From an uncultured Clostridia bacterium (lineage in GTDB: Bacteria; Bacillota; Clostridia; Oscillospirales; JAAYOS01), in contig CANRIN010000005.1 in NCBI GenBank assembly GCA_947630675.1, positions 1 to 55,707 on the forward strand: a stretch of 55,707 bases of DNA, read 5' to 3'. The notes beneath the pieces were generated by a model. That model saw only the letters and a list, made by a program, of their open reading frames with translations, made no database searches and was not told the origin of the DNA. This document shows, piece by piece, positions 1 to 55,707 of this stretch. Position 1 is the first letter of the stretch. Every line of letters begins with the position of its first letter. Both the position numbers and the translations under genes were made by a program.

Positions 1-945
1 ACCGAGATAGTGGCGGCCGAGGACACCACCGGCGTCACCGCGAACGGCATCGACGTCTCCGGCGACGCGGACAACGATGTTATCATCCCCGAGCCCACTC
101 CCACGACCCCGAGCACCGGCGGCACCCCGAGCTATACTCCGAGCACGCCTGAGCCCGAGACTTATACCGTGACCTTCTACGCCACTTGGGGCAGCCTTAC
201 TGTGGAAAATAATCAGGTCTTCGATGAGACCTGCTACGGCGGCGAAAGCGACCACGGCGTGTTCCACACCGTAAAGGCAAGCGTGAAATCGGGCGAGACT
301 CTGGGCAACCAGATTCCCAAGGCAACACCGCGTGAAGGATGGAAGTTCTTGGGTTGGCACGATGCCTTTGGCAATGTTGCTAAGGATAATATCAAATATA
401 AGGCCACTGGTGACGGTGAAGGTAACACTACTGGTGAATTGGCCGATACCACCCTGTCTGAGCTTAAAATTACCGACAATGTGAATCTTTACGCCGTGTG
501 GCTGGATCCCAATAACTCTACATGCTACGGCGGAGAGAACGATGTGTATGGCAGCGGCACTAGCACAGCTCCAGACACGATTACTGTGACCTGCTACTCC
601 ACGCAGGGCACGTTCGGTCATGCAGACGGCTTCAAAGACGAAAACAATCCCGATACCTGCCCCGGTGGTAGTAACGGTCAGGGCCAGGTCGTTAGAATTA
701 CCGTAACTTTGAAGACTGGCACAGCTCTCAAAGATGCTAAGCTCTTGACACCCTCTTGGGACAGCTGGACCTTCAAGGGTTGGAGCACAAAGCTGAACAG
801 CCCTGACACCCTGAAGGACACTGATACGCTCGATCATGATATGCCTCTCTACGCTGTATGGGAGAGCGGTGGCCAAACCTGCTACGGCAGCGAGAGCACC
901 ATCGAGGGCATCCAGGGAACCGGTACTGTCCCCGACAGTCGCTAA
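1..945 (+). CDS. C-terminal part of a surface protein with Listeria-Bacteroides (InlB B-type) repeats
   Basis: The frame is open from base 1 (ACC GAG ATA GTG), so the gene starts before the window; only about 314 residues are visible. Two modules match the Listeria-Bacteroides repeat pattern: a beta strand ending in TVTFYATWG or TVTCYSTQG, a central GWKFLGW or WTFKGW, and a closing NLYAVW or PLYAVW. A Ser/Thr/Pro-rich stretch (residues about 30-55) precedes them. Four TCYGGE-like motifs (TCYGGES, TCYGGEN, TCPGGSN, TCYGSES) are regularly spaced. No anchor, SLH domain or membrane segment follows, so the C-terminus is probably free, and any signal peptide lies outside the window. This repeat family is common in large exported proteins of gut Clostridia. 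A role in surface binding is inference. Confidence 0.8.
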   Translation, partial: TEIVAAEDTTGVTANGIDVSGDADNDVIIPEPTPTTPSTGGTPSYTPSTPEPETYTVTFYATWGSLTVENNQVFDETCYGGESDHGVFHTVKASVKSGETLGNQIPKATPREGWKFLGWHDAFGNVAKDNIKYKATGDGEGNTTGELADTTLSELKITDNVNLYAVWLDPNNSTCYGGENDVYGSGTSTAPDTITVTCYSTQGTFGHADGFKDENNPDTCPGGSNGQGQVVRITVTLKTGTALKDAKLLTPSWDSWTFKGWSTKLNSPDTLKDTDTLDHDMPLYAVWESGGQTCYGSESTIEGIQGTGTVPDSR

Positions 946-986
946 TCGCACACTCTCAATCGCGCAAGTAAACAACTAACCACCCC

Positions 987-1024
987 AGGGCGGCTGTACC
1001 GGCGACGGTCCGGCCGCCCTTTTA
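987..1024 (+). terminator. Rho-independent terminator after the first gene
   Basis: An 8-bp GC-rich stem, AGGGCGGC (987-994) with GCCGCCCT (1013-1020), is followed directly by TTTT. It lies 42 bases after the stop at 945 and just before the ribosome binding site of the next gene, so the next gene needs its own promoter, which I could not place. Confidence 0.8.
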
Positions 1025-1051
1025 AAAGAACCCATTTGAAAGGAGTTTACG

Positions 1052-4000
1052 GTGAAAAAGATAGTTTCGTTTTTGCTGTCGGTCGTGCTGCTCCTGTCGC
1101 TCGTGCCGGTCCTGCCGGCGACACAGGCGGAGGCAGCGAGCGAGGCAAGTCAGGCACTGACGACCCTCAGCAAGGAAAATTCCACCATCGCCCCGGGCAT
1201 TACGCAGGAAATAGGTACGGTGCGAAAGAAGTTCAACAACGAGCGACTGGTGTATTACCAGATGACGATCGATCTGAGCAACGAATACGCGCATATTTAC
1301 GCAAACTACAAGGACAACGAGTGGGAGCCCCACATGAAGGGCCAGTACGGCTTCCAGGACGTGACGGACCAGATGGCCGCCGCCCAGCGGAACCACAGCG
1401 TTCCCGGTACTGACCGCTATATCCCCAACTACACCGTGGTCGGCGGCGTCAACGGCACCGGCTTCGATATGTCCACCGGCCAGACCCGCGGTATCCTGAT
1501 AATGGAGCACCACATCGTCCAAGAGGACAGGGTGAACGCGGGCAGCGCATCCGAGCCCTTCTTCGGCATCGACGAGCAGGGCAAGGCGCATATCTACTGG
1601 AACGAGAACGGAGACGATTGGAAAAACAATAAGGACCACCTCCAGGAGGCCATCAACTCCTTCGTCACCCCGCTGATCAAGGGCGGAAAAATCGTTTGCA
1701 GTACAAGTCAGAGCGACGAAAACGCCCGCACCGCGCTGGGCATCAAGGAGAACGGCGAGGTCGTCCTGCTGGTGACGGACGGCAAGCAGAAGCCCACCTC
1801 CGCGGGCTGCGCCATGTACGAGCTGGCGCTGCTCCTCAAGGAGGCCGGGTGCGTGGACGCCTTCAACATGGACGGCGGCGGCTCCACCACGTATGTGGCC
1901 CGTCCCGAGGGCGAGAGCGATTACAGGATCCTGAGCAAGCCCTGCGACGGCGCGCCCCGCGCGGTGTCCGCTTCGCTGGTGGTCGTGTCCACCGCACCGG
2001 CGTCCGACGAGTTTGACCACGCCTCCGTGGCCGCCGACGCCAGTTACATCACCCCCGGCGGCACGGTGGAGATCACCGCCACCGGCCTCAACTACGCCGG
2101 CGCGCCGGTGGACCTGCCCGAGGATGTGACGTGGGAGCTGGACAAACCCGATCTCGGCGAGATCACCGGGAGCGGCGAAGAGGTCGTGTTCACGGCCAGC
2201 GAGACGATCCCCGACGGGGACAATGCCGTCACCGTTACGCTGAAGTATGACGGCAAAGATGCCGGCTCTGCCACGGTGCACGTGGTAAAGCCGAACGTGT
2301 TCAGCTTTGTCTCTGAATCTTATGCGCTCCCCTATGAAACATCCATCGACCTGGACTTCCATGTCGCCTATGCCGAAGAGAGCGCGGAGCACGCGGTCAA
2401 GACCCATGCGGGAGATATCCGGGTCGAAGTATCGGAGGGCGGTGACATCGCCACGGTGGAAGGTGTTCATCTGACCGCCAAAAAGCAGGCGGAGGGCGAC
2501 GCAGCCACCATCACCGGGAAGCTCAAAGCGACGCTTACCTGTTCCGATTCCGTGCAGCCCGTCGAGGCCAGCTTGACGGTGGGCCGGGGCACGGAGTCGG
2601 TTCAGGATTTTGAAGATCCCAGCGAATTTGGGGTTCGGGATACGGTAGACGCAAACAAGCGCCCCAAATCCTATCTGATCACCACGGATAGAGACGTGGA
2701 TGATAATATTCAGCTCACGGCTGAACTGGTCACTGCCGAGGAAGGGCATGTCCACAGCGGAAAGTACTCCGTACGAGTCACCTTGGACGCCCGCAATCTG
2801 TTGATCAATCCGTGTGGCGCCGGTGGCATGTATCCAAATTTTGGTATAAAATTACAGGCGCCCGTTAATGACGCTAAAGATATTGGCGTGTGGGTATGGA
2901 TCCCGGACGAGGAGGTAAATTGCTCCTTAGGAGCAGCTTGGGTCAAATACCCTTATCCTCAAGGATCCGGGGTCGAGTATGACGAGGGGCACTGGTTCTA
3001 TGTGAATAATGCAGAATCCCCCAGCGGATGGATTACTATATATCCTTACCTTTGGACCAATAACGATAACGAGGACATTTATAAGAGATTGGCCAATAAG
3101 CTGGTCTTCTATGTGGACGACGTCCAGGCGGACTACTCCGACGTCCACCCCGACCGGGAGATGCCGGAAATAGGCGCTATCCAACAGCCCCTTCCCGGCG
3201 ACGGCAATAAGACGCTCGAACGGGGCAAAGTCTTTGAATACGAAGGTACCAATACCGTGGAATTCGTCACCACCGTCTCCGATCCGGTGAACCTGAACAC
3301 CACCGGCATTGACGCGGACAATATCAAAGCGTACATCGACGGCGTGGAGATCGGGACGACCTACAGCGCCGGCAGGGTCAACACCGCGCCCACCGAGCTG
3401 GCCGACGGCGTTCACACCCTGAAGCTGTATGTGCCCGACGGGGCGGGGAACACTACCAGCGCCACCCGGCAGTTCAGGGTGAGCAGCAAGAGCGAGCTGC
3501 CCACGGTCAATGTCGCCTACCGTACCCCGGGCGTGGATGAGCATGACCGGGTGCTGATCAACAGCGTCTCCTATGTGGACGTAACGGCCCCGGACATTGC
3601 CAACGTCAAAAAGGTGGAGCTGGACGTAGACCTCATCAACAACGCCCTGTGGCAGTTGGACTACGCGGAGGTGGACCCCAAGTTCTCCATGGAGTACACC
3701 CTGGACGAGTATGAAAACATAGCCACCGTGACGCTCACCCGGACCGACGACTGGGCGGAGGGCGACAGCGCCACCATCGCCAGCTTGCCGCTCAAAACAT
3801 GGGGCTACGACTGGCCGATGACATATGATAAATGGAGCGGGTCTGCGTGGACAAAACCGACCGTATCGCCGACAGAGGCGTGGACAGAAAAAGGGAATGT
3901 CCCGCCCATCCAGATGTGCATCGATGTGGACCGAGGCGTGCTGACCTACGCGGACGGGAAAACCGAGGCCACTACTGTCTTTGGGGCGGAGAATATCCGC

Positions 4001-6760
4001 AAGGATACGGAGCTCTACGGGCCATTCGCCACTGTAAAACTTGAAAATCCGGGCAAGACAACCTGGCACCTCCACGACGAGCATCTGACAAACATGGAAG
4101 ACAAAGCCGCCACCTGCACCACCGACGGCTGGACCGGGCGCACCTACTGCGAGACCTGCAAGTCCGTGGTGAACTGGGGCACGATCCAGAAGGCCACCGG
4201 CCACAGCTACGTAGAAGAGAACGGCGTGCGCAAGTGCGAGACATGCGGCGCCCTCTTCACCGGCGAGTTTGGCGGCAAGCTCTACAAGAACGGCGAGACC
4301 GTCAAGGGCTGGCAGGAGGACGGCACCTACTATGACGACGGCGAGATGCTGCAAGGCGGCATCTATAAGACCGCGGACACCGTGGGCGAGGAGACTGTCG
4401 AGCGCTGGCACAGCTTTGACGCGGACGGCAAGTGCGCCGACAAGGACACCGGCTACACCGGCTATTACGCAGCCGACGAAAACGGTGTTTTCCAGACCGT
4501 GCAGAAGCTGCCTGCCACGAAGGAAGAATTCGCGAAGAAGACGTATTATTACGCAGAGCTTGGCCTGCCCAGGTCCGACTGGCAGACCGGCCCCACCGAC
4601 GACCTGACCCAGCCGTCCTACCACACCGGAGAAGACGGGAAGGTCCACTGGGTCGAGGTGGAGGACACCCGCGAGTGTGTCAAGAGCGGCCACCTTATCT
4701 ACTCCTGCACCGAGTGCAGGGACCCCGAGGACGAGACGAAGCCGCTGAAGACGCAAAGCGAGCTGCTGTGGTGGAACGGACACATTTGGGACGAGAACTA
4801 CGAGTGCACGAAGTGCCACTATCATGGGCGCGACATCGGCAAGGCGATCCTGAACATTGCCGGCGAGCTCTTCGACTACACCGGGAACGAGATCCGCGCG
4901 GCGCATATCGTCAGCGACAACGGGCAGTGGCTCAGCGTGCGCAGCGACAAGAACGGCCTGGACGGATATTCTTCCTATGCGAACAACCAGGAGATCGGCA
5001 CCGCTACGCTGACCATCAAGGGCGTGGGCAACTACTACGGCGTGCTTACAGGAACGTTCAAGATCGTCCCCCAGAGCGTGACAACGATCACCGCCACGGA
5101 GACCGCCGAGGGCGAGGACTCAAGCAGCCTGACCTTCACCTGGGCGCCGGCCAAGGGCGCGGGCTACTATGAGCTCTACCGCCTGAACGAGCAGACGAAC
5201 CTGTGGGTCTCGGTGGCGAGAGTGGACGATCCGACTACCACCTGCACGGTGACCGGACTGAAGATGGGCGAGAGCTATCAGTTCAAACTCGCGAGCCGCA
5301 CCGTGGGCGCAGACGGAAAGACATACTACTGCTCGACCTGGTCCAATATCATATCCGGCACCATTGAGCATATATGGGAAGTGGACCAGGAGCAGAGTAC
5401 GGATGCCACCTGCACGGAGCCCGGGCTCACGGTCCGTCACTGCACGGTTCCCGGATGCGGAGCCACCGAAAAGATTGAGACCGACCCGCTCGGCCACAAG
5501 GTCGAGAATTGGGAGACTACGGTCGAGCCGACGTATTCATCCGCCGGCAGCAGGACCGGCGAATGCACCGTCTGCGGTGAGACTGTGACTGAGGAGATCC
5601 CCAGGCTCCAGTACACCGGTACCGGCAACTCTACCGCACCGGGGACCACGCAGGAGACCGTCACCAACCCTGACGGGTCTACGACAACCACCACGACGAA
5701 GCCTGACGGGTCTACGACGGAGACGACGGAGATGGTCGACGGCACCGTCACCGAGAAGAACACGGATGCGGACGGCGTCGTCACCGAGACCACGACGAAG
5801 CCGGACAACACCGTGACCGAGAAGGTCACCCAGACCGACGGCAGTGCGACCGAGCGTACCACCACGCCGGATGGCGTCACCGGACAGGTGAACACCGATG
5901 CCGAGGGTGAAGTCACCTCCGCCGAGGTCGTGATACCGAAGGAAGCGGAGAAGCAGGATGTTGTGACCGCGCCGGTCGAGGTCCCTGCCTCCAAGACCAC
6001 CGAAGACGCGCCGGAGATAAGCGTCCGCAGCGAGTCTGCGGAGAGCCGGAAGGTCGAGATCCCCGTCACCGAGTTCGGACCGGGAACGGTTGCGGTCGTC
6101 GTCAACCCGGACGGCACCGAGGAGATCGTCCGCGACTGTGTTATCGGTGAGAACGGCGTTGTGCTGAACGTCGAAGGCGACGTCACTCTCAAGATAGTGG
6201 ACAACACCGAGACGTTCGAGGACGTCGAGCCGGTCGACCACTGGGCATCCGATGCGGTCGAGTTTGTCGCGGCGCGCGAGCTGTTCAAGGGCACCGGAGC
6301 AAACAAGTTCACGCCGAACGGAGCGATGACCCGCGGAATGATGGTGACGGTTCTGTATCGCCTCGCTTATGAGCCCGAGACCGTCGCGGAGCAGTTCGCG
6401 GACGTCCCGTCCGGACAGTACTACACGGACGCCGTCGCGTGGGCGCAGAATGCGGGCGTCGTTACAGGTTACACGGATAGCGAGTTCGGGCCGAACGACA
6501 ACGTCAAGCGCGAGCAGCTCGTGACGATACTCTACCGTTACGCAAAGAAGATGGGCTACGCCACCACGGCGAGCGGAACGCTCGCAGGTTATGCGGACGC
6601 GTCGTCGGTGAGCGGCTGGGCGAAGGACGCGATGAGCTGGGCGGTAGAGCTCGGACTCGTGAACGGCGTCGACAAGACGCACCTCGCGCCCGCGAACAAT
6701 GCCACCCGCGCCGAAGTCGCGACCATCCTCATGCGCTTCTGCGAGAAGGTCGTGAATTAA
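1052..6760 (+). CDS. Exported phosphodiester glycosidase (NAGPA)-domain protein with SLH anchor
   Basis: This 1902-residue protein starts at GTG 1052, with AAAGGAG seven bases upstream. Residues 1-29 are a signal peptide (MKKIV, hydrophobic core, ATQAEA). Residues about 100-320 resemble the NAGPA/phosphodiester glycosidase domain: VVGGVNGTGFDM, a FFGID segment, LLVTDGKQ and the hallmark FNMDGGGSTT near residue 270. Next come Ig-like modules, a region with paired CxxC motifs (about 1011-1070), a fibronectin III-like module (about 1343-1420) and a Thr-rich linker of TxPDGSTT units (about 1535-1611). Three SLH domains follow from about 1720 to the end (DHWASDAVEF, YYTDAVAWA, GWAKDAMSWA). SLH domains bind secondary cell-wall polymer, so the enzyme should sit on the cell surface. 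The substrate is unknown; removal of a phosphodiester-linked sugar is inferred from the family. Confidence 0.85.
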   Translation: MKKIVSFLLSVVLLLSLVPVLPATQAEAASEASQALTTLSKENSTIAPGITQEIGTVRKKFNNERLVYYQMTIDLSNEYAHIYANYKDNEWEPHMKGQYGFQDVTDQMAAAQRNHSVPGTDRYIPNYTVVGGVNGTGFDMSTGQTRGILIMEHHIVQEDRVNAGSASEPFFGIDEQGKAHIYWNENGDDWKNNKDHLQEAINSFVTPLIKGGKIVCSTSQSDENARTALGIKENGEVVLLVTDGKQKPTSAGCAMYELALLLKEAGCVDAFNMDGGGSTTYVARPEGESDYRILSKPCDGAPRAVSASLVVVSTAPASDEFDHASVAADASYITPGGTVEITATGLNYAGAPVDLPEDVTWELDKPDLGEITGSGEEVVFTASETIPDGDNAVTVTLKYDGKDAGSATVHVVKPNVFSFVSESYALPYETSIDLDFHVAYAEESAEHAVKTHAGDIRVEVSEGGDIATVEGVHLTAKKQAEGDAATITGKLKATLTCSDSVQPVEASLTVGRGTESVQDFEDPSEFGVRDTVDANKRPKSYLITTDRDVDDNIQLTAELVTAEEGHVHSGKYSVRVTLDARNLLINPCGAGGMYPNFGIKLQAPVNDAKDIGVWVWIPDEEVNCSLGAAWVKYPYPQGSGVEYDEGHWFYVNNAESPSGWITIYPYLWTNNDNEDIYKRLANKLVFYVDDVQADYSDVHPDREMPEIGAIQQPLPGDGNKTLERGKVFEYEGTNTVEFVTTVSDPVNLNTTGIDADNIKAYIDGVEIGTTYSAGRVNTAPTELADGVHTLKLYVPDGAGNTTSATRQFRVSSKSELPTVNVAYRTPGVDEHDRVLINSVSYVDVTAPDIANVKKVELDVDLINNALWQLDYAEVDPKFSMEYTLDEYENIATVTLTRTDDWAEGDSATIASLPLKTWGYDWPMTYDKWSGSAWTKPTVSPTEAWTEKGNVPPIQMCIDVDRGVLTYADGKTEATTVFGAENIRKDTELYGPFATVKLENPGKTTWHLHDEHLTNMEDKAATCTTDGWTGRTYCETCKSVVNWGTIQKATGHSYVEENGVRKCETCGALFTGEFGGKLYKNGETVKGWQEDGTYYDDGEMLQGGIYKTADTVGEETVERWHSFDADGKCADKDTGYTGYYAADENGVFQTVQKLPATKEEFAKKTYYYAELGLPRSDWQTGPTDDLTQPSYHTGEDGKVHWVEVEDTRECVKSGHLIYSCTECRDPEDETKPLKTQSELLWWNGHIWDENYECTKCHYHGRDIGKAILNIAGELFDYTGNEIRAAHIVSDNGQWLSVRSDKNGLDGYSSYANNQEIGTATLTIKGVGNYYGVLTGTFKIVPQSVTTITATETAEGEDSSSLTFTWAPAKGAGYYELYRLNEQTNLWVSVARVDDPTTTCTVTGLKMGESYQFKLASRTVGADGKTYYCSTWSNIISGTIEHIWEVDQEQSTDATCTEPGLTVRHCTVPGCGATEKIETDPLGHKVENWETTVEPTYSSAGSRTGECTVCGETVTEEIPRLQYTGTGNSTAPGTTQETVTNPDGSTTTTTTKPDGSTTETTEMVDGTVTEKNTDADGVVTETTTKPDNTVTEKVTQTDGSATERTTTPDGVTGQVNTDAEGEVTSAEVVIPKEAEKQDVVTAPVEVPASKTTEDAPEISVRSESAESRKVEIPVTEFGPGTVAVVVNPDGTEEIVRDCVIGENGVVLNVEGDVTLKIVDNTETFEDVEPVDHWASDAVEFVAARELFKGTGANKFTPNGAMTRGMMVTVLYRLAYEPETVAEQFADVPSGQYYTDAVAWAQNAGVVTGYTDSEFGPNDNVKREQLVTILYRYAKKMGYATTASGTLAGYADASSVSGWAKDAMSWAVELGLVNGVDKTHLAPANNATRAEVATILMRFCEKVVN

Positions 6761-6798
6761 AGCGGAACAACGCACAAACCGAATAGCAGCGCAAACAA

Positions 6799-6830
6799 AA
6801 AGCCGCCTGTCTATGACAGGCGGCTTTTTT
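6799..6830 (+). terminator. Rho-independent terminator after the SLH protein gene
   Basis: A perfect 11-bp stem, AGCCGCCTGTC (6801-6811) with GACAGGCGGCT (6815-6825), has a TAT loop and ends in TTTTTT. It is preceded by AAAA, so it could also work from the other strand. Confidence 0.9.
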
Positions 6831-6872
6831 CTGCGCCGCTGACTTCGCGCAGCCGATTATATCAATGTCCGG

Positions 6873-7008
6873 CTTTGCCCGCGAAGCGGGTAAAGCTCAC
6901 GAGGGCTGAATATGTGCCGATACGGAATTGGTCGGCGCCCTCGTGTTCGCCCCGAGCATTTTGATCAATAGGGCTCCCAAACGGTTAGCAGACTGTTTGG
7001 GAAACTCC
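6873..7008 (+). repeat. Structured intergenic element, copy 1 (candidate noncoding RNA)
   Basis: This stretch folds into three helices in series. The first is GCTTTGCCCGC-GAA-GCGGGTAAAGC (6873-6897). The second is CACGAGGGC (6898-6906) with GCCCTCGTG (6937-6945), enclosing CCGA/TCGG. The third is a hairpin from CCCAAACGG to TGTTTGGG (6977-7002). A second copy lies at 45229-45357. The third helix differs between copies by compensatory pairs, and several pairs are G-U when read on the plus strand but would be A-C mismatches on the minus strand, so a plus-strand RNA is favoured. A promoter for the next gene lies after the element, so it is not simply that gene's leader. I do not recognise the family. 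Confidence 0.55.
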
Positions 7009-7077
7009 GCATAGTATTCATTTTTCGCGCGGGCACGGTCATTGATGAAAAACTGCGCCATATTGAGGTTATACATC

Positions 7078-7106
7078 TTGATTTTCTGCAATAGATATGG
7101 TAGAAT
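7078..7106 (+). promoter_or_regulatory. Sigma-A type promoter for the giant adhesin
   Basis: TTGATT (7078-7083), a 17-base spacer and TAGAAT (7101-7106), about 155 bases before the preferred start codon at 7262. The first 60 bases after it contain no better box. Confidence 0.6.
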
Positions 7107-7261
7107 AACTCTGTTTAGTTGTATTTCACGGCGGAGCTCCGGCTTGCCTGCGATAAAATAATTATTTAGAGGCGATGAATAAACGCGGCAGGCTGTGGCG
7201 AAGGCGCCGCGCCGAGCGTCGAAGTTCGCTCAGTTATTACATGATTCGGGAGAAAAATCTT

Positions 7262-10200
7262 ATGAGACATGCAAAATGGCTGCATAAAATTTACGGAGTG
7301 TTTGGGCGCGCCGGCGTCGGGCGGCGTGTGCTTGCCGGCCTGCTCGCCGTTGTGACGACGCTGGGGCTCGTCGACTTTGCGCTGCCGTCGGCGGACGCTG
7401 CCCCCGAGTCGAGCTACGAGGCGGAAAAGGCGAAACGCCTGGGAGAGTATAAACAGAAGTTCGACCTTAGCAAATTGCTGTGGAGCGGTAATAAGATGGC
7501 CGGCGCTACTGCGAGTTATGCCGACTCCGCCCGGAACTATCTCTACTGGGCGCCCGGCCAGTTTGGCGGCGTCAATTACAAGAACTACATCCATGTCTTT
7601 GCCTTCGAGGGCGACACCATCTGCTTTGGCTCCAACGTTGCCAATTCCGAAATCAACGCGGCAGGAGACGGCAACGTGAACGCTACGCAAAAGGAAGAGA
7701 TCGAAAAGCGGCTGGGCACGGGCGCCACGGTGGACATCGTGATGACCGACCTGCGGGGAAACCGCATCCTCTATGATGTGGTGGAGGGCGGCAAGGGCCA
7801 CATCCCCAATGTGCAGACCGAGGTGCTGGCCAAGACCATGGAAAATAAGGCTGGTAACGACAGCATGAACACAGAACTTGGAGTGAACCTGTCAAAGGGG
7901 GATGGCACTCCTCAATATACTTACACCCCTTTGACCTATGAGGTCACGGAGACCGGTGTGTACACCTTTGAGTTCCACTCCTACTACTATACTAGCGATG
8001 TTGGACATCACCGGGGCCACCTTGGAAATAAAAACAACAACACCGAAGCAGCATGGAAGACAACCTCATATGTTACGGGCGACAACAGTGCCCTTGTCAC
8101 GGCCTGGGACATCAGTGTCTTCAACGAGCAGGGGCACAAGGAGACCGGCCGGGTCTACGCCGACTACCTGTCCCTTCAGCAGAACGGCAGCAATACTGTC
8201 GAGACCTACTATGTGGTTACCACCGACAGCTACATCTACCGCTGGGACTGGAACGGCGCAACACCCTACACCTATAACTTCTTTGCCGACAACAAGGGCC
8301 TGACCGACAATGCCACCGGCAGCACCCTCTATAAGTCTGTCAAAGAACTACAAAACACTGGCTTTGACTACACCCGGTTCGGCGCCAGCTATAAGTATCC
8401 CGGCAGCGCCAACACCGACGAGTCCAAGAGCTACTATATCTTCTTCGAGATGCCAGACCCCGATTTGGAGGGTCACCTGTACAAAAAGGCCATCCAACCC
8501 GACCCGGCGGAGAACATCCGGTTTATGGATCATGTAGAGTACGAAGGAGAGACAGTCACCGGCTCCTATGTTGGCATGGGCGGCTATTTCGCCTTTGACA
8601 CCAAGGAGGCTACCACCGCCACCCTGGTGCTGGATTTCACAAAGCTGAAAAATAAAGAGGGTGAGCCTGTTTATGAAAGTGAAAAATATGCCCCGGTGAC
8701 CATCTCCGGGCCGGTGAAGCCCTACTCCACCAACTACTTCTACTGGGACGGGAAGGACGGCAAGGGTACGGTCATCCCCGTGGGCACGTACAACATTCAG
8801 GACGTTCTTACCCTGACTACCAAGGCCGGGGAGATACACTTCCCCGTGCATGATATGGAGTTCGCTAGGGACGGTTTTACTTTCACTCGGGTGAGCCCCA
8901 TCTATGACCGGAACGGCAACCAAATTAGTGATTTGGAGGGCAAAGAGAATATCCTGGACGCCACAAAGAGCGTCATCTACTACGACGACACCGCCCTCTA
9001 CTACGGCGAGCGTGTGGGCAGAACCGGTTTGACGGAGATGGACGTTCGCAACGCAGATGAAAGCACTACATCCTTACGAGAGCAGAACAATGGAAGAGTT
9101 ATCAATGACGGAACAGGCAAGACATATTACAAGTTCCACAATATGGAGTCCAGTGACGGCGAATATCTTGTACGCAGAAATCTACAAGATTATGTCCATG
9201 GCATAGATAAGTGGGATAATACCGGGACCTTCATTCGCATCGGCGACCACAGCCATACCACCAATACCATCGAATATTATGACGCAGAGGGTAATTTCCT
9301 TGCTGAAGGCGATTTTAAGGAGCAGCAGTCAAAGATCGACTATCTTGACAGCAGCAAGTACCCCGTGGCAAAGACAACTACTAACGCTTACGGCAATACC
9401 ACCGACTACGGTATCTCCGACTTCTGGACCTTCATTCCCGCAATGCCGGCTAAGGTAGCGGACACCGCTGAGACAATCCAAATCATTGACGGCACAGCCT
9501 TCAATCTGACGGGTCAGGTGTTCTATGACAAGAATTCCAACGGCACTTACGACTCCATGAAGGACAGCGACACCCTGCTCTCCGGCGTGACCCTGAACCT
9601 GTACAAAAAGACGTCGGACAAGAGCCCTGCGGAGGGTAAAACTTATGTCACCCTGGGAGCGGGAAGCACAAAGGTCAATAACAAAGATACGGTTGCAACA
9701 GAATGGAAGGTCGTAAACCCGTATACCGGTTCTACTCCGGAGGAAAATAATGCCTATGAGCTCTACAGGACAGACGTGACTCCGGTATCCGGGCGCTACT
9801 TCTTCACAAATATCCCGTATAAGGAGGGCGATACTTTCATCTATGAGGTCGTCCGGCCAAACAGCAGCTACTATCTCACATCGGGACAAAAGACTCCAAC
9901 GCCGCATACTACAGGTGGAACGCAGAACGGCTCTTACGCCCTCTACGCCTATGACACTGCTGCCCACGGCACCGAGGTCCAGGTCATTACGGTGGGCGGT
10001 GACGGTGGCGTTGACCCCAACATCAAACCGACGGACGACCCCAACCACACCATCACCGCCGTGGATGTGGGCTACCACTACGAGCTCAACACCAAGCTGA
10101 CGCTGAAAAAGACGTGGGCGGTCGATACGGCGATGGCCGCCCCCGAGCCCGCGGTGTTCGAGGTCTGCTATGTGGACAGCAGAAACGAGTCCCACGTCTA

Positions 10201-11290
10201 CCGGGAGGAGCCGCTGTCGGAGATACAGAATCTGGAGTACTCCTACGAGCTGCTGCCATCAGAGATGGACGGCGCGGAGGTCAAGGACTGGTACGTGGCA
10301 GCGGAGTACTATATCGACAAGTTGTCTGACGGCAAGACCTATCTTTTCAAGCACTCCTTTAGCTATGACACGACGTCCGGCACCTACACCAGCTTTGTGG
10401 GCGACAGCAAGTATATTGCACTGACAAACACCAACAGTGACAGCGTAATCGACCAGAGGGACCTTGAAGACACGAACAAAGATGAGGTCAGCAACTGGGA
10501 AGATCTGGCGGGGATCTCCAACTGGAAAGACGCCGGCCCCGAGGGTGTCACCGCGCCCTTCCATGCTGTGCTCGACCGGAACCCCGGCACCGCCGAGATC
10601 ACCATCAGCATCACCAACTCCGACGACCCCGGCGTCATCGAGATCCTGAAGTACACCGGCTCTATTGAGGACGGGAACTACCTCCAGGGCGCGACCTTCC
10701 GTCTGTATACCGGCGACGAGATCAGCATTGACAGCGTCAAGGGCATGATCGACAGAGGGGATCTGGCCGACTTGGAAAAGCTCCAAGTGGGCAGCAACTC
10801 CACCCGCGCCAACGGCAAGGTGGCCTTCGCGGGTCTGGACTCTACGAAGCACTACGTCCTGCGCGAGACCTTCGCCCCCACGGGCTACCGGATCATGGAC
10901 GAACTGTATCTGATCCACCCGAAGGACTGTGAGGATTATCGGAAGGAGCAGAGTACCACGCCTGACGATGAATGGGAGCAGTACAACCGGCAGAACTTCC
11001 GCTTCGGGGAGGACGGCACCGCCGACTACGTCCAGGCCGCCATCGCCAACATCCCCGCCAACGGCGACATGGCCATCCGCAAGCAGATCGACGGCCGCGC
11101 GTGGAACGACAACGACAGCTTCTCCTTTGATATTGCGTTCCGGGATGCCACGGGCAAGGAGATTACTGCTCCGACAGACCTTGCTCTTACTGATGGCAAG
11201 ATTGACGTGGGCGGCGCGATCGTGATTGACGAGACAGAATATAACATTGTAACAAATAATGGCGAGAGCGGTGCAATAACTGCTTTTTAA
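7262..11290 (+). CDS. Giant pilin-like adhesin, N-terminal part (ends at in-frame TAA)
   Basis: I prefer ATG 7262 (MRHAKWLHKIYG) because GGGAG lies nine bases upstream and a clear signal peptide follows (Arg-rich start, VLAGLLAVVTTLGL, cleavage near ADAAP). An ATG at 7175 in the same frame would add 29 Arg-rich residues that mask the signal. The 1342-residue product includes an SdrD B-like module around residues 750-785 (GQVFYDKNSNGTYDS, then LSGVTLNLY) and a SpaA/CnaB-like module around 1120-1210 (LQGATFRLYTG, YVLRETFAPTGY). It stops at TAA 11288-11290 inside a pilin-type domain. The same frame stays open afterwards to 19348, so this is probably the front third of one broken gene. Without the rest it has an export signal but no wall anchor. 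Confidence 0.75.
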   Translation: MRHAKWLHKIYGVFGRAGVGRRVLAGLLAVVTTLGLVDFALPSADAAPESSYEAEKAKRLGEYKQKFDLSKLLWSGNKMAGATASYADSARNYLYWAPGQFGGVNYKNYIHVFAFEGDTICFGSNVANSEINAAGDGNVNATQKEEIEKRLGTGATVDIVMTDLRGNRILYDVVEGGKGHIPNVQTEVLAKTMENKAGNDSMNTELGVNLSKGDGTPQYTYTPLTYEVTETGVYTFEFHSYYYTSDVGHHRGHLGNKNNNTEAAWKTTSYVTGDNSALVTAWDISVFNEQGHKETGRVYADYLSLQQNGSNTVETYYVVTTDSYIYRWDWNGATPYTYNFFADNKGLTDNATGSTLYKSVKELQNTGFDYTRFGASYKYPGSANTDESKSYYIFFEMPDPDLEGHLYKKAIQPDPAENIRFMDHVEYEGETVTGSYVGMGGYFAFDTKEATTATLVLDFTKLKNKEGEPVYESEKYAPVTISGPVKPYSTNYFYWDGKDGKGTVIPVGTYNIQDVLTLTTKAGEIHFPVHDMEFARDGFTFTRVSPIYDRNGNQISDLEGKENILDATKSVIYYDDTALYYGERVGRTGLTEMDVRNADESTTSLREQNNGRVINDGTGKTYYKFHNMESSDGEYLVRRNLQDYVHGIDKWDNTGTFIRIGDHSHTTNTIEYYDAEGNFLAEGDFKEQQSKIDYLDSSKYPVAKTTTNAYGNTTDYGISDFWTFIPAMPAKVADTAETIQIIDGTAFNLTGQVFYDKNSNGTYDSMKDSDTLLSGVTLNLYKKTSDKSPAEGKTYVTLGAGSTKVNNKDTVATEWKVVNPYTGSTPEENNAYELYRTDVTPVSGRYFFTNIPYKEGDTFIYEVVRPNSSYYLTSGQKTPTPHTTGGTQNGSYALYAYDTAAHGTEVQVITVGGDGGVDPNIKPTDDPNHTITAVDVGYHYELNTKLTLKKTWAVDTAMAAPEPAVFEVCYVDSRNESHVYREEPLSEIQNLEYSYELLPSEMDGAEVKDWYVAAEYYIDKLSDGKTYLFKHSFSYDTTSGTYTSFVGDSKYIALTNTNSDSVIDQRDLEDTNKDEVSNWEDLAGISNWKDAGPEGVTAPFHAVLDRNPGTAEITISITNSDDPGVIEILKYTGSIEDGNYLQGATFRLYTGDEISIDSVKGMIDRGDLADLEKLQVGSNSTRANGKVAFAGLDSTKHYVLRETFAPTGYRIMDELYLIHPKDCEDYRKEQSTTPDDEWEQYNRQNFRFGEDGTADYVQAAIANIPANGDMAIRKQIDGRAWNDNDSFSFDIAFRDATGKEITAPTDLALTDGKIDVGGAIVIDETEYNIVTNNGESGAITAF

Positions 11291-11392
11291 GATACTCTGA
11301 AAACTTTTATCAATGCGTTCAATAACACTGATAAGTCCGACGACGTCACCGTCAACAGCAAGAGCGACCCCGCCAAGAACGTCATCACCCTT

Positions 11393-14300
11393 GTGGACGG
11401 GCAGAAGATCGAGGAGCTGCTGCCCGACACCAACCAGTCGGTGCCCCTGATCGTCAACAGCGAGGTGACCTATGACGCGGACGGCAACCCGACTAATGTG
11501 GACTTGCTGGAGGACGCTCAGCTCAACACCACCAAAACCAACCCAGGTGCGGATACCAACGTCTATGCGGCTGATCCCCACAAGTTCCCCGCCGCGGGCA
11601 CCTATACCTTCACCGTCAGCGAGAACGATCTGGACGGCGGCACGCTGAACAAATCCCTCCGTGTCTTCACTGTGGTGGTGAAGGTGACCCGCGAACTGGA
11701 TCCCGGGCTGTCAGTAGGCACGCAGCCCACCACAGGAAATTCCTACTTGGTGGCGTCGGTGGACAATATCTACTATCAGGACCCCACCGATGAATTCGTG
11801 GAGGGGGAGGATGCCTACCCCACCAATTACGGCGCCCGCCGGATCTACGCCGGCGTTGCGCCGACATTCACCAACACCTACTATGTCCAGCCCGCCATCC
11901 AGACCACCAGCTACGCCATAACCAAGAACTTCACCGGTCGGCTGGATACGAACGGGCAGCCCATCAACAGCGCCGACAACAACGAATACACTACCGGCTG
12001 GCGGGCAGACGACCACTTCTACGTCAGCATCACGGGCGCGGACCCGGAAACTCAGGCAGCCCTTGAGGCGGGCAATATCTATATTGGCGGCCTTCACGGG
12101 AAGAGAAATTCTGATGGGACCTTTGCGGAACAAAAATGGGTTGCGTTCAACCAGACCAACGTGACCAACGCCAATGATACGACCGACGAGGCAATAACAG
12201 GGCAGGTCGATCCCGGCCACACCTTCACCTTTGAGGAGATAGACTTCCAGAAGCTGGAGTTCCCGGTGAAGTGGGTGTTCTCGGATGCGACCAAGCTGCC
12301 AGAGGGTAAATCCAAAGGCGACCCCGTGCCGGAAGCAGAGGGCGGAAAGAACGTCGTAGTTTACAAGGACGGAACAACAACTCCCAGCCTTCCCGAAGGC
12401 AACTACTTCGTTGTGAACCCTGAAAGCAATCAGGCAACCGATTACTACCCCGTAGAATCCCGCACCGAGGATATCGTCTACAATCTCGAGATTCGGGAAT
12501 ACCAGCCGAACGAGACCAAGGGCATCACCTACGACCCCCAGGTCTACACCCTGGTCATCACCCTGAAAAACGCCCCCGGCGGCGAAGCAGGCAACACCGT
12601 GGACGGCATCGTGGACGAGTTGGACTTCAAGCTGTACGCCTGTGACAGCAATCACATTGCGGAAAACGAGCCCCAGGCCACCTGCGAGACCGACCAGAAG
12701 GTGGTAACCACATTCAAGGATTGGGCAGAAGCTAAGTTCGATGAAAGTGAGATAGACGGCGGCTGGACGAAGAAGTGGTACTACGTCAACAACAGCGGCG
12801 ACGACCCCGTTATCCGTGAAGCGGAGGTTGCGGCGTGGTCGGACGGTACGGAAAGCGAAAAGGTGCCGACCAAATTCAAGGTAATGGTGCCCCTTGCGGC
12901 AGGACGTGAGCAGGAAATCTTTATTGTCGCTAGCTCCGAAGAGGCTAATTCCGAAACCTATACCTACACTTTTGAATCTTTGCAAGAAGCCGCAAGTACC
13001 ACTCTCACCTTCATCGCCAAGCGCGAGGGCCACACCAACTCGATAGAGAACGGCCACACCATGACCTTCTCCAACACCTACGAGGCCACCGGCATCTGGA
13101 CGCCCACCATCACCAAGACCCTGACCGGCCGCGACTGGCAGGAGGGAGAGACGTTCGATTTCAGCCTGGAATGCACCGAATTCCCGGGAACTTATAATCC
13201 ATTGGCCGCATCACAGACGATCAATATAGGAAAGCCGGAATCCGGCAATCAAAATAGCGGGAATTTTGATGCGGTCACTTTCAATGCCCCGGGTGTATAC
13301 AAGTTCACCATCAAGGAGACTCACCCCGGTGCGGGCTTGGGAGGCGGAGACCATACCCCGGATATTACTCTCAAGATAACGGCGCAAGATCAAAATGACG
13401 GTAAACTTTTCCTTACCGTCGAGGCCGAGGGAGCGACTACGCCGCCGGTGGGCAGCGACCTGGGTACTACAAGCAATAATGTCACCTCCACCATCAACTT
13501 TGTCAACACCTACAGCGACAGCGGTGCGTTTGTCCTTGCCGTTGCGAAGACCCTCACCGGCAAGAATTGGGGAAGTGACGAGTTCAAGTTCACCATCGAG
13601 GCGAAAAAGCAGAGTGGGGAAAACTGGGTAGATATTCCGGATGATGACCCTCTCGAACTATCTTCGAGCTTTAGCCCATTTATCGTCAAAGCTAGCGATG
13701 ATGGTACCGGAGAGACCCGGACACATACGCTGGGAACAGTCAAGGTGGGCAACCTGGAGGGCAAGGAAGCTACGTACAGGTTCACAGTCACAGAGGATAC
13801 AACGAATTTTGACAGCCGGAAGCTCTACTGCGCGCAGCCGACGATCTATCTGACGGTGACCGTGACCCCGGCAATAAGCACCGGTAATGATACCATTTTG
13901 GCCACCTACGCCTATCTGGAGACCGGTGAGGAGTCCATCGCGCTTACGGGCAACCCGCTGACCCTGCCTTTCACCAACCGGTACTACGCCGACACGGTTC
14001 CGGACACCGGCTTCGAGGTTGCCAAGTCCTTCACCGGAAGACCGAGCGATGAGTGGCTTGCGGACGACACGTTTACCGTCACGGTGGCGTTTGACAGCAG
14101 CAGCACCGGCGAACTTGAGAACGTGTTCTATAAAGATGGAACCGAATACAAGGCTGTCGAGGGCGACACGTTTAGCAAGACTGTCACTTTCACACAGGAG
14201 AGTCGTGCAGCTCAGCCCTTCGACTTCCGCTTCTTTGAGGAGGGAACGTATGCCTTTACGGTCAAGGAAACAGAGGAAGCGATCCCCGGCGTAACGTATG

Positions 14301-17300
14301 ACACGAGCACCTACACTGTGACCTTCCACGTCACAAGAAGTACAGAGGGCGATCAGGGACTTGTCGTCACACGCACCATCACAAAGAATGGCGCGGCGGT
14401 CGACGGCGGTATCGTCACTTTCGCAAACACCTACACGGCCACCGGCCAATGGACGCCCACGGTCAAAAAGACCCTCGAAGGCCGCGACTGGCAGACGGAC
14501 GAGGCGTTCACGTTCAAGCTCGAGTGTACGAGCTGGCCGGGAAGCCCCAACGATACATACAAGCCGGTAATTGCGGATGGCAAGTCCCAAATCACCGTGA
14601 ATAAGGCTCAAAGCACCGACGGCGTTTCCTTCGATACGGTCACGCTCAACAGAGCGGGGAATTATACCTTCAAAATCTCCGAAGTCGATAAGGGTTCCGG
14701 CCTCGGCACCGGCGGAGTGACGCCTGAAAGCGGCGAAATAGTCCTTAACGTGAACGCTGCCGACAACGGCAACGGTACGCTGAACATCACCGTCGCCGGC
14801 GACGGCGGAACTTCGTCGGCGGGCGGAGACATCAATGCCACGTCCACCGTCAACTTTGTCAACACTTACAGCGAGAGCGGCGAGTTTGCGGTGTCCGTCT
14901 CCAAGCTGCTCACCGGCAGGGCTTGGAAAACGAATGAGACGTTTGACTTTACCGTTGAACCGGGTGACGACGCTACAAGAACCGCAATTCAGAGAGGACC
15001 TCTTTCCGTGCCGTGGGATACCTATAAGGACGGCAATGCGCATACCGTCACGGTGGGCGCCGGCGGCGACACTGCGTCGACCGAAGGAAGCTGGACTAAA
15101 AAGACCCACAGCCTCGGTGATCTGAAGGTCGGTCACCTCGGCGGTAACGGCGACGTGACGTACGAATTCCGGGTCAGTGAGGACACGTCGAAGTTCGGCG
15201 GCGACATCTACTGCCGTCAGCCCACCATCGATCTCTCGGTGAACGTGAAGTCTGATCCGACGACCGCCAAGCATACCTTCTCGGCCACCTACGCCTATCT
15301 CGGAGAATCCGAGACGCACGGCGGCGATGCGGCGGGGATCACTCTGCCCTTCACTAACGCCGCCGCCGCGCAGGATGTCGGCACAGGTGAGGTCGGCAGC
15401 GTTCTCACGATAGGTAAGACCATCGTCGGCAGAGGCTGGCTGAGTGATAGCTACACGGTCGCCCTTAGCTTAACGGACGGAGACGCCGAAAATGTGCGGT
15501 ATAACGATAATGGCAGTACGGAGTACCACGAACTGCCGACACAGCTCTCACACGGCTTCACGAGCAGCGACGGTACGGAGCCCGACCCGTGGGAGCTGAA
15601 CCTCCGCTTCTACGCAGAGGGAATGTACGTGTTCACCGTCACGGAGCAGCCTCCGGCAAGCGTGATGCATGGTGTCGTCTGTGACGACAGTACATATATC
15701 GTGACCTACGCCGTCACAAGCGTGAGCGGTACGCTGCAGGTGTACCGTTCCGTCTCGAGGGACGGCGAGGAGTACACAGAGGACAATATCGCATTTGTCA
15801 ACGTCTATACGCCCGCTCCCGCGATATGGACGCCCTCGGTGAGCAAGATCCTGAACGGCAGAGATTGGGTGCCGGCGGACAGCTTCACATTTGTGCTGAC
15901 GCAGGTGGGCGACACAAGCGTCTTGAGCGACCCCATGTCCGTTACGATCGGCGATGCGTCGAACCACACGGCGGCTTTCGGAAATATTACATTTACCGAA
16001 GCGGGGAACTATGAGTTCGCCGTTTGGGAGACCGATCCAACGCACGGCATCAAGCCCGGAATTACGCCGGAGCATGCGTATACCATCAAAGTCACGGCAG
16101 CGGACAACACAAGCGCCGGACGGCTGGAGCTGTCGTTTGAGCGGGTGCATCCGGAGCCCGTGCTGGACGCCGGCGGGCTGCATTACGACACCGAGACCAC
16201 CTTTACAAACACATACAGCCAGCAGCCGGGCACGTTTGCGCTGGAGCTGCAAAAGACGCTTTCGGGGCGCGAGTGGCAGACCGGAGACGCATTCACGTTC
16301 ATCATCACGCCCGGCGAGGAGATACGGTCGGGCGATATGACCTTCCCCGAAGACTGGGCGGAGGAAAGCGACGGGTCGTATACGTTTACGGTGTCCGGCA
16401 GCGGCACACCTGCCGCGGGCGACACCCGCGTCCTGTCTCTGGGCAGCATCGGGGTCAACACACCGGGAACCTACCACTTCACCGTGACGGAGACTGCGGG
16501 CGGAGAGGATACCTACTGCCCGGAGGACTCGATCATCCTCATCGTCAAGGCGTCGGCCGAGACGGACGACAGCGGCGAACCCACCGGGAACATGGTGGTG
16601 ACGACCTTTGCCTATTCCGGCAGCGGCGAGAACGTCGGGCATGACGCGGCGGACGACACAACCACTCTGCCGTTTACCAACTACGCCTACGCCGGTGTGG
16701 ACCTTACGCTGGAAAAGACGTTTACCGACAGTACCTCCGGCAGCGCCAAGGCGTGGACGGACGGGTTCTTCCTCGCTGAAGTGACGCTCGAGAGCGGCCC
16801 GGACGGACAGGTGACTTGCGGCGGTACGCCGCTCGCCGAGGGTCGGGCGCTGACCATTCCTCTGACAAACGCCGGGAAGAAGCTGACCTTCCGGTTCATG
16901 TCGGAGGGCGAGTATGTGCTCACCGCAAGAGAGGTCCGCGGCGGCGTTCCGGGAATAACCTACGACGAGAGCACCTATACCGTGACGGTGAACGTGACTG
17001 CCGACGCAGGCGGAGTGCTCACGGCCGTGGCCGAAATCACGAAAAACGGAGCCGCAGCCGACAGAATAGTATTTGAGAACAGCTACAGAGAGTCGGCGAT
17101 AACCGGCGGGCTCACGGTCATCAAGACCGTGGCGGGCGGCGGGACGCCCGGCGAGACGTTCGGCTTCACCGTCACCCTGAGCGGCGCGGATGTGGACGGC
17201 GTATTCGGCGGGATGGAGTTCATAAACAACGTCGCGAAATTCCAATTGGAGCACGACGGGGCTATAAGCGCCGTCGGCCTGCCGGCGGGCATTACCTACA

Positions 17301-19348
17301 CCGTGGCCGAGGAGCCGAGCGGGGAGTATATCCCGACCGCCGTCGGTGAGCGGGGACGCATCCCCGCCAACGGAAGCGTTACCGCGGCATTCGTGAACAC
17401 CCCGGGCGAGGTGTCCCCGCCGCATCAGGACGGTACCGGCAGCCTCTCGATCGTCAAAAACGTAGGCGGCGCCGCGGGCGAGACCGACAGGGAGTGGCAC
17501 TTCACCGTGCAGCTCACCGGAAGCGGCGCGGAGGAAGTGAGCGGCGTCTACGGAGAGATGACGTTTGCCGGCGGCAGCGCCGAGGCCGTACTGAAGAGCG
17601 GGCACAGCGTGACCGCCGCAGGACTTCCCGCGGGACTGAGATATACCGTTACCGAGGCGGAAGCCGGACTGGACGGCTATGAGACCTCCGCCTCCGGAGA
17701 AACCGGCTATATCGTGGACGGCGGGACTGCTGCCGCAACGTTTATCAACTACCGCGACAAAGCTCCGGAGCCGACCGGCAGCCTGACCGTGGCGAAGGTC
17801 GTGAGCGGTTCCGCGGGCGAGACCGGCAGGGAGTGGCACTTCACGGTGACTCTTACCGGAGACGGAGCTGCCGAAGTGACCGGTTCCTACGGCGGCGTTG
17901 CCTTCACGGGCGGCACTGCGAAAATCGTACTGAAGCACGGCGAGCGGAAGACGATGACCGGCATCCCAGCGGGACTCGGGTATACCGTCGCCGAGACGGA
18001 GGCCGATACGGACGGATACACGACGACGTCTGTCAGAGCAGAGGGGACGATAGAAGCAAACCGCGAGGCCGCCGCAGTGTTCACAAACGTGAATAACGGC
18101 GCGCCCGCAGAGCACCACGGTTTCCTCACGGTGACTAAGACGGTCACCGGCAACGGCGGTGAATACGACAGGGAGTTCTCCTTCACCGTCACGCTGAGCG
18201 ACACGAATTTCAGTGAAGGACCGTTTAAGAACGGTACGGCGGTATTTGCCCTGAAGGACGGCGGTTCTGCCACCTTTGAGCTGCCGGAGGGGACCGAGTA
18301 CACCGTTGTCGAGGACTCGAATTCGGGGTATACGCAGAGCGCATACGGATGGATGGGAAAAATCGCCGCGGGCGAGACATCTGTTGCGGCCTTCGTAAAC
18401 GACCGGCAGCTATCCGTCGGCAGCCTTACAATAGCAAAGACGGTCAGCGGCTCTGCGGGAGACCGAGAAAAAGAGTGGAACTTCCATGTGACGCTCGGCG
18501 ACAGCTCGGTGAATGGCGAGTACGGCGGCGTCACCTTCACGGCGGGCGAGGCCGACTTCACACTGAGGCACGGCGAGAGCGTCACGTTTGACGGCCTGCC
18601 GGCGGGAACAGCCTACACCGTGACCGAGGAGGAGGCAAATCAGGGGAGCTACATCACGACCGCGTACAACGACACCGGTCACATCCCCGCGAACAGCGCC
18701 GTTTTTGTAGAATTCGTAAACGAGCTGTACATTGCCCCGCCTCCGTCGGACAGGAGCGGCGATCTTGTCGTCACAAAGACAGTCGCCGGCGACGGTGCGG
18801 ACACCGGCCGCGAGTGGCGGTTCCGCGTGACTCTCGGTGATACGGGGCTCACCGGCCGGTACGGAGACATGTTCTTTACGGACGGCACGGCGGAGTTCAC
18901 GCTGAAACACGGCGAAAGCGCTTCGGCGCTGAAGCTGCCGGCGGGGACGTCCTATGCCGTCACCGAGCTGGACGCCGATTCGGACGGCTACACGACGAGC
19001 GCGTCCGGGATCTTCGGCACGATAACGGACGGCGGGACCTCCTACGCGGCTTTTGTGAACAGCAGGGATGCGGAGCCCACGGCGGAACCGTCTGCGGACG
19101 TCACGCCGGAGCCCACACAGGAGCCCACACATGGACCCTCTTCGGACGCCACCTCTGAGCCCACCGCGCCGCCCTCTGCGGACGTCACGCCGGGCTCGAC
19201 CCCGGAGGACACCCCGAAGACCGGCGACGACAGCCGCGCCGGCCTCTGGGCGATGCTCATGACCGTTTCGATAGCCGGAGCGGCGGCAGTGTCCTTCTCA
19301 CTTTGGAAGAAGCGGCGCGCAGCCGGATCCGGGGAACAGCAGCAATAA
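11393..19348 (+). CDS. Giant pilin-like adhesin, C-terminal part with sortase motif
   Basis: The reading frame is the same as that of the preceding gene and is open from 11291, directly after the TAA. The first possible start I see is GTG 11393, but it has no ribosome binding site, so this part is probably not translated separately. It holds nine FctA/Spy0128-like pilin isopeptide modules, recognisable by a KTLTGRDW-type start and a YTFTVSE or YAFTVKE segment, arranged as three copies of a three-module block (13085-17090). Six SpaA/CnaB-like modules follow (17101-19065), each starting GSLTVxKxVxG and ending in AAFVN. Then come a Pro/Ser/Thr spacer with TPEPTQEP-type units, the sortase signal TPKTGDD, a membrane helix and a KKRR tail. 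The intact protein would span about 4,030 codons and be linked to the wall. An adhesin or pilus-like role is inference. Confidence 0.75.
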   Translation: MDGQKIEELLPDTNQSVPLIVNSEVTYDADGNPTNVDLLEDAQLNTTKTNPGADTNVYAADPHKFPAAGTYTFTVSENDLDGGTLNKSLRVFTVVVKVTRELDPGLSVGTQPTTGNSYLVASVDNIYYQDPTDEFVEGEDAYPTNYGARRIYAGVAPTFTNTYYVQPAIQTTSYAITKNFTGRLDTNGQPINSADNNEYTTGWRADDHFYVSITGADPETQAALEAGNIYIGGLHGKRNSDGTFAEQKWVAFNQTNVTNANDTTDEAITGQVDPGHTFTFEEIDFQKLEFPVKWVFSDATKLPEGKSKGDPVPEAEGGKNVVVYKDGTTTPSLPEGNYFVVNPESNQATDYYPVESRTEDIVYNLEIREYQPNETKGITYDPQVYTLVITLKNAPGGEAGNTVDGIVDELDFKLYACDSNHIAENEPQATCETDQKVVTTFKDWAEAKFDESEIDGGWTKKWYYVNNSGDDPVIREAEVAAWSDGTESEKVPTKFKVMVPLAAGREQEIFIVASSEEANSETYTYTFESLQEAASTTLTFIAKREGHTNSIENGHTMTFSNTYEATGIWTPTITKTLTGRDWQEGETFDFSLECTEFPGTYNPLAASQTINIGKPESGNQNSGNFDAVTFNAPGVYKFTIKETHPGAGLGGGDHTPDITLKITAQDQNDGKLFLTVEAEGATTPPVGSDLGTTSNNVTSTINFVNTYSDSGAFVLAVAKTLTGKNWGSDEFKFTIEAKKQSGENWVDIPDDDPLELSSSFSPFIVKASDDGTGETRTHTLGTVKVGNLEGKEATYRFTVTEDTTNFDSRKLYCAQPTIYLTVTVTPAISTGNDTILATYAYLETGEESIALTGNPLTLPFTNRYYADTVPDTGFEVAKSFTGRPSDEWLADDTFTVTVAFDSSSTGELENVFYKDGTEYKAVEGDTFSKTVTFTQESRAAQPFDFRFFEEGTYAFTVKETEEAIPGVTYDTSTYTVTFHVTRSTEGDQGLVVTRTITKNGAAVDGGIVTFANTYTATGQWTPTVKKTLEGRDWQTDEAFTFKLECTSWPGSPNDTYKPVIADGKSQITVNKAQSTDGVSFDTVTLNRAGNYTFKISEVDKGSGLGTGGVTPESGEIVLNVNAADNGNGTLNITVAGDGGTSSAGGDINATSTVNFVNTYSESGEFAVSVSKLLTGRAWKTNETFDFTVEPGDDATRTAIQRGPLSVPWDTYKDGNAHTVTVGAGGDTASTEGSWTKKTHSLGDLKVGHLGGNGDVTYEFRVSEDTSKFGGDIYCRQPTIDLSVNVKSDPTTAKHTFSATYAYLGESETHGGDAAGITLPFTNAAAAQDVGTGEVGSVLTIGKTIVGRGWLSDSYTVALSLTDGDAENVRYNDNGSTEYHELPTQLSHGFTSSDGTEPDPWELNLRFYAEGMYVFTVTEQPPASVMHGVVCDDSTYIVTYAVTSVSGTLQVYRSVSRDGEEYTEDNIAFVNVYTPAPAIWTPSVSKILNGRDWVPADSFTFVLTQVGDTSVLSDPMSVTIGDASNHTAAFGNITFTEAGNYEFAVWETDPTHGIKPGITPEHAYTIKVTAADNTSAGRLELSFERVHPEPVLDAGGLHYDTETTFTNTYSQQPGTFALELQKTLSGREWQTGDAFTFIITPGEEIRSGDMTFPEDWAEESDGSYTFTVSGSGTPAAGDTRVLSLGSIGVNTPGTYHFTVTETAGGEDTYCPEDSIILIVKASAETDDSGEPTGNMVVTTFAYSGSGENVGHDAADDTTTLPFTNYAYAGVDLTLEKTFTDSTSGSAKAWTDGFFLAEVTLESGPDGQVTCGGTPLAEGRALTIPLTNAGKKLTFRFMSEGEYVLTAREVRGGVPGITYDESTYTVTVNVTADAGGVLTAVAEITKNGAAADRIVFENSYRESAITGGLTVIKTVAGGGTPGETFGFTVTLSGADVDGVFGGMEFINNVAKFQLEHDGAISAVGLPAGITYTVAEEPSGEYIPTAVGERGRIPANGSVTAAFVNTPGEVSPPHQDGTGSLSIVKNVGGAAGETDREWHFTVQLTGSGAEEVSGVYGEMTFAGGSAEAVLKSGHSVTAAGLPAGLRYTVTEAEAGLDGYETSASGETGYIVDGGTAAATFINYRDKAPEPTGSLTVAKVVSGSAGETGREWHFTVTLTGDGAAEVTGSYGGVAFTGGTAKIVLKHGERKTMTGIPAGLGYTVAETEADTDGYTTTSVRAEGTIEANREAAAVFTNVNNGAPAEHHGFLTVTKTVTGNGGEYDREFSFTVTLSDTNFSEGPFKNGTAVFALKDGGSATFELPEGTEYTVVEDSNSGYTQSAYGWMGKIAAGETSVAAFVNDRQLSVGSLTIAKTVSGSAGDREKEWNFHVTLGDSSVNGEYGGVTFTAGEADFTLRHGESVTFDGLPAGTAYTVTEEEANQGSYITTAYNDTGHIPANSAVFVEFVNELYIAPPPSDRSGDLVVTKTVAGDGADTGREWRFRVTLGDTGLTGRYGDMFFTDGTAEFTLKHGESASALKLPAGTSYAVTELDADSDGYTTSASGIFGTITDGGTSYAAFVNSRDAEPTAEPSADVTPEPTQEPTHGPSSDATSEPTAPPSADVTPGSTPEDTPKTGDDSRAGLWAMLMTVSIAGAAAVSFSLWKKRRAAGSGEQQQ
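13085..17090 (+). repeat. Higher-order repeat: three copies of a three-module pilin block
   Basis: Module starts alternate in a fixed order. Type A is IWTPTITKTLTGRDW at 13091, QWTPTVKKTLEGRDW at 14447 and IWTPSVSKILNGRDW at 15824. Type B is FVLAVAKTLTGKNW, FAVSVSKLLTGRAW and FALELQKTLSGREW. Type C is FEVAKSFTGR, LTIGKTIVGRGW and LTLEKTFTD. The conserved TGG codon of type A lies at 13097, 14450 and 15827, giving block lengths of 1353 and 1377 bases. This points to duplication of whole three-domain blocks, not of single domains. Confidence 0.75.
17101..19065 (+). repeat. Six tandem SpaA/CnaB-like modules
   Basis: Units begin near 17104, 17438, 17778, 18118, 18419 and 18758, each with GxLTVxKTVxG, a (R)EWHFTVTL strand, LPAGxxYTVxE and a final AAFVN. 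They are 300-340 bases long. They form the stalk between the pilin blocks and the sortase signal. Confidence 0.75.
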
Positions 19349-19357
19349 CGGGCGCCG

Positions 19358-19396
19358 AAAAGCGGCGGACAGATATCCTGTCCGCCGCTTTAAAAT
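19358..19396 (+). terminator. Terminator after the adhesin gene
   Basis: A 13-bp or longer stem, AAGCGGCGGACAG (19360-19372) with CTGTCCGCCGCTT (19378-19390), is followed by TTAAAATTTTT. The T tract is interrupted, so efficiency is uncertain. Confidence 0.7.
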
Positions 19397-19398
19397 TT

Positions 19399-19427
19399 TT
19401 GAAAGTCCGTTTTTTGGGACTTATACT
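19399..19427 (+). promoter_or_regulatory. Putative promoter of cas3
   Basis: TTGAAA (19399-19404), a 17-base spacer and TATACT (19422-19427), 44 bases before the cas3 ATG. A 6-bp inverted repeat, AAGTCC (19403-19408) with GGACTT (19417-19422), overlaps the spacer and could be an operator; that role is speculation. Confidence 0.55.
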
Positions 19428-19471
19428 GTGATAGAATATAAACATAAAACAGCTTAAAAGGAGTGACTGCA

Positions 19472-20314
19472 ATGTACCTTGCACATCGTTCGGAGGACGG
19501 CAGAGAGCAGAGCATCCTGGAGCACGCCAAAAATGTCTCCGAGCTCTGCGCCGAATTCGCCGCGCCGTTCGGGGCGGAAGAGCTTGCAAAGCAGATCGGG
19601 CTTGCCCACGATATCGGGAAGTATTCGGAAAAATTCCAACGCCGCATCGGGGGAGAGAACGTTCAGGTCGACCATTCCACCGCAGGAGCGCAGGAGATAG
19701 TCAAGTATTCGGGATGGCCCGCCGCATACTGCGTTGCCGGTCACCACGGCGGTCTGCCGGACGGCGGCGGAAAAACGAGCGCTTCCGATGGCCCCACTCT
19801 CAGCGGACGCCTCAAACGCGAGGTGGAGCCGCACGGAGATTTCGCCGGAGAAATAGCGCTGGCGCCGGTTGGGGTCAGGCCGCCGAAGATGCTTGGTAGG
19901 GGAGGCTTTACGATGGCCTTCTGGATACGGATGCTTTTCTCCTGCCTTGTGGATGCGGACTATCTCGACACCGAAGCATTCATGCAGAAAAGACCGCCGC
20001 ACAGGGGCAGCGAGCTCACAACTGAGCAGCTGCGTGAAAAGCTGGATACATACGTCGCCCGCTGGGACGACCCCAAGTCCGAGCTGAACCGCGCCCGTTA
20101 CAACATCCTTCATGCCTGCATAGAGACGGGGGGAGAAGCAGGAGCCCGGGCTGTTCACTTTGACCGTACCCACCGGCGGCGGCAAGACCGTCTCATCGCT
20201 GGCGTTTGCTCTGCATCACGCAGCGGCGCACGAGAAAAAGAGGATAATATACGTCATCCCGTACACAAGCATCATCGAGCAGACCGCGGACAAATTTCGC
20301 GAAATTCTGGGTGA
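19472..20314 (+). CDS. cas3: cas3, HD nuclease part (frameshifted)
   Basis: Cas3 of type I-C degrades DNA recruited by Cascade. ATG 19472 is preceded by AAAAGGAG at a spacing of eight. The HD nuclease motifs are present: H18, H46-D47 (GLAHDIGK), H68 (VDHSTAG) and H91-H92 (GHHGG). Sense ends near residue 220 (ILHACIETG); the rest is out-of-frame coding of the helicase. A run of six G at 20128-20133 explains this: with five G the frame reads through to EKQEPGLFTLTVPTGGGKT, the usual Cas3 Walker A region, and the joined protein would be 720 residues, normal for I-C Cas3. As it stands, the product has the HD domain and a scrambled tail. It may be a pseudogene, a phase-variable allele or a sequencing error. 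Confidence 0.85.
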   Translation: MYLAHRSEDGREQSILEHAKNVSELCAEFAAPFGAEELAKQIGLAHDIGKYSEKFQRRIGGENVQVDHSTAGAQEIVKYSGWPAAYCVAGHHGGLPDGGGKTSASDGPTLSGRLKREVEPHGDFAGEIALAPVGVRPPKMLGRGGFTMAFWIRMLFSCLVDADYLDTEAFMQKRPPHRGSELTTEQLREKLDTYVARWDDPKSELNRARYNILHACIETGGEAGARAVHFDRTHRRRQDRLIAGVCSASRSGAREKEDNIRHPVHKHHRADRGQISRNSG

Positions 20315-21635
20315 AGATGCCGTGCTGGAGCACCACTCCAATGTGGATTTTGACGACGATGAGTCCGGCGCTCCGGACCCGAAGAAGGGGCGCAGTAAGC
20401 TCGCCGCCGAAAACTGGGATATGCCCGTAGTGGTGACAACGGCGGTACAGTTCTTCGAGTCGCTCTTTGCAAACAGGACTTCCCGGTGTAGGAAGCTGCA
20501 CAACCTCGCGGACAGCGTTATCATTTTCGATGAGGCGCAGACCATACCGCTTCCGTACCTCATGCCCTGCGTGCGGGCGATAGCGGAGCTCGTTGTGAAC
20601 TATGGGGCGTCCTGCGTCCTGTGTACCGCGACGCAGCCTGCGCTAGGCCCCGTGTTCACGGCTGTCTCGACGGAGCTTGCTCCGCGGGAGATCACGCCCG
20701 AAATTCCCATGAATGTATTCGTGCGCGTGCGCTACGAGCAGGTGGGCAGGCTGTCCGATGAAGAGCTGGCGGACAGGCTGAATGCTCACTGTCAGGCGCT
20801 CTGCATCGTAGGTACGCGCAAGCAGGCCCAAAAGGTGTTTGAATTGCTGGACAAGGACGGAAGCTTCCATCTTTCCACGCTTATGACCCCGGAGCACCGC
20901 AGGGCGGTCCTGGAGGAGGTCAGGACAAGGCTGAAGGACGGGCTTCCGTGCCGGGTGGTCGCGACGAGCCTCATTGAGGCGGGAGTGGACGTGGACTTCC
21001 CCGTGGTATATCGCGCCGAGGCGGGGCTGGATTCGGTCGTTCAGGCCGCCGGACGGTGCAATCGTGAGGGAAAGCGTCCCGCGGGCGACAGCTGCGTTTA
21101 CGTCTTCCAACCCGACAGCGCCTATACTGCGACCCTCCCGCACTCCATGAAGCGGCCTCTGGAGATAATGCGGTCCGTCACCCGCGACTGTCCCGCGCCG
21201 GACGCTCCGGAAACCATCGAGCGCTATTTCACCGCCCTGCGGCAATTCACCGGGGATGATGTCGACAGCAAACGCATAGTTCCGCAGTTTGAAAATGGTG
21301 TAGAGGATTTCAGCCGGCCATCCTTCCCGTTCGCCAAGGCAGCGCAGGAATTCCGGCTTATTGACAGCGATACCCGCGCGGTACTTGTTCCCTGCACGGA
21401 GGAGGCTGAGGCGCTTGCGGCCCGTTTGCTAAGGGGAGAGCGCAGCCGCGCCCTTTTGCGGAAGGCCGGCCAGTACTCGGTAAACGTCTATGAAGATCAC
21501 TTTAATGCCCTGAACAGTCGGGGCGCGTTGAAGCTGCTGGAGCAGGACCTGGCCGTTCTGACCGACCCGTCTCTGTACAGCAAAGAGACCGGGATGATCC
21601 TTCTGGCTGACGGCGGGGTGGGTATCTTCGCATAA
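20160..21635 (+). CDS. cas3: cas3, superfamily 2 helicase part (frameshifted)
   Basis: This frame carries the Cas3 helicase: TVPTGGGKT (motif I) at its start, IIFDEAQ (motif II), CTATQPA (motif III), VATSLIEAGVDVDFP (motif V) and QAAGRCNREG (motif VI), then the C-terminal domain to the stop at 21635. The only in-frame start near the boundary is TTG 20160, without a ribosome binding site and too late to include a whole helicase domain. It is therefore the back part of the gene starting at 19472, not an independent gene. All helicase motifs are intact, so a single-base correction in the G run would restore the enzyme. Confidence 0.85.
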   Translation: MTVPTGGGKTVSSLAFALHHAAAHEKKRIIYVIPYTSIIEQTADKFREILGEDAVLEHHSNVDFDDDESGAPDPKKGRSKLAAENWDMPVVVTTAVQFFESLFANRTSRCRKLHNLADSVIIFDEAQTIPLPYLMPCVRAIAELVVNYGASCVLCTATQPALGPVFTAVSTELAPREITPEIPMNVFVRVRYEQVGRLSDEELADRLNAHCQALCIVGTRKQAQKVFELLDKDGSFHLSTLMTPEHRRAVLEEVRTRLKDGLPCRVVATSLIEAGVDVDFPVVYRAEAGLDSVVQAAGRCNREGKRPAGDSCVYVFQPDSAYTATLPHSMKRPLEIMRSVTRDCPAPDAPETIERYFTALRQFTGDDVDSKRIVPQFENGVEDFSRPSFPFAKAAQEFRLIDSDTRAVLVPCTEEAEALAARLLRGERSRALLRKAGQYSVNVYEDHFNALNSRGALKLLEQDLAVLTDPSLYSKETGMILLADGGVGIFA

Positions 21636-21644
21636 AAAAGCCGC

Positions 21645-21670
21645 AGGGCAGATGCCCCTGCATCTGCCCT
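21645..21670 (+). terminator. Hairpin after cas3
   Basis: A perfect 11-bp stem, AGGGCAGATGC (21645-21655) with GCATCTGCCCT (21660-21670), begins nine bases after the cas3 stop. No T tract follows, so it may protect the 3' end or terminate weakly; AAAAAA upstream would serve the opposite strand. In the rest of 21671-21841 I see no gene. Confidence 0.5.
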
Positions 21671-21841
21671 AAAGCTGAAAACTGATACCGCTCACTTTAT
21701 TATTTCTATCCCCGCCCGGATACTTTGCGATGTTGATCTGAATCAGCAACGTTAATATCGGGGTGACACAAATAGTATAGCTTATTTGACGGTTAAAAGC
21801 AAGGCGAAATTACGAAGAAGAAGTTCTCCACAGGATAGACC

Positions 21842-21870
21842 TTGACAAACGCATATATGTGCCATATAAT
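21842..21870 (+). promoter_or_regulatory. Consensus sigma-A promoter of the cas5-cas2 operon
   Basis: TTGACA (21842-21847), exactly 17 bases, then TATAAT (21865-21870): a perfect match in both boxes and spacing. Transcription would start near 21877, leaving a leader of about 80 bases before the small ORF at 21956. The spacer contains the palindrome CATATATG. A promoter this strong suggests constitutive expression or control by a repressor or by the leader. Confidence 0.85.
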
Positions 21871-21955
21871 AACGTATGTGTGAGATTAACAATATCCCCT
21901 ATACTGAAACTATAACCCTCACCTTATTGAAATTTAACAGAAAGGAGGTTTTGAT

Positions 21956-22063
21956 ATGATGGTGGAGGCGAGGAGAATCGGCGGCCGGACCAACCGGCCG
22001 CCACCCCTCTTTGATATATTCCAAAAATATCCAAAACAGAAAAGCGAGGTGAAACGATCATGA
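21956..22063 (+). CDS. 35-codon leader ORF of the cas operon
   Basis: ATG 21956 follows the strongest ribosome binding site in the locus, AGAAAGGAGG, at a spacing of seven. The peptide begins MMVEARRIGGRTNRPPP and ends KYPKQKSEVKRS; it is very basic and Pro-rich, with no membrane segment. Its TGA (22061-22063) overlaps the cas5c ATG (22060) as ATGA, the classic arrangement for translational coupling. A 9-bp stem-loop lies inside the ORF (21980-22002). I recognise no family. It may be a leader peptide that sets Cas protein expression or a small functional protein. The overlap and the ribosome binding site are observed; the role is inference. Confidence 0.55.
   Translation: MMVEARRIGGRTNRPPPLFDIFQKYPKQKSEVKRS
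21980..22002 (+). promoter_or_regulatory. GC-rich stem-loop in the cas operon leader
   Basis: A perfect 9-bp stem, GGCGGCCGG (21980-21988) with CCGGCCGCC (21994-22002), encloses the loop ACCAA. It sits within the 35-codon ORF, 58 bases before the cas5c start. No T tract follows, so it is not a normal terminator. It could influence translation or be an RNA processing site; Cas5c itself cuts RNA near GC-rich hairpins. Function is speculation. Confidence 0.5.
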
Positions 22064-22713
22064 GCCAGGGAATCCAGGTGGAGGTGTGGGGCGACTACGC
22101 GCTCTTTACAAGACCGGAGCTGAAGGTCGAACGTGTCAGCTACGACGTTATGACGCCGTCCGCTGCGCGCGGGATAGTGGAGGCTATTTACTGGCACCCC
22201 GGGCTGCGATGGCACATCGACCGCGTCCACGTCATGAGCCCCATTTCCTTCACGAACATTCGGCGAAACGAAGTGAAGGACAAGATATCTGCCGCAAATG
22301 TGCGCTCGGTCATGAACGGAACGAACCGTCCGCTCGCCATCTACACCGGCGAGAGCATCCAGCAGCGGGCGTCCATGGTGCTGACAAATGTCCGATATGT
22401 GATCGACGCGCACTTCACGATGACCGACAAGGCCAATCCGACGGACAGCGAGGGCAAGTTCATCGACATAGCCCGCCGCCGTCTCGAGCGCGGACAGTGC
22501 TACCACCAGCCGTGCTTCGGGTGCCGGGAGTTCCCCGCAAACTTCCGGGCGTGGCAGGGGGGAGCGGTACCGGCCATCCCGGAGACACGGCCGCTCGGGA
22601 TAATGCTCTACGACATGGACTATTCAAACCCTCGGGACATCCAACCGATGTTCTTTATGGCCGAACTGACGAACGGTGTTCTGGAGGTAGCGGGGAAGGA
22701 GGTGTTGAGGTGA
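22060..22713 (+). CDS. cas5c: Cas5c (Cas5d), crRNA-processing Cascade subunit
   Basis: The 217-residue product matches type I-C Cas5 from its first residues (QVEVWGDYALFTRPELKVERVSYDVMTPSAARGI) and the internal VMSPISFTNIRRNEV, IQQRASMVLTNVRYVI and FFMAELTNGVLEV segments. In type I-C systems Cas5 replaces Cas6: it cuts the pre-crRNA at the 3' base of the repeat hairpin and stays on the crRNA 5' handle. ATG 22060 overlaps the stop of the leader ORF and has GAGGTG upstream. It is the first of six tightly packed cas genes, and its TGA overlaps the cas8c start. Length is normal. Confidence 0.93.
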   Translation: MSQGIQVEVWGDYALFTRPELKVERVSYDVMTPSAARGIVEAIYWHPGLRWHIDRVHVMSPISFTNIRRNEVKDKISAANVRSVMNGTNRPLAIYTGESIQQRASMVLTNVRYVIDAHFTMTDKANPTDSEGKFIDIARRRLERGQCYHQPCFGCREFPANFRAWQGGAVPAIPETRPLGIMLYDMDYSNPRDIQPMFFMAELTNGVLEVAGKEVLR

Positions 22714-24473
22714 TCTTACAGGCGCTTTGCAATTATTATGATGCCCTTGCAAAGAGAGGCGATATAACGCCCCCCGGCTGGAGCATGGTGAAGGTGTCGT
22801 TTGCCCTGAACTTGGATGAGCAGGGAAACCTGCATGAGATCTTTCCCATGAAAGTCATGGCGGACGGAGGAAAAAAGGAAGTTCCGCAGTCCGTGCAGGT
22901 ACCGGAGCAGGTGAAGAAAGCCTCCGGCGTCGTCTCCAACTTTCTGTGTGACAACAGTTCCTACTTCCTCGGCATTGACAACAAGGGCAAGCCGGAGCGG
23001 ACAGTGAAGTGCTTCGAAGCGGCAAAGGCTCTGCACCATGAGACACTTGAGAATGCGGCGAGCCCCGCCGCCCGCGCGGTGCTTGCGTTCTTTGACAGCT
23101 GGCGGCCGGAGAGTGCGGCGGAGGACCCTGCGCTTGCTAAGTATCTGGACGAGATAATGAAGGGCGCAAACCTTATCTTTTCCGTGAACAGCATGTTTGT
23201 CCATGAGGATGCCGCCGTGCGCACCGCGTGGGAGGATCACCGCGCCGCAGTGTCCGAGGGCTCCGCGGTCGGCAGATGTCTGGTGACGGGGCGGCTCGGC
23301 TCTGTCGCCCGTCTCCATCCGGCTATTAAGGGAGTAAGGGACTCGCAGCCCACCGGCGCTTCGCTCGTGTCCTTCAACGCCCCTGCTTTTGAGTCCTACG
23401 GACACGAGGGCAAGGAGACGGGTCAGGGAATGAATTCCCCCGTATCCGAGGAGGCCGCGTTCAAATACGGCGCTGTGCTGAACCGCCTCATAGCGGACCG
23501 GGAGCACGTCCAATACATCGGGGATACCGCCGTGGTCTACTGGGCGGAGGACGCCGAGCCGAAGTATCAGGATGTGTTTTCCTGCGCCATGTTCGGCGGG
23601 CAATCGGAGATAATCACCAATACGGATCTGAGCGACGCTGTGACGAACCTCGTTCGCGGAAACCCGGTGGACGTGAACGGTATACCTCTTGACCCGGAGA
23701 ACAACTTCTATGTGCTGGGGCTCGCGCCGAACGCCGCGAGGCTGAGCGTGCGGTTCTTCCTGCAAAATACGTTTGGCGGGATGCTTGCGAACGTGCAGGC
23801 TCACTACGACCGGCTGAATATCGTCAAGCCGGCCTATATAGCAAACGGATCGCTGCCGCTGTGGAAGCTGCTGAACGAAACGGTCAACCTGAACAGCCGG
23901 GACAAAAAAGCGTCCCCGCCGATGGCGGGCGCGGTCGTCCGTGCCGTGCTGACCGACGGACCGTATCCCGTTTCGCTTATGGAGCAGACGATGCTGCGCA
24001 TCCGCGCAGAACAAAATGTGACCTATGGCCGTGCGGCCATTCTGAAAGCGTTTTTCCTGAAAAACAGCGAATTCAAAGTACCGGAGGGGGCATTAAGAGT
24101 GGAACTCAACGAAGAAAGCAGTCATCTTCCTTATGTGCTGGGCAGGTTGTTTGCCGTTTTGGAGCGGGTGCAGTCCACTGCAAATCCCGGCATCAACGCC
24201 ACGATAAAGGACAAGTATTTCAACAGTGCGTGCGCTACGCCGGCAACGATTTTTCCGCTGCTGACAAAGCTTTCCCAGAGCCACCTGAGAAAACTGGACG
24301 GCGGGCTGAAAACCTATTTTGAGAAAATGATCGGAGACCTGGAGGGCCGCATCCACGAGACTCTGCCCGCCCGTATGCCGCTCGCGGATCAAGGCAGCTT
24401 CCATCTGGGCTATTACCATCAGGTCCAAAAATTCTTTGAGAAGAAGGATAAAGGAGGAAATGAAAATGTCTGA
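22710..24473 (+). CDS. cas8c: Cas8c, large subunit of type I-C Cascade
   Basis: The start is GTG 22710, with AAGGAGG seven bases upstream and a GTGA overlap with cas5c; the frame is open further upstream, but that part shadows cas5c. The 587-residue protein begins MILQALCNYYDALAKRGDI, the typical Csd1/Cas8c N-terminus, and contains GRCLVTGRLGSVARLHPAIKG, LVSFNAPAFESYG and DTAVVYWAEDAEP. The family recognises the PAM and joins Cascade to Cas3. The last 124 codons form an internal Cas11c gene (see 24099). The stop TGA (24471-24473) overlaps the cas7c start. Length and motif order are normal. Confidence 0.93.
   Translation: MILQALCNYYDALAKRGDITPPGWSMVKVSFALNLDEQGNLHEIFPMKVMADGGKKEVPQSVQVPEQVKKASGVVSNFLCDNSSYFLGIDNKGKPERTVKCFEAAKALHHETLENAASPAARAVLAFFDSWRPESAAEDPALAKYLDEIMKGANLIFSVNSMFVHEDAAVRTAWEDHRAAVSEGSAVGRCLVTGRLGSVARLHPAIKGVRDSQPTGASLVSFNAPAFESYGHEGKETGQGMNSPVSEEAAFKYGAVLNRLIADREHVQYIGDTAVVYWAEDAEPKYQDVFSCAMFGGQSEIITNTDLSDAVTNLVRGNPVDVNGIPLDPENNFYVLGLAPNAARLSVRFFLQNTFGGMLANVQAHYDRLNIVKPAYIANGSLPLWKLLNETVNLNSRDKKASPPMAGAVVRAVLTDGPYPVSLMEQTMLRIRAEQNVTYGRAAILKAFFLKNSEFKVPEGALRVELNEESSHLPYVLGRLFAVLERVQSTANPGINATIKDKYFNSACATPATIFPLLTKLSQSHLRKLDGGLKTYFEKMIGDLEGRIHETLPARMPLADQGSFHLGYYHQVQKFFEKKDKGGNENV
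24099..24473 (+). CDS. cas11c: Cas11c small subunit, internal start inside cas8c
   Basis: Inside cas8c, in the same frame, GTG 24099 is preceded by GGAGGGGG (24083-24090) at a spacing of eight, a strong ribosome binding site in the middle of a gene. The 124-residue product starts MELNEESSHLPYVLGRLFAV and is mostly helical, as expected for the Cas11 small subunit. Internal translation of Cas11 from the end of cas8 is established for type I-C systems; here the site and length fit that model. It would line the belly of Cascade beside the Cas7 backbone. Expression in this organism is inferred. Confidence 0.7.
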   Translation: MELNEESSHLPYVLGRLFAVLERVQSTANPGINATIKDKYFNSACATPATIFPLLTKLSQSHLRKLDGGLKTYFEKMIGDLEGRIHETLPARMPLADQGSFHLGYYHQVQKFFEKKDKGGNENV

Positions 24474-25386
24474 ACCTATCAAGAACCGCTACGAATTCGT
24501 TGTCCTGTTTGACGTGGAGAACGGCAACCCGAACGGAGACCCTGACGCGGGCAACATGCCCCGCGTCGACCCGGAGACCGGCTACGGACTTGTCACCGAC
24601 GTCTGCCTCAAGCGGAAGATCCGCAACTTCGTGGAGACCGCGAAGGAGGGCGAACCCGGCTACGGGATATACATCAAGGACGGCACGCCCCTGAATACCA
24701 GCGACAACGCCGGATTTTCTTCCGTGGGGATAGACGGCGCCGCGTCGATGAAGCCGGAGGACCTCAAGAAGGCTGTCAAAAAGAAGGGCGAGGAAGGCGT
24801 CGATGTGGACAGTCAGGTGAAGGAGTTCATGTGTGAAAACTTCTTCGACATCCGCACCTTCGGCGCGGTGATGACCACGATGGTCAAGGGAAATCTCAAC
24901 TGCGGACAGATACGGGGACCGGTCCAGCTCGGGTTTGCCAGGAGCGTCGACCCCATCGTGCCCCAGGAGGTCACCATCACCCGCGTCGCCATCACGACCG
25001 AGGCAGATGCGGAGAAGAAGGGCACCGAGATGGGCCGCAAGTATATCGTTCCCTACGCCCTCTACCGCTGCGAGGGCTACGTCTCCGCGAACCTGGCGAG
25101 GAAGGTCACCGGGTTTTCGGAGGAGGATTTGAAGCTTCTGTGGGAGGCCATCCTCAACATGTTCGAGCATGACCGCTCCGCCGCGCGCGGAAAGATGGCG
25201 GTCCGGGAGCTTATCATCTTCAAGCACGATACCGAGCTGGGCTGCGCTCCGGCGTGGAAGCTCTTTGACACGGTCACCGTGGCGCATAAGGACGGCGTGA
25301 TAAGCCCCCGTGCATACAGCGACTACACCGTCACTGTGGACGAGACGGCCCTGCCCGCCGGCGTTGCATGTACCCGTATGGGGTGA
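24466..25386 (+). CDS. cas7c: Cas7c (Csd2), backbone subunit of Cascade
   Basis: ATG 24466 (MSEPIKNRYEFVVLFDVENG) is spaced eight bases from AAGGAGG; ATG 24460 is too close. The 306-residue protein has the Cas7/Csd2 signature NGNPNGDPDAGNMPRVD, the FFDIRTFGAVM segment and the GNLNCGQIRGPVQLGFARSVDP loop. Several copies wrap the crRNA spacer in Cascade. It overlaps cas8c by eight bases and cas4 by 19. Length is normal for the family. Confidence 0.93.
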   Translation: MSEPIKNRYEFVVLFDVENGNPNGDPDAGNMPRVDPETGYGLVTDVCLKRKIRNFVETAKEGEPGYGIYIKDGTPLNTSDNAGFSSVGIDGAASMKPEDLKKAVKKKGEEGVDVDSQVKEFMCENFFDIRTFGAVMTTMVKGNLNCGQIRGPVQLGFARSVDPIVPQEVTITRVAITTEADAEKKGTEMGRKYIVPYALYRCEGYVSANLARKVTGFSEEDLKLLWEAILNMFEHDRSAARGKMAVRELIIFKHDTELGCAPAWKLFDTVTVAHKDGVISPRAYSDYTVTVDETALPAGVACTRMG

Positions 25387-26057
25387 CCGTGCTTCCGGAG
25401 GATGAGTACATTGCCCTGTCGGGCATCCAACACTTTGCATTCTGCCGCCGGCAGTGGGCGCTCATCCACATCGAACAGCAGTGGGCGGAAAATCTGCGAA
25501 CGGTGGAGGGCGATCTGCTCCACCGGCGCGCCCACGACGAGACCCAAACCGAGAGCCGCGGCGACACGTTGATCGTCCGCGGCCTCCGGGTCGTCTCTCA
25601 CCGTCTGAAGATACAGGGGGTGTGCGACGTGGTGGAGTTTCATCGGGACCCGAACGGAGTGACGCTCGCCGGCAGGGAGGGGAAGTGGAGCCCGTATCCC
25701 GTGGAGTACAAGCGCGGCAAGCCAAAGCCGTTTGATGCGGACGAGCTCCAACTCTGCGCTCAAGCCGTCTGCCTTGAGGAGATGCTGCTCTGCTCCATTC
25801 CGGAAGGCAGTCTGTTTTACGGCGAACCCCGGCGGCGGACAAGGGTGGCGTTGGATGCGGCGCTCAGGGAGCGGGTGGAGAATATGCTTTCGGAGATGTA
25901 CGACCTCTACTCAAGGGGACATACTCCAAAGGCAGCGCCGGGCAAAGGCTGCGCCGCCTGCTCGCTGAAGGAGCTGTGCCTTCCCCGATTGCAAAAGAAT
26001 CAGTCTGCGGACGCCTATATCCGCGCCCATCTGCCGGGAGAGGAGGAGTCGCCGTGA
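25368..26057 (+). CDS. cas4: Cas4, adaptation nuclease with Fe-S cluster
   Basis: Cas4 trims prespacers at the PAM side before Cas1-Cas2 inserts them. The 229-residue protein has C26 (HFAFCRRQWAL), a RecB-type core (GVCDVVEF, PVEYKRGKPK) and the C-terminal cluster GCAACSLKELC, so the four Cys expected for a 4Fe-4S cluster are present. I used ATG 25368, which overlaps cas7c; GTG 25383 is an alternative. Neither has a good ribosome binding site, so coupling to cas7c translation is likely. Its stop overlaps the cas1 start as GTGA. Confidence 0.9.
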   Translation: MYPYGVTVLPEDEYIALSGIQHFAFCRRQWALIHIEQQWAENLRTVEGDLLHRRAHDETQTESRGDTLIVRGLRVVSHRLKIQGVCDVVEFHRDPNGVTLAGREGKWSPYPVEYKRGKPKPFDADELQLCAQAVCLEEMLLCSIPEGSLFYGEPRRRTRVALDAALRERVENMLSEMYDLYSRGHTPKAAPGKGCAACSLKELCLPRLQKNQSADAYIRAHLPGEEESP

Positions 26058-27085
26058 GAAAATTTCTGAACACCCTGTTCGTCCTCAGCGAGGACAGCTA
26101 TCTTGCTCTCGAAGGGGAGACGGTGACCGTTCTCGCGGAGGATGAGAAGAGGGGGCAGTTTCCTCTCCACACACTGGAAAACATCATCTGCTTTTCATAT
26201 AAGGGAGCAAGTCCGGCTCTGATGGGCAAATGCGCCCGGGAGGGGATAAACCTCTGCTTCTTCACCCCGAGGGGACGCTTTCTTGCACGGGTGAGCGGTG
26301 AAAACAACGGCAATGTTCTGCTGCGCCGAACGCAGTACCGTATGGCGGACGATGACGCTCAAAGCTGCAGTGCGGCAAAGAATTTTATCTTCGGCAAGGT
26401 TTACAACAGCCGGTGGAGCATAGAGCGCACCAGGCGTGACCATGCGCTGCGGGTGAACGACGAGGCCCTCGGCCGTGCCTCAGCACTGCTCGCGGAAAGC
26501 CTGCCGCGTCTGCTGGAAGCAGCCTCGCCGGACGAGCTTCGCGGACTTGAAGGGGAGTCAGCCGCGGTCTACTTTGGGGCTTTTGATGCGCTCATACTGA
26601 ATCAGCGGGAGACTTTCGGCTTTACCGGCCGCTCCCGCCGACCGCCTACGGATCCGACGAATGCGATGCTGTCATTTGCATATTCTCTGCTTTCCAATGC
26701 CTGCGCCGGGGCGCTGGAGGGCGTGGGGCTGGACGCATATGTGGGATTTCTCCACCGGGACAGACCGGGGCGTGCCTCTCTTGCGCTGGACCTGATGGAG
26801 GAGCTGCGGCCGCTGTTTGCGGACCGGTTCGTGCTGACGCTCATCAACAACCGAACGATACGCTCGGAGCATTTTGAGCGTCAGCCCGGCGGTGCGGTGC
26901 TGCTGAACGATGAGGGGCGAAAGATATTTCTCTCCTCTTGGCAGAAGCGGCTTGCGGAGCCGATAACCCATCCGTTCCTGAAGGAAAAGCTGGCATGGGG
27001 TCTGGTGCCCTATGTTCAGGCTCTGCTGCTTGCCCGGTATCTCCGGGGAGATATGGACGGCTATCCGCCGTTCTTGTGGAAGTGA
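26054..27085 (+). CDS. cas1: Cas1 integrase (type I-C)
   Basis: GTG 26054 (MRKFLNTLFVLSEDSYLALEG) follows GGAGGAG and overlaps the cas4 stop; upstream in-frame ATGs fall inside cas4. The 343-residue protein has the Cas1 core: a Glu in GESAAVYFGAFD, the His in VGFLHRDRPGRASLALDL and the acidic stretch of LDLMEELRPLF. Cas1 with Cas2 integrates prespacers at the leader end of the array. Length and motifs are normal. Confidence 0.93.
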   Translation: MRKFLNTLFVLSEDSYLALEGETVTVLAEDEKRGQFPLHTLENIICFSYKGASPALMGKCAREGINLCFFTPRGRFLARVSGENNGNVLLRRTQYRMADDDAQSCSAAKNFIFGKVYNSRWSIERTRRDHALRVNDEALGRASALLAESLPRLLEAASPDELRGLEGESAAVYFGAFDALILNQRETFGFTGRSRRPPTDPTNAMLSFAYSLLSNACAGALEGVGLDAYVGFLHRDRPGRASLALDLMEELRPLFADRFVLTLINNRTIRSEHFERQPGGAVLLNDEGRKIFLSSWQKRLAEPITHPFLKEKLAWGLVPYVQALLLARYLRGDMDGYPPFLWK

Positions 27086-27094
27086 GGCGGTTTT

Positions 27095-27385
27095 GTGCTG
27101 GTGCTTATCACATACGATGTCAACACGGAGGACGCCGCGGGGAGAAGACGGCTGCGGCAGGTGGCAAAGCAGTGCGTCAATTACGGTCAGCGGGTGCAGA
27201 ACTCGGTGTTTGAATGTCTGGTGGACCCGTCGCAGTACAAGCTGCTTCAGGCAAAGCTGTTGGAGGTCATTGACCCGGAGAAGGACAGTCTGAGGTTCTA
27301 TCACCTGGGAAATAAATATCAGGGCAGGATCGAACACTTCGGCGCCAAAGCGTCATACGAGCCGGAAGGGATCCTTCTCATATAG
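27095..27385 (+). CDS. cas2: Cas2, adaptation complex subunit
   Basis: The 96-residue ferredoxin-fold protein begins MLVLITYDVNTED (first strand with the conserved Asp) and contains RRLRQVAKQCVNYGQRVQNSVFEC, typical for I-C Cas2. It bridges the Cas1 dimers. The start is GTG 27095, nine bases after cas1, with only a weak ribosome binding site (GAGGCGG). It is the last cas gene, 172 bases before the first repeat. Confidence 0.93.
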   Translation: MLVLITYDVNTEDAAGRRRLRQVAKQCVNYGQRVQNSVFECLVDPSQYKLLQAKLLEVIDPEKDSLRFYHLGNKYQGRIEHFGAKASYEPEGILLI

Positions 27386-27557
27386 CGGTGCGAAGGGCGA
27401 GCACACATCAGAAGGCGGGTGGTTCGCACCGCTTCTGAAGGGAGAAAAGCGCTCGCCGAAGGGAAAAAAGAGCACTTTTTTCGGTTTTGGTTTTTAGGTA
27501 TGCAAAGTTTTTGCAAACCGAAGAAAATTCCTTAGGGAATTTTTGTACAGGTTTGCT
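27386..27557 (+). promoter_or_regulatory. CRISPR leader
   Basis: This 172-base stretch lies between cas2 and the first repeat; its second half is A/T-rich. It holds two mutually exclusive stems: AGCGGTGCGAA (27384-27394) with TTCGCACCGCT (27423-27433), and TCAGAAGGCGGGTG (27409-27422) with CACCGCTTCTGA (27427-27438). A further hairpin (AAAAAAG/CTTTTTT, about 27464-27481) and the palindromic AAAATTCC-TTA-GGGAATTTT close to the first repeat follow. The orientation is supported by the clean repeats here and the decayed repeats at the far end. Confidence 0.7.
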
Positions 27558-30500
27558 GTCGCGCCCCGCACGGGGCGCGTGGGTTGAAATAGGTCTTGCA
27601 AGGCCGTCAGCCGTTCGTTCGGGCGTCGCGCCCCGCACGGGGCGCGTGGGTTGAAATACCGATGCCGCGAGCGAAGCGGTGTAATCAACAGGTCGCGCCC
27701 CGCACGGGGCGCGTGGGTTGAAATTGTACGCTCTGGATATTATTGAGCGCGCCGCTTACGTCGCGCCCCGCACGGGGCGCGTGGGTTGAAATAACGGCAT
27801 TGCGAGCCTTGCACTTCCGCTCGCGGGCAGTCGCGCCCCGCACGGGGCGCGTGGGTTGAAATAGTGGATTTTACAGCGCATTGAGTACAACGTCGGGTCG
27901 CGCCCCGCACGGGGCGCGTGGGTTGAAATCCCTACCTCTCCAATATCGCCTCTCTGTACGTCAAGGTCGCGCCCCGCACGGGGCGCGTGGGTTGAAATCC
28001 TTTTTGTCGGTGAAGTGCATGGGGCCTTTGCCGGTCGCGCCCCGCACGGGGCGCGTGGGTTGAAATTCGATGAACAGACCGCCACCGCGAAGCGCACGGA
28101 CGTCGCGCCCCGCACGGGGCGCGTGGGTTGAAATCACGGGTTAGGAGCGCTGCGTCAAAGCACAGCGGTCGCGCCCCGCACGGGGCGCGTGGGTTGAAAT
28201 TGGACGAACAGACCGCCACCGCAAAGCGCACGGGTCGCGCCCCGCACGGGGCGCGTGGGTTGAAATTCGCTCTTTACCGGGGACAATTCGCTTGACAAGG
28301 TCGCGCCCCGCACGGGGCGCGTGGGTTGAAATTCCCTCAACGCTTAGAGGGAGGCACGATATTTAGTCGCGCCCCGCACGGGGCGCGTGGGTTGAAATAT
28401 GGGTCTTGCTGTCCGCATCGCCCTCGCCCTCGTCGCGCCCCGCACGGGGCGCGTGGGTTGAAATCCCCACGTCGTTACCGTCTACAACGTGGCGACGGAG
28501 TCGCGCCCCGCACGGGGCGCGTGGGTTGAAATACGTCGGGCAGAAGCTGACGGCATTCGCGGACAAGTCGCGCCCCGCACGGGGCGCGTGGGTTGAAATT
28601 TATTCGGGCGGCGCGTCTTGCTGGAGGGCGCAGTCGCGCCCCGCACGGGGCGCGTGGGTTGAAATAAGCTGTACAACGCGGCGGCGACAAGCGCGGAGGG
28701 TCGCGCCCCGCACGGGGCGCGTGGGTTGAAATCGCTTCGGACAAGCCCGCAGCGCGGTTTGCGGCGTCGCGCCCCGCACGGGGCGCGTGGGTTGAAATAT
28801 CACGGATATGCCGGTCTCGGTAAACTCCGTGAGAGTCGCGCCCCGCACGGGGCGCGTGGGTTGAAATTTATGTCAAGCCAGATACGATTGACAAAGAAAA
28901 GTCGCGCCCCGCACGGGGCGCGTGGGTTGAAATTTATGTCAAGCCAGATACGATTGACAAAGAAAAAGTCGCGCCCCGCACGGGGCGCGTGGGTTGAAAT
29001 TCCGACGCTCGCCTTGGCGTAACCGCTCCATTGCGGTCGCGCCCCGCACGGGGCGCGTGGGTTGAAATCGCCGCACGTCGCACTCGATAAGGTACAGCTC
29101 TTCCTGTCGCGCCCCGCACGGGGCGCGTGGGTTGAAATCCGAACGGCCCCGGCATGGGCGCGTTCGCCATCGGTCGCGCCCCGCACGGGGCGCGTGGGTT
29201 GAAATGACGGTGTGCCGAAGACGATAACGGTCGGGGAAGAGTCGCGCCCCGCACGGGGCGCGTGGGTTGAAATTTGAAATGCGGCGCGAATTCCTCAAGT
29301 TCTTCGCCGTCGCGCCCCGCACGGGGCGCGTGGGTTGAAATCAGGCAATCGCCAGAATTAAGAAGAAAACAGACCGTCGCGCCCCGCACGGGGCGCGTGG
29401 GTTGAAATTTAATTCTGGCGATTGCCTGGAAAAAGCTGCCGTGTCGCGCCCCGCACGGGGCGCGTGGGTTGAAATTCGACGCGGAGCACCCAGTAGCGGT
29501 CTTCCGCCGGTCGCGCCCCGCACGGGGCGCGTGGGTTGAAATCACTCGATACGGAGGTTTTCGTCGCAGTAATTCGGTCGCGCCCCGCACGGGGCGCGTG
29601 GGTTGAAATCGCTAACTGCTTGCCGAACTTGTCAAGCGAATTGGTCGCGCCCCGCACGGGGCGCGTGGGTTGAAATACGCGCTCGACAAAAAGCAGGAGG
29701 AACAGCAGGCGTCGCGCCCCGCACGGGGCGCGTGGGTTGAAATTGTATCCACTCCGGCACCGCGCCGAAATCGTAATGTCGCGCCCCGCACGGGGCGCGT
29801 GGGTTGAAATTGCGCATTTGGGTGCTCGAAACATAGACGGTCCCGTCGCGCCCCGCACGGGGCGCGTGGGTTGAAATTATCCGGCAAATGCGAGCGGCGA
29901 GAGCCCGTTTGGTCGCGCCCCGCACGGGGCGCGTGGGTTGAAATCCGCCACGAGCGGCAAGGCCTTCGGTGACAGGAGTCGCGCCCCGCACGGGGCGCGT
30001 GGGTTGAAATAACCTGTTGGGGAAATTCGGGCACGCGTTTACACCGAGTCGCGCCCCGCACGGGGCGCGTGGGTTGAAATAGATAGTCTGCCCTCGGACC
30101 GCCGGACACGGACGTCGCGCCCCGCACGGGGCGCGTGGGTTGAAATCCGCTATCTGCTTGACGGTGCTCGACAGCTTGAGGTCGCGCCCCGCACGGGGCG
30201 CGTGGGTTGAAATTAAAAAACTATTGACTTACGCAGATATACGTAGTGTCGCGCCCCGCACGGGGCGCGTGGGTTGAAATTCGCCGTTGGCCGTCCGCAT
30301 ATCGCAACGCCGCGTCGCGCCCCGCACGGGGCGCGTGGGTTGAAATTCCGTCCGTTACCACGACCTGCACGGCGATATGAGTCGCGCCCCGCACGGGGCG
30401 CGTGGGTTGAAATAGAATAGCACAAACCACCTCCCCCAAGGAGGTGGCGTCGCGCCCCGCACGGGGCGCGTGGGTTGAAATACTAAACTCCCCGTTGAGA

Positions 30501-32769
30501 CTGTCAACTGTCGTCGTCGCGCCCCGCACGGGGCGCGTGGGTTGAAATGCGATGTTCGTCCCGCGTTCGCGGCTCCGCGAAGTCGCGCCCCGCACGGGGC
30601 GCGTGGGTTGAAATACCCACGCCGCGAGCTCCGCGCGCTGTGTCGCCGTCGCGCCCCGCACGGGGCGCGTGGGTTGAAATAAAAATATCGGCGCTATAAG
30701 CATCCAAAACATAGTCGCGCCCCGCACGGGGCGCGTGGGTTGAAATCCAATCATTCATAAGGCCGGCGCTGACCTCCTGGTCGCGCCCCGCACGGGGCGC
30801 GTGGGTTGAAATTGCGACGTAAGAGCAGCCGCCGCGCTTTCCGACGGTCGCGCCCCGCACGGGGCGCGTGGGTTGAAATCGTGACGGCGTACGGTACTTC
30901 GGGCGGCACCGGGTCGCGCCCCGCACGGGGCGCGTGGGTTGAAATAGGTCGTTCAACTCCTTCTGAACGTCCGGCAGCTGTCGCGCCCCGCACGGGGCGC
31001 GTGGGTTGAAATAAACTCATATACCGCTGTAAGCCGGGCGGAAACGCGTCGCGCCCCGCACGGGGCGCGTGGGTTGAAATAGCAGGTGCAATAAAATACT
31101 CTCGCTTGCGTTCTCGTCGCGCCCCGCACGGGGCGCGTGGGTTGAAATGCGGATTACGGCATTACGCGACTCTCCGGGCGCGTCGCGCCCCGCACGGGGC
31201 GCGTGGGTTGAAATACCGTGTACAACGGCAAGGATGGCGCGGATGGTGCAGTCGCGCCCCGCACGGGGCGCGTGGGTTGAAATATTGCCTTTGAGGCTTC
31301 AAACCAATGGTCATCTGCGTCGCGCCCCGCACGGGGCGCGTGGGTTGAAATCCCTTCGCGGATTACGTCAAGCTCGACAAAGGCGTCGCGCCCCGCACGG
31401 GGCGCGTGGGTTGAAATACGGCATCCGCCCCGTCCATGCCGCTCGCGCGCACGTCGCGCCCCGCACGGGGCGCGTGGGTTGAAATCATCACTTTGAATCG
31501 TCTCCCTTTGCACTTTTACGTCGCGCCCCGCACGGGGCGCGTGGGTTGAAATACGATTCAGACGATGGCAATGGAAAGGAAAACGGTCGCGCCCCGCACG
31601 GGGCGCGTGGGTTGAAATGAGAGGTGGCGACAGTGGCCATTGACTGGCTGAAGTCGCGCCCCGCACGGGGCGCGTGGGTTGAAATACACTCCACTTGCCC
31701 TTACCTCCCGGCGCATGATAGGTCGCGCCCCGCACGGGGCGCGTGGGTTGAAATATAGACGTCCCGCTGTCACTCATCACGAACCAGCAGTCGCGCCCCG
31801 CACGGGGCGCGTGGGTTGAAATGTCTGCTCCATCGTATGGAACACAACGATGAGGGTCGCGCCCCGCACGGGGCGCGTGGGTTGAAATTGAATGCTGACG
31901 TACACAGTCAAATCGTCCTCTGGTCGCGCCCCGCACGGGGCGCGTGGGTTGAAATACCCACGCCGTGTAATCGTGATTGTTGATAATAAGGTCGCGCCTC
32001 GCACGGGGCGCGTGGGTTGAAATTCAAACATGTGTTGATATCTTGGGGTAATATTGCGGTCGCGCCCCGCACGGGGCGCGTGGGTTGAAATGTCGCGGGT
32101 CTCGGCCTTGATGGCAGCGGCGCGGTCGCGCCCCGCACGGGGCGCGTGGGTTGAAATATTATAAGTGAGTAAGTCGATGCGAATGCAGTCAGTCGCGCCC
32201 CGCACGGGGCGCGTGGGTTGAAATACTGTGCTCTCGAGTAGGTCCCTCGCCCGTTCGAGAGTCGCGCCCCGCACGGGGCGCGTGGGTTGAAATCTATTTC
32301 TCCCTCGGAGTCGCCCAGCCGGACGAGTCGCGCCCCGCACGGGGCGCGTGGGTTGAAATTGTCCTCGGGAGCGGTGCAGTACGTCAACTCACCGTCAGTC
32401 GCGCCCCGCACGGGGCGCGTGGGTTGAAATTACTACCAACCCGGCAGCTTCCAACTCGGCAATTAGTCGCGCCCCGCACGGGGCGCGTGGGTTGAAATAT
32501 CCGTCGCCAGGTCGGCTAGGCTCGCCACGTCACGTCGCGCCCCGCACGGGGCGCGTGGGTTGAAATCAGAAGTTCTCGAGCGCCGCCGAGAAGCAGAAGG
32601 GCAGTCGCGCCCCGCACGGGGCGCGTGGGTTGAAATTTCTGCTGGTTTTCGTACTGCTTCTCGAGGACGGGTCGCGCCCCGCACAGGGCGCGTGGGTTGA
32701 AATAGGACTACCTCGACTATGGGCGTCGGCTCGGGATGTCGCGCCCCGCACGGGGCGCGTGGGTTAAAT
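27558..32769 (+). CRISPR. Type I-C CRISPR array, 78 repeats and 77 spacers
   Basis: The 33-base repeat begins GTCGCGCCCCGCAC and ends GCGTGGGTTGAAAT. Its hairpin pairs GCGCCCC with GGGGCGC, the normal substrate of Cas5c. I counted 78 starts from 27558 to 32738, with spacers of 33 to 38 bases. Nearly all repeats are identical. The three variants (C to T in the repeat at 31991, G to A in the repeat at 32671, one base lost in the last repeat at 32738) are all at the far end, which fixes the leader at 27.4 kb. Notable spacers: an overlapping opposite-strand pair (29342-29375 and 29409-29442), a diverged pair (28067-28101 and 28201-28233), a near-duplicate pair (28868-28900 and 28934-28967) and a palindromic spacer (30414-30448). 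The length points to long activity. Confidence 0.98.
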
Positions 32770-32839
32770 TGCTACCCCCGGATTCAGTGGTGACGACGGG
32801 TATGAGAACGCTATGAACGCCAGAAACAGCGCTATGTAA
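32768..32839 (+). pseudogene. 3' remnant of an unknown gene fused to the last CRISPR repeat
   Basis: Directly after the last repeat an open frame reads ATPGFSGDDGYENAMNARNS up to TAA 32837-32839, with a stop (TAA, 32765) inside the repeat. No start lies upstream. The next gene has its ribosome binding site overlapping this stop (TAAGGAGG), as expected in a phage- or plasmid-like operon. I read it as the tail of a gene cut off at the repeat junction. Confidence 0.4.
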
Positions 32840-32851
32840 GGAGGCAAGCGT

Positions 32852-33109
32852 ATGAGCAAAGAGAAGATACCCACGTTAGAGGACTGGAAAAAGTATATCT
32901 ACGACGATTTCATAAAGGACCGCGGAGCCTGCATAAAGGCCAACGGGGTTAGTGACGAAGAGGTACAAAGATACCTTTTCGAGGACGGCTACGTCGAGCG
33001 TATGTATGAGAGGGCGAAAAAGGATTACGAGGCCGAGAAAATCCCGATAGGCGTTTTCAAAATCGGCCGCCCTTCGGCAATCGCATACGACCTTGAAATG
33101 TCGTTCTAA
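32852..33109 (+). CDS. Small unknown protein inside the array gap (85 aa)
   Basis: ATG 32852 has AAGGAGG upstream. The protein (MSKEKIPTLEDWKKYIYDDF...) is charged, probably helical, with no signal or membrane segment and one Cys. Base composition is visibly more A/T-rich than the cas and flanking genes. It is the first of three genes in a 943-base segment lying where a spacer should be. I recognise no family. Size, packing and composition suggest a phage or plasmid origin (inference). Confidence 0.65.
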   Translation: MSKEKIPTLEDWKKYIYDDFIKDRGACIKANGVSDEEVQRYLFEDGYVERMYERAKKDYEAEKIPIGVFKIGRPSAIAYDLEMSF

Positions 33110-33138
33110 GCAGGCCAAAGCATGACAGGGAGACAGTA

Positions 33139-33354
33139 ATGGCTAAGAAAATCAGTTTGGATGAATTCAAAGAGCAGGTGATAGAGTACCTGCTGATGAA
33201 CTACAATACAGGAAAGACCGAAGAAGAGTTAAGAGAAATCGTTAACGACGATTACTTTGCCGACGACGTACAAAGCGGCTATGATGACGCACATCGTTGG
33301 GGCCTAGACCAAGAGGTCTATCATGTGGCCCACACTATCAACATGTGCATATAA
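33139..33354 (+). CDS. Small acidic unknown protein inside the array gap (71 aa)
   Basis: ATG 33139 lies 29 bases after the previous gene, with GGGAG upstream. The acidic, probably helical protein (MAKKISLDEFKEQVIEYLL..., ending AHTINMCI) has no recognisable domain. Like its neighbours it is A/T-richer than the locus. Small acidic proteins of this kind are frequent in phage accessory operons, including some anti-CRISPR operons, but nothing here proves such a role. Confidence 0.6.
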   Translation: MAKKISLDEFKEQVIEYLLMNYNTGKTEEELREIVNDDYFADDVQSGYDDAHRWGLDQEVYHVAHTINMCI

Positions 33355-33383
33355 GCGCAGTCCGTAGCAAAGGGTGATGCCCT

Positions 33384-33740
33384 ATGAAGAGAACAAAATA
33401 CCAACACAAAGCGGTACTGCACATCCCGCAACAGGCGTGGGTAGACGGCGAGCTCGTCGACCTCGACCTCACAGAAGCTCTGGAAAAGCTGTCGGAAAAC
33501 CTTGAAGCGGCAGGGATTACGAGCTACTACGAGACACAGGCCACGGGCCACTACAAGGGGCGCAGTTACCCGGAGTTGCTGCTGACGATTTTCGGGACAG
33601 CGGAGACCTCCGTCGCCGTGAACGTCTTTATGCTCTGGTACGGGGCAAACCGCGATACTCTTCGGCAAGAGGCATTTGCTTACGAGCTGGACGGAGAGCT
33701 GTTCGTATATCAGTCATCTCCACCCGGGGACGCGGATTGA
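33384..33740 (+). CDS. Unknown protein whose 3' end runs into a CRISPR repeat (118 aa)
   Basis: ATG 33384 follows AAAGGGTGAT. The protein (MKRTKYQHKAVLHIPQQAW...) has alternating strand and helix patterns and no motif I know. Its last nine codons (SSPPGDAD and stop) lie in a degenerate CRISPR repeat beginning at 33713; the stop TGA is the TGA of the repeat end ATTGAAAT. The original C-terminus may therefore be lost. Together with the 5'-truncated remnant at 32768, both edges of the segment look cut. Confidence 0.6.
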   Translation: MKRTKYQHKAVLHIPQQAWVDGELVDLDLTEALEKLSENLEAAGITSYYETQATGHYKGRSYPELLLTIFGTAETSVAVNVFMLWYGANRDTLRQEAFAYELDGELFVYQSSPPGDAD

Positions 33741-34017
33741 AATAGCGTCGTCTCGATGATCTTGTAGGCGTTGATACGGGTCGCGCCCCACACGGAGCGG
33801 GGTGCGTGGGTTGAAATGGGAGCGGCGGGCTGAAGCTGCAAATCGCCAATGTCGCGCCCCGCGCGGGCGCGTGGGTTGAAATCGCTCCGTCGAGCGTCGC
33901 ACACGGTGTGCCAATTGTCGCGCCCCGCACGGGGCGCGTGGGTTGAAATGGGAAGCGGTCCACAAAGGGCAGGATGATGTTGCGTCGCGCCCCACACAGG
34001 GACGTGCGGGTTGAAAC
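33713..34017 (+). CRISPR. Decayed tail of the I-C array, five repeats and four spacers
   Basis: Repeats lie at 33713-33743 (divergent, TCTCC/GGGGA stem and ATTGAAAT end), 33780-33817 (five extra bases in the loop), 33851-33882 (one base short), 33917-33949 (perfect consensus) and 33984-34017 (divergent, ending GAAAC). Spacers are 33 to 36 bases. Orientation equals that of the main array, so this is probably its oldest part, separated by the 943-base gene-bearing segment. Confidence 0.85.
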
Positions 34018-34098
34018 AACACCATCAACTTCCAAAAGTCCATGCACTACTGCTGTGTCCTTCGAGACCCTCGCCCCGCAACCTTCTCCAAACAGCAA

Positions 34099-34124
34099 AG
34101 CGCCCCGCCTTTCGGCGGGGCGCT
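34099..34124 (-). terminator. Terminator of the cysteine desulfurase gene
   Basis: An 11-bp stem, AGCGCCCCGCC (34099-34109) with GGCGGGGCGCT (34114-34124), lies 13 bases past the stop of the minus-strand gene. On the minus strand it is followed by TTGCTGTTT; on the plus strand by CATTCTTTCCTTTTT, so it may serve both directions. Confidence 0.6.
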
Positions 34125-34137
34125 CATTCTTTCCTTT

Positions 34138-35247
34138 TTACACGATCTCCCTCAGTGCCGCTGTCAGCGCGTCGACGTCCTCGTCGGTGTTTGTCCACGA
34201 GAAGGATATCCGAACGGCGCTCTTTATCAGCTTCGGGTCGACGTGCATCGCGGTGAGGACATGGCTCTCGCGGCCCTTCGCACATGCGGAGCCGCCGGAG
34301 ACGAACACCCCGCGGTTCTCGAGCAGCCGTATCAGGACCTCGGACGGGTAGCGCGGCGCCGCTATCGTCACGACGGCCTCGCCGGAGGCCAGTACCGTCA
34401 CGCCGGGCATCTGCCCGAGCGCCGCAAGCGTCCTCTCGCGCAGCGCGGAGATCTTTGCCGCGTGCTCGTCGAGACCTTCCGCAGCCTCCTCAGCCGCTAC
34501 GCCGAAGCCTGCTATCGCCGGGACCGGCTCGGTGCCGGAGCGCAGACCGTGCTCCTGCCCGCCGCCGTATATCAGCGGAGTGAGGTTCAGACCGTCTCTT
34601 ATATACAGAGCGCCGACGCCCTTCGGCCCGTGCAGCTTGTGGGCGGTGACGCTCACAAGGTCGGCGCCGAGACGCCTCGGCGTGAAGCGGAGCTTTCCGA
34701 ACGCCTGTACCGCGTCGACGTGGACGAGCGCGTTCGGGTTCTTCCGCCGCAGGAGCGCCGCCGCTTCCTCGACCGGCAGGCGGGCGCCGGTCTCGTTACA
34801 CACGAGCATCATCGAGAGCAGGGCGGTATCGGGACGTATAAGGCTCTCAAGCTCGGCAAGCGAGATGCTTCCGTCCCTGGTGGGGCGGAGGTAGTTGACC
34901 TCCCAACCGCTCTGGTCGAGCTTTTTCAGACATTCGAGGACGGACGGGTGCTCAAAGGCGGTGGAAATTATGTGCCGTCCGTACCGGCGCTGCATCTCCG
35001 CGCCGCGGATGAGCGCGAGGTTGTTGGACTCGGTGCCGCCGGAGGTAAAAAGTATCTCGCCGGGCTCGCAGCCCATAAGGCCCGCCACACGCTCCCGCGC
35101 GGTGCGGACCACCGCCTCCGCCTCTATGCCGAGACGGTGGACTGAGGACGGGTTTGCAAATGTCTCGGTCATGGCGTCCGCCGCGGCCTTTGCCGCCGCG
35201 GGCGAGACCCGCGTAGTGGCGGCGTTGTCCAGATAGTGAAGCTCCAT
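34138..35247 (-). CDS. Cysteine desulfurase (NifS/IscS family)
   Basis: This PLP enzyme takes sulfur from cysteine for Fe-S cluster or tRNA thiolation pathways. The 369-residue protein starts MELHYLDNAATT (the family's YLDNAATT) and has FTSGGTESNN, a PLP-binding His in STAFEHPSVLE, HVDAVQAFGK, the lysine in TAHKLHGPKG that forms the Schiff base, and a mobile-loop Cys in GGSACAKG. A ribosome binding site (AGAAGGG) precedes the start. No iscU or thiI gene is adjacent; a MATE exporter gene lies 126 bases upstream on the same strand. Which sulfur acceptor it uses cannot be told from the context. Confidence 0.9.
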   Translation of the reverse strand: MELHYLDNAATTRVSPAAAKAAADAMTETFANPSSVHRLGIEAEAVVRTARERVAGLMGCEPGEILFTSGGTESNNLALIRGAEMQRRYGRHIISTAFEHPSVLECLKKLDQSGWEVNYLRPTRDGSISLAELESLIRPDTALLSMMLVCNETGARLPVEEAAALLRRKNPNALVHVDAVQAFGKLRFTPRRLGADLVSVTAHKLHGPKGVGALYIRDGLNLTPLIYGGGQEHGLRSGTEPVPAIAGFGVAAEEAAEGLDEHAAKISALRERTLAALGQMPGVTVLASGEAVVTIAAPRYPSEVLIRLLENRGVFVSGGSACAKGRESHVLTAMHVDPKLIKSAVRISFSWTNTDEDVDALTAALREIV

Positions 35248-35373
35248 TCTGTGTTCCCTTCTTCCGGGTTCGTGTTGCGAACGGCTGACGGAAACGGACC
35301 CGCGCCCGCCCGCCGGTCATAGCATACGCCCGAAGCCCGGCAATAATACCGATTTTATGCCGATATTGCGGCG

Positions 35374-36780
35374 TTATGCGACCGACTCGCGCGTGACGTT
35401 CCGTATCCACTTCCGGCTCCGGAACCGCCAGAGACCGAGGATCGTCTTGACCGGCTCCTCGCTGAGCACAAAGATGTAGACCCAGAGGATGTCGAGGTGC
35501 AGGACAAGTCCGCCTATCGCCGCGAGCGGCAGGGATATGAGCCACATCGCGCCGACGTCCACAAGCAGCCCGAAGCTGACGTCTCCGCCGCCGCGGAGTA
35601 TGCCGACGACGAGCGTGGAGTTGAACGAGCGGAAGAACATCGTCGCAAATCCCTGACACAGGAGCATTATGGTCGCCGCCCGCATCGCCCCGGGCTCCAG
35701 CTTGAAGGCGGGGAAGAGGAAGGGACGCACGACCGCAAACAGCATTATGAGTATCAGCAGTCCGCTGACAAATCCCACGATGAAGCTCATCATCGTGAAC
35801 GTCATGCCGAGCGACTGCACCTCATCCTTGGAGTCTCCTGCGCCGACGGATTTGCCGACGAGCACCGCGGTTGCGTTCGAGACGGCAAACACCGCTATCG
35901 TGATTATCTGTTCGACGTTTCGGGAGAGGGAGTAAGCCGCCGTGATGTCGCTCGAGGCCGCCATGTGTCCGTATATTATCGCGTAGAGCGAAGTGCCGAG
36001 ACCCCAGAGGGTCTCGTTCAGCATGACGGGGGAGGAGTAGCGGAGGAAGTCCTTGAGTATCGTCTTTCCCGGCCGGATCATTTTGGAGGGCATGAGCTTC
36101 AGCACCTGCTTCGGGCTGTGCTGGGTAGCTATGATGTAGCCGAGAACGGTCACGGTCTCGACCATGCGGGCGGCGAGCGTTCCGAGCGCCGCGCCCTCGA
36201 CGCCCATGGCGGGCAGACCGAGCTTGCCGAATATGAATATGTAGTTGAATATCACGTTCGAGCCCATGCCGAGCATAACTACCACCGTGCCGAGCTTCGG
36301 GCTCTCGCAGCTCCGCCGCGCGCCGATGTAGAGCGAGGTGAAGGCGTTGAGGACGTAGGAGTAGGCGACGACCTTGCCGTAGCGCGCCGCAACGTCGAGC
36401 AGGGCGGGGTTGTTTGTAGTGAGCCCCATGATGGCGCGGGGGAAGAGAAACACCGCCGTCGCAAATATAAAGCTCAGGCCGACGGCAAACATGATGCTGA
36501 GACCTATCACGCGGTTTATCGTCGCAACGTCGCGCTTGCCCCAGTACTGGCTCATCAGCACCGCGCCGCCGCTCTGCAGACCGAACACGAAGAGCATGGC
36601 GACAAAGAACGGGGTGTTCGCGAGGCTCAGCCCGCCGAGCTCGTTCTGTCCGAGCGTACCCACCATGAAGGTGTCGACAAGGCCGAGCGACGAGCTTATC
36701 AGGTTCTGGAGCATTATCGGAAGTGCCAGCGAGAAGAAGCTCCTGTAAAACTCCTTCGGCCGGCGGAGACTCTTAAACAT
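35374..36780 (-). CDS. MATE family efflux transporter
   Basis: The 468-residue membrane protein begins with a short cytoplasmic stretch (MFKSLRRPKEFYRSF) and then the MATE start LALPIMLQNLISSSLGLVDTFMVG. It has about twelve hydrophobic segments in two similar halves (second half from FLRYSSPVMLNETLWGLG), and contains GADDS-like GAGDSKDEV. MATE proteins export drugs or metabolites using sodium or proton gradients. AAAGGAT lies upstream of the start. The gene may be co-transcribed with the desulfurase. The block of these two genes is bordered on both sides by CRISPR array remnants in opposite orientation. Confidence 0.92.
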   Translation of the reverse strand: MFKSLRRPKEFYRSFFSLALPIMLQNLISSSLGLVDTFMVGTLGQNELGGLSLANTPFFVAMLFVFGLQSGGAVLMSQYWGKRDVATINRVIGLSIMFAVGLSFIFATAVFLFPRAIMGLTTNNPALLDVAARYGKVVAYSYVLNAFTSLYIGARRSCESPKLGTVVVMLGMGSNVIFNYIFIFGKLGLPAMGVEGAALGTLAARMVETVTVLGYIIATQHSPKQVLKLMPSKMIRPGKTILKDFLRYSSPVMLNETLWGLGTSLYAIIYGHMAASSDITAAYSLSRNVEQIITIAVFAVSNATAVLVGKSVGAGDSKDEVQSLGMTFTMMSFIVGFVSGLLILIMLFAVVRPFLFPAFKLEPGAMRAATIMLLCQGFATMFFRSFNSTLVVGILRGGGDVSFGLLVDVGAMWLISLPLAAIGGLVLHLDILWVYIFVLSEEPVKTILGLWRFRSRKWIRNVTRESVA

Positions 36781-36928
36781 ACGAAAACATTATCCTTTCA
36801 AATCAAGACTGTGCCGCCCTGCGCGCGGAGCGCTGCGGGACGGCAGACGTGTGCACTCCGAATTTTTGAGCCATCGGACGCGCGCGGAGCGCGGCCGGGT
36901 GGCAGACCGCAGACGAATATCTTTCCGG

Positions 36929-37165
36929 ATTTCAACCCACGCACCCCTCGCAGGGTGCGACATCGATGGGCGCAGTAGTCGCACACCCCTCGGTATTTCA
37001 ATCCACGCGCCCGGTGTGGGGCGCGACGTCTTGCCCGCAATGTCGGCGATGACGCTGCCGGGATTTCAACCCACGCGCGCCGTACGGCGCGCGAACTTAA
37101 TACCTTATGAATCAGTTGCAGGAACAGTTGCTATTTCAACCCACGCGCCCCGTGCGGGGCGCGGC
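36929..37165 (-). CRISPR. Orphan I-C array on the minus strand, four repeats and three spacers
   Basis: Read on the minus strand, repeats at 37165-37133, 37096-37063, 37027-36995 and 36961-36929 all end in GTGG(G/A)TTGAAAT, with spacers of 33 to 36 bases. The stems differ but stay paired: GCGCCCC/GGGGCGC, GCGCGCC/GGCGCGC, GCGCCC/GGGCGC and GCACCCT/GGGGTGC. No leader or cas gene is next to it; the first repeat begins five bases beyond the stop of the membrane protein gene at 37170. The 36781-36928 stretch beside it shows no gene. Confidence 0.85.
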
Positions 37166-37169
37166 GGCG

Positions 37170-38084
37170 TCAGTGACGCTTCAGGTGGTTCATCATTATC
37201 CGCGTGGAGTGCAGGGTCTCGCGGAGGATGAACGTCTCGGTGTACACCTGCCGCGACTGCTTGTAGACTCCTTCCTGTGTGAGCTCATGGTCTATCTGGC
37301 GTGAGAGCTCATCCGGGTCACCGTAGCGGGAGGCGAGCAGATAGTTGAAGTGCAGGCGCGGGAAGATGAACGAGAGGAGCGCATAGAGGAAGAACAGCGG
37401 GAAAAGTATCGAGAATATCACGAGCATGATGAGGTCGTTGCCCTCGCTCTCGACCGGGATGTTGCGGAAATCGAGCATGTAGTCAGCGACTTCGGTCCCG
37501 GCGGAGTCGGTGAGGCCGAGATCCCAGAAGACGTATGCCGGCAGCTTCGTGAATACGGCGCAGTCGGCGAGGCGGCCCTCCTGCGGGGCCCATCCGTAGG
37601 GGACAAGGCAGGCGAAGCGCTCGCCGCCGACGGTGACGACCGCGAGCTGCTGCTCTATCTCGCCCTGTCGCTCGAATGCGGCCTCGTCCCCGCGGAAGAA
37701 GCGGAGCAGCGAGTCGCTGTCCGAGATGTAGTAGCCGATGTCGTAGAGCTCTACCTTCTCGACCGAGACGATGAAGCGGTAATAGTCGCGGCTGTCGCGG
37801 TAGACGTTGTCGATAAGCAGCGACTCGGGGATGGTGTCCCCAGCGCCGTAGGCCCAGTGCTCTGTCTGAGGCTCTATCTTCACCGGCTTCACCGCCGCGA
37901 GCAGCTCGGCGGTGTCCAGCTCGACGCCGTTTGTCGTGGTGTTCTTGACGTACATTGCCGCCGAGCGGACATAGAAGACGTAGACCACCATGATAAGCGC
38001 CGCCCAGAAGAGCGCGAGCGCCGCGTTTTTTCTGGTCCTGCTTTTGAGGTATCCCTTTTCGGGCTGCTTGAAAAATTTCAGCAT
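37170..38084 (-). CDS. Membrane protein of unknown function (304 aa)
   Basis: The protein has one membrane helix near residues 23-42 (ALALFWAALIMVVYVFY) and a longer hydrophobic hairpin near residues 220-245 (LIMLVIFSILFPLFFLYALLSFIF), with an extracellular mixed domain of about 170 residues between them and a charged cytoplasmic tail. It lies nine bases after the YifB gene and is probably co-transcribed with it. I recognise no family and suggest no function. Confidence 0.75.
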   Translation of the reverse strand: MLKFFKQPEKGYLKSRTRKNAALALFWAALIMVVYVFYVRSAAMYVKNTTTNGVELDTAELLAAVKPVKIEPQTEHWAYGAGDTIPESLLIDNVYRDSRDYYRFIVSVEKVELYDIGYYISDSDSLLRFFRGDEAAFERQGEIEQQLAVVTVGGERFACLVPYGWAPQEGRLADCAVFTKLPAYVFWDLGLTDSAGTEVADYMLDFRNIPVESEGNDLIMLVIFSILFPLFFLYALLSFIFPRLHFNYLLASRYGDPDELSRQIDHELTQEGVYKQSRQVYTETFILRETLHSTRIMMNHLKRH

Positions 38085-38093
38085 ATCTGCCTC

Positions 38094-39617
38094 CTACTGG
38101 ACATTCTCTTCGCCCCGGTAACGGAGCGCTTCGGCTATATGTACGGCGCGGACACCGGCACTGTGGTCAAGGTCGGCTATCGTGCGGGCGAGGCGCAGTA
38201 TGCGGTCGTACGACCGCGCCGTGAGCCCGAGACGGTTGAACGCGCTCTTTATCAGCGCGTCTCCCTCCGCGTCCGGCCGGCAGTACTCGCCGACGAGCGG
38301 CGCGGGGATCTGCGCGTTGCACTCTATCCCGTGCGCGCGCATACGCTCGCGGGCGATGCTGCGCGCATCCTCGACGCGGGCGCGGATGTCGTCCGAACGC
38401 TCGCCGTCGCCGGAGCGTGCCGCGAGCTCGTCGTAGGCGAGGGCGGGGACCTCGATACGCATGTCTATCCGGTCGAGTATCGGCCCGGAGAGGCGCGACT
38501 TGTACTTCCTTATCTGCTCCTCGGTGCAGGTGCATTTCCGTATCGGGTGCCCGTACCAGCCGCAGCGGCAGGGGTTCATCGCGCAGACGAGCATGAAGCG
38601 CGCGGGGTAGGTCACGGTGCCGGACACACGCGCTATCGTCACCTTTCCGTCCTCGAGCGGCTGGCGAAGGCTCTCCAATGCGCGGCGGTCGAACTCCGGG
38701 AACTCGTCCATGAAGAGGACGCCGTTGTGCGCAAGCGAGAACTCGCCCGGCCGGGGCAAAGCGGCGGAGTGCCCTCCGCCTATCAGCGCCGCCGCCGAAA
38801 CCGTGTGGTGTGGCGAGCGGAAGGGACGTTCGGAGAGCACCGGCCGGTCGTCCGAGAGAAGCCCCGCGACCGAGTGTATCTTCGTAGACTCGAACAGCTC
38901 CTCGCGACTCATGGCCGGGAGTATCGACGGCAGCCGCCGCGCGAGCATGCTCTTGCCCGAACCGGGAGGCCCGTTCAGGAGGATATTGTGTCCTCCGGCG
39001 GCGGCGACCTCAAGGGCGCGCTTTGTCGCGGCCTGTCCCTTGACGTCCGCAAAGTCGAGCGCGGTGTCACGCGCGGCGTACACCTCGCCGGGTTCGGCGC
39101 GGGAGATGTGCCGCACGCCGCGCATGTGGTCGATTATCTCGCTTGCGTGCCGCGCTCCGTAGACCGCGATGCCGTCGGCATACGCCGCCTCGGACGCGTT
39201 CTCGGCGGGGAGAAATATCGCCTTGAAGCCGGCAGCCTTGGCCGCAAGCGCCATCGGCAGAGCGCCGTTCATCGGCCGGAGCTCGCCCGTGAGCGACAGC
39301 TCGCCGACAAACGCCGCGTCCTCAGTGACGCGGACGTCCTCGCCAGCAGCGAGCAGGCCGAGGAATATCGGCAGGTCGTATATCGCGCCCTCCTTCTTGG
39401 TGTCTGCGGGCGCGAGGTTGACGGTTATCCGGCCGGACGGAAATCCGAAGCCGCAGTTTTTCATCGCAGCGCGGACGCGCTCGCGGCTCTCGCGGACCGC
39501 CGCGTCCGGCAGACCGACGACGTCGAAGGAGGGAAGCCCTCCCGATATGAAGGTCTCGACCGTGACGGGGTATGCGTCGATGCCGAACAATCCGAGTGAG
39601 TTAAGACTTGCGACCAA
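38094..39617 (-). CDS. YifB/ComM family magnesium chelatase-like AAA ATPase
   Basis: The frame is open to 39686, but I prefer the TTG at 39617, preceded by GGAGG at a spacing of eight, because the protein then begins (M)VASLNSLGLFGIDAYPV, exactly where the family starts. The 507-residue product has the Lon-like N-terminal domain (VGLPDAAVRESRERVRAA, FVGELSLTGELRP), Walker A GPPGSGKSML, Walker B GVLFMDEFPEF, a Cys cluster CAMNPCRCGWYGHPIRKCTC, and an arginine-finger region near DRIDMRIEVP. ComM/YifB helicases promote branch migration during natural transformation in some bacteria; here the role is inferred from the family. Confidence 0.92.
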   Translation of the reverse strand: MVASLNSLGLFGIDAYPVTVETFISGGLPSFDVVGLPDAAVRESRERVRAAMKNCGFGFPSGRITVNLAPADTKKEGAIYDLPIFLGLLAAGEDVRVTEDAAFVGELSLTGELRPMNGALPMALAAKAAGFKAIFLPAENASEAAYADGIAVYGARHASEIIDHMRGVRHISRAEPGEVYAARDTALDFADVKGQAATKRALEVAAAGGHNILLNGPPGSGKSMLARRLPSILPAMSREELFESTKIHSVAGLLSDDRPVLSERPFRSPHHTVSAAALIGGGHSAALPRPGEFSLAHNGVLFMDEFPEFDRRALESLRQPLEDGKVTIARVSGTVTYPARFMLVCAMNPCRCGWYGHPIRKCTCTEEQIRKYKSRLSGPILDRIDMRIEVPALAYDELAARSGDGERSDDIRARVEDARSIARERMRAHGIECNAQIPAPLVGEYCRPDAEGDALIKSAFNRLGLTARSYDRILRLARTIADLDHSAGVRAVHIAEALRYRGEENVQ

Positions 39618-39721
39618 GCGCTTCGCCTCCAGACGGTGAAAATTTATATACACAGTAATTATATCGCGATTTTGCACGAATGGCAATAGCGTGGAGCGGG
39701 GGATTTTGCGGAGCTTCGGGC

Positions 39722-39753
39722 AAAAAAGGAGGGCGGCGCTTTCTCCGCCCTCC
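39722..39753 (-). terminator. Terminator of the small membrane-anchored protein gene
   Basis: On the minus strand GGAGGGCGG (39753-39745) pairs with CCGCCCTCC (39736-39728) and is followed by TTTTTT, 45 bases after the stop at 39798. Confidence 0.85.
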
Positions 39754-39797
39754 GATGTATCATACTGCGCTCCGCCCGGCAGAAGAGACAGTCTGTG

Positions 39798-40412
39798 TCA
39801 CTTCAGTTCGTATCCTGCGCCGCCGAAGTTCAAAACGATGTTCTCAAAATACCTCGCGTACTCCTCGTCGGAAATGCTCGCGTCGCGGACGCAGTAGAGT
39901 CTGTCGGTGTTGTCGTTCCAGATAAGTATGAGGGTGAAAGCCTTGTTGAATATCATGCTGTTTGAAGTAAAGCCGTTTCTCTCGGCGTCGTAGGCGGTAA
40001 GGGCGGTCTCCGCAAGTGTATTTTCATCCCATCTTTCGCCGTAAACGGAGAAGCTCCAGTCGTCGCTCCCGAACATATAGGGAGAGCGGGTGTCGAAGCG
40101 GAAGCCGCTTCCGTCGGGAGGTGTGAAGTCCACCGAACCGGAGAGAGCGTCGCTCTCGTCCGGGCGGAGAAGGTAGTTTCGGTAACGAAGGTCGAGCGTG
40201 AGCGAAGCCGCTTCGCCGGAGACGGGACGCAGGTCCTCGCCCATCTCAAACGCCTCAAACGTTCCGGAGATGCGGCGCGGTATGTAGATGTTCCGGAGCA
40301 GGATGAACACGAGCACGGCGGCGGCTGCCGCCGCCGCGGCGCGCTTCAGGCGTTTGATTGTGCGCTGTTTCTGTTCGGTTGTTGATTTCATCTCGTCGGA
40401 TATGGGTCCCAT
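39798..40412 (-). CDS. Membrane-anchored protein of unknown function (204 aa)
   Basis: AAGGAGG lies eight bases before the ATG at 40412. A charged N-terminus (KRLKRAAAAAAAAVLVFILL) leads into one membrane helix at about residues 23-41; the rest (about 160 residues, rich in aromatic and acidic residues) should be outside the cell. It resembles a lipid-bilayer-tethered sensor or chaperone in shape only; I recognise no family. It is monocistronic, with its own terminator. Confidence 0.7.
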   Translation of the reverse strand: MGPISDEMKSTTEQKQRTIKRLKRAAAAAAAAVLVFILLRNIYIPRRISGTFEAFEMGEDLRPVSGEAASLTLDLRYRNYLLRPDESDALSGSVDFTPPDGSGFRFDTRSPYMFGSDDWSFSVYGERWDENTLAETALTAYDAERNGFTSNSMIFNKAFTLILIWNDNTDRLYCVRDASISDEEYARYFENIVLNFGGAGYELK

Positions 40413-40536
40413 CGTACTGCCTCCTTCCGGTATATCTTGTACCTACGTCAAAAGAGTAGCATATCGGAGGGCGATTGTCAAATACGGTTGAACGATTAGG
40501 CAAGCAAATTTTGCGGAACGGAGCATATCGCAGCCG

Positions 40537-40729
40537 TCAACGGAACGGATTTTCGGCGGAGAAGACGCCCCGCTCGGCAAGCTTGTCATAGAGGCGCGCG
40601 GCCTCCTCGTCAGGGAGGGACGGGTCTCTCAGACAGTACCGGAAGGGCCGCTCGAGATAGCGGTCCGAGACGAAGTATGCCTGCCGCCGCGCCTATTACC
40701 GGCGCGGCCCTGCCGAGCTTTTCACGCAT
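40537..40729 (-). pseudogene. Small gene with a +1 frameshift, unknown function
   Basis: On the minus strand ATG 40729 opens MREKLGRAAPVIGAA; after a one-base shift near 40682 the frame continues RRQAYFVSDRYLERPFRY and ends at a TGA (40539-40537) after FSAENPFR. The second part has coding-like amino acid use, and the combined length would be about 64 residues. I recognise no family. It may be a sequencing error, a decayed gene or chance. The remainder of 40413-40957 shows no other gene. Confidence 0.3.
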
Positions 40730-40957
40730 GTTAAACGCACCTTTTCCGCAGGCGCGGCACGACCGCCGTCCCGAACGGCTTTCCGAGCATATGGGCATCG
40801 GCGGTTTTGCGGTCATTATCCGCGTCTTTCGGGAGTAGTATAGGGTGCGGCTCACCCTATCCGAAACGTATATGTCCGCACCCAGGAAAAAGCGGACAGC
40901 TTTTCAAAAAATTTTTGCATTTCGGAAGAGGATTTCGACATTTGCAAAAAATCACGC

Positions 40958-40986
40958 TTTACATCTTTCGAGAATAGTGATACAAT
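40958..40986 (+). promoter_or_regulatory. Promoter of the PFOR gene
   Basis: TTTACA (40958-40963), a 17-base spacer and TACAAT (40981-40986), 55 bases before the start codon. Both boxes differ from consensus by one base, fitting a highly expressed gene. Confidence 0.8.
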
Positions 40987-41041
40987 GTTTTTCGGATAAA
41001 AGGAGCCGTACAGCTCTTTATGAATGTGAGGAGGAAGTTAA

Positions 41042-44599
<3,558 letters not shown>

Positions 44600-44640
44600 A
44601 AGCGACACGGCAGAAACGCCGTCATCACAGTACAGCAAAA

Positions 44641-44672
44641 GAGCCGGCGGAAAGTAATTTCCGCCGGCTCTT
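44641..44672 (+). terminator. Terminator after the PFOR gene
   Basis: A 13-bp stem, GAGCCGGCGGAAA (44641-44653) with TTTCCGCCGGCTC (44658-44670), is preceded by AAAA and followed by TTA. It lies 41 bases past the stop. Confidence 0.75.
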
Positions 44673-44684
44673 ACATTGTGCCAA

Positions 44685-44931
44685 TGAAAACCACCGGCTT
44701 TGCCGGTGGAGGTGCCCCGTAAATAAGCTTTAGCTTCAAGCATCGAGCGAAGCGAGCCGTTAACAGAAAACTTTCAATAACAGAAAGTGTAGTTAGAACA
44801 AAAGCTGCCCGTTTACGGGCTGCGGGGCAAGTGATGCAAATGAGATAAATTCAGTGCGTCTTGAGACGCTTGCCGGTAATAGGCCTTTCTAGAGGCAACT
44901 CAAGCCTCCGGCTTCGCCGGAGGTCCTGACT
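44685..44931 (+). mobile_element. TnpB-less IS200/IS605-like remnant with omega-RNA-like end
   Basis: The left end has the hairpin CCACCGGC-TTT-GCCGGTGG (44691-44709) and the right end CCTCCGGC-TTC-GCCGGAGG (44905-44923), the subterminal hairpin layout of IS200/IS605 elements. Between them one frame reads ASSIERSEPLTENFQ and stops near 44780, which looks like a TnpB C-terminal tail. The part from 44781 to the right hairpin (GCCCGTTTACGGGCTGCGGGG..., GTCTTGAGACGC, CTTGCCGGTAATAGGCC) resembles the guide-RNA region that lies 3' of tnpB. No transposase or TnpB body is left, so it would depend on proteins from elsewhere. The assignment rests on pattern memory. Confidence 0.55.
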
Positions 44932-45228
44932 GACAAAAACCTCGCAGAGTTTTGCACCGGTAGGCGTAAAATCAAGGTGGATTTGTTTTTTTTTCGGCGG
45001 CGTGTACAATGCGCCCGCAAACCTTTACCGCATCCGGCCGTCTACCTGGCGCATCAGACCTCGGCACTCCGTGCCGACGTCCCAACATTGTACAAATCGA
45101 AGCGGAAAAAACACCTCTCGCGGAGCGTGCGTCGAAGCGCCGCAGGCGCACTCCGCGCCTGTTCGCGCGATTAAAGTTGCTTGCCACGGGCAAGCAACTT
45201 TGCGCAGGCAAATTCTGCACTGTGTTTT
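44932..45228 (+). other. Hairpin-rich noncoding stretch
   Basis: I see no gene here. A T9 run (44987-44995) is followed by TGTACAATG (45003-45011) and its inverted copy CATTGTACA (45086-45094), enclosing the hairpin TCGGCAC-TCC-GTGCCGA (45061-45077). Another perfect hairpin is AAAGTTGCTTGCC-ACG-GGCAAGCAACTTT (45173-45201). The arrangement suggests a decayed small mobile element or a structured RNA. Short open frames overlap the hairpins and are not convincing. Confidence 0.4.
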
Positions 45229-45357
45229 GCTTTGCCCGCGAAGCGGGTAAAGCTCACGAGGGCTGAATGTGCTCCGATGAGAAATATGTCGGCGCCCTCG
45301 TGTTCCGCACGAGCATTTTAATTAAAAGGGCTCCCACGCGGTCGCAGACCGCGTGGG
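45229..45357 (+). repeat. Structured intergenic element, copy 2 (candidate noncoding RNA)
   Basis: This copy matches 6873-7008 in order and shape: GCTTTGCCCGC-GAA-GCGGGTAAAGC (45229-45253), CACGAGGGC (45254-45262) with GCCCTCGTG (45294-45302), and CCCACGCGGTC-GCA-GACCGCGTGGG (45333-45357). In the last helix the pairs A-T, A-T of copy 1 are C-G, G-C here. CTCGTG (45297-45302) can also pair with CACGAG (45308-45313), an alternative to the long helix. The next promoter is at 45406, after the element. Confidence 0.55.
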
Positions 45358-45405
45358 AATTGCGCAGCGAGTGCGATTCGCCGCGATAAATTATTAAAAT
45401 CGCTC

Positions 45406-45434
45406 TTGTATTATTGTGAAAACAGTTATATAAT
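45406..45434 (+). promoter_or_regulatory. Promoter of the Cys-rich small protein pair
   Basis: TTGTAT (45406-45411), a 17-base spacer and TATAAT (45429-45434), 45 bases before the start at 45479. Confidence 0.7.
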
Positions 45435-45478
45435 ATATTTAGAATAGGGCGAGTCCCATTACAAGAGGAGGATCAGTT

Positions 45479-45784
45479 ATGAAGTTTTTCAAGAACATCG
45501 TGGTTTTCGGCGTCGGCGCTGCCGTCGGATATCTTGTAGCTACCAATCATGTGGAGATAAATCTCAATGCCGAGCCCATTGTCGGGAAGATAAAGAGTAA
45601 GATCGACGAGATAAAGAACTCCAAGTGCCATTGCGAGGACGACGAGTGCTGCTGCGGCGACTGCTGCTGTGATGACGACGAGTGCTGCTGCGACGACGAG
45701 ACCTGCTGCTGCGGCGAAGAGCATGAGGAGGAGACTCCCGAGAGCGGCGAGGACACCGAGCCCGACGACGGAGACGACGAGTAA
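45479..45784 (+). CDS. Membrane-anchored acidic Cys-rich small protein (101 aa)
   Basis: ATG 45479 follows GAGGAGG. Residues about 5-20 are a hydrophobic segment (IVVFGVGAAVGYLVA) after a basic start (MKFFKN), probably an uncleaved membrane anchor. Residues about 49-80 contain 14 Cys, mostly as CCC triplets separated by Asp/Glu (CHCEDDECCCGDCCCDDDECCC...). The tail is almost purely acidic and ends DGDDE. The pattern suggests metal or Fe-S binding or a redox buffer at the membrane, but it does not match a metallothionein family I know. It is followed 12 bases later by a second anchored Cys-containing protein. The function is unknown. Confidence 0.8.
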   Translation: MKFFKNIVVFGVGAAVGYLVATNHVEINLNAEPIVGKIKSKIDEIKNSKCHCEDDECCCGDCCCDDDECCCDDETCCCGEEHEEETPESGEDTEPDDGDDE

Positions 45785-45796
45785 GGAGGCCGCGCG

Positions 45797-46063
45797 ATGG
45801 CAGCAAACATCGGCAAGGCACCGAAAGGCCGCAGGAACCTCACCGGTCTGTGGCTGGCTCTGGCGTTTGGCGCGGGGCTCACTGTCGGACTGATATGCAG
45901 GGGCGGCTTCGGCTGCAACAACGGCAATACGATAAATCATTATCACTGGACCGAGGACGACTTCCCGATACCGGACGCCGGTGCGGGTGAGCCGGAGAGC
46001 TGCGAGTGCTGTCCGGAGGAGAAGGCGGAGCAGGATACGGAGGACGGTCCTTCGGATGAATGA
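45797..46063 (+). CDS. Membrane-anchored small protein with CxCC motif (88 aa)
   Basis: ATG 45797 follows AAGGAGG, 12 bases after the previous stop, so the two form an operon. A basic N-terminus (KAPKGRRN) leads into one membrane helix (LTGLWLALAFGAGLTVGLI), then CRGGFGC, a His-containing stretch (NHYHW), the cluster CECC and an acidic tail (EDGPSDE). It shares the anchor, Cys and acid-tail layout of its partner without clear sequence similarity. They may form a complex. No family recognised. Confidence 0.75.
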   Translation: MAANIGKAPKGRRNLTGLWLALAFGAGLTVGLICRGGFGCNNGNTINHYHWTEDDFPIPDAGAGEPESCECCPEEKAEQDTEDGPSDE

Positions 46064-46092
46064 TGCCCCGGCATCCTCATGACAAATAGGTT

Positions 46093-46122
46093 AAAACGGA
46101 GGGTATACACCCTCCGTTTTTA
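46093..46122 (+). terminator. Terminator after the Cys-rich pair
   Basis: A 12-bp stem, AAAACGGAGGGT (46093-46104) with ACCCTCCGTTTT (46109-46120), ends in a T run. Confidence 0.9.
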
Positions 46123-46136
46123 TGTATTTATTCCTG

Positions 46137-46165
46137 TTGCGCAAAACGTCGACATATTGTAAAAT
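46137..46165 (+). promoter_or_regulatory. Promoter of purL
   Basis: TTGCGC (46137-46142), a 17-base spacer and TAAAAT (46160-46165), 33 bases before the start. I see no purine riboswitch in the short leader. Confidence 0.6.
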
Positions 46166-46197
46166 ATATGCGGACTTTTATTTTGTGAGGTGCTCTT

Positions 46198-49100
46198 ATG
46201 GGAGTGTTCCGGGCATATACCGAGAGACGGGAGGGCTTCGCCCTCGAGGCGGAGGCTCTGCGTCAGGACCTTCGCGAGGCGCTCGGGGCGGAGATACCGT
46301 CCCTGCGCATATTCAACAGATACGATCTCGAAGGCGTGGAGCGTGAGGTATACGAAGCGGCGAAGGCCGGCGTGCTCGCGCGCGCGCAGACCGATATCTG
46401 CTATGACGAGGAGATGCCCGAGATACCGGGCGCCCACACGGTGTTCGCGGTAGAGCCGCTGCCCGGTCAGTACGACCAGCGCGCGGACAGCCTCGCACAG
46501 TGCATACAGATGATGACCCGAGCCGAACGGCCCGCGTGCGCCGCGGCGAAGGTTTACGTCTTCGGGGCGGAAATTCCGGAGACGCTGCTTGAGCGCATAA
46601 AGGCGTACATCATAAACCCCGTCGAGAGCCGCGAGGCTTCGCTCGAGAAACCCGCGACGCTTGCGCGGGAGTACGCGCTTCCGACCGAGGTCGAGACGCT
46701 CAAGGGCTTCCGCGCCCTCGACGATGCCGGCCTTGCCGGGCTGCTTGAGTCGAAGGGACTCGCGATGGACATCGCGGACCTCAGGTTCTTCCAAAACTAC
46801 TTTGCGGAGGAGGGGCGCGACCCGACGATAACCGAGCTCCGCGTCGTCGACACCTACTGGTCGGACCACTGCCGCCACACCACCTTCGGCACCGAGCTCC
46901 GAAATATCGTGATAGACGACGCGCGCGTCCGCGCGGCGTTTGAGCAGTACCTGAAGGAGAGGGCGGAGGCGCGCGGAGAGGCGGAGGCCGCCGCACGTCC
47001 GATAACCCTCATGGATATCGCCACCGCCGCCGCGAAGGTGCTGAAGAAGCGCGGCGTCCTCAAGGACCTCGACGAGTCTGAGGAGATAAACGCCTGCTCC
47101 GTGAAGGTACGCGCCAAGGTTGACGGCGAGGAGCAGGACTGGATACTCATGTTCAAGAACGAGACGCACAACCATCCCACCGAGATAGAGCCGTTCGGCG
47201 GAGCCGCGACCTGCCTCGGCGGCGCGATACGCGACCCGCTGAGCGGGCGCAGCTACGTCTATCAGGCGATGCGCGTCACCGGCGCGGGCGACCCGACCGT
47301 CCCCGCGAGCGAGACCATCCCCGGCAAGCTGCCCCAGAGGAAGCTCACCGTCACGGCGGCGCAGGGCTACTCGTCCTACGGCAACCAGATAGGTCTTGCT
47401 ACCGGACATGTGGACGAGCTCTATCACCCGGGATACGTCGCGAAGCGCCTCGAGATAGGCGCGGTCGTCGGCGCGGCTCCGGCGGAGAACATCCGCCGCG
47501 AGCGTCCCGCGCCCGGCGATCTCATAATCCTGCTCGGCGGACGCACCGGGCGGGACGGTATCGGAGGCGCTACAGGCTCTTCTAAGTCGCACACGGCAAA
47601 GAGCCTCGAGACCTGCGCGGCGGAGGTGCAGAAGGGCAACCCGCCGGAGGAGCGCAAGCTCCAGCGCCTCTTCCGCTCGAAGGAGGCGGCGGCGATGATA
47701 AAGCGCTGCAACGACTTCGGCGCGGGCGGCGTGTCGGTCGCGATAGGCGAGCTCGCGGACGGACTTGTAATAGAGCTCGACCGTGTACCGCGCAAGTACG
47801 AGGGCCTTGACGGCACCGAGCTCGCGATAAGCGAGTCGCAGGAGAGGATGGCGGTCGTCGTCGCCCCGGAGGACGCGGAGAAATTTGCGGCGCTCGCGGC
47901 GCGCGAGAACCTCGAGAGCACCGTCGTCGCGACGGTGACGGAGGAGCCGCGCCTCCGCATGAACTGGAACGGAAAGACCATCGTGGACATCAGCCGCGCG
48001 TTCCTCGACACCAACGGCGCGAAGCGCTCCGCCGAGGTACACGTCCTCCCGGCGGAGAAGCTGCCGGAGAGCATACGCGGCCTGAGAGAGCTCACACGCT
48101 CGCTCCCCGTCGCCTCGAAGCGCGGACTTGTGGAGCGGTTTGACGGCACGATAGGCGCCGGCTCCGTACTCATGCCCTACGGCGGAGCGGCGCAGCGCAC
48201 TCCCGCCCAGGCCATGGCGGCGCTCCTGCCGGCGAAGGGGGAGACCTCCACCTGCTCGGTGATGGCCTACGGCTTCGACCCGTATCTCACGAGCGCCGAC
48301 CCGTTCGAGGGCTCGCAGCGCGCGGTCGTCGCATCGGTGGCAAAGCTCGTCGCGAGCGGGTGCGACGCGCACCGCGCATACCTCACCTTCCAGGAGTATT
48401 TCGAGCGCCTGCGCGACGACAGCACCCGCTGGGGAAAGCCGTTCGCGGCGCTCCTCGGCGCATACACCGCGCAGATAGGCCTCGGCGCCGCCGCGATAGG
48501 CGGCAAGGACTCGATGAGCGGCTCCTTCAACGAGCTTGACGTCCCGCCCACGCTCGTGAGCTTTGCCATAGCCGCGGCGGACGCCCGGGACATAATCACC
48601 CCGGAGTTCAAGAGGGCGGGGGAGAACGTCTACCTTGCCTCGACGGCGGAGACGGCGGACTTCGCCGCGCACCTCGCCGCGTGGGACGGCGTTCACTCGC
48701 TCATGCAGTCGGGAAAGGTCACGGCGGCGTGGGCCGCCGGCACCGGCACCGTCGCGGAGGGCATCGTGAAGATGAGCTTCGGCAACCATGTGGGCTTTGC
48801 GGGCGCGGGGTCGTTTGACGGATGGTACGAGCGGTTCCCGGCGGGACTTATCCTTGTCTCGCCCGAGGAGCTGGAATATACGAAGATAGGCGTCACGACC
48901 GGTGACGGAAATGTCTCGCTCGGCGGCGAGACTGTCGCGATAGACGACCTGCTCCGCGAGTGGGAGGTGCCGCTCGAGGGAGTGTTTCCGACGCGCGCCG
49001 AGGCCGCGGGGGAGGCTCCCGCGGCGGACTGCCGCGAGGGCTCGCCCGTAGTACGGCGCGAGCGCGCCGCGCGCCCGAAGGCGGTGATCGCGGCATTCCC

Positions 49101-49872
49101 CGGCACGAACTGCGAGGAGGACACCGCGCGCGCCGTCGAACGTGCGGGCGGCGATGCGGAGATAGTCCTTGTCCGCAACCTCACTCCCGCGTACCTCGAG
49201 GAGAGCGCGGCGGAGCTCGAGCGAGCCATACGTTCGGCGCAGATGCTCATTCTTCCCGGCGGGTTCTCCGGCGGCGACGAGCCGGACGGCTCCGCGAAGT
49301 TCATAGAGGCACTTTTCCGCAGCCCCGCGATAAGCGATGCCGTCGCCGAACTGCTTGAGAAGCGCGACGGACTGATGCTCGGTATCTGCAACGGCTTCCA
49401 GGCGCTCGTGGCGCTCGGACTGCTTCCCTACGGAAGGATAACGCCGGAGAGTCCGTCCGCGCCGACGCTCACCCACAACCTGATAGGCCGCCACCAGTCC
49501 CGCTACGTCCGGACCCGCGTGGGTTCGACGAAGAGCCCGTGGCTCGCGAAGATGCAGGTGGGTGACGTCCACGCCGTGCCGATAAGCCACGGCGAAGGGC
49601 GGTTCGTTGCACCGGCGGACGTGCTCGATTCGCTTCTCCGCCACGGACAGATAGCCTTCCAGTACGCGGACGGGAACGGCGTTCCGACGATGGATGCGGA
49701 ATTTAACCCGAACGGTTCGATGTATGCAATAGAGGGAATAATCAGCCCGGACGGACGCATACTCGGAAAGATGGGTCATACCGAAAGAAGCGGGAAGTGG
49801 CTCGCGCAGAACATCCCGCTCGAGAAAAAACAGCCGGTATTCGAGGGCGGCGTCGCGTATTTCAGGGACTGA
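46198..49872 (+). CDS. purL: Phosphoribosylformylglycinamidine synthase, single-chain
   Basis: The enzyme makes formylglycinamidine ribonucleotide in purine synthesis, using glutamine and ATP. The 1224-residue protein is the long form with the synthase and glutaminase in one chain. Motifs in order: VDTYWSDHCRHTTFGTEL, KNETHNHPTEIEPFGGAATC (ATP site), GGRTGRDGIGGATGSS, KRCNDFGAGGVSVAIGELADG, the second half with GKDSMSGSF, then the glutaminase domain from AVIAAFPGTNCEEDTA, with the nucleophile Cys in GICNGFQALVALGL and the His/Glu pair in ISHGEGRFVAP. ATG 46198 follows GAGGTG. It is transcribed alone; no other pur gene is in the window. Confidence 0.96.
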   Translation: MGVFRAYTERREGFALEAEALRQDLREALGAEIPSLRIFNRYDLEGVEREVYEAAKAGVLARAQTDICYDEEMPEIPGAHTVFAVEPLPGQYDQRADSLAQCIQMMTRAERPACAAAKVYVFGAEIPETLLERIKAYIINPVESREASLEKPATLAREYALPTEVETLKGFRALDDAGLAGLLESKGLAMDIADLRFFQNYFAEEGRDPTITELRVVDTYWSDHCRHTTFGTELRNIVIDDARVRAAFEQYLKERAEARGEAEAAARPITLMDIATAAAKVLKKRGVLKDLDESEEINACSVKVRAKVDGEEQDWILMFKNETHNHPTEIEPFGGAATCLGGAIRDPLSGRSYVYQAMRVTGAGDPTVPASETIPGKLPQRKLTVTAAQGYSSYGNQIGLATGHVDELYHPGYVAKRLEIGAVVGAAPAENIRRERPAPGDLIILLGGRTGRDGIGGATGSSKSHTAKSLETCAAEVQKGNPPEERKLQRLFRSKEAAAMIKRCNDFGAGGVSVAIGELADGLVIELDRVPRKYEGLDGTELAISESQERMAVVVAPEDAEKFAALAARENLESTVVATVTEEPRLRMNWNGKTIVDISRAFLDTNGAKRSAEVHVLPAEKLPESIRGLRELTRSLPVASKRGLVERFDGTIGAGSVLMPYGGAAQRTPAQAMAALLPAKGETSTCSVMAYGFDPYLTSADPFEGSQRAVVASVAKLVASGCDAHRAYLTFQEYFERLRDDSTRWGKPFAALLGAYTAQIGLGAAAIGGKDSMSGSFNELDVPPTLVSFAIAAADARDIITPEFKRAGENVYLASTAETADFAAHLAAWDGVHSLMQSGKVTAAWAAGTGTVAEGIVKMSFGNHVGFAGAGSFDGWYERFPAGLILVSPEELEYTKIGVTTGDGNVSLGGETVAIDDLLREWEVPLEGVFPTRAEAAGEAPAADCREGSPVVRRERAARPKAVIAAFPGTNCEEDTARAVERAGGDAEIVLVRNLTPAYLEESAAELERAIRSAQMLILPGGFSGGDEPDGSAKFIEALFRSPAISDAVAELLEKRDGLMLGICNGFQALVALGLLPYGRITPESPSAPTLTHNLIGRHQSRYVRTRVGSTKSPWLAKMQVGDVHAVPISHGEGRFVAPADVLDSLLRHGQIAFQYADGNGVPTMDAEFNPNGSMYAIEGIISPDGRILGKMGHTERSGKWLAQNIPLEKKQPVFEGGVAYFRD

Positions 49873-49932
49873 CTCCGCGCCTCCGCGCCGCAAATGTTAT
49901 AACATTTAAAATCTTTTGTTTCGGTTTTTTAC

Positions 49933-49960
49933 AAAAGGGAGCGATTATCGCTCCCTTTTG
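49933..49960 (+). terminator. Terminator after purL
   Basis: A 12-bp stem, AAAAGGGAGCGA (49933-49944) with TCGCTCCCTTTT (49948-49959), loop TTA. The A and T ends make it usable on both strands. Confidence 0.85.
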
Positions 49961-50022
49961 CCTATCGTGAAGTTCACTCTCATATTTTCAACGCAATTTG
50001 CAAAGAATTTGCACAAAAAGGC

Positions 50023-50051
50023 TTGCGCCTACCGCGCCGATATTGTATAAT
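50023..50051 (+). promoter_or_regulatory. Promoter of the EF-G-like gene
   Basis: TTGCGC (50023-50028), 17 bases, TATAAT (50046-50051), 63 bases before the start. Just upstream is the direct repeat AATTTGCA (49995 and 50006). Confidence 0.75.
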
Positions 50052-50113
50052 AACTACTATCGGAACATTTCTATGTTCATGCATGCATAAACATCAACTG
50101 GGGAGGAAATAGA

Positions 50114-52147
50114 ATGCTCAAGACCGAAAACATACGCAACGTCTGCGTAATGGGACACGGAGGCGACGGCAAGACCTCGCTTGTGGAGAGCCTGCTGTAC
50201 GTCACCAAGGGAACAGACCGTCTGGGCAAGGTCGCCGACGGGACCACGGTGTGCGACTTTGACCCGGAGGAGATAAAGCGCCAGATCTCGATTTCTTCCA
50301 CTCCGGTGCCGGTCGAGTACAACGGCTGCAAACTCAATATAATGGATACTCCCGGATATTTCGACTTCGAGGGTGAGGTTTTGCAGTGCCTCCGCGTTGC
50401 GGACGCGGGCGTCATAGTGCTCACCGCCAAGGGCGGGGTGCAGGTAGGCACCGAGAAGGCGTGGAAGCGTTTAAGCGACCGCAAGCTGTCGAAGATATTC
50501 TATATCTCGAAGATAGACGAGGAGAACGCCGACTATATGAAGGCGTTCGGCGAGCTGCGCGAGAAGTTCGGCATTTCGGTCTGCCCGGTGCTCATGCCGA
50601 TAATGAACGGCGACAAGATGACCGGTATAGTGGATATCATCCGCAAGAAGGCCATGCGCATGAACGGCCTCAACCGCGAGGAGATACCCATGCCCGCCGG
50701 CATAGAGGGTCAGATCGAGGAGCTCCGCGCGATGCTCTCCGAGAGTGTTGCGGAGACGAACGAGGAGTATATGGAGAAGTTCTTCGAGGGCGAAGAGTTC
50801 ACCGAGGAGGAGTTTGTCACCGGCGTCCGCACCGGCGTCCGCGAAGGCTCGATATGCCCGGTGTTCTGCGGCTGCGCTCTCACCGGCATCGGGTCGATGA
50901 CGCTGCTTCAGGGTCTCGTTGACTACGCTCCGTCGCCGCTCGAGGGACATGAGGAAATAGACCCGGCCGGCAAGCCGTCCGCCCTCGTCTTCAAGACCGT
51001 GAGCGACCAGTACGGCAAGTTCTCCTTCTTCAAGGCCATGAGCGGAACGATAACCCCCGACCTCACCCTGGAGAATCCGCGCAGCGAGCAGCGCGAGAAG
51101 CTCGGCCACATCTACACCGTCAAGGGCAAGAAGAACACCGAGGTGAGCGAGGTCGTCTGCGGCGACATCGGCGCGGTCTCCAAGCTCGTCGCCACCCGCA
51201 CGGGCGACACGCTCCGCGACCCGGGCAGCGACGTCGTGTATGACGGCATCGAGTTCCCGGAGCCCTGCTACTCGATGGCTATCCTTCCGATAGCCAAGGG
51301 CGGCGAGGAGAAGATAGCCTCCGGCCTCACGAGGCTCGCGGAGGAGGATCCGACCTTCACCGTCACGAACAACGCCGAGACCCACCAGATGGTTCTCAGC
51401 GGTATGGGCGATATCCACATCGACGTCCTCCGCTCCAAGCTCAAGAGCAAGTTCGGCACCGACACGACCCTCGAGGTTCCGCGCGTCGCTTACCGCGAGA
51501 AGATACGCAAGAAGGTCAAGGTCCAGGGCAAGCACAAGAAGCAGTCCGGCGGCCACGGCCAGTACGGCGACGTATGGATAGAGTTTGAGCCGCAGGAGGA
51601 GAGCGAGGACCTCATCTTCGAGGTCAACATATTCGGCGGCTCGGTCCCGAAGAACTTCCACCCCGCGGTCGAGAAGGGCCTGCGCGAGTGCATCACGAAG
51701 GGCGTCCTTGCCGGATACCCGGTCGTCGGCCTGAAGGCCACGCTTGTCGACGGAAGCTATCACGAGGTCGACTCGAGCGAAATGGCGTTCAAGACCGCCG
51801 CGTCGCTTGCGTACAAGGCCGGTCTCGCGCAGGCGAACCCCGTCATCATGGAGCCGATAGGCTCGCTCAAGGTCTATATCCCGGACTCCAACCTCGGCGA
51901 CATCATCGGCGACATGAACAAGCGCCGCGGCCGCGTCCTCGGCATGACCCCGATCGAGGGCGGCATGCAGCAGGTCGACGCTGAGGTCCCGATGGCCGAG
52001 ATGACCACCTACTCGATAGACCTCCGCTCGATGACGCAGGGCAGGGGCAGCTTCTCGCTCAAGTTCGAGCGCTATGAGGAGGCTCCCGCGAACGTCCAGC
52101 AGAAGATAGTCGAGGAAGCGAAGCTCAGCGACGAGGGCGACAACTGA
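50114..52147 (+). CDS. Elongation factor G-like GTPase (EF-G2 type)
   Basis: The 677-residue protein starts at ATG 50114 after GGGGAGGAAAT. It has the full EF-G layout: GTPase domain with GHGGDGKTSL (P-loop) and DTPGYFDF, domain II (FKTVSDQYGKFSFFKAMSG), domain III (SGMGDIHIDVL), domain IV (VAYREKIRKK) and domain V (MEPIGSLKVYIPDSNLGDIIGDMNKRRGRVLG). Compared with canonical EF-G, the P-loop is GHGGDGKT instead of GHVDAGKT, and the usual NKxD nucleotide motif reads SKID near residue 132. These fit the second EF-G family common in Clostridia, whose exact role is less well defined than translocation by FusA. It is transcribed alone, away from rps/tuf genes. Confidence 0.9.
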   Translation: MLKTENIRNVCVMGHGGDGKTSLVESLLYVTKGTDRLGKVADGTTVCDFDPEEIKRQISISSTPVPVEYNGCKLNIMDTPGYFDFEGEVLQCLRVADAGVIVLTAKGGVQVGTEKAWKRLSDRKLSKIFYISKIDEENADYMKAFGELREKFGISVCPVLMPIMNGDKMTGIVDIIRKKAMRMNGLNREEIPMPAGIEGQIEELRAMLSESVAETNEEYMEKFFEGEEFTEEEFVTGVRTGVREGSICPVFCGCALTGIGSMTLLQGLVDYAPSPLEGHEEIDPAGKPSALVFKTVSDQYGKFSFFKAMSGTITPDLTLENPRSEQREKLGHIYTVKGKKNTEVSEVVCGDIGAVSKLVATRTGDTLRDPGSDVVYDGIEFPEPCYSMAILPIAKGGEEKIASGLTRLAEEDPTFTVTNNAETHQMVLSGMGDIHIDVLRSKLKSKFGTDTTLEVPRVAYREKIRKKVKVQGKHKKQSGGHGQYGDVWIEFEPQEESEDLIFEVNIFGGSVPKNFHPAVEKGLRECITKGVLAGYPVVGLKATLVDGSYHEVDSSEMAFKTAASLAYKAGLAQANPVIMEPIGSLKVYIPDSNLGDIIGDMNKRRGRVLGMTPIEGGMQQVDAEVPMAEMTTYSIDLRSMTQGRGSFSLKFERYEEAPANVQQKIVEEAKLSDEGDN

Positions 52148-52188
52148 GCTGTTAACACCGTATCATATCCAAGACGACAATATACAAC

Positions 52189-52232
52189 AAATCGGGTGAA
52201 TGAAATGCACTCATTGAGTTCACCCGATTTTA
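52189..52232 (+). terminator. Terminator after the EF-G-like gene
   Basis: A 12-bp stem, AAATCGGGTGAA (52189-52200) with TTCACCCGATTT (52219-52230), is followed by TAG; the loop contains a second small stem (TGA/TCA). Confidence 0.75.
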
Positions 52233-52266
52233 GTCAGATTACATAAAAGCTCAATGTAACATTTGG

Positions 52267-52281
52267 ATATACTGAGTATAT
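52267..52281 (+). promoter_or_regulatory. Palindrome upstream of the ABC ATPase gene, possible operator
   Basis: ATATAC-TGA-GTATAT, perfect 6-bp arms, lies 65 bases before the start at 52347. I could not place a convincing promoter pair here, so the role as an operator is a guess. Confidence 0.3.
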
Positions 52282-52346
52282 ACTTTCACCAACGAATATG
52301 TTAAAATTAAATAAACTCGAGAGAGTTAAAAAATGGAGGTATGAAA

Positions 52347-53459
52347 ATGTCTAGTGTCACTCTTAAAAACGTCTACAAGCGTTATTCCGGCGGCGTCACG
52401 GCGGTCACCGACTTCAACCTCGAGATCGAGGACAAGGAGTTTATAATCCTCGTCGGACCTTCCGGATGCGGCAAGTCCACCACCCTCCGTATGATAGCCG
52501 GCCTTGAGGAGATCACCGAAGGCGAGCTGTACATCGACGGAAAGCTCTGCAACGACGTTCCGCCGAAGGAGCGCGACATAGCGATGGTTTTCCAGAACTA
52601 CGCTCTGTATCCGCACATGACCGTTTTCGCCAACATGGCGTTCGGCCTGAAGCTCCGCCACCTGCCCAAGGATGAGATCAAGCGCCGCGTCGATGAGGCT
52701 GCCCGTATCCTCGAGATAGAGCACCTGCTCGACCGTAAGCCGGCGGCTCTCTCCGGCGGCCAGCGTCAGCGTGTCGCCCTCGGCCGCGCAATCGTCCGCA
52801 GCCCGAAGGTCTTCCTGCTCGACGAGCCGCTTTCCAACCTGGACGCTAAGCTCCGTGCTTCGATGCGTACCGAGCTCACCAAGCTCCATCAGAAGCTCGC
52901 CACCACCTTCATCTACGTCACCCATGACCAGACCGAGGCTATGACGATGGGTACCCGCATAGTCGTCATGAAGGACGGATTCATTCAGCAGATCTCCGCT
53001 CCTCAGAACCTCTATGATAACCCGGTCAACCTGTTCGTCGCGACCTTCGTCGGCACCCCGCAGATGAACACCATCGTCGGCACCGTTGTCGATGAGGGCG
53101 GCGTCACCTACATAGAGTTCGGCGAGAGCCGTATAGCCCTCCCGGACAGCAAGGGCCGCAAGCCCGAGGTCCTCGCCTATGTCGGCAAGGAAGTTATCCT
53201 CGGCGTTCGTCCCGAGAACATCCATGACGAAGAGATGTACCTCAGCCAGTATCCGGACGCGATAGTCGACGCTGACGTCGAGGTCGTCGAGCCGATGGGC
53301 AACGAGAACTATCTGTACCTCGTCTGCGAAGGCCGCAACTTCACCGCCCGTGTCTCCAACCGTTCGACCGCCCGCAACGGCGACAAGATCAAGGTCGCGT
53401 TCGAGACCTCGAGGGTCCACCTGTTCGACAAGGACACCGAGCGTACCATCACGAACTGA
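52347..53459 (+). CDS. ABC transporter ATPase of the MsmX/UgpC/MalK family
   Basis: ATG 52347 (MSSVTLKNVYKRYSGG) is seven bases from TGGAGGT; ATG 52341 is too close. The 370-residue protein has Walker A GPSGCGKST, a Q-loop (MVFQNYALYPHM), signature LSGGQRQRVALGRAI, Walker B VFLLDEPLSNLDAKLR, an H-loop (YVTHDQTEAMT) and a C-terminal TOBE/OB regulatory domain (VILGVRPENIHDEEMYL). Such ATPases energise carbohydrate importers, often several at once. No permease or binding protein is adjacent, which fits a shared, stand-alone ATPase. A CdaR-type regulator gene lies downstream but has its own promoter. Confidence 0.93.
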   Translation: MSSVTLKNVYKRYSGGVTAVTDFNLEIEDKEFIILVGPSGCGKSTTLRMIAGLEEITEGELYIDGKLCNDVPPKERDIAMVFQNYALYPHMTVFANMAFGLKLRHLPKDEIKRRVDEAARILEIEHLLDRKPAALSGGQRQRVALGRAIVRSPKVFLLDEPLSNLDAKLRASMRTELTKLHQKLATTFIYVTHDQTEAMTMGTRIVVMKDGFIQQISAPQNLYDNPVNLFVATFVGTPQMNTIVGTVVDEGGVTYIEFGESRIALPDSKGRKPEVLAYVGKEVILGVRPENIHDEEMYLSQYPDAIVDADVEVVEPMGNENYLYLVCEGRNFTARVSNRSTARNGDKIKVAFETSRVHLFDKDTERTITN

Positions 53460-53524
53460 CATACATATACACAGTTTGGCACATAGATAGTATATACAGC
53501 CTGCGGTTTTAAGAGTTGATCTCT

Positions 53525-53560
53525 GCACCCCGTTCTCGTTCGGAACGGGGTGCGTTTTAT
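53525..53560 (+). terminator. Terminator after the ABC ATPase gene
   Basis: An 11-bp stem, GCACCCCGTTC (53525-53535) with GAACGGGGTGC (53543-53553), is followed by GTTTTATTT. Confidence 0.9.
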
Positions 53561-53587
53561 TTCCAAATCGACTATTTCCAAATCGAC
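53558..53587 (+). repeat. Exact tandem duplication of a 15-base unit
   Basis: TATTTCCAAATCGAC occurs twice in direct contact at 53558-53572 and 53573-53587, at the end of the preceding terminator. It is probably a replication-slippage product. The rest of 53588-53743 shows nothing I can name. Confidence 0.8.
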
Positions 53588-53743
53588 GACAGGTTAGAAA
53601 TCGAGCCGAATTGTTGCGTTTTTTCGCGGCGGGCGAGGGCTGCCGGTTGACATAATTCGGAGACGTGATATGATTTTATCATTGCGCCGCAACGGTTTCA
53701 GCCGCGTCGAACTATGTTTTTTGGTTATTTTGCTATATAGGGC

Positions 53744-53772
53744 TTGAAAAAAAGCTCGAAGTGCGATATTAT
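53744..53772 (+). promoter_or_regulatory. Promoter of the CdaR/PucR-type regulator
   Basis: TTGAAA (53744-53749), a 17-base spacer and TATTAT (53767-53772), 47 bases before the start. Confidence 0.65.
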
Positions 53773-53818
53773 ATATATCGGTTAGAAAACGTTTATCAAA
53801 CGTCAGGAGGGAAAGACA

Positions 53819-54910
53819 ATGTCAAGCCGAATCTTCCAGTCGATAATGCTGCAAATCAAAGAAGCGTCCGACCGCACCATCGGCGTTATAGACGAGACCG
53901 GGACCGTGATAAGCTGCACGGATCTCGGTATAATCGGCAAGCGCCGCAACCTTACTGAAGAGCAGCTCGAGGACATTGCAGACGGCATCGTCCGCGCCGA
54001 CGGCGCGGTGTTCAAGCCGCTTGCGACCTTTGGCAACAGCTTCGACTTCGCCGCCTTCGTTGAGGGCGACGACGACTTCGCGGTATCCATCTGTCAGATA
54101 GCGAGCATCGCGCTGAACGGCGCGAAGCAGTCGCATGACGAGAAGCACGACAAGGCGACTTTCATAAAGAATATCATCCTTGACAACATCCTTCCGGGCG
54201 ACATCTATGTGCGCTCGCGCGAGCTGCACTTCGATATCGACGTGCCTTACGCCGTGTTCCTCATCCGCCTTGAGGGACGCAACGATCTCGCGGCCGTCGA
54301 CATGCTCCAGAACATGTTCCCGGACAGACAGCGCGACTTCGTGTTCAGCGTGAGCGAGACCGACATAGCGCTCGTCAAGGAAGTCACGAGCGACACCGAC
54401 TCAAAGGACCTCATGTCGATAGCAAAGCAGATAGAGGAGACTATCAGCAGCGAGCTCTATATGCGCGCGATGATAGGCATCGGCACCGTGACGGAGCATC
54501 TGCGCGAGCTTGCCGGCTCCTTCAAGGCGGCGCAGGTCGCAATAGAGGTCGGCAAGGTGTTCGACAGCGAGAAGGTCATCATCGCCTACGAGAGCCTCGG
54601 CATAGGCCGCCTCATCTATCAGCTTCCGACTACGCTGTGCGAGATGTTCCTCAGCGAGGTGTTTAAGAAGAACACGATAGACAGCCTTGACGCTGAGACG
54701 ATATTCACGATAAACAAGTTCTTCGAGAACAACCTGAACGTCTCCGAGACGAGCCGCAAGCTCTTTGTCCACCGCAACACGCTCGTCTACCGTCTCGAGA
54801 AGATAAAGAAGCTCACCGGGCTCGACCTGCGTGAGTTCGACCACGCCATAATCTTCAAGGTGGCGCTCATGGTCCGCAAATACCTCGCAAGCAGGGAGCC
54901 TAAGTATTGA
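53819..54910 (+). CDS. PucR/CdaR-type transcriptional regulator
   Basis: ATG 53819 follows AGGAGG at a spacing of eight. The 363-residue protein has an N-terminal sensor-like region (GVIDETGTVISCTD, then FAAFVEGDDDFAVSICQ), a middle CdaR/GGDEF-like domain (residues about 125-260) and a C-terminal PucR helix-turn-helix (TIFTINKFFENNLNVSETSR, LFVHRNTLVYRLEKIKKLTGLDLREFD). Members sense small metabolites such as sugar diacids and control transport genes. Being next to a sugar-type ABC ATPase fits, but the effector is unknown. It may be co-transcribed with ftsE, which starts immediately after its stop. Confidence 0.88.
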   Translation: MSSRIFQSIMLQIKEASDRTIGVIDETGTVISCTDLGIIGKRRNLTEEQLEDIADGIVRADGAVFKPLATFGNSFDFAAFVEGDDDFAVSICQIASIALNGAKQSHDEKHDKATFIKNIILDNILPGDIYVRSRELHFDIDVPYAVFLIRLEGRNDLAAVDMLQNMFPDRQRDFVFSVSETDIALVKEVTSDTDSKDLMSIAKQIEETISSELYMRAMIGIGTVTEHLRELAGSFKAAQVAIEVGKVFDSEKVIIAYESLGIGRLIYQLPTTLCEMFLSEVFKKNTIDSLDAETIFTINKFFENNLNVSETSRKLFVHRNTLVYRLEKIKKLTGLDLREFDHAIIFKVALMVRKYLASREPKY

Positions 54911-54911
54911 T

Positions 54912-55592
54912 ATGGTCGTTTTCAGCAACGTATCCAAGACCTACGCAAACGGTACAAAAGCACTGAAAGGGATAGACCTCCGCGTTGAGGACGGGGAGTT
55001 CGTGTTCTTCGTCGGGCCGAGCGGCTCGGGAAAGAGCACGGTCGTCAAACTGATAACCGCGGAGGTCGACCCCACGGAGGGCGAGATGCTCGTTAACGGC
55101 TTCGACCTCTCGAAGCTGCGCCGGCGCCAGATACCTGCGCTCCGAAGGACTATCGGGGTGGTGTATCAGGACTTTCGGCTGATAGAGAATATGACGGTAT
55201 ACGAAAATGTTGCGTTCGCCATGCGCGTCATCGGCGAAGGGTCGCGCAACATCAGTAAGCGCGTGCCGATAATGCTCGACCTCGTCGGTCTCGCCCACAA
55301 GAGCCGCCGCTATCCGCGCGAGCTGTCCGGCGGCGAGCAGCAGCGCGTCTCGATAGCGCGCGCGCTCGTGAACAACCCGCAGATCATCATTGCGGACGAG
55401 CCGACCGGCAACCTCGACCCGGCACGCTCCGGGGAGATAATGGACCTGCTCCGCAAGATAAACGACCTCGGAACGACGGTCATTGCGGTCACTCACGAAA
55501 AGGATATAGTAAACAACTTCGGTAAGCGCGTCGTCGCATTCGACGGCGGAAGAATAGTCAGCGACGCGCGCGACGGGTATTATCAGGTATGA
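54912..55592 (+). CDS. ftsE: Cell division ATPase FtsE
   Basis: The 226-residue protein has the FtsE hallmarks: FSNVSKTYANGTKALKGIDL, Walker A GPSGSGKST, Q-loop VVYQDFRLIENMTVYENVAF, signature LSGGEQQRVSIARAL and Walker B IIIADEPTGNLDP. With FtsX it transmits ATP hydrolysis across the membrane to peptidoglycan hydrolases at division. ATG 54912 is one base after the stop of the regulator gene, without a clear ribosome binding site. Its TGA overlaps the ftsX ATG. Confidence 0.95.
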   Translation: MVVFSNVSKTYANGTKALKGIDLRVEDGEFVFFVGPSGSGKSTVVKLITAEVDPTEGEMLVNGFDLSKLRRRQIPALRRTIGVVYQDFRLIENMTVYENVAFAMRVIGEGSRNISKRVPIMLDLVGLAHKSRRYPRELSGGEQQRVSIARALVNNPQIIIADEPTGNLDPARSGEIMDLLRKINDLGTTVIAVTHEKDIVNNFGKRVVAFDGGRIVSDARDGYYQV

Positions 55593-55707
55593 ACGGACGC
55601 AACTTTATCTACTTTATCAAAGAGGGTATCAAGGGCATCTTCGTGCACGGCTTCATGAGCTTTGCCGCGGTGAGCGTCATCGTGGCGTGCCTCATCATCA
55701 CCGGCAC
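55589..55707 (+). CDS. ftsX: FtsX, N-terminal part (cut by the window end)
   Basis: ATG 55589 overlaps the ftsE stop as ATGA. The visible 39 residues (MNGRNFIYFIKEGIKGIFVHG, then a first membrane helix AAVSVIVACLIITG) match the cytoplasmic tail and first transmembrane helix of FtsX. The rest lies beyond the window. Confidence 0.9.
   Translation, partial: MNGRNFIYFIKEGIKGIFVHGFMSFAAVSVIVACLIITG

What the first reader, a model, noticed from the sequence alone, without database searches (positions are those of the whole stretch)
29342..29442. Two neighbouring spacers overlap on opposite strands and both reveal a TTC PAM
The spacers at 29342-29375 and 29409-29442 share a 20-base reverse-complement overlap (CAGGCAATCGCCAGAATTAA). 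Merged, they rebuild a 48-base target. In it, the bases directly before the first protospacer are TTC (from the reverse complement of the second spacer), and the bases directly before the second protospacer, on the other strand, are also TTC (from the first spacer). The array alone therefore shows the PAM expected for type I-C. Consecutive acquisition from both strands of one site is typical of primed adaptation, though two naive events cannot be excluded.
Basis: partly seen in the sequence, partly recalled or inferred. Interest (0 to 1): 0.8.

Follow-up and report, generated by a model that had tools for sequence, protein, structure and literature searches.

The report
Overlapping opposite-strand CRISPR spacers reveal PAM
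Two neighbouring entries in a gut bacterium's CRISPR memory were cut from opposite strands of the same 48 bases of an unidentified invader, and together they show, without the invader's genome, that the system picks targets next to TTC; this is ordinary for this CRISPR type and does not by itself prove primed adaptation.

Summary
S26 (29342-29375) and S27 (29409-29442) share a 20-nt reverse-complement overlap at their 5' ends and merge into 48 nt. Each shows TTC directly before the other's protospacer. Chance is negligible: the longest match in 20 shuffles was 14 nt, and TTC at both flanks by chance is about 2e-4. The array (78 repeats, 77 spacers) follows a type I-C operon cas3-5-8c-7-4-1-2. 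The TTC PAM holds up independently. Spacer S50 has a 31/34 match in a human-faecal phage fragment with TTC directly upstream. In 36 other type I-C arrays I found two more head-to-head pairs, so 6 of 6 revealed flanks are TTC.

The primed-adaptation reading is compatible but unproven. Opposite-strand overlaps occur in 7 of 14 arrays of at least 50 spacers. They sit closer in the array than chance (p about 0.005), but only this pair of nine is adjacent. Overlapping spacers and primed uptake in type I-C were already reported in Legionella (PMC5071653), without enrichment near the priming site. The only cas3 in this assembly is split by a frameshift. No target was found in the phage, plasmid, viral-contig or related-genome searches. 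Verdict: a new member of a known kind, of modest interest.

The parts
29342..29375 (+). spacer S26 (counted from the leader, first = S0)
29409..29442 (+). spacer S27; its reverse complement overlaps S26 by 20 nt; the older of the two if insertion is at the leader
29342..29361 (+). 20-nt shared segment in S26 (reverse complement at 29409-29428)
29362..29364 (+). GAA in S26 = TTC on the other strand, the PAM of S27's protospacer
29429..29431 (+). GAA in S27 = TTC on the other strand, the PAM of S26's protospacer
27558..32770 (+). CRISPR array, 78 repeats (33 nt, GTCGCGCCCCGCACGGGGCGCGTGGGTTGAAAT) and 77 spacers; degenerate repeats at the far end fix the polarity
27386..27557 (+). AT-rich leader between cas2 and the first repeat (inferred from position and composition)
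28267..28299 (+). spacer S10; its 3' end overlaps the reverse complement of S30 by 16 nt
29610..29643 (+). spacer S30, opposite-strand partner of S10 (tail to tail)
28868..28900 (+). spacer S19, same protospacer as S20 but 33 nt
28934..28967 (+). spacer S20, same protospacer as S19 but 34 nt (one more A at the 3' end)
28067..28101 (+). spacer S7, same register as S9 with 3 differences
28201..28233 (+). spacer S9, variant of S7; the 3 differences are synonymous in one frame if a PAM C precedes (LDEQTATAKRT)
   Evidence: reading frame by inspection
30946..30979 (+). spacer S50; 31/34 match to phage fragment MT838701.1 with TTC directly 5' of the protospacer
19463..20314 (+). cas3, HD part; frame broken near the G run at 20129-20134
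20160..21635 (+). cas3, helicase part, other frame
22060..22713 (+). cas5 (PF09704)
22725..24473 (+). cas8c/csd1 (PF09709), the type I-C signature
24436..25386 (+). cas7 (PF05107)
25368..26057 (+). cas4 (PF01930)
26075..27085 (+). cas1 (PF01867)
27095..27385 (+). cas2 (PF09827)

Best explanation
[quoted passage not shown] In each case the adaptation complex (Cas4-Cas1-Cas2) cut exactly next to a TTC PAM (GAA on the complementary strand) and inserted the fragment in the matching orientation at the leader end. Two TTC motifs happen to face each other around a 20-bp core, so each spacer records the other's PAM. Shown: the shared target, the opposite strands, the two TTC flanks and the I-C operon. 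Inferred: that S27 came first, that the source was one phage or phage lineage met within a short time, and whether acquisition was helped by an existing spacer (primed) or naive, which I leave open.
For: Exact overlap with both flanks TTC. Complete I-C gene set. The same geometry with TTC on both sides recurs in two unrelated I-C arrays, L028 S2/S20 (21 nt) and L106 S125/S151 (24 nt), so 6 of 6 flanks are TTC. An external protospacer for S50 has TTC. All 21 exact same-protospacer pairs of unequal length found in I-C arrays keep the PAM-side end and vary at the other, as expected when Cas4-Cas1-Cas2 cuts precisely at the PAM (PMC6519985). Opposite-strand pairs are closer in arrays than random order gives (9 pairs, p about 0.005).
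Against: The target was not found in IMG/VR, INPHARED phages, plasmids or related genomes, so the 48-mer is reconstructed, not observed. No result separates primed from naive acquisition. cas3 is frameshifted in this assembly.
Confidence: 0.88

Rival explanations
1. Primed adaptation (a more specific version of the best explanation): S27, or an older imperfect spacer, partly matched a returning escape variant; Cascade and Cas3 released local fragments and S26 was taken next from the opposite strand beside the primed site.
For: S26 and S27 are neighbours. Related spacers cluster in array order (window pairs p about 0.0003; nine opposite-strand pairs p about 0.005). In type I-F, primed spacers cluster near the primed site on both strands, and opposite-orientation ones lie on its PAM side (PMC4117759), which is the geometry here. 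Natural priming was proposed for overlapping I-C spacers in Legionella (PMC5071653).
Against: The only direct I-C priming data I could read show no proximity enrichment and a mild same-strand preference (PMC5071653). Head-to-head (3) and tail-to-tail (6) pairs show no single preferred side. Only one of nine pairs is adjacent. cas3 is broken in this assembly.
Confidence: 0.4
2. Independent naive acquisitions (the other specific version): the host met the same phage population repeatedly and sampled TTC sites at random or at hot spots; two fell on the same site by chance.
For: If all 77 spacers came from one 40-kb genome, about 1.5 opposite-strand overlaps would be expected. Half of the large arrays hold one. 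Same-register re-acquisitions (length variants and diverged variants) are even commoner.
Against: Real arrays draw on many invaders, which lowers the expectation; adjacency of a given pair by chance is 76/2926 = 2.6%; related spacers cluster in order.
Confidence: 0.45
3. Artefact: assembly error or recombination within the array.
For: The window comes from a fragmented 107-contig genome, and repeats invite misassembly.
Against: Each spacer has 14 bases absent from the other, and both boundaries fall exactly at TTC. Duplication or inversion cannot create that, and the pattern recurs in other genomes.
Confidence: 0.02

Closest known systems
Type I-C CRISPR-Cas of Legionella pneumophila Toronto-2005 (PMC5071653)
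   Same: TTC/GAA PAM; two pairs of spacers target overlapping regions of one element, and independently acquired spacers hit the same protospacer; priming proposed as the cause
   Different: There the target element (LME-1) is known and mismatches of the older spacers could be scored; here the target is unknown and the PAM comes from the array alone
Type I-C Cas4-Cas1-Cas2 adaptation complex (PMC6519985)
   Same: Precise PAM-side cut; consistent with fixed PAM-side ends and variable far ends seen here
   Different: In-vitro biochemistry; here only sequence traces
Type I-F priming in Pectobacterium (PMC4117759)
   Same: New spacers from both strands, close to the primed site
   Different: Different subtype, GG PAM, Cas2-3 fusion; experimentally induced

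Membership tests
Type I-C CRISPR-Cas | cas8c (csd1) with cas5, cas7, cas3, cas4, cas1, cas2 in one operon | tested here: met
   Pfam hits over cut-off for Cas5d, Csd1, Cas7, Cas4, Cas1, Cas2, DEAD and Cas3 C-terminal domains, and for the general HD domain; the specific Cas3_HD model is just under its cut-off
Type I-C CRISPR-Cas | 32-33-nt GTCGC...TTGAAAY repeat next to cas2, mostly 33-37-nt spacers | tested here: met
   same repeat type in relatives found by Cas1
Type I-C CRISPR-Cas | TTC PAM 5' of the protospacer | tested here: met
   both flanks of the reconstructed target; S50 protospacer in MT838701.1; two more head-to-head pairs
Type I-C CRISPR-Cas | intact Cas3 effector (needed for activity; not needed to assign the subtype) | tested here: inconclusive
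   HD and helicase parts lie in different frames here, in one frame in L026-L031; no other Cas3-like match over cut-off in the genome; a sequencing or assembly error is not excluded
Primed adaptation (as the process that made the pair) | an older spacer with an imperfect match near the new protospacer | not testable with these tools
   target not found
Primed adaptation (as the process that made the pair) | new spacers clustered in time and place relative to an older one | tested here: inconclusive
   array-order clustering p about 0.005 for nine opposite-strand pairs, but repeated infection by the same phage gives the same sign
Primed adaptation (as the process that made the pair) | dependence on Cas3/Cascade | not testable with these tools
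   needs genetics

The most novel reading that the evidence does not exclude
Opposite-strand overlapping pairs in type I-C arrays are traces of coupled uptake, in which one interference-generated local fragment pool feeds both strands of the same few dozen bases into the array, so that arrays alone can date and map priming events and give the PAM without any known target.
Probability: 0.15. Interest if true: 0.45.

Novelty: new member of a known kind. Interest (0 to 1): 0.28.

Why it matters
It shows a usable trick: spacers that overlap head to head reveal the PAM from the array alone, which helps for uncultured hosts whose phages are unknown. Applied to 37 type I-C arrays it gave TTC in all six cases. 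It also gives a small natural data set on how I-C systems resample the same sites. It does not change what is known about the PAM or about priming.

Tried and rejected
Looked for the target as the exact 20-mer in IMG/VR and within 2 mismatches in the 10 genomes of the family; as 48-mer blastn in phages and plasmids (only chance-level partial matches); as codon-degenerate patterns in both plausible frames in IMG/VR; and as all 77 spacers at once in phages and 295 genomes of the order. None found it. Degenerate patterns for the S10/S30 target, the S7/S9 target and the 20-mer of L028's pair also gave nothing. About 40 spacers of relatives L027-L029 against phages: no match. My first repeat pattern had the wrong spacing and missed even the window's own array; it was corrected. 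Rejected: array duplication or inversion as the source of the pair, because each spacer has unique ends bounded by TTC. Rejected: the idea that the last repeat base is PAM-derived here, since the repeat ends in T while the PAM ends in C.

Full report
What is there. The window holds a type I-C CRISPR-Cas locus: cas3 (in two frames), cas5, cas8c, cas7, cas4, cas1 and cas2, an AT-rich leader, then 78 repeats and 77 spacers from 27558 to 32770. Degenerate repeats at the far end and the leader beside cas2 fix the polarity, so low spacer numbers are newest (inference from known leader-end insertion). The closest relatives found through Cas1 (82-95% identical) are from rabbit gut ('Lapin') Oscillospiraceae and Clostridia genomes.

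The observation. S26 (29342-29375) and S27 (29409-29442) overlap by 20 nt on opposite strands at their 5' ends. Merged they give 48 nt, and TTC lies directly before both protospacers. Among all 2926 spacer pairs of this array, letter-shuffled spacers never gave more than 14 shared bases in 20 trials. TTC makes up 1.5% of trinucleotides in the spacers, so both flanks being TTC by chance is about 2e-4. The 20-mer occurs nowhere else in the genome.

More of the same in this array. S10 and S30 overlap by 16 nt tail to tail on opposite strands (PAMs hidden). S19 and S20 are the same protospacer cut at 33 and 34 nt; slippage in the A run could also explain this pair. S7 and S9 are the same protospacer from diverged invaders: three differences, all synonymous in the frame LDEQTATAKRT if a C precedes, which a TTC PAM supplies (frame read by eye). 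Three of these four related pairs lie within two positions of each other (permutation p about 0.0003).

PAM, independently. Spacer S50 matches a phage fragment from human faeces, MT838701.1, in 31 of 34 bases with TTC directly upstream. A PAM-blind scan of IMG/VR for that site returned 12 contigs. Of the three with four mismatches, two have TTC and one TTA; more distant ones vary. TTC is the canonical I-C PAM (PMC8482600; PMC5071653).

Comparison with other arrays. From 36 other I-C arrays (Cas1 relatives; repeat pattern; 1599 spacers in all with the window) I compared all spacers. There are nine opposite-strand overlaps, all within a single array: three head to head (window S26/S27, L028 S2/S20, L106 S125/S151) and six tail to tail. 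All six flanks revealed by the three head-to-head pairs are TTC. Four same-strand partial overlaps, two of which share one site, show TTC, TTC, CTC (across a mismatch) and TTA. Of 14 arrays with at least 50 spacers, 7 hold an opposite-strand pair. So the finding is a regular feature of I-C arrays, and the PAM trick works repeatedly.

Primed or not. Opposite-strand pairs are closer in the array than random order (geometric mean distance 7.8, p about 0.005), but distances are 1, 2, 5, 6, 7, 18, 20, 26 and 26; only the given pair is consecutive. Re-infection by the same phage lineage would give such clustering too. In type I-F, priming does produce both-strand spacers near the primed site, with opposite-orientation ones on its PAM side, as here (PMC4117759). 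In the type I-C data I could read, primed spacers showed a mild same-strand preference and no proximity enrichment (PMC5071653). The same paper already reports overlapping I-C spacers and proposes natural priming. A later dedicated I-C priming paper, known to me from memory, was not held in the library. I put priming and repeated naive sampling at about equal odds.

Mechanistic trace. In 21 of 21 exact same-protospacer pairs of unequal length in these arrays, the PAM-side end is fixed and the far end varies (lengths 32 to 37 nt). Pairs with one-base shifts at the PAM side occur only together with sequence differences. This agrees with precise PAM-side cutting by Cas4-Cas1-Cas2 (PMC6519985).

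Caveats. The target was not found anywhere searched. cas3 is split here by a frameshift near a G run at 20129-20134, while L026-L031 carry it in one frame; no other Cas3-like match over cut-off exists in the genome. If real, interference and priming would be off now, though the pair lies 26 positions from the leader and is older than the newest spacers. The arrays compared were chosen by Cas1 similarity and repeat pattern, not at random, and L106 contributes many of the repeated-acquisition pairs.

Noticed in passing
window 20129-20134 (cas3, 19463-21635): cas3 is split into two frames near a G run; relatives L026-L031 carry both parts in one frame. Could be a real inactivation or an assembly error.
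   Followed up: partly
window 32771-33720: About 950 bp with three small ORFs (85, 71, 118 aa) sits between the last good repeat and degenerate repeats at the old end of the array, where a spacer would be; absent from 9 related genomes and without convincing Pfam, PHROG or phage matches. Possibly captured or inserted foreign DNA.
   Followed up: partly
window 33744-33779; L029 10275-10311: A relic spacer in the degenerate tail resembles the second-last spacer of relative L029 (Cas1 92% identical), suggesting shared old spacers or a shared recurrent target.
   Followed up: no
window 36929-37165: A second, tiny and degenerate array of four repeats of the same kind in inverted orientation.
   Followed up: no
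L060, L062, L070, L023: Phage contigs carrying the S50 protospacer family with TTC; MT838701.1 (L023) also encodes portal-like and minor head-like proteins by eye.
   Followed up: partly
L025 7878-11308: In the closest Cas1 relative (95%) only the end of cas8c plus cas7, cas4, cas1, cas2 are found; cas3 and cas5 are missing upstream, where a 1971-aa ORF lies.
   Followed up: no
L106 (179 spacers), L042, L059, L032: Frequent re-acquisition of the same protospacer with the PAM-side end fixed and 1-3 nt variation at the far end.
   Followed up: partly
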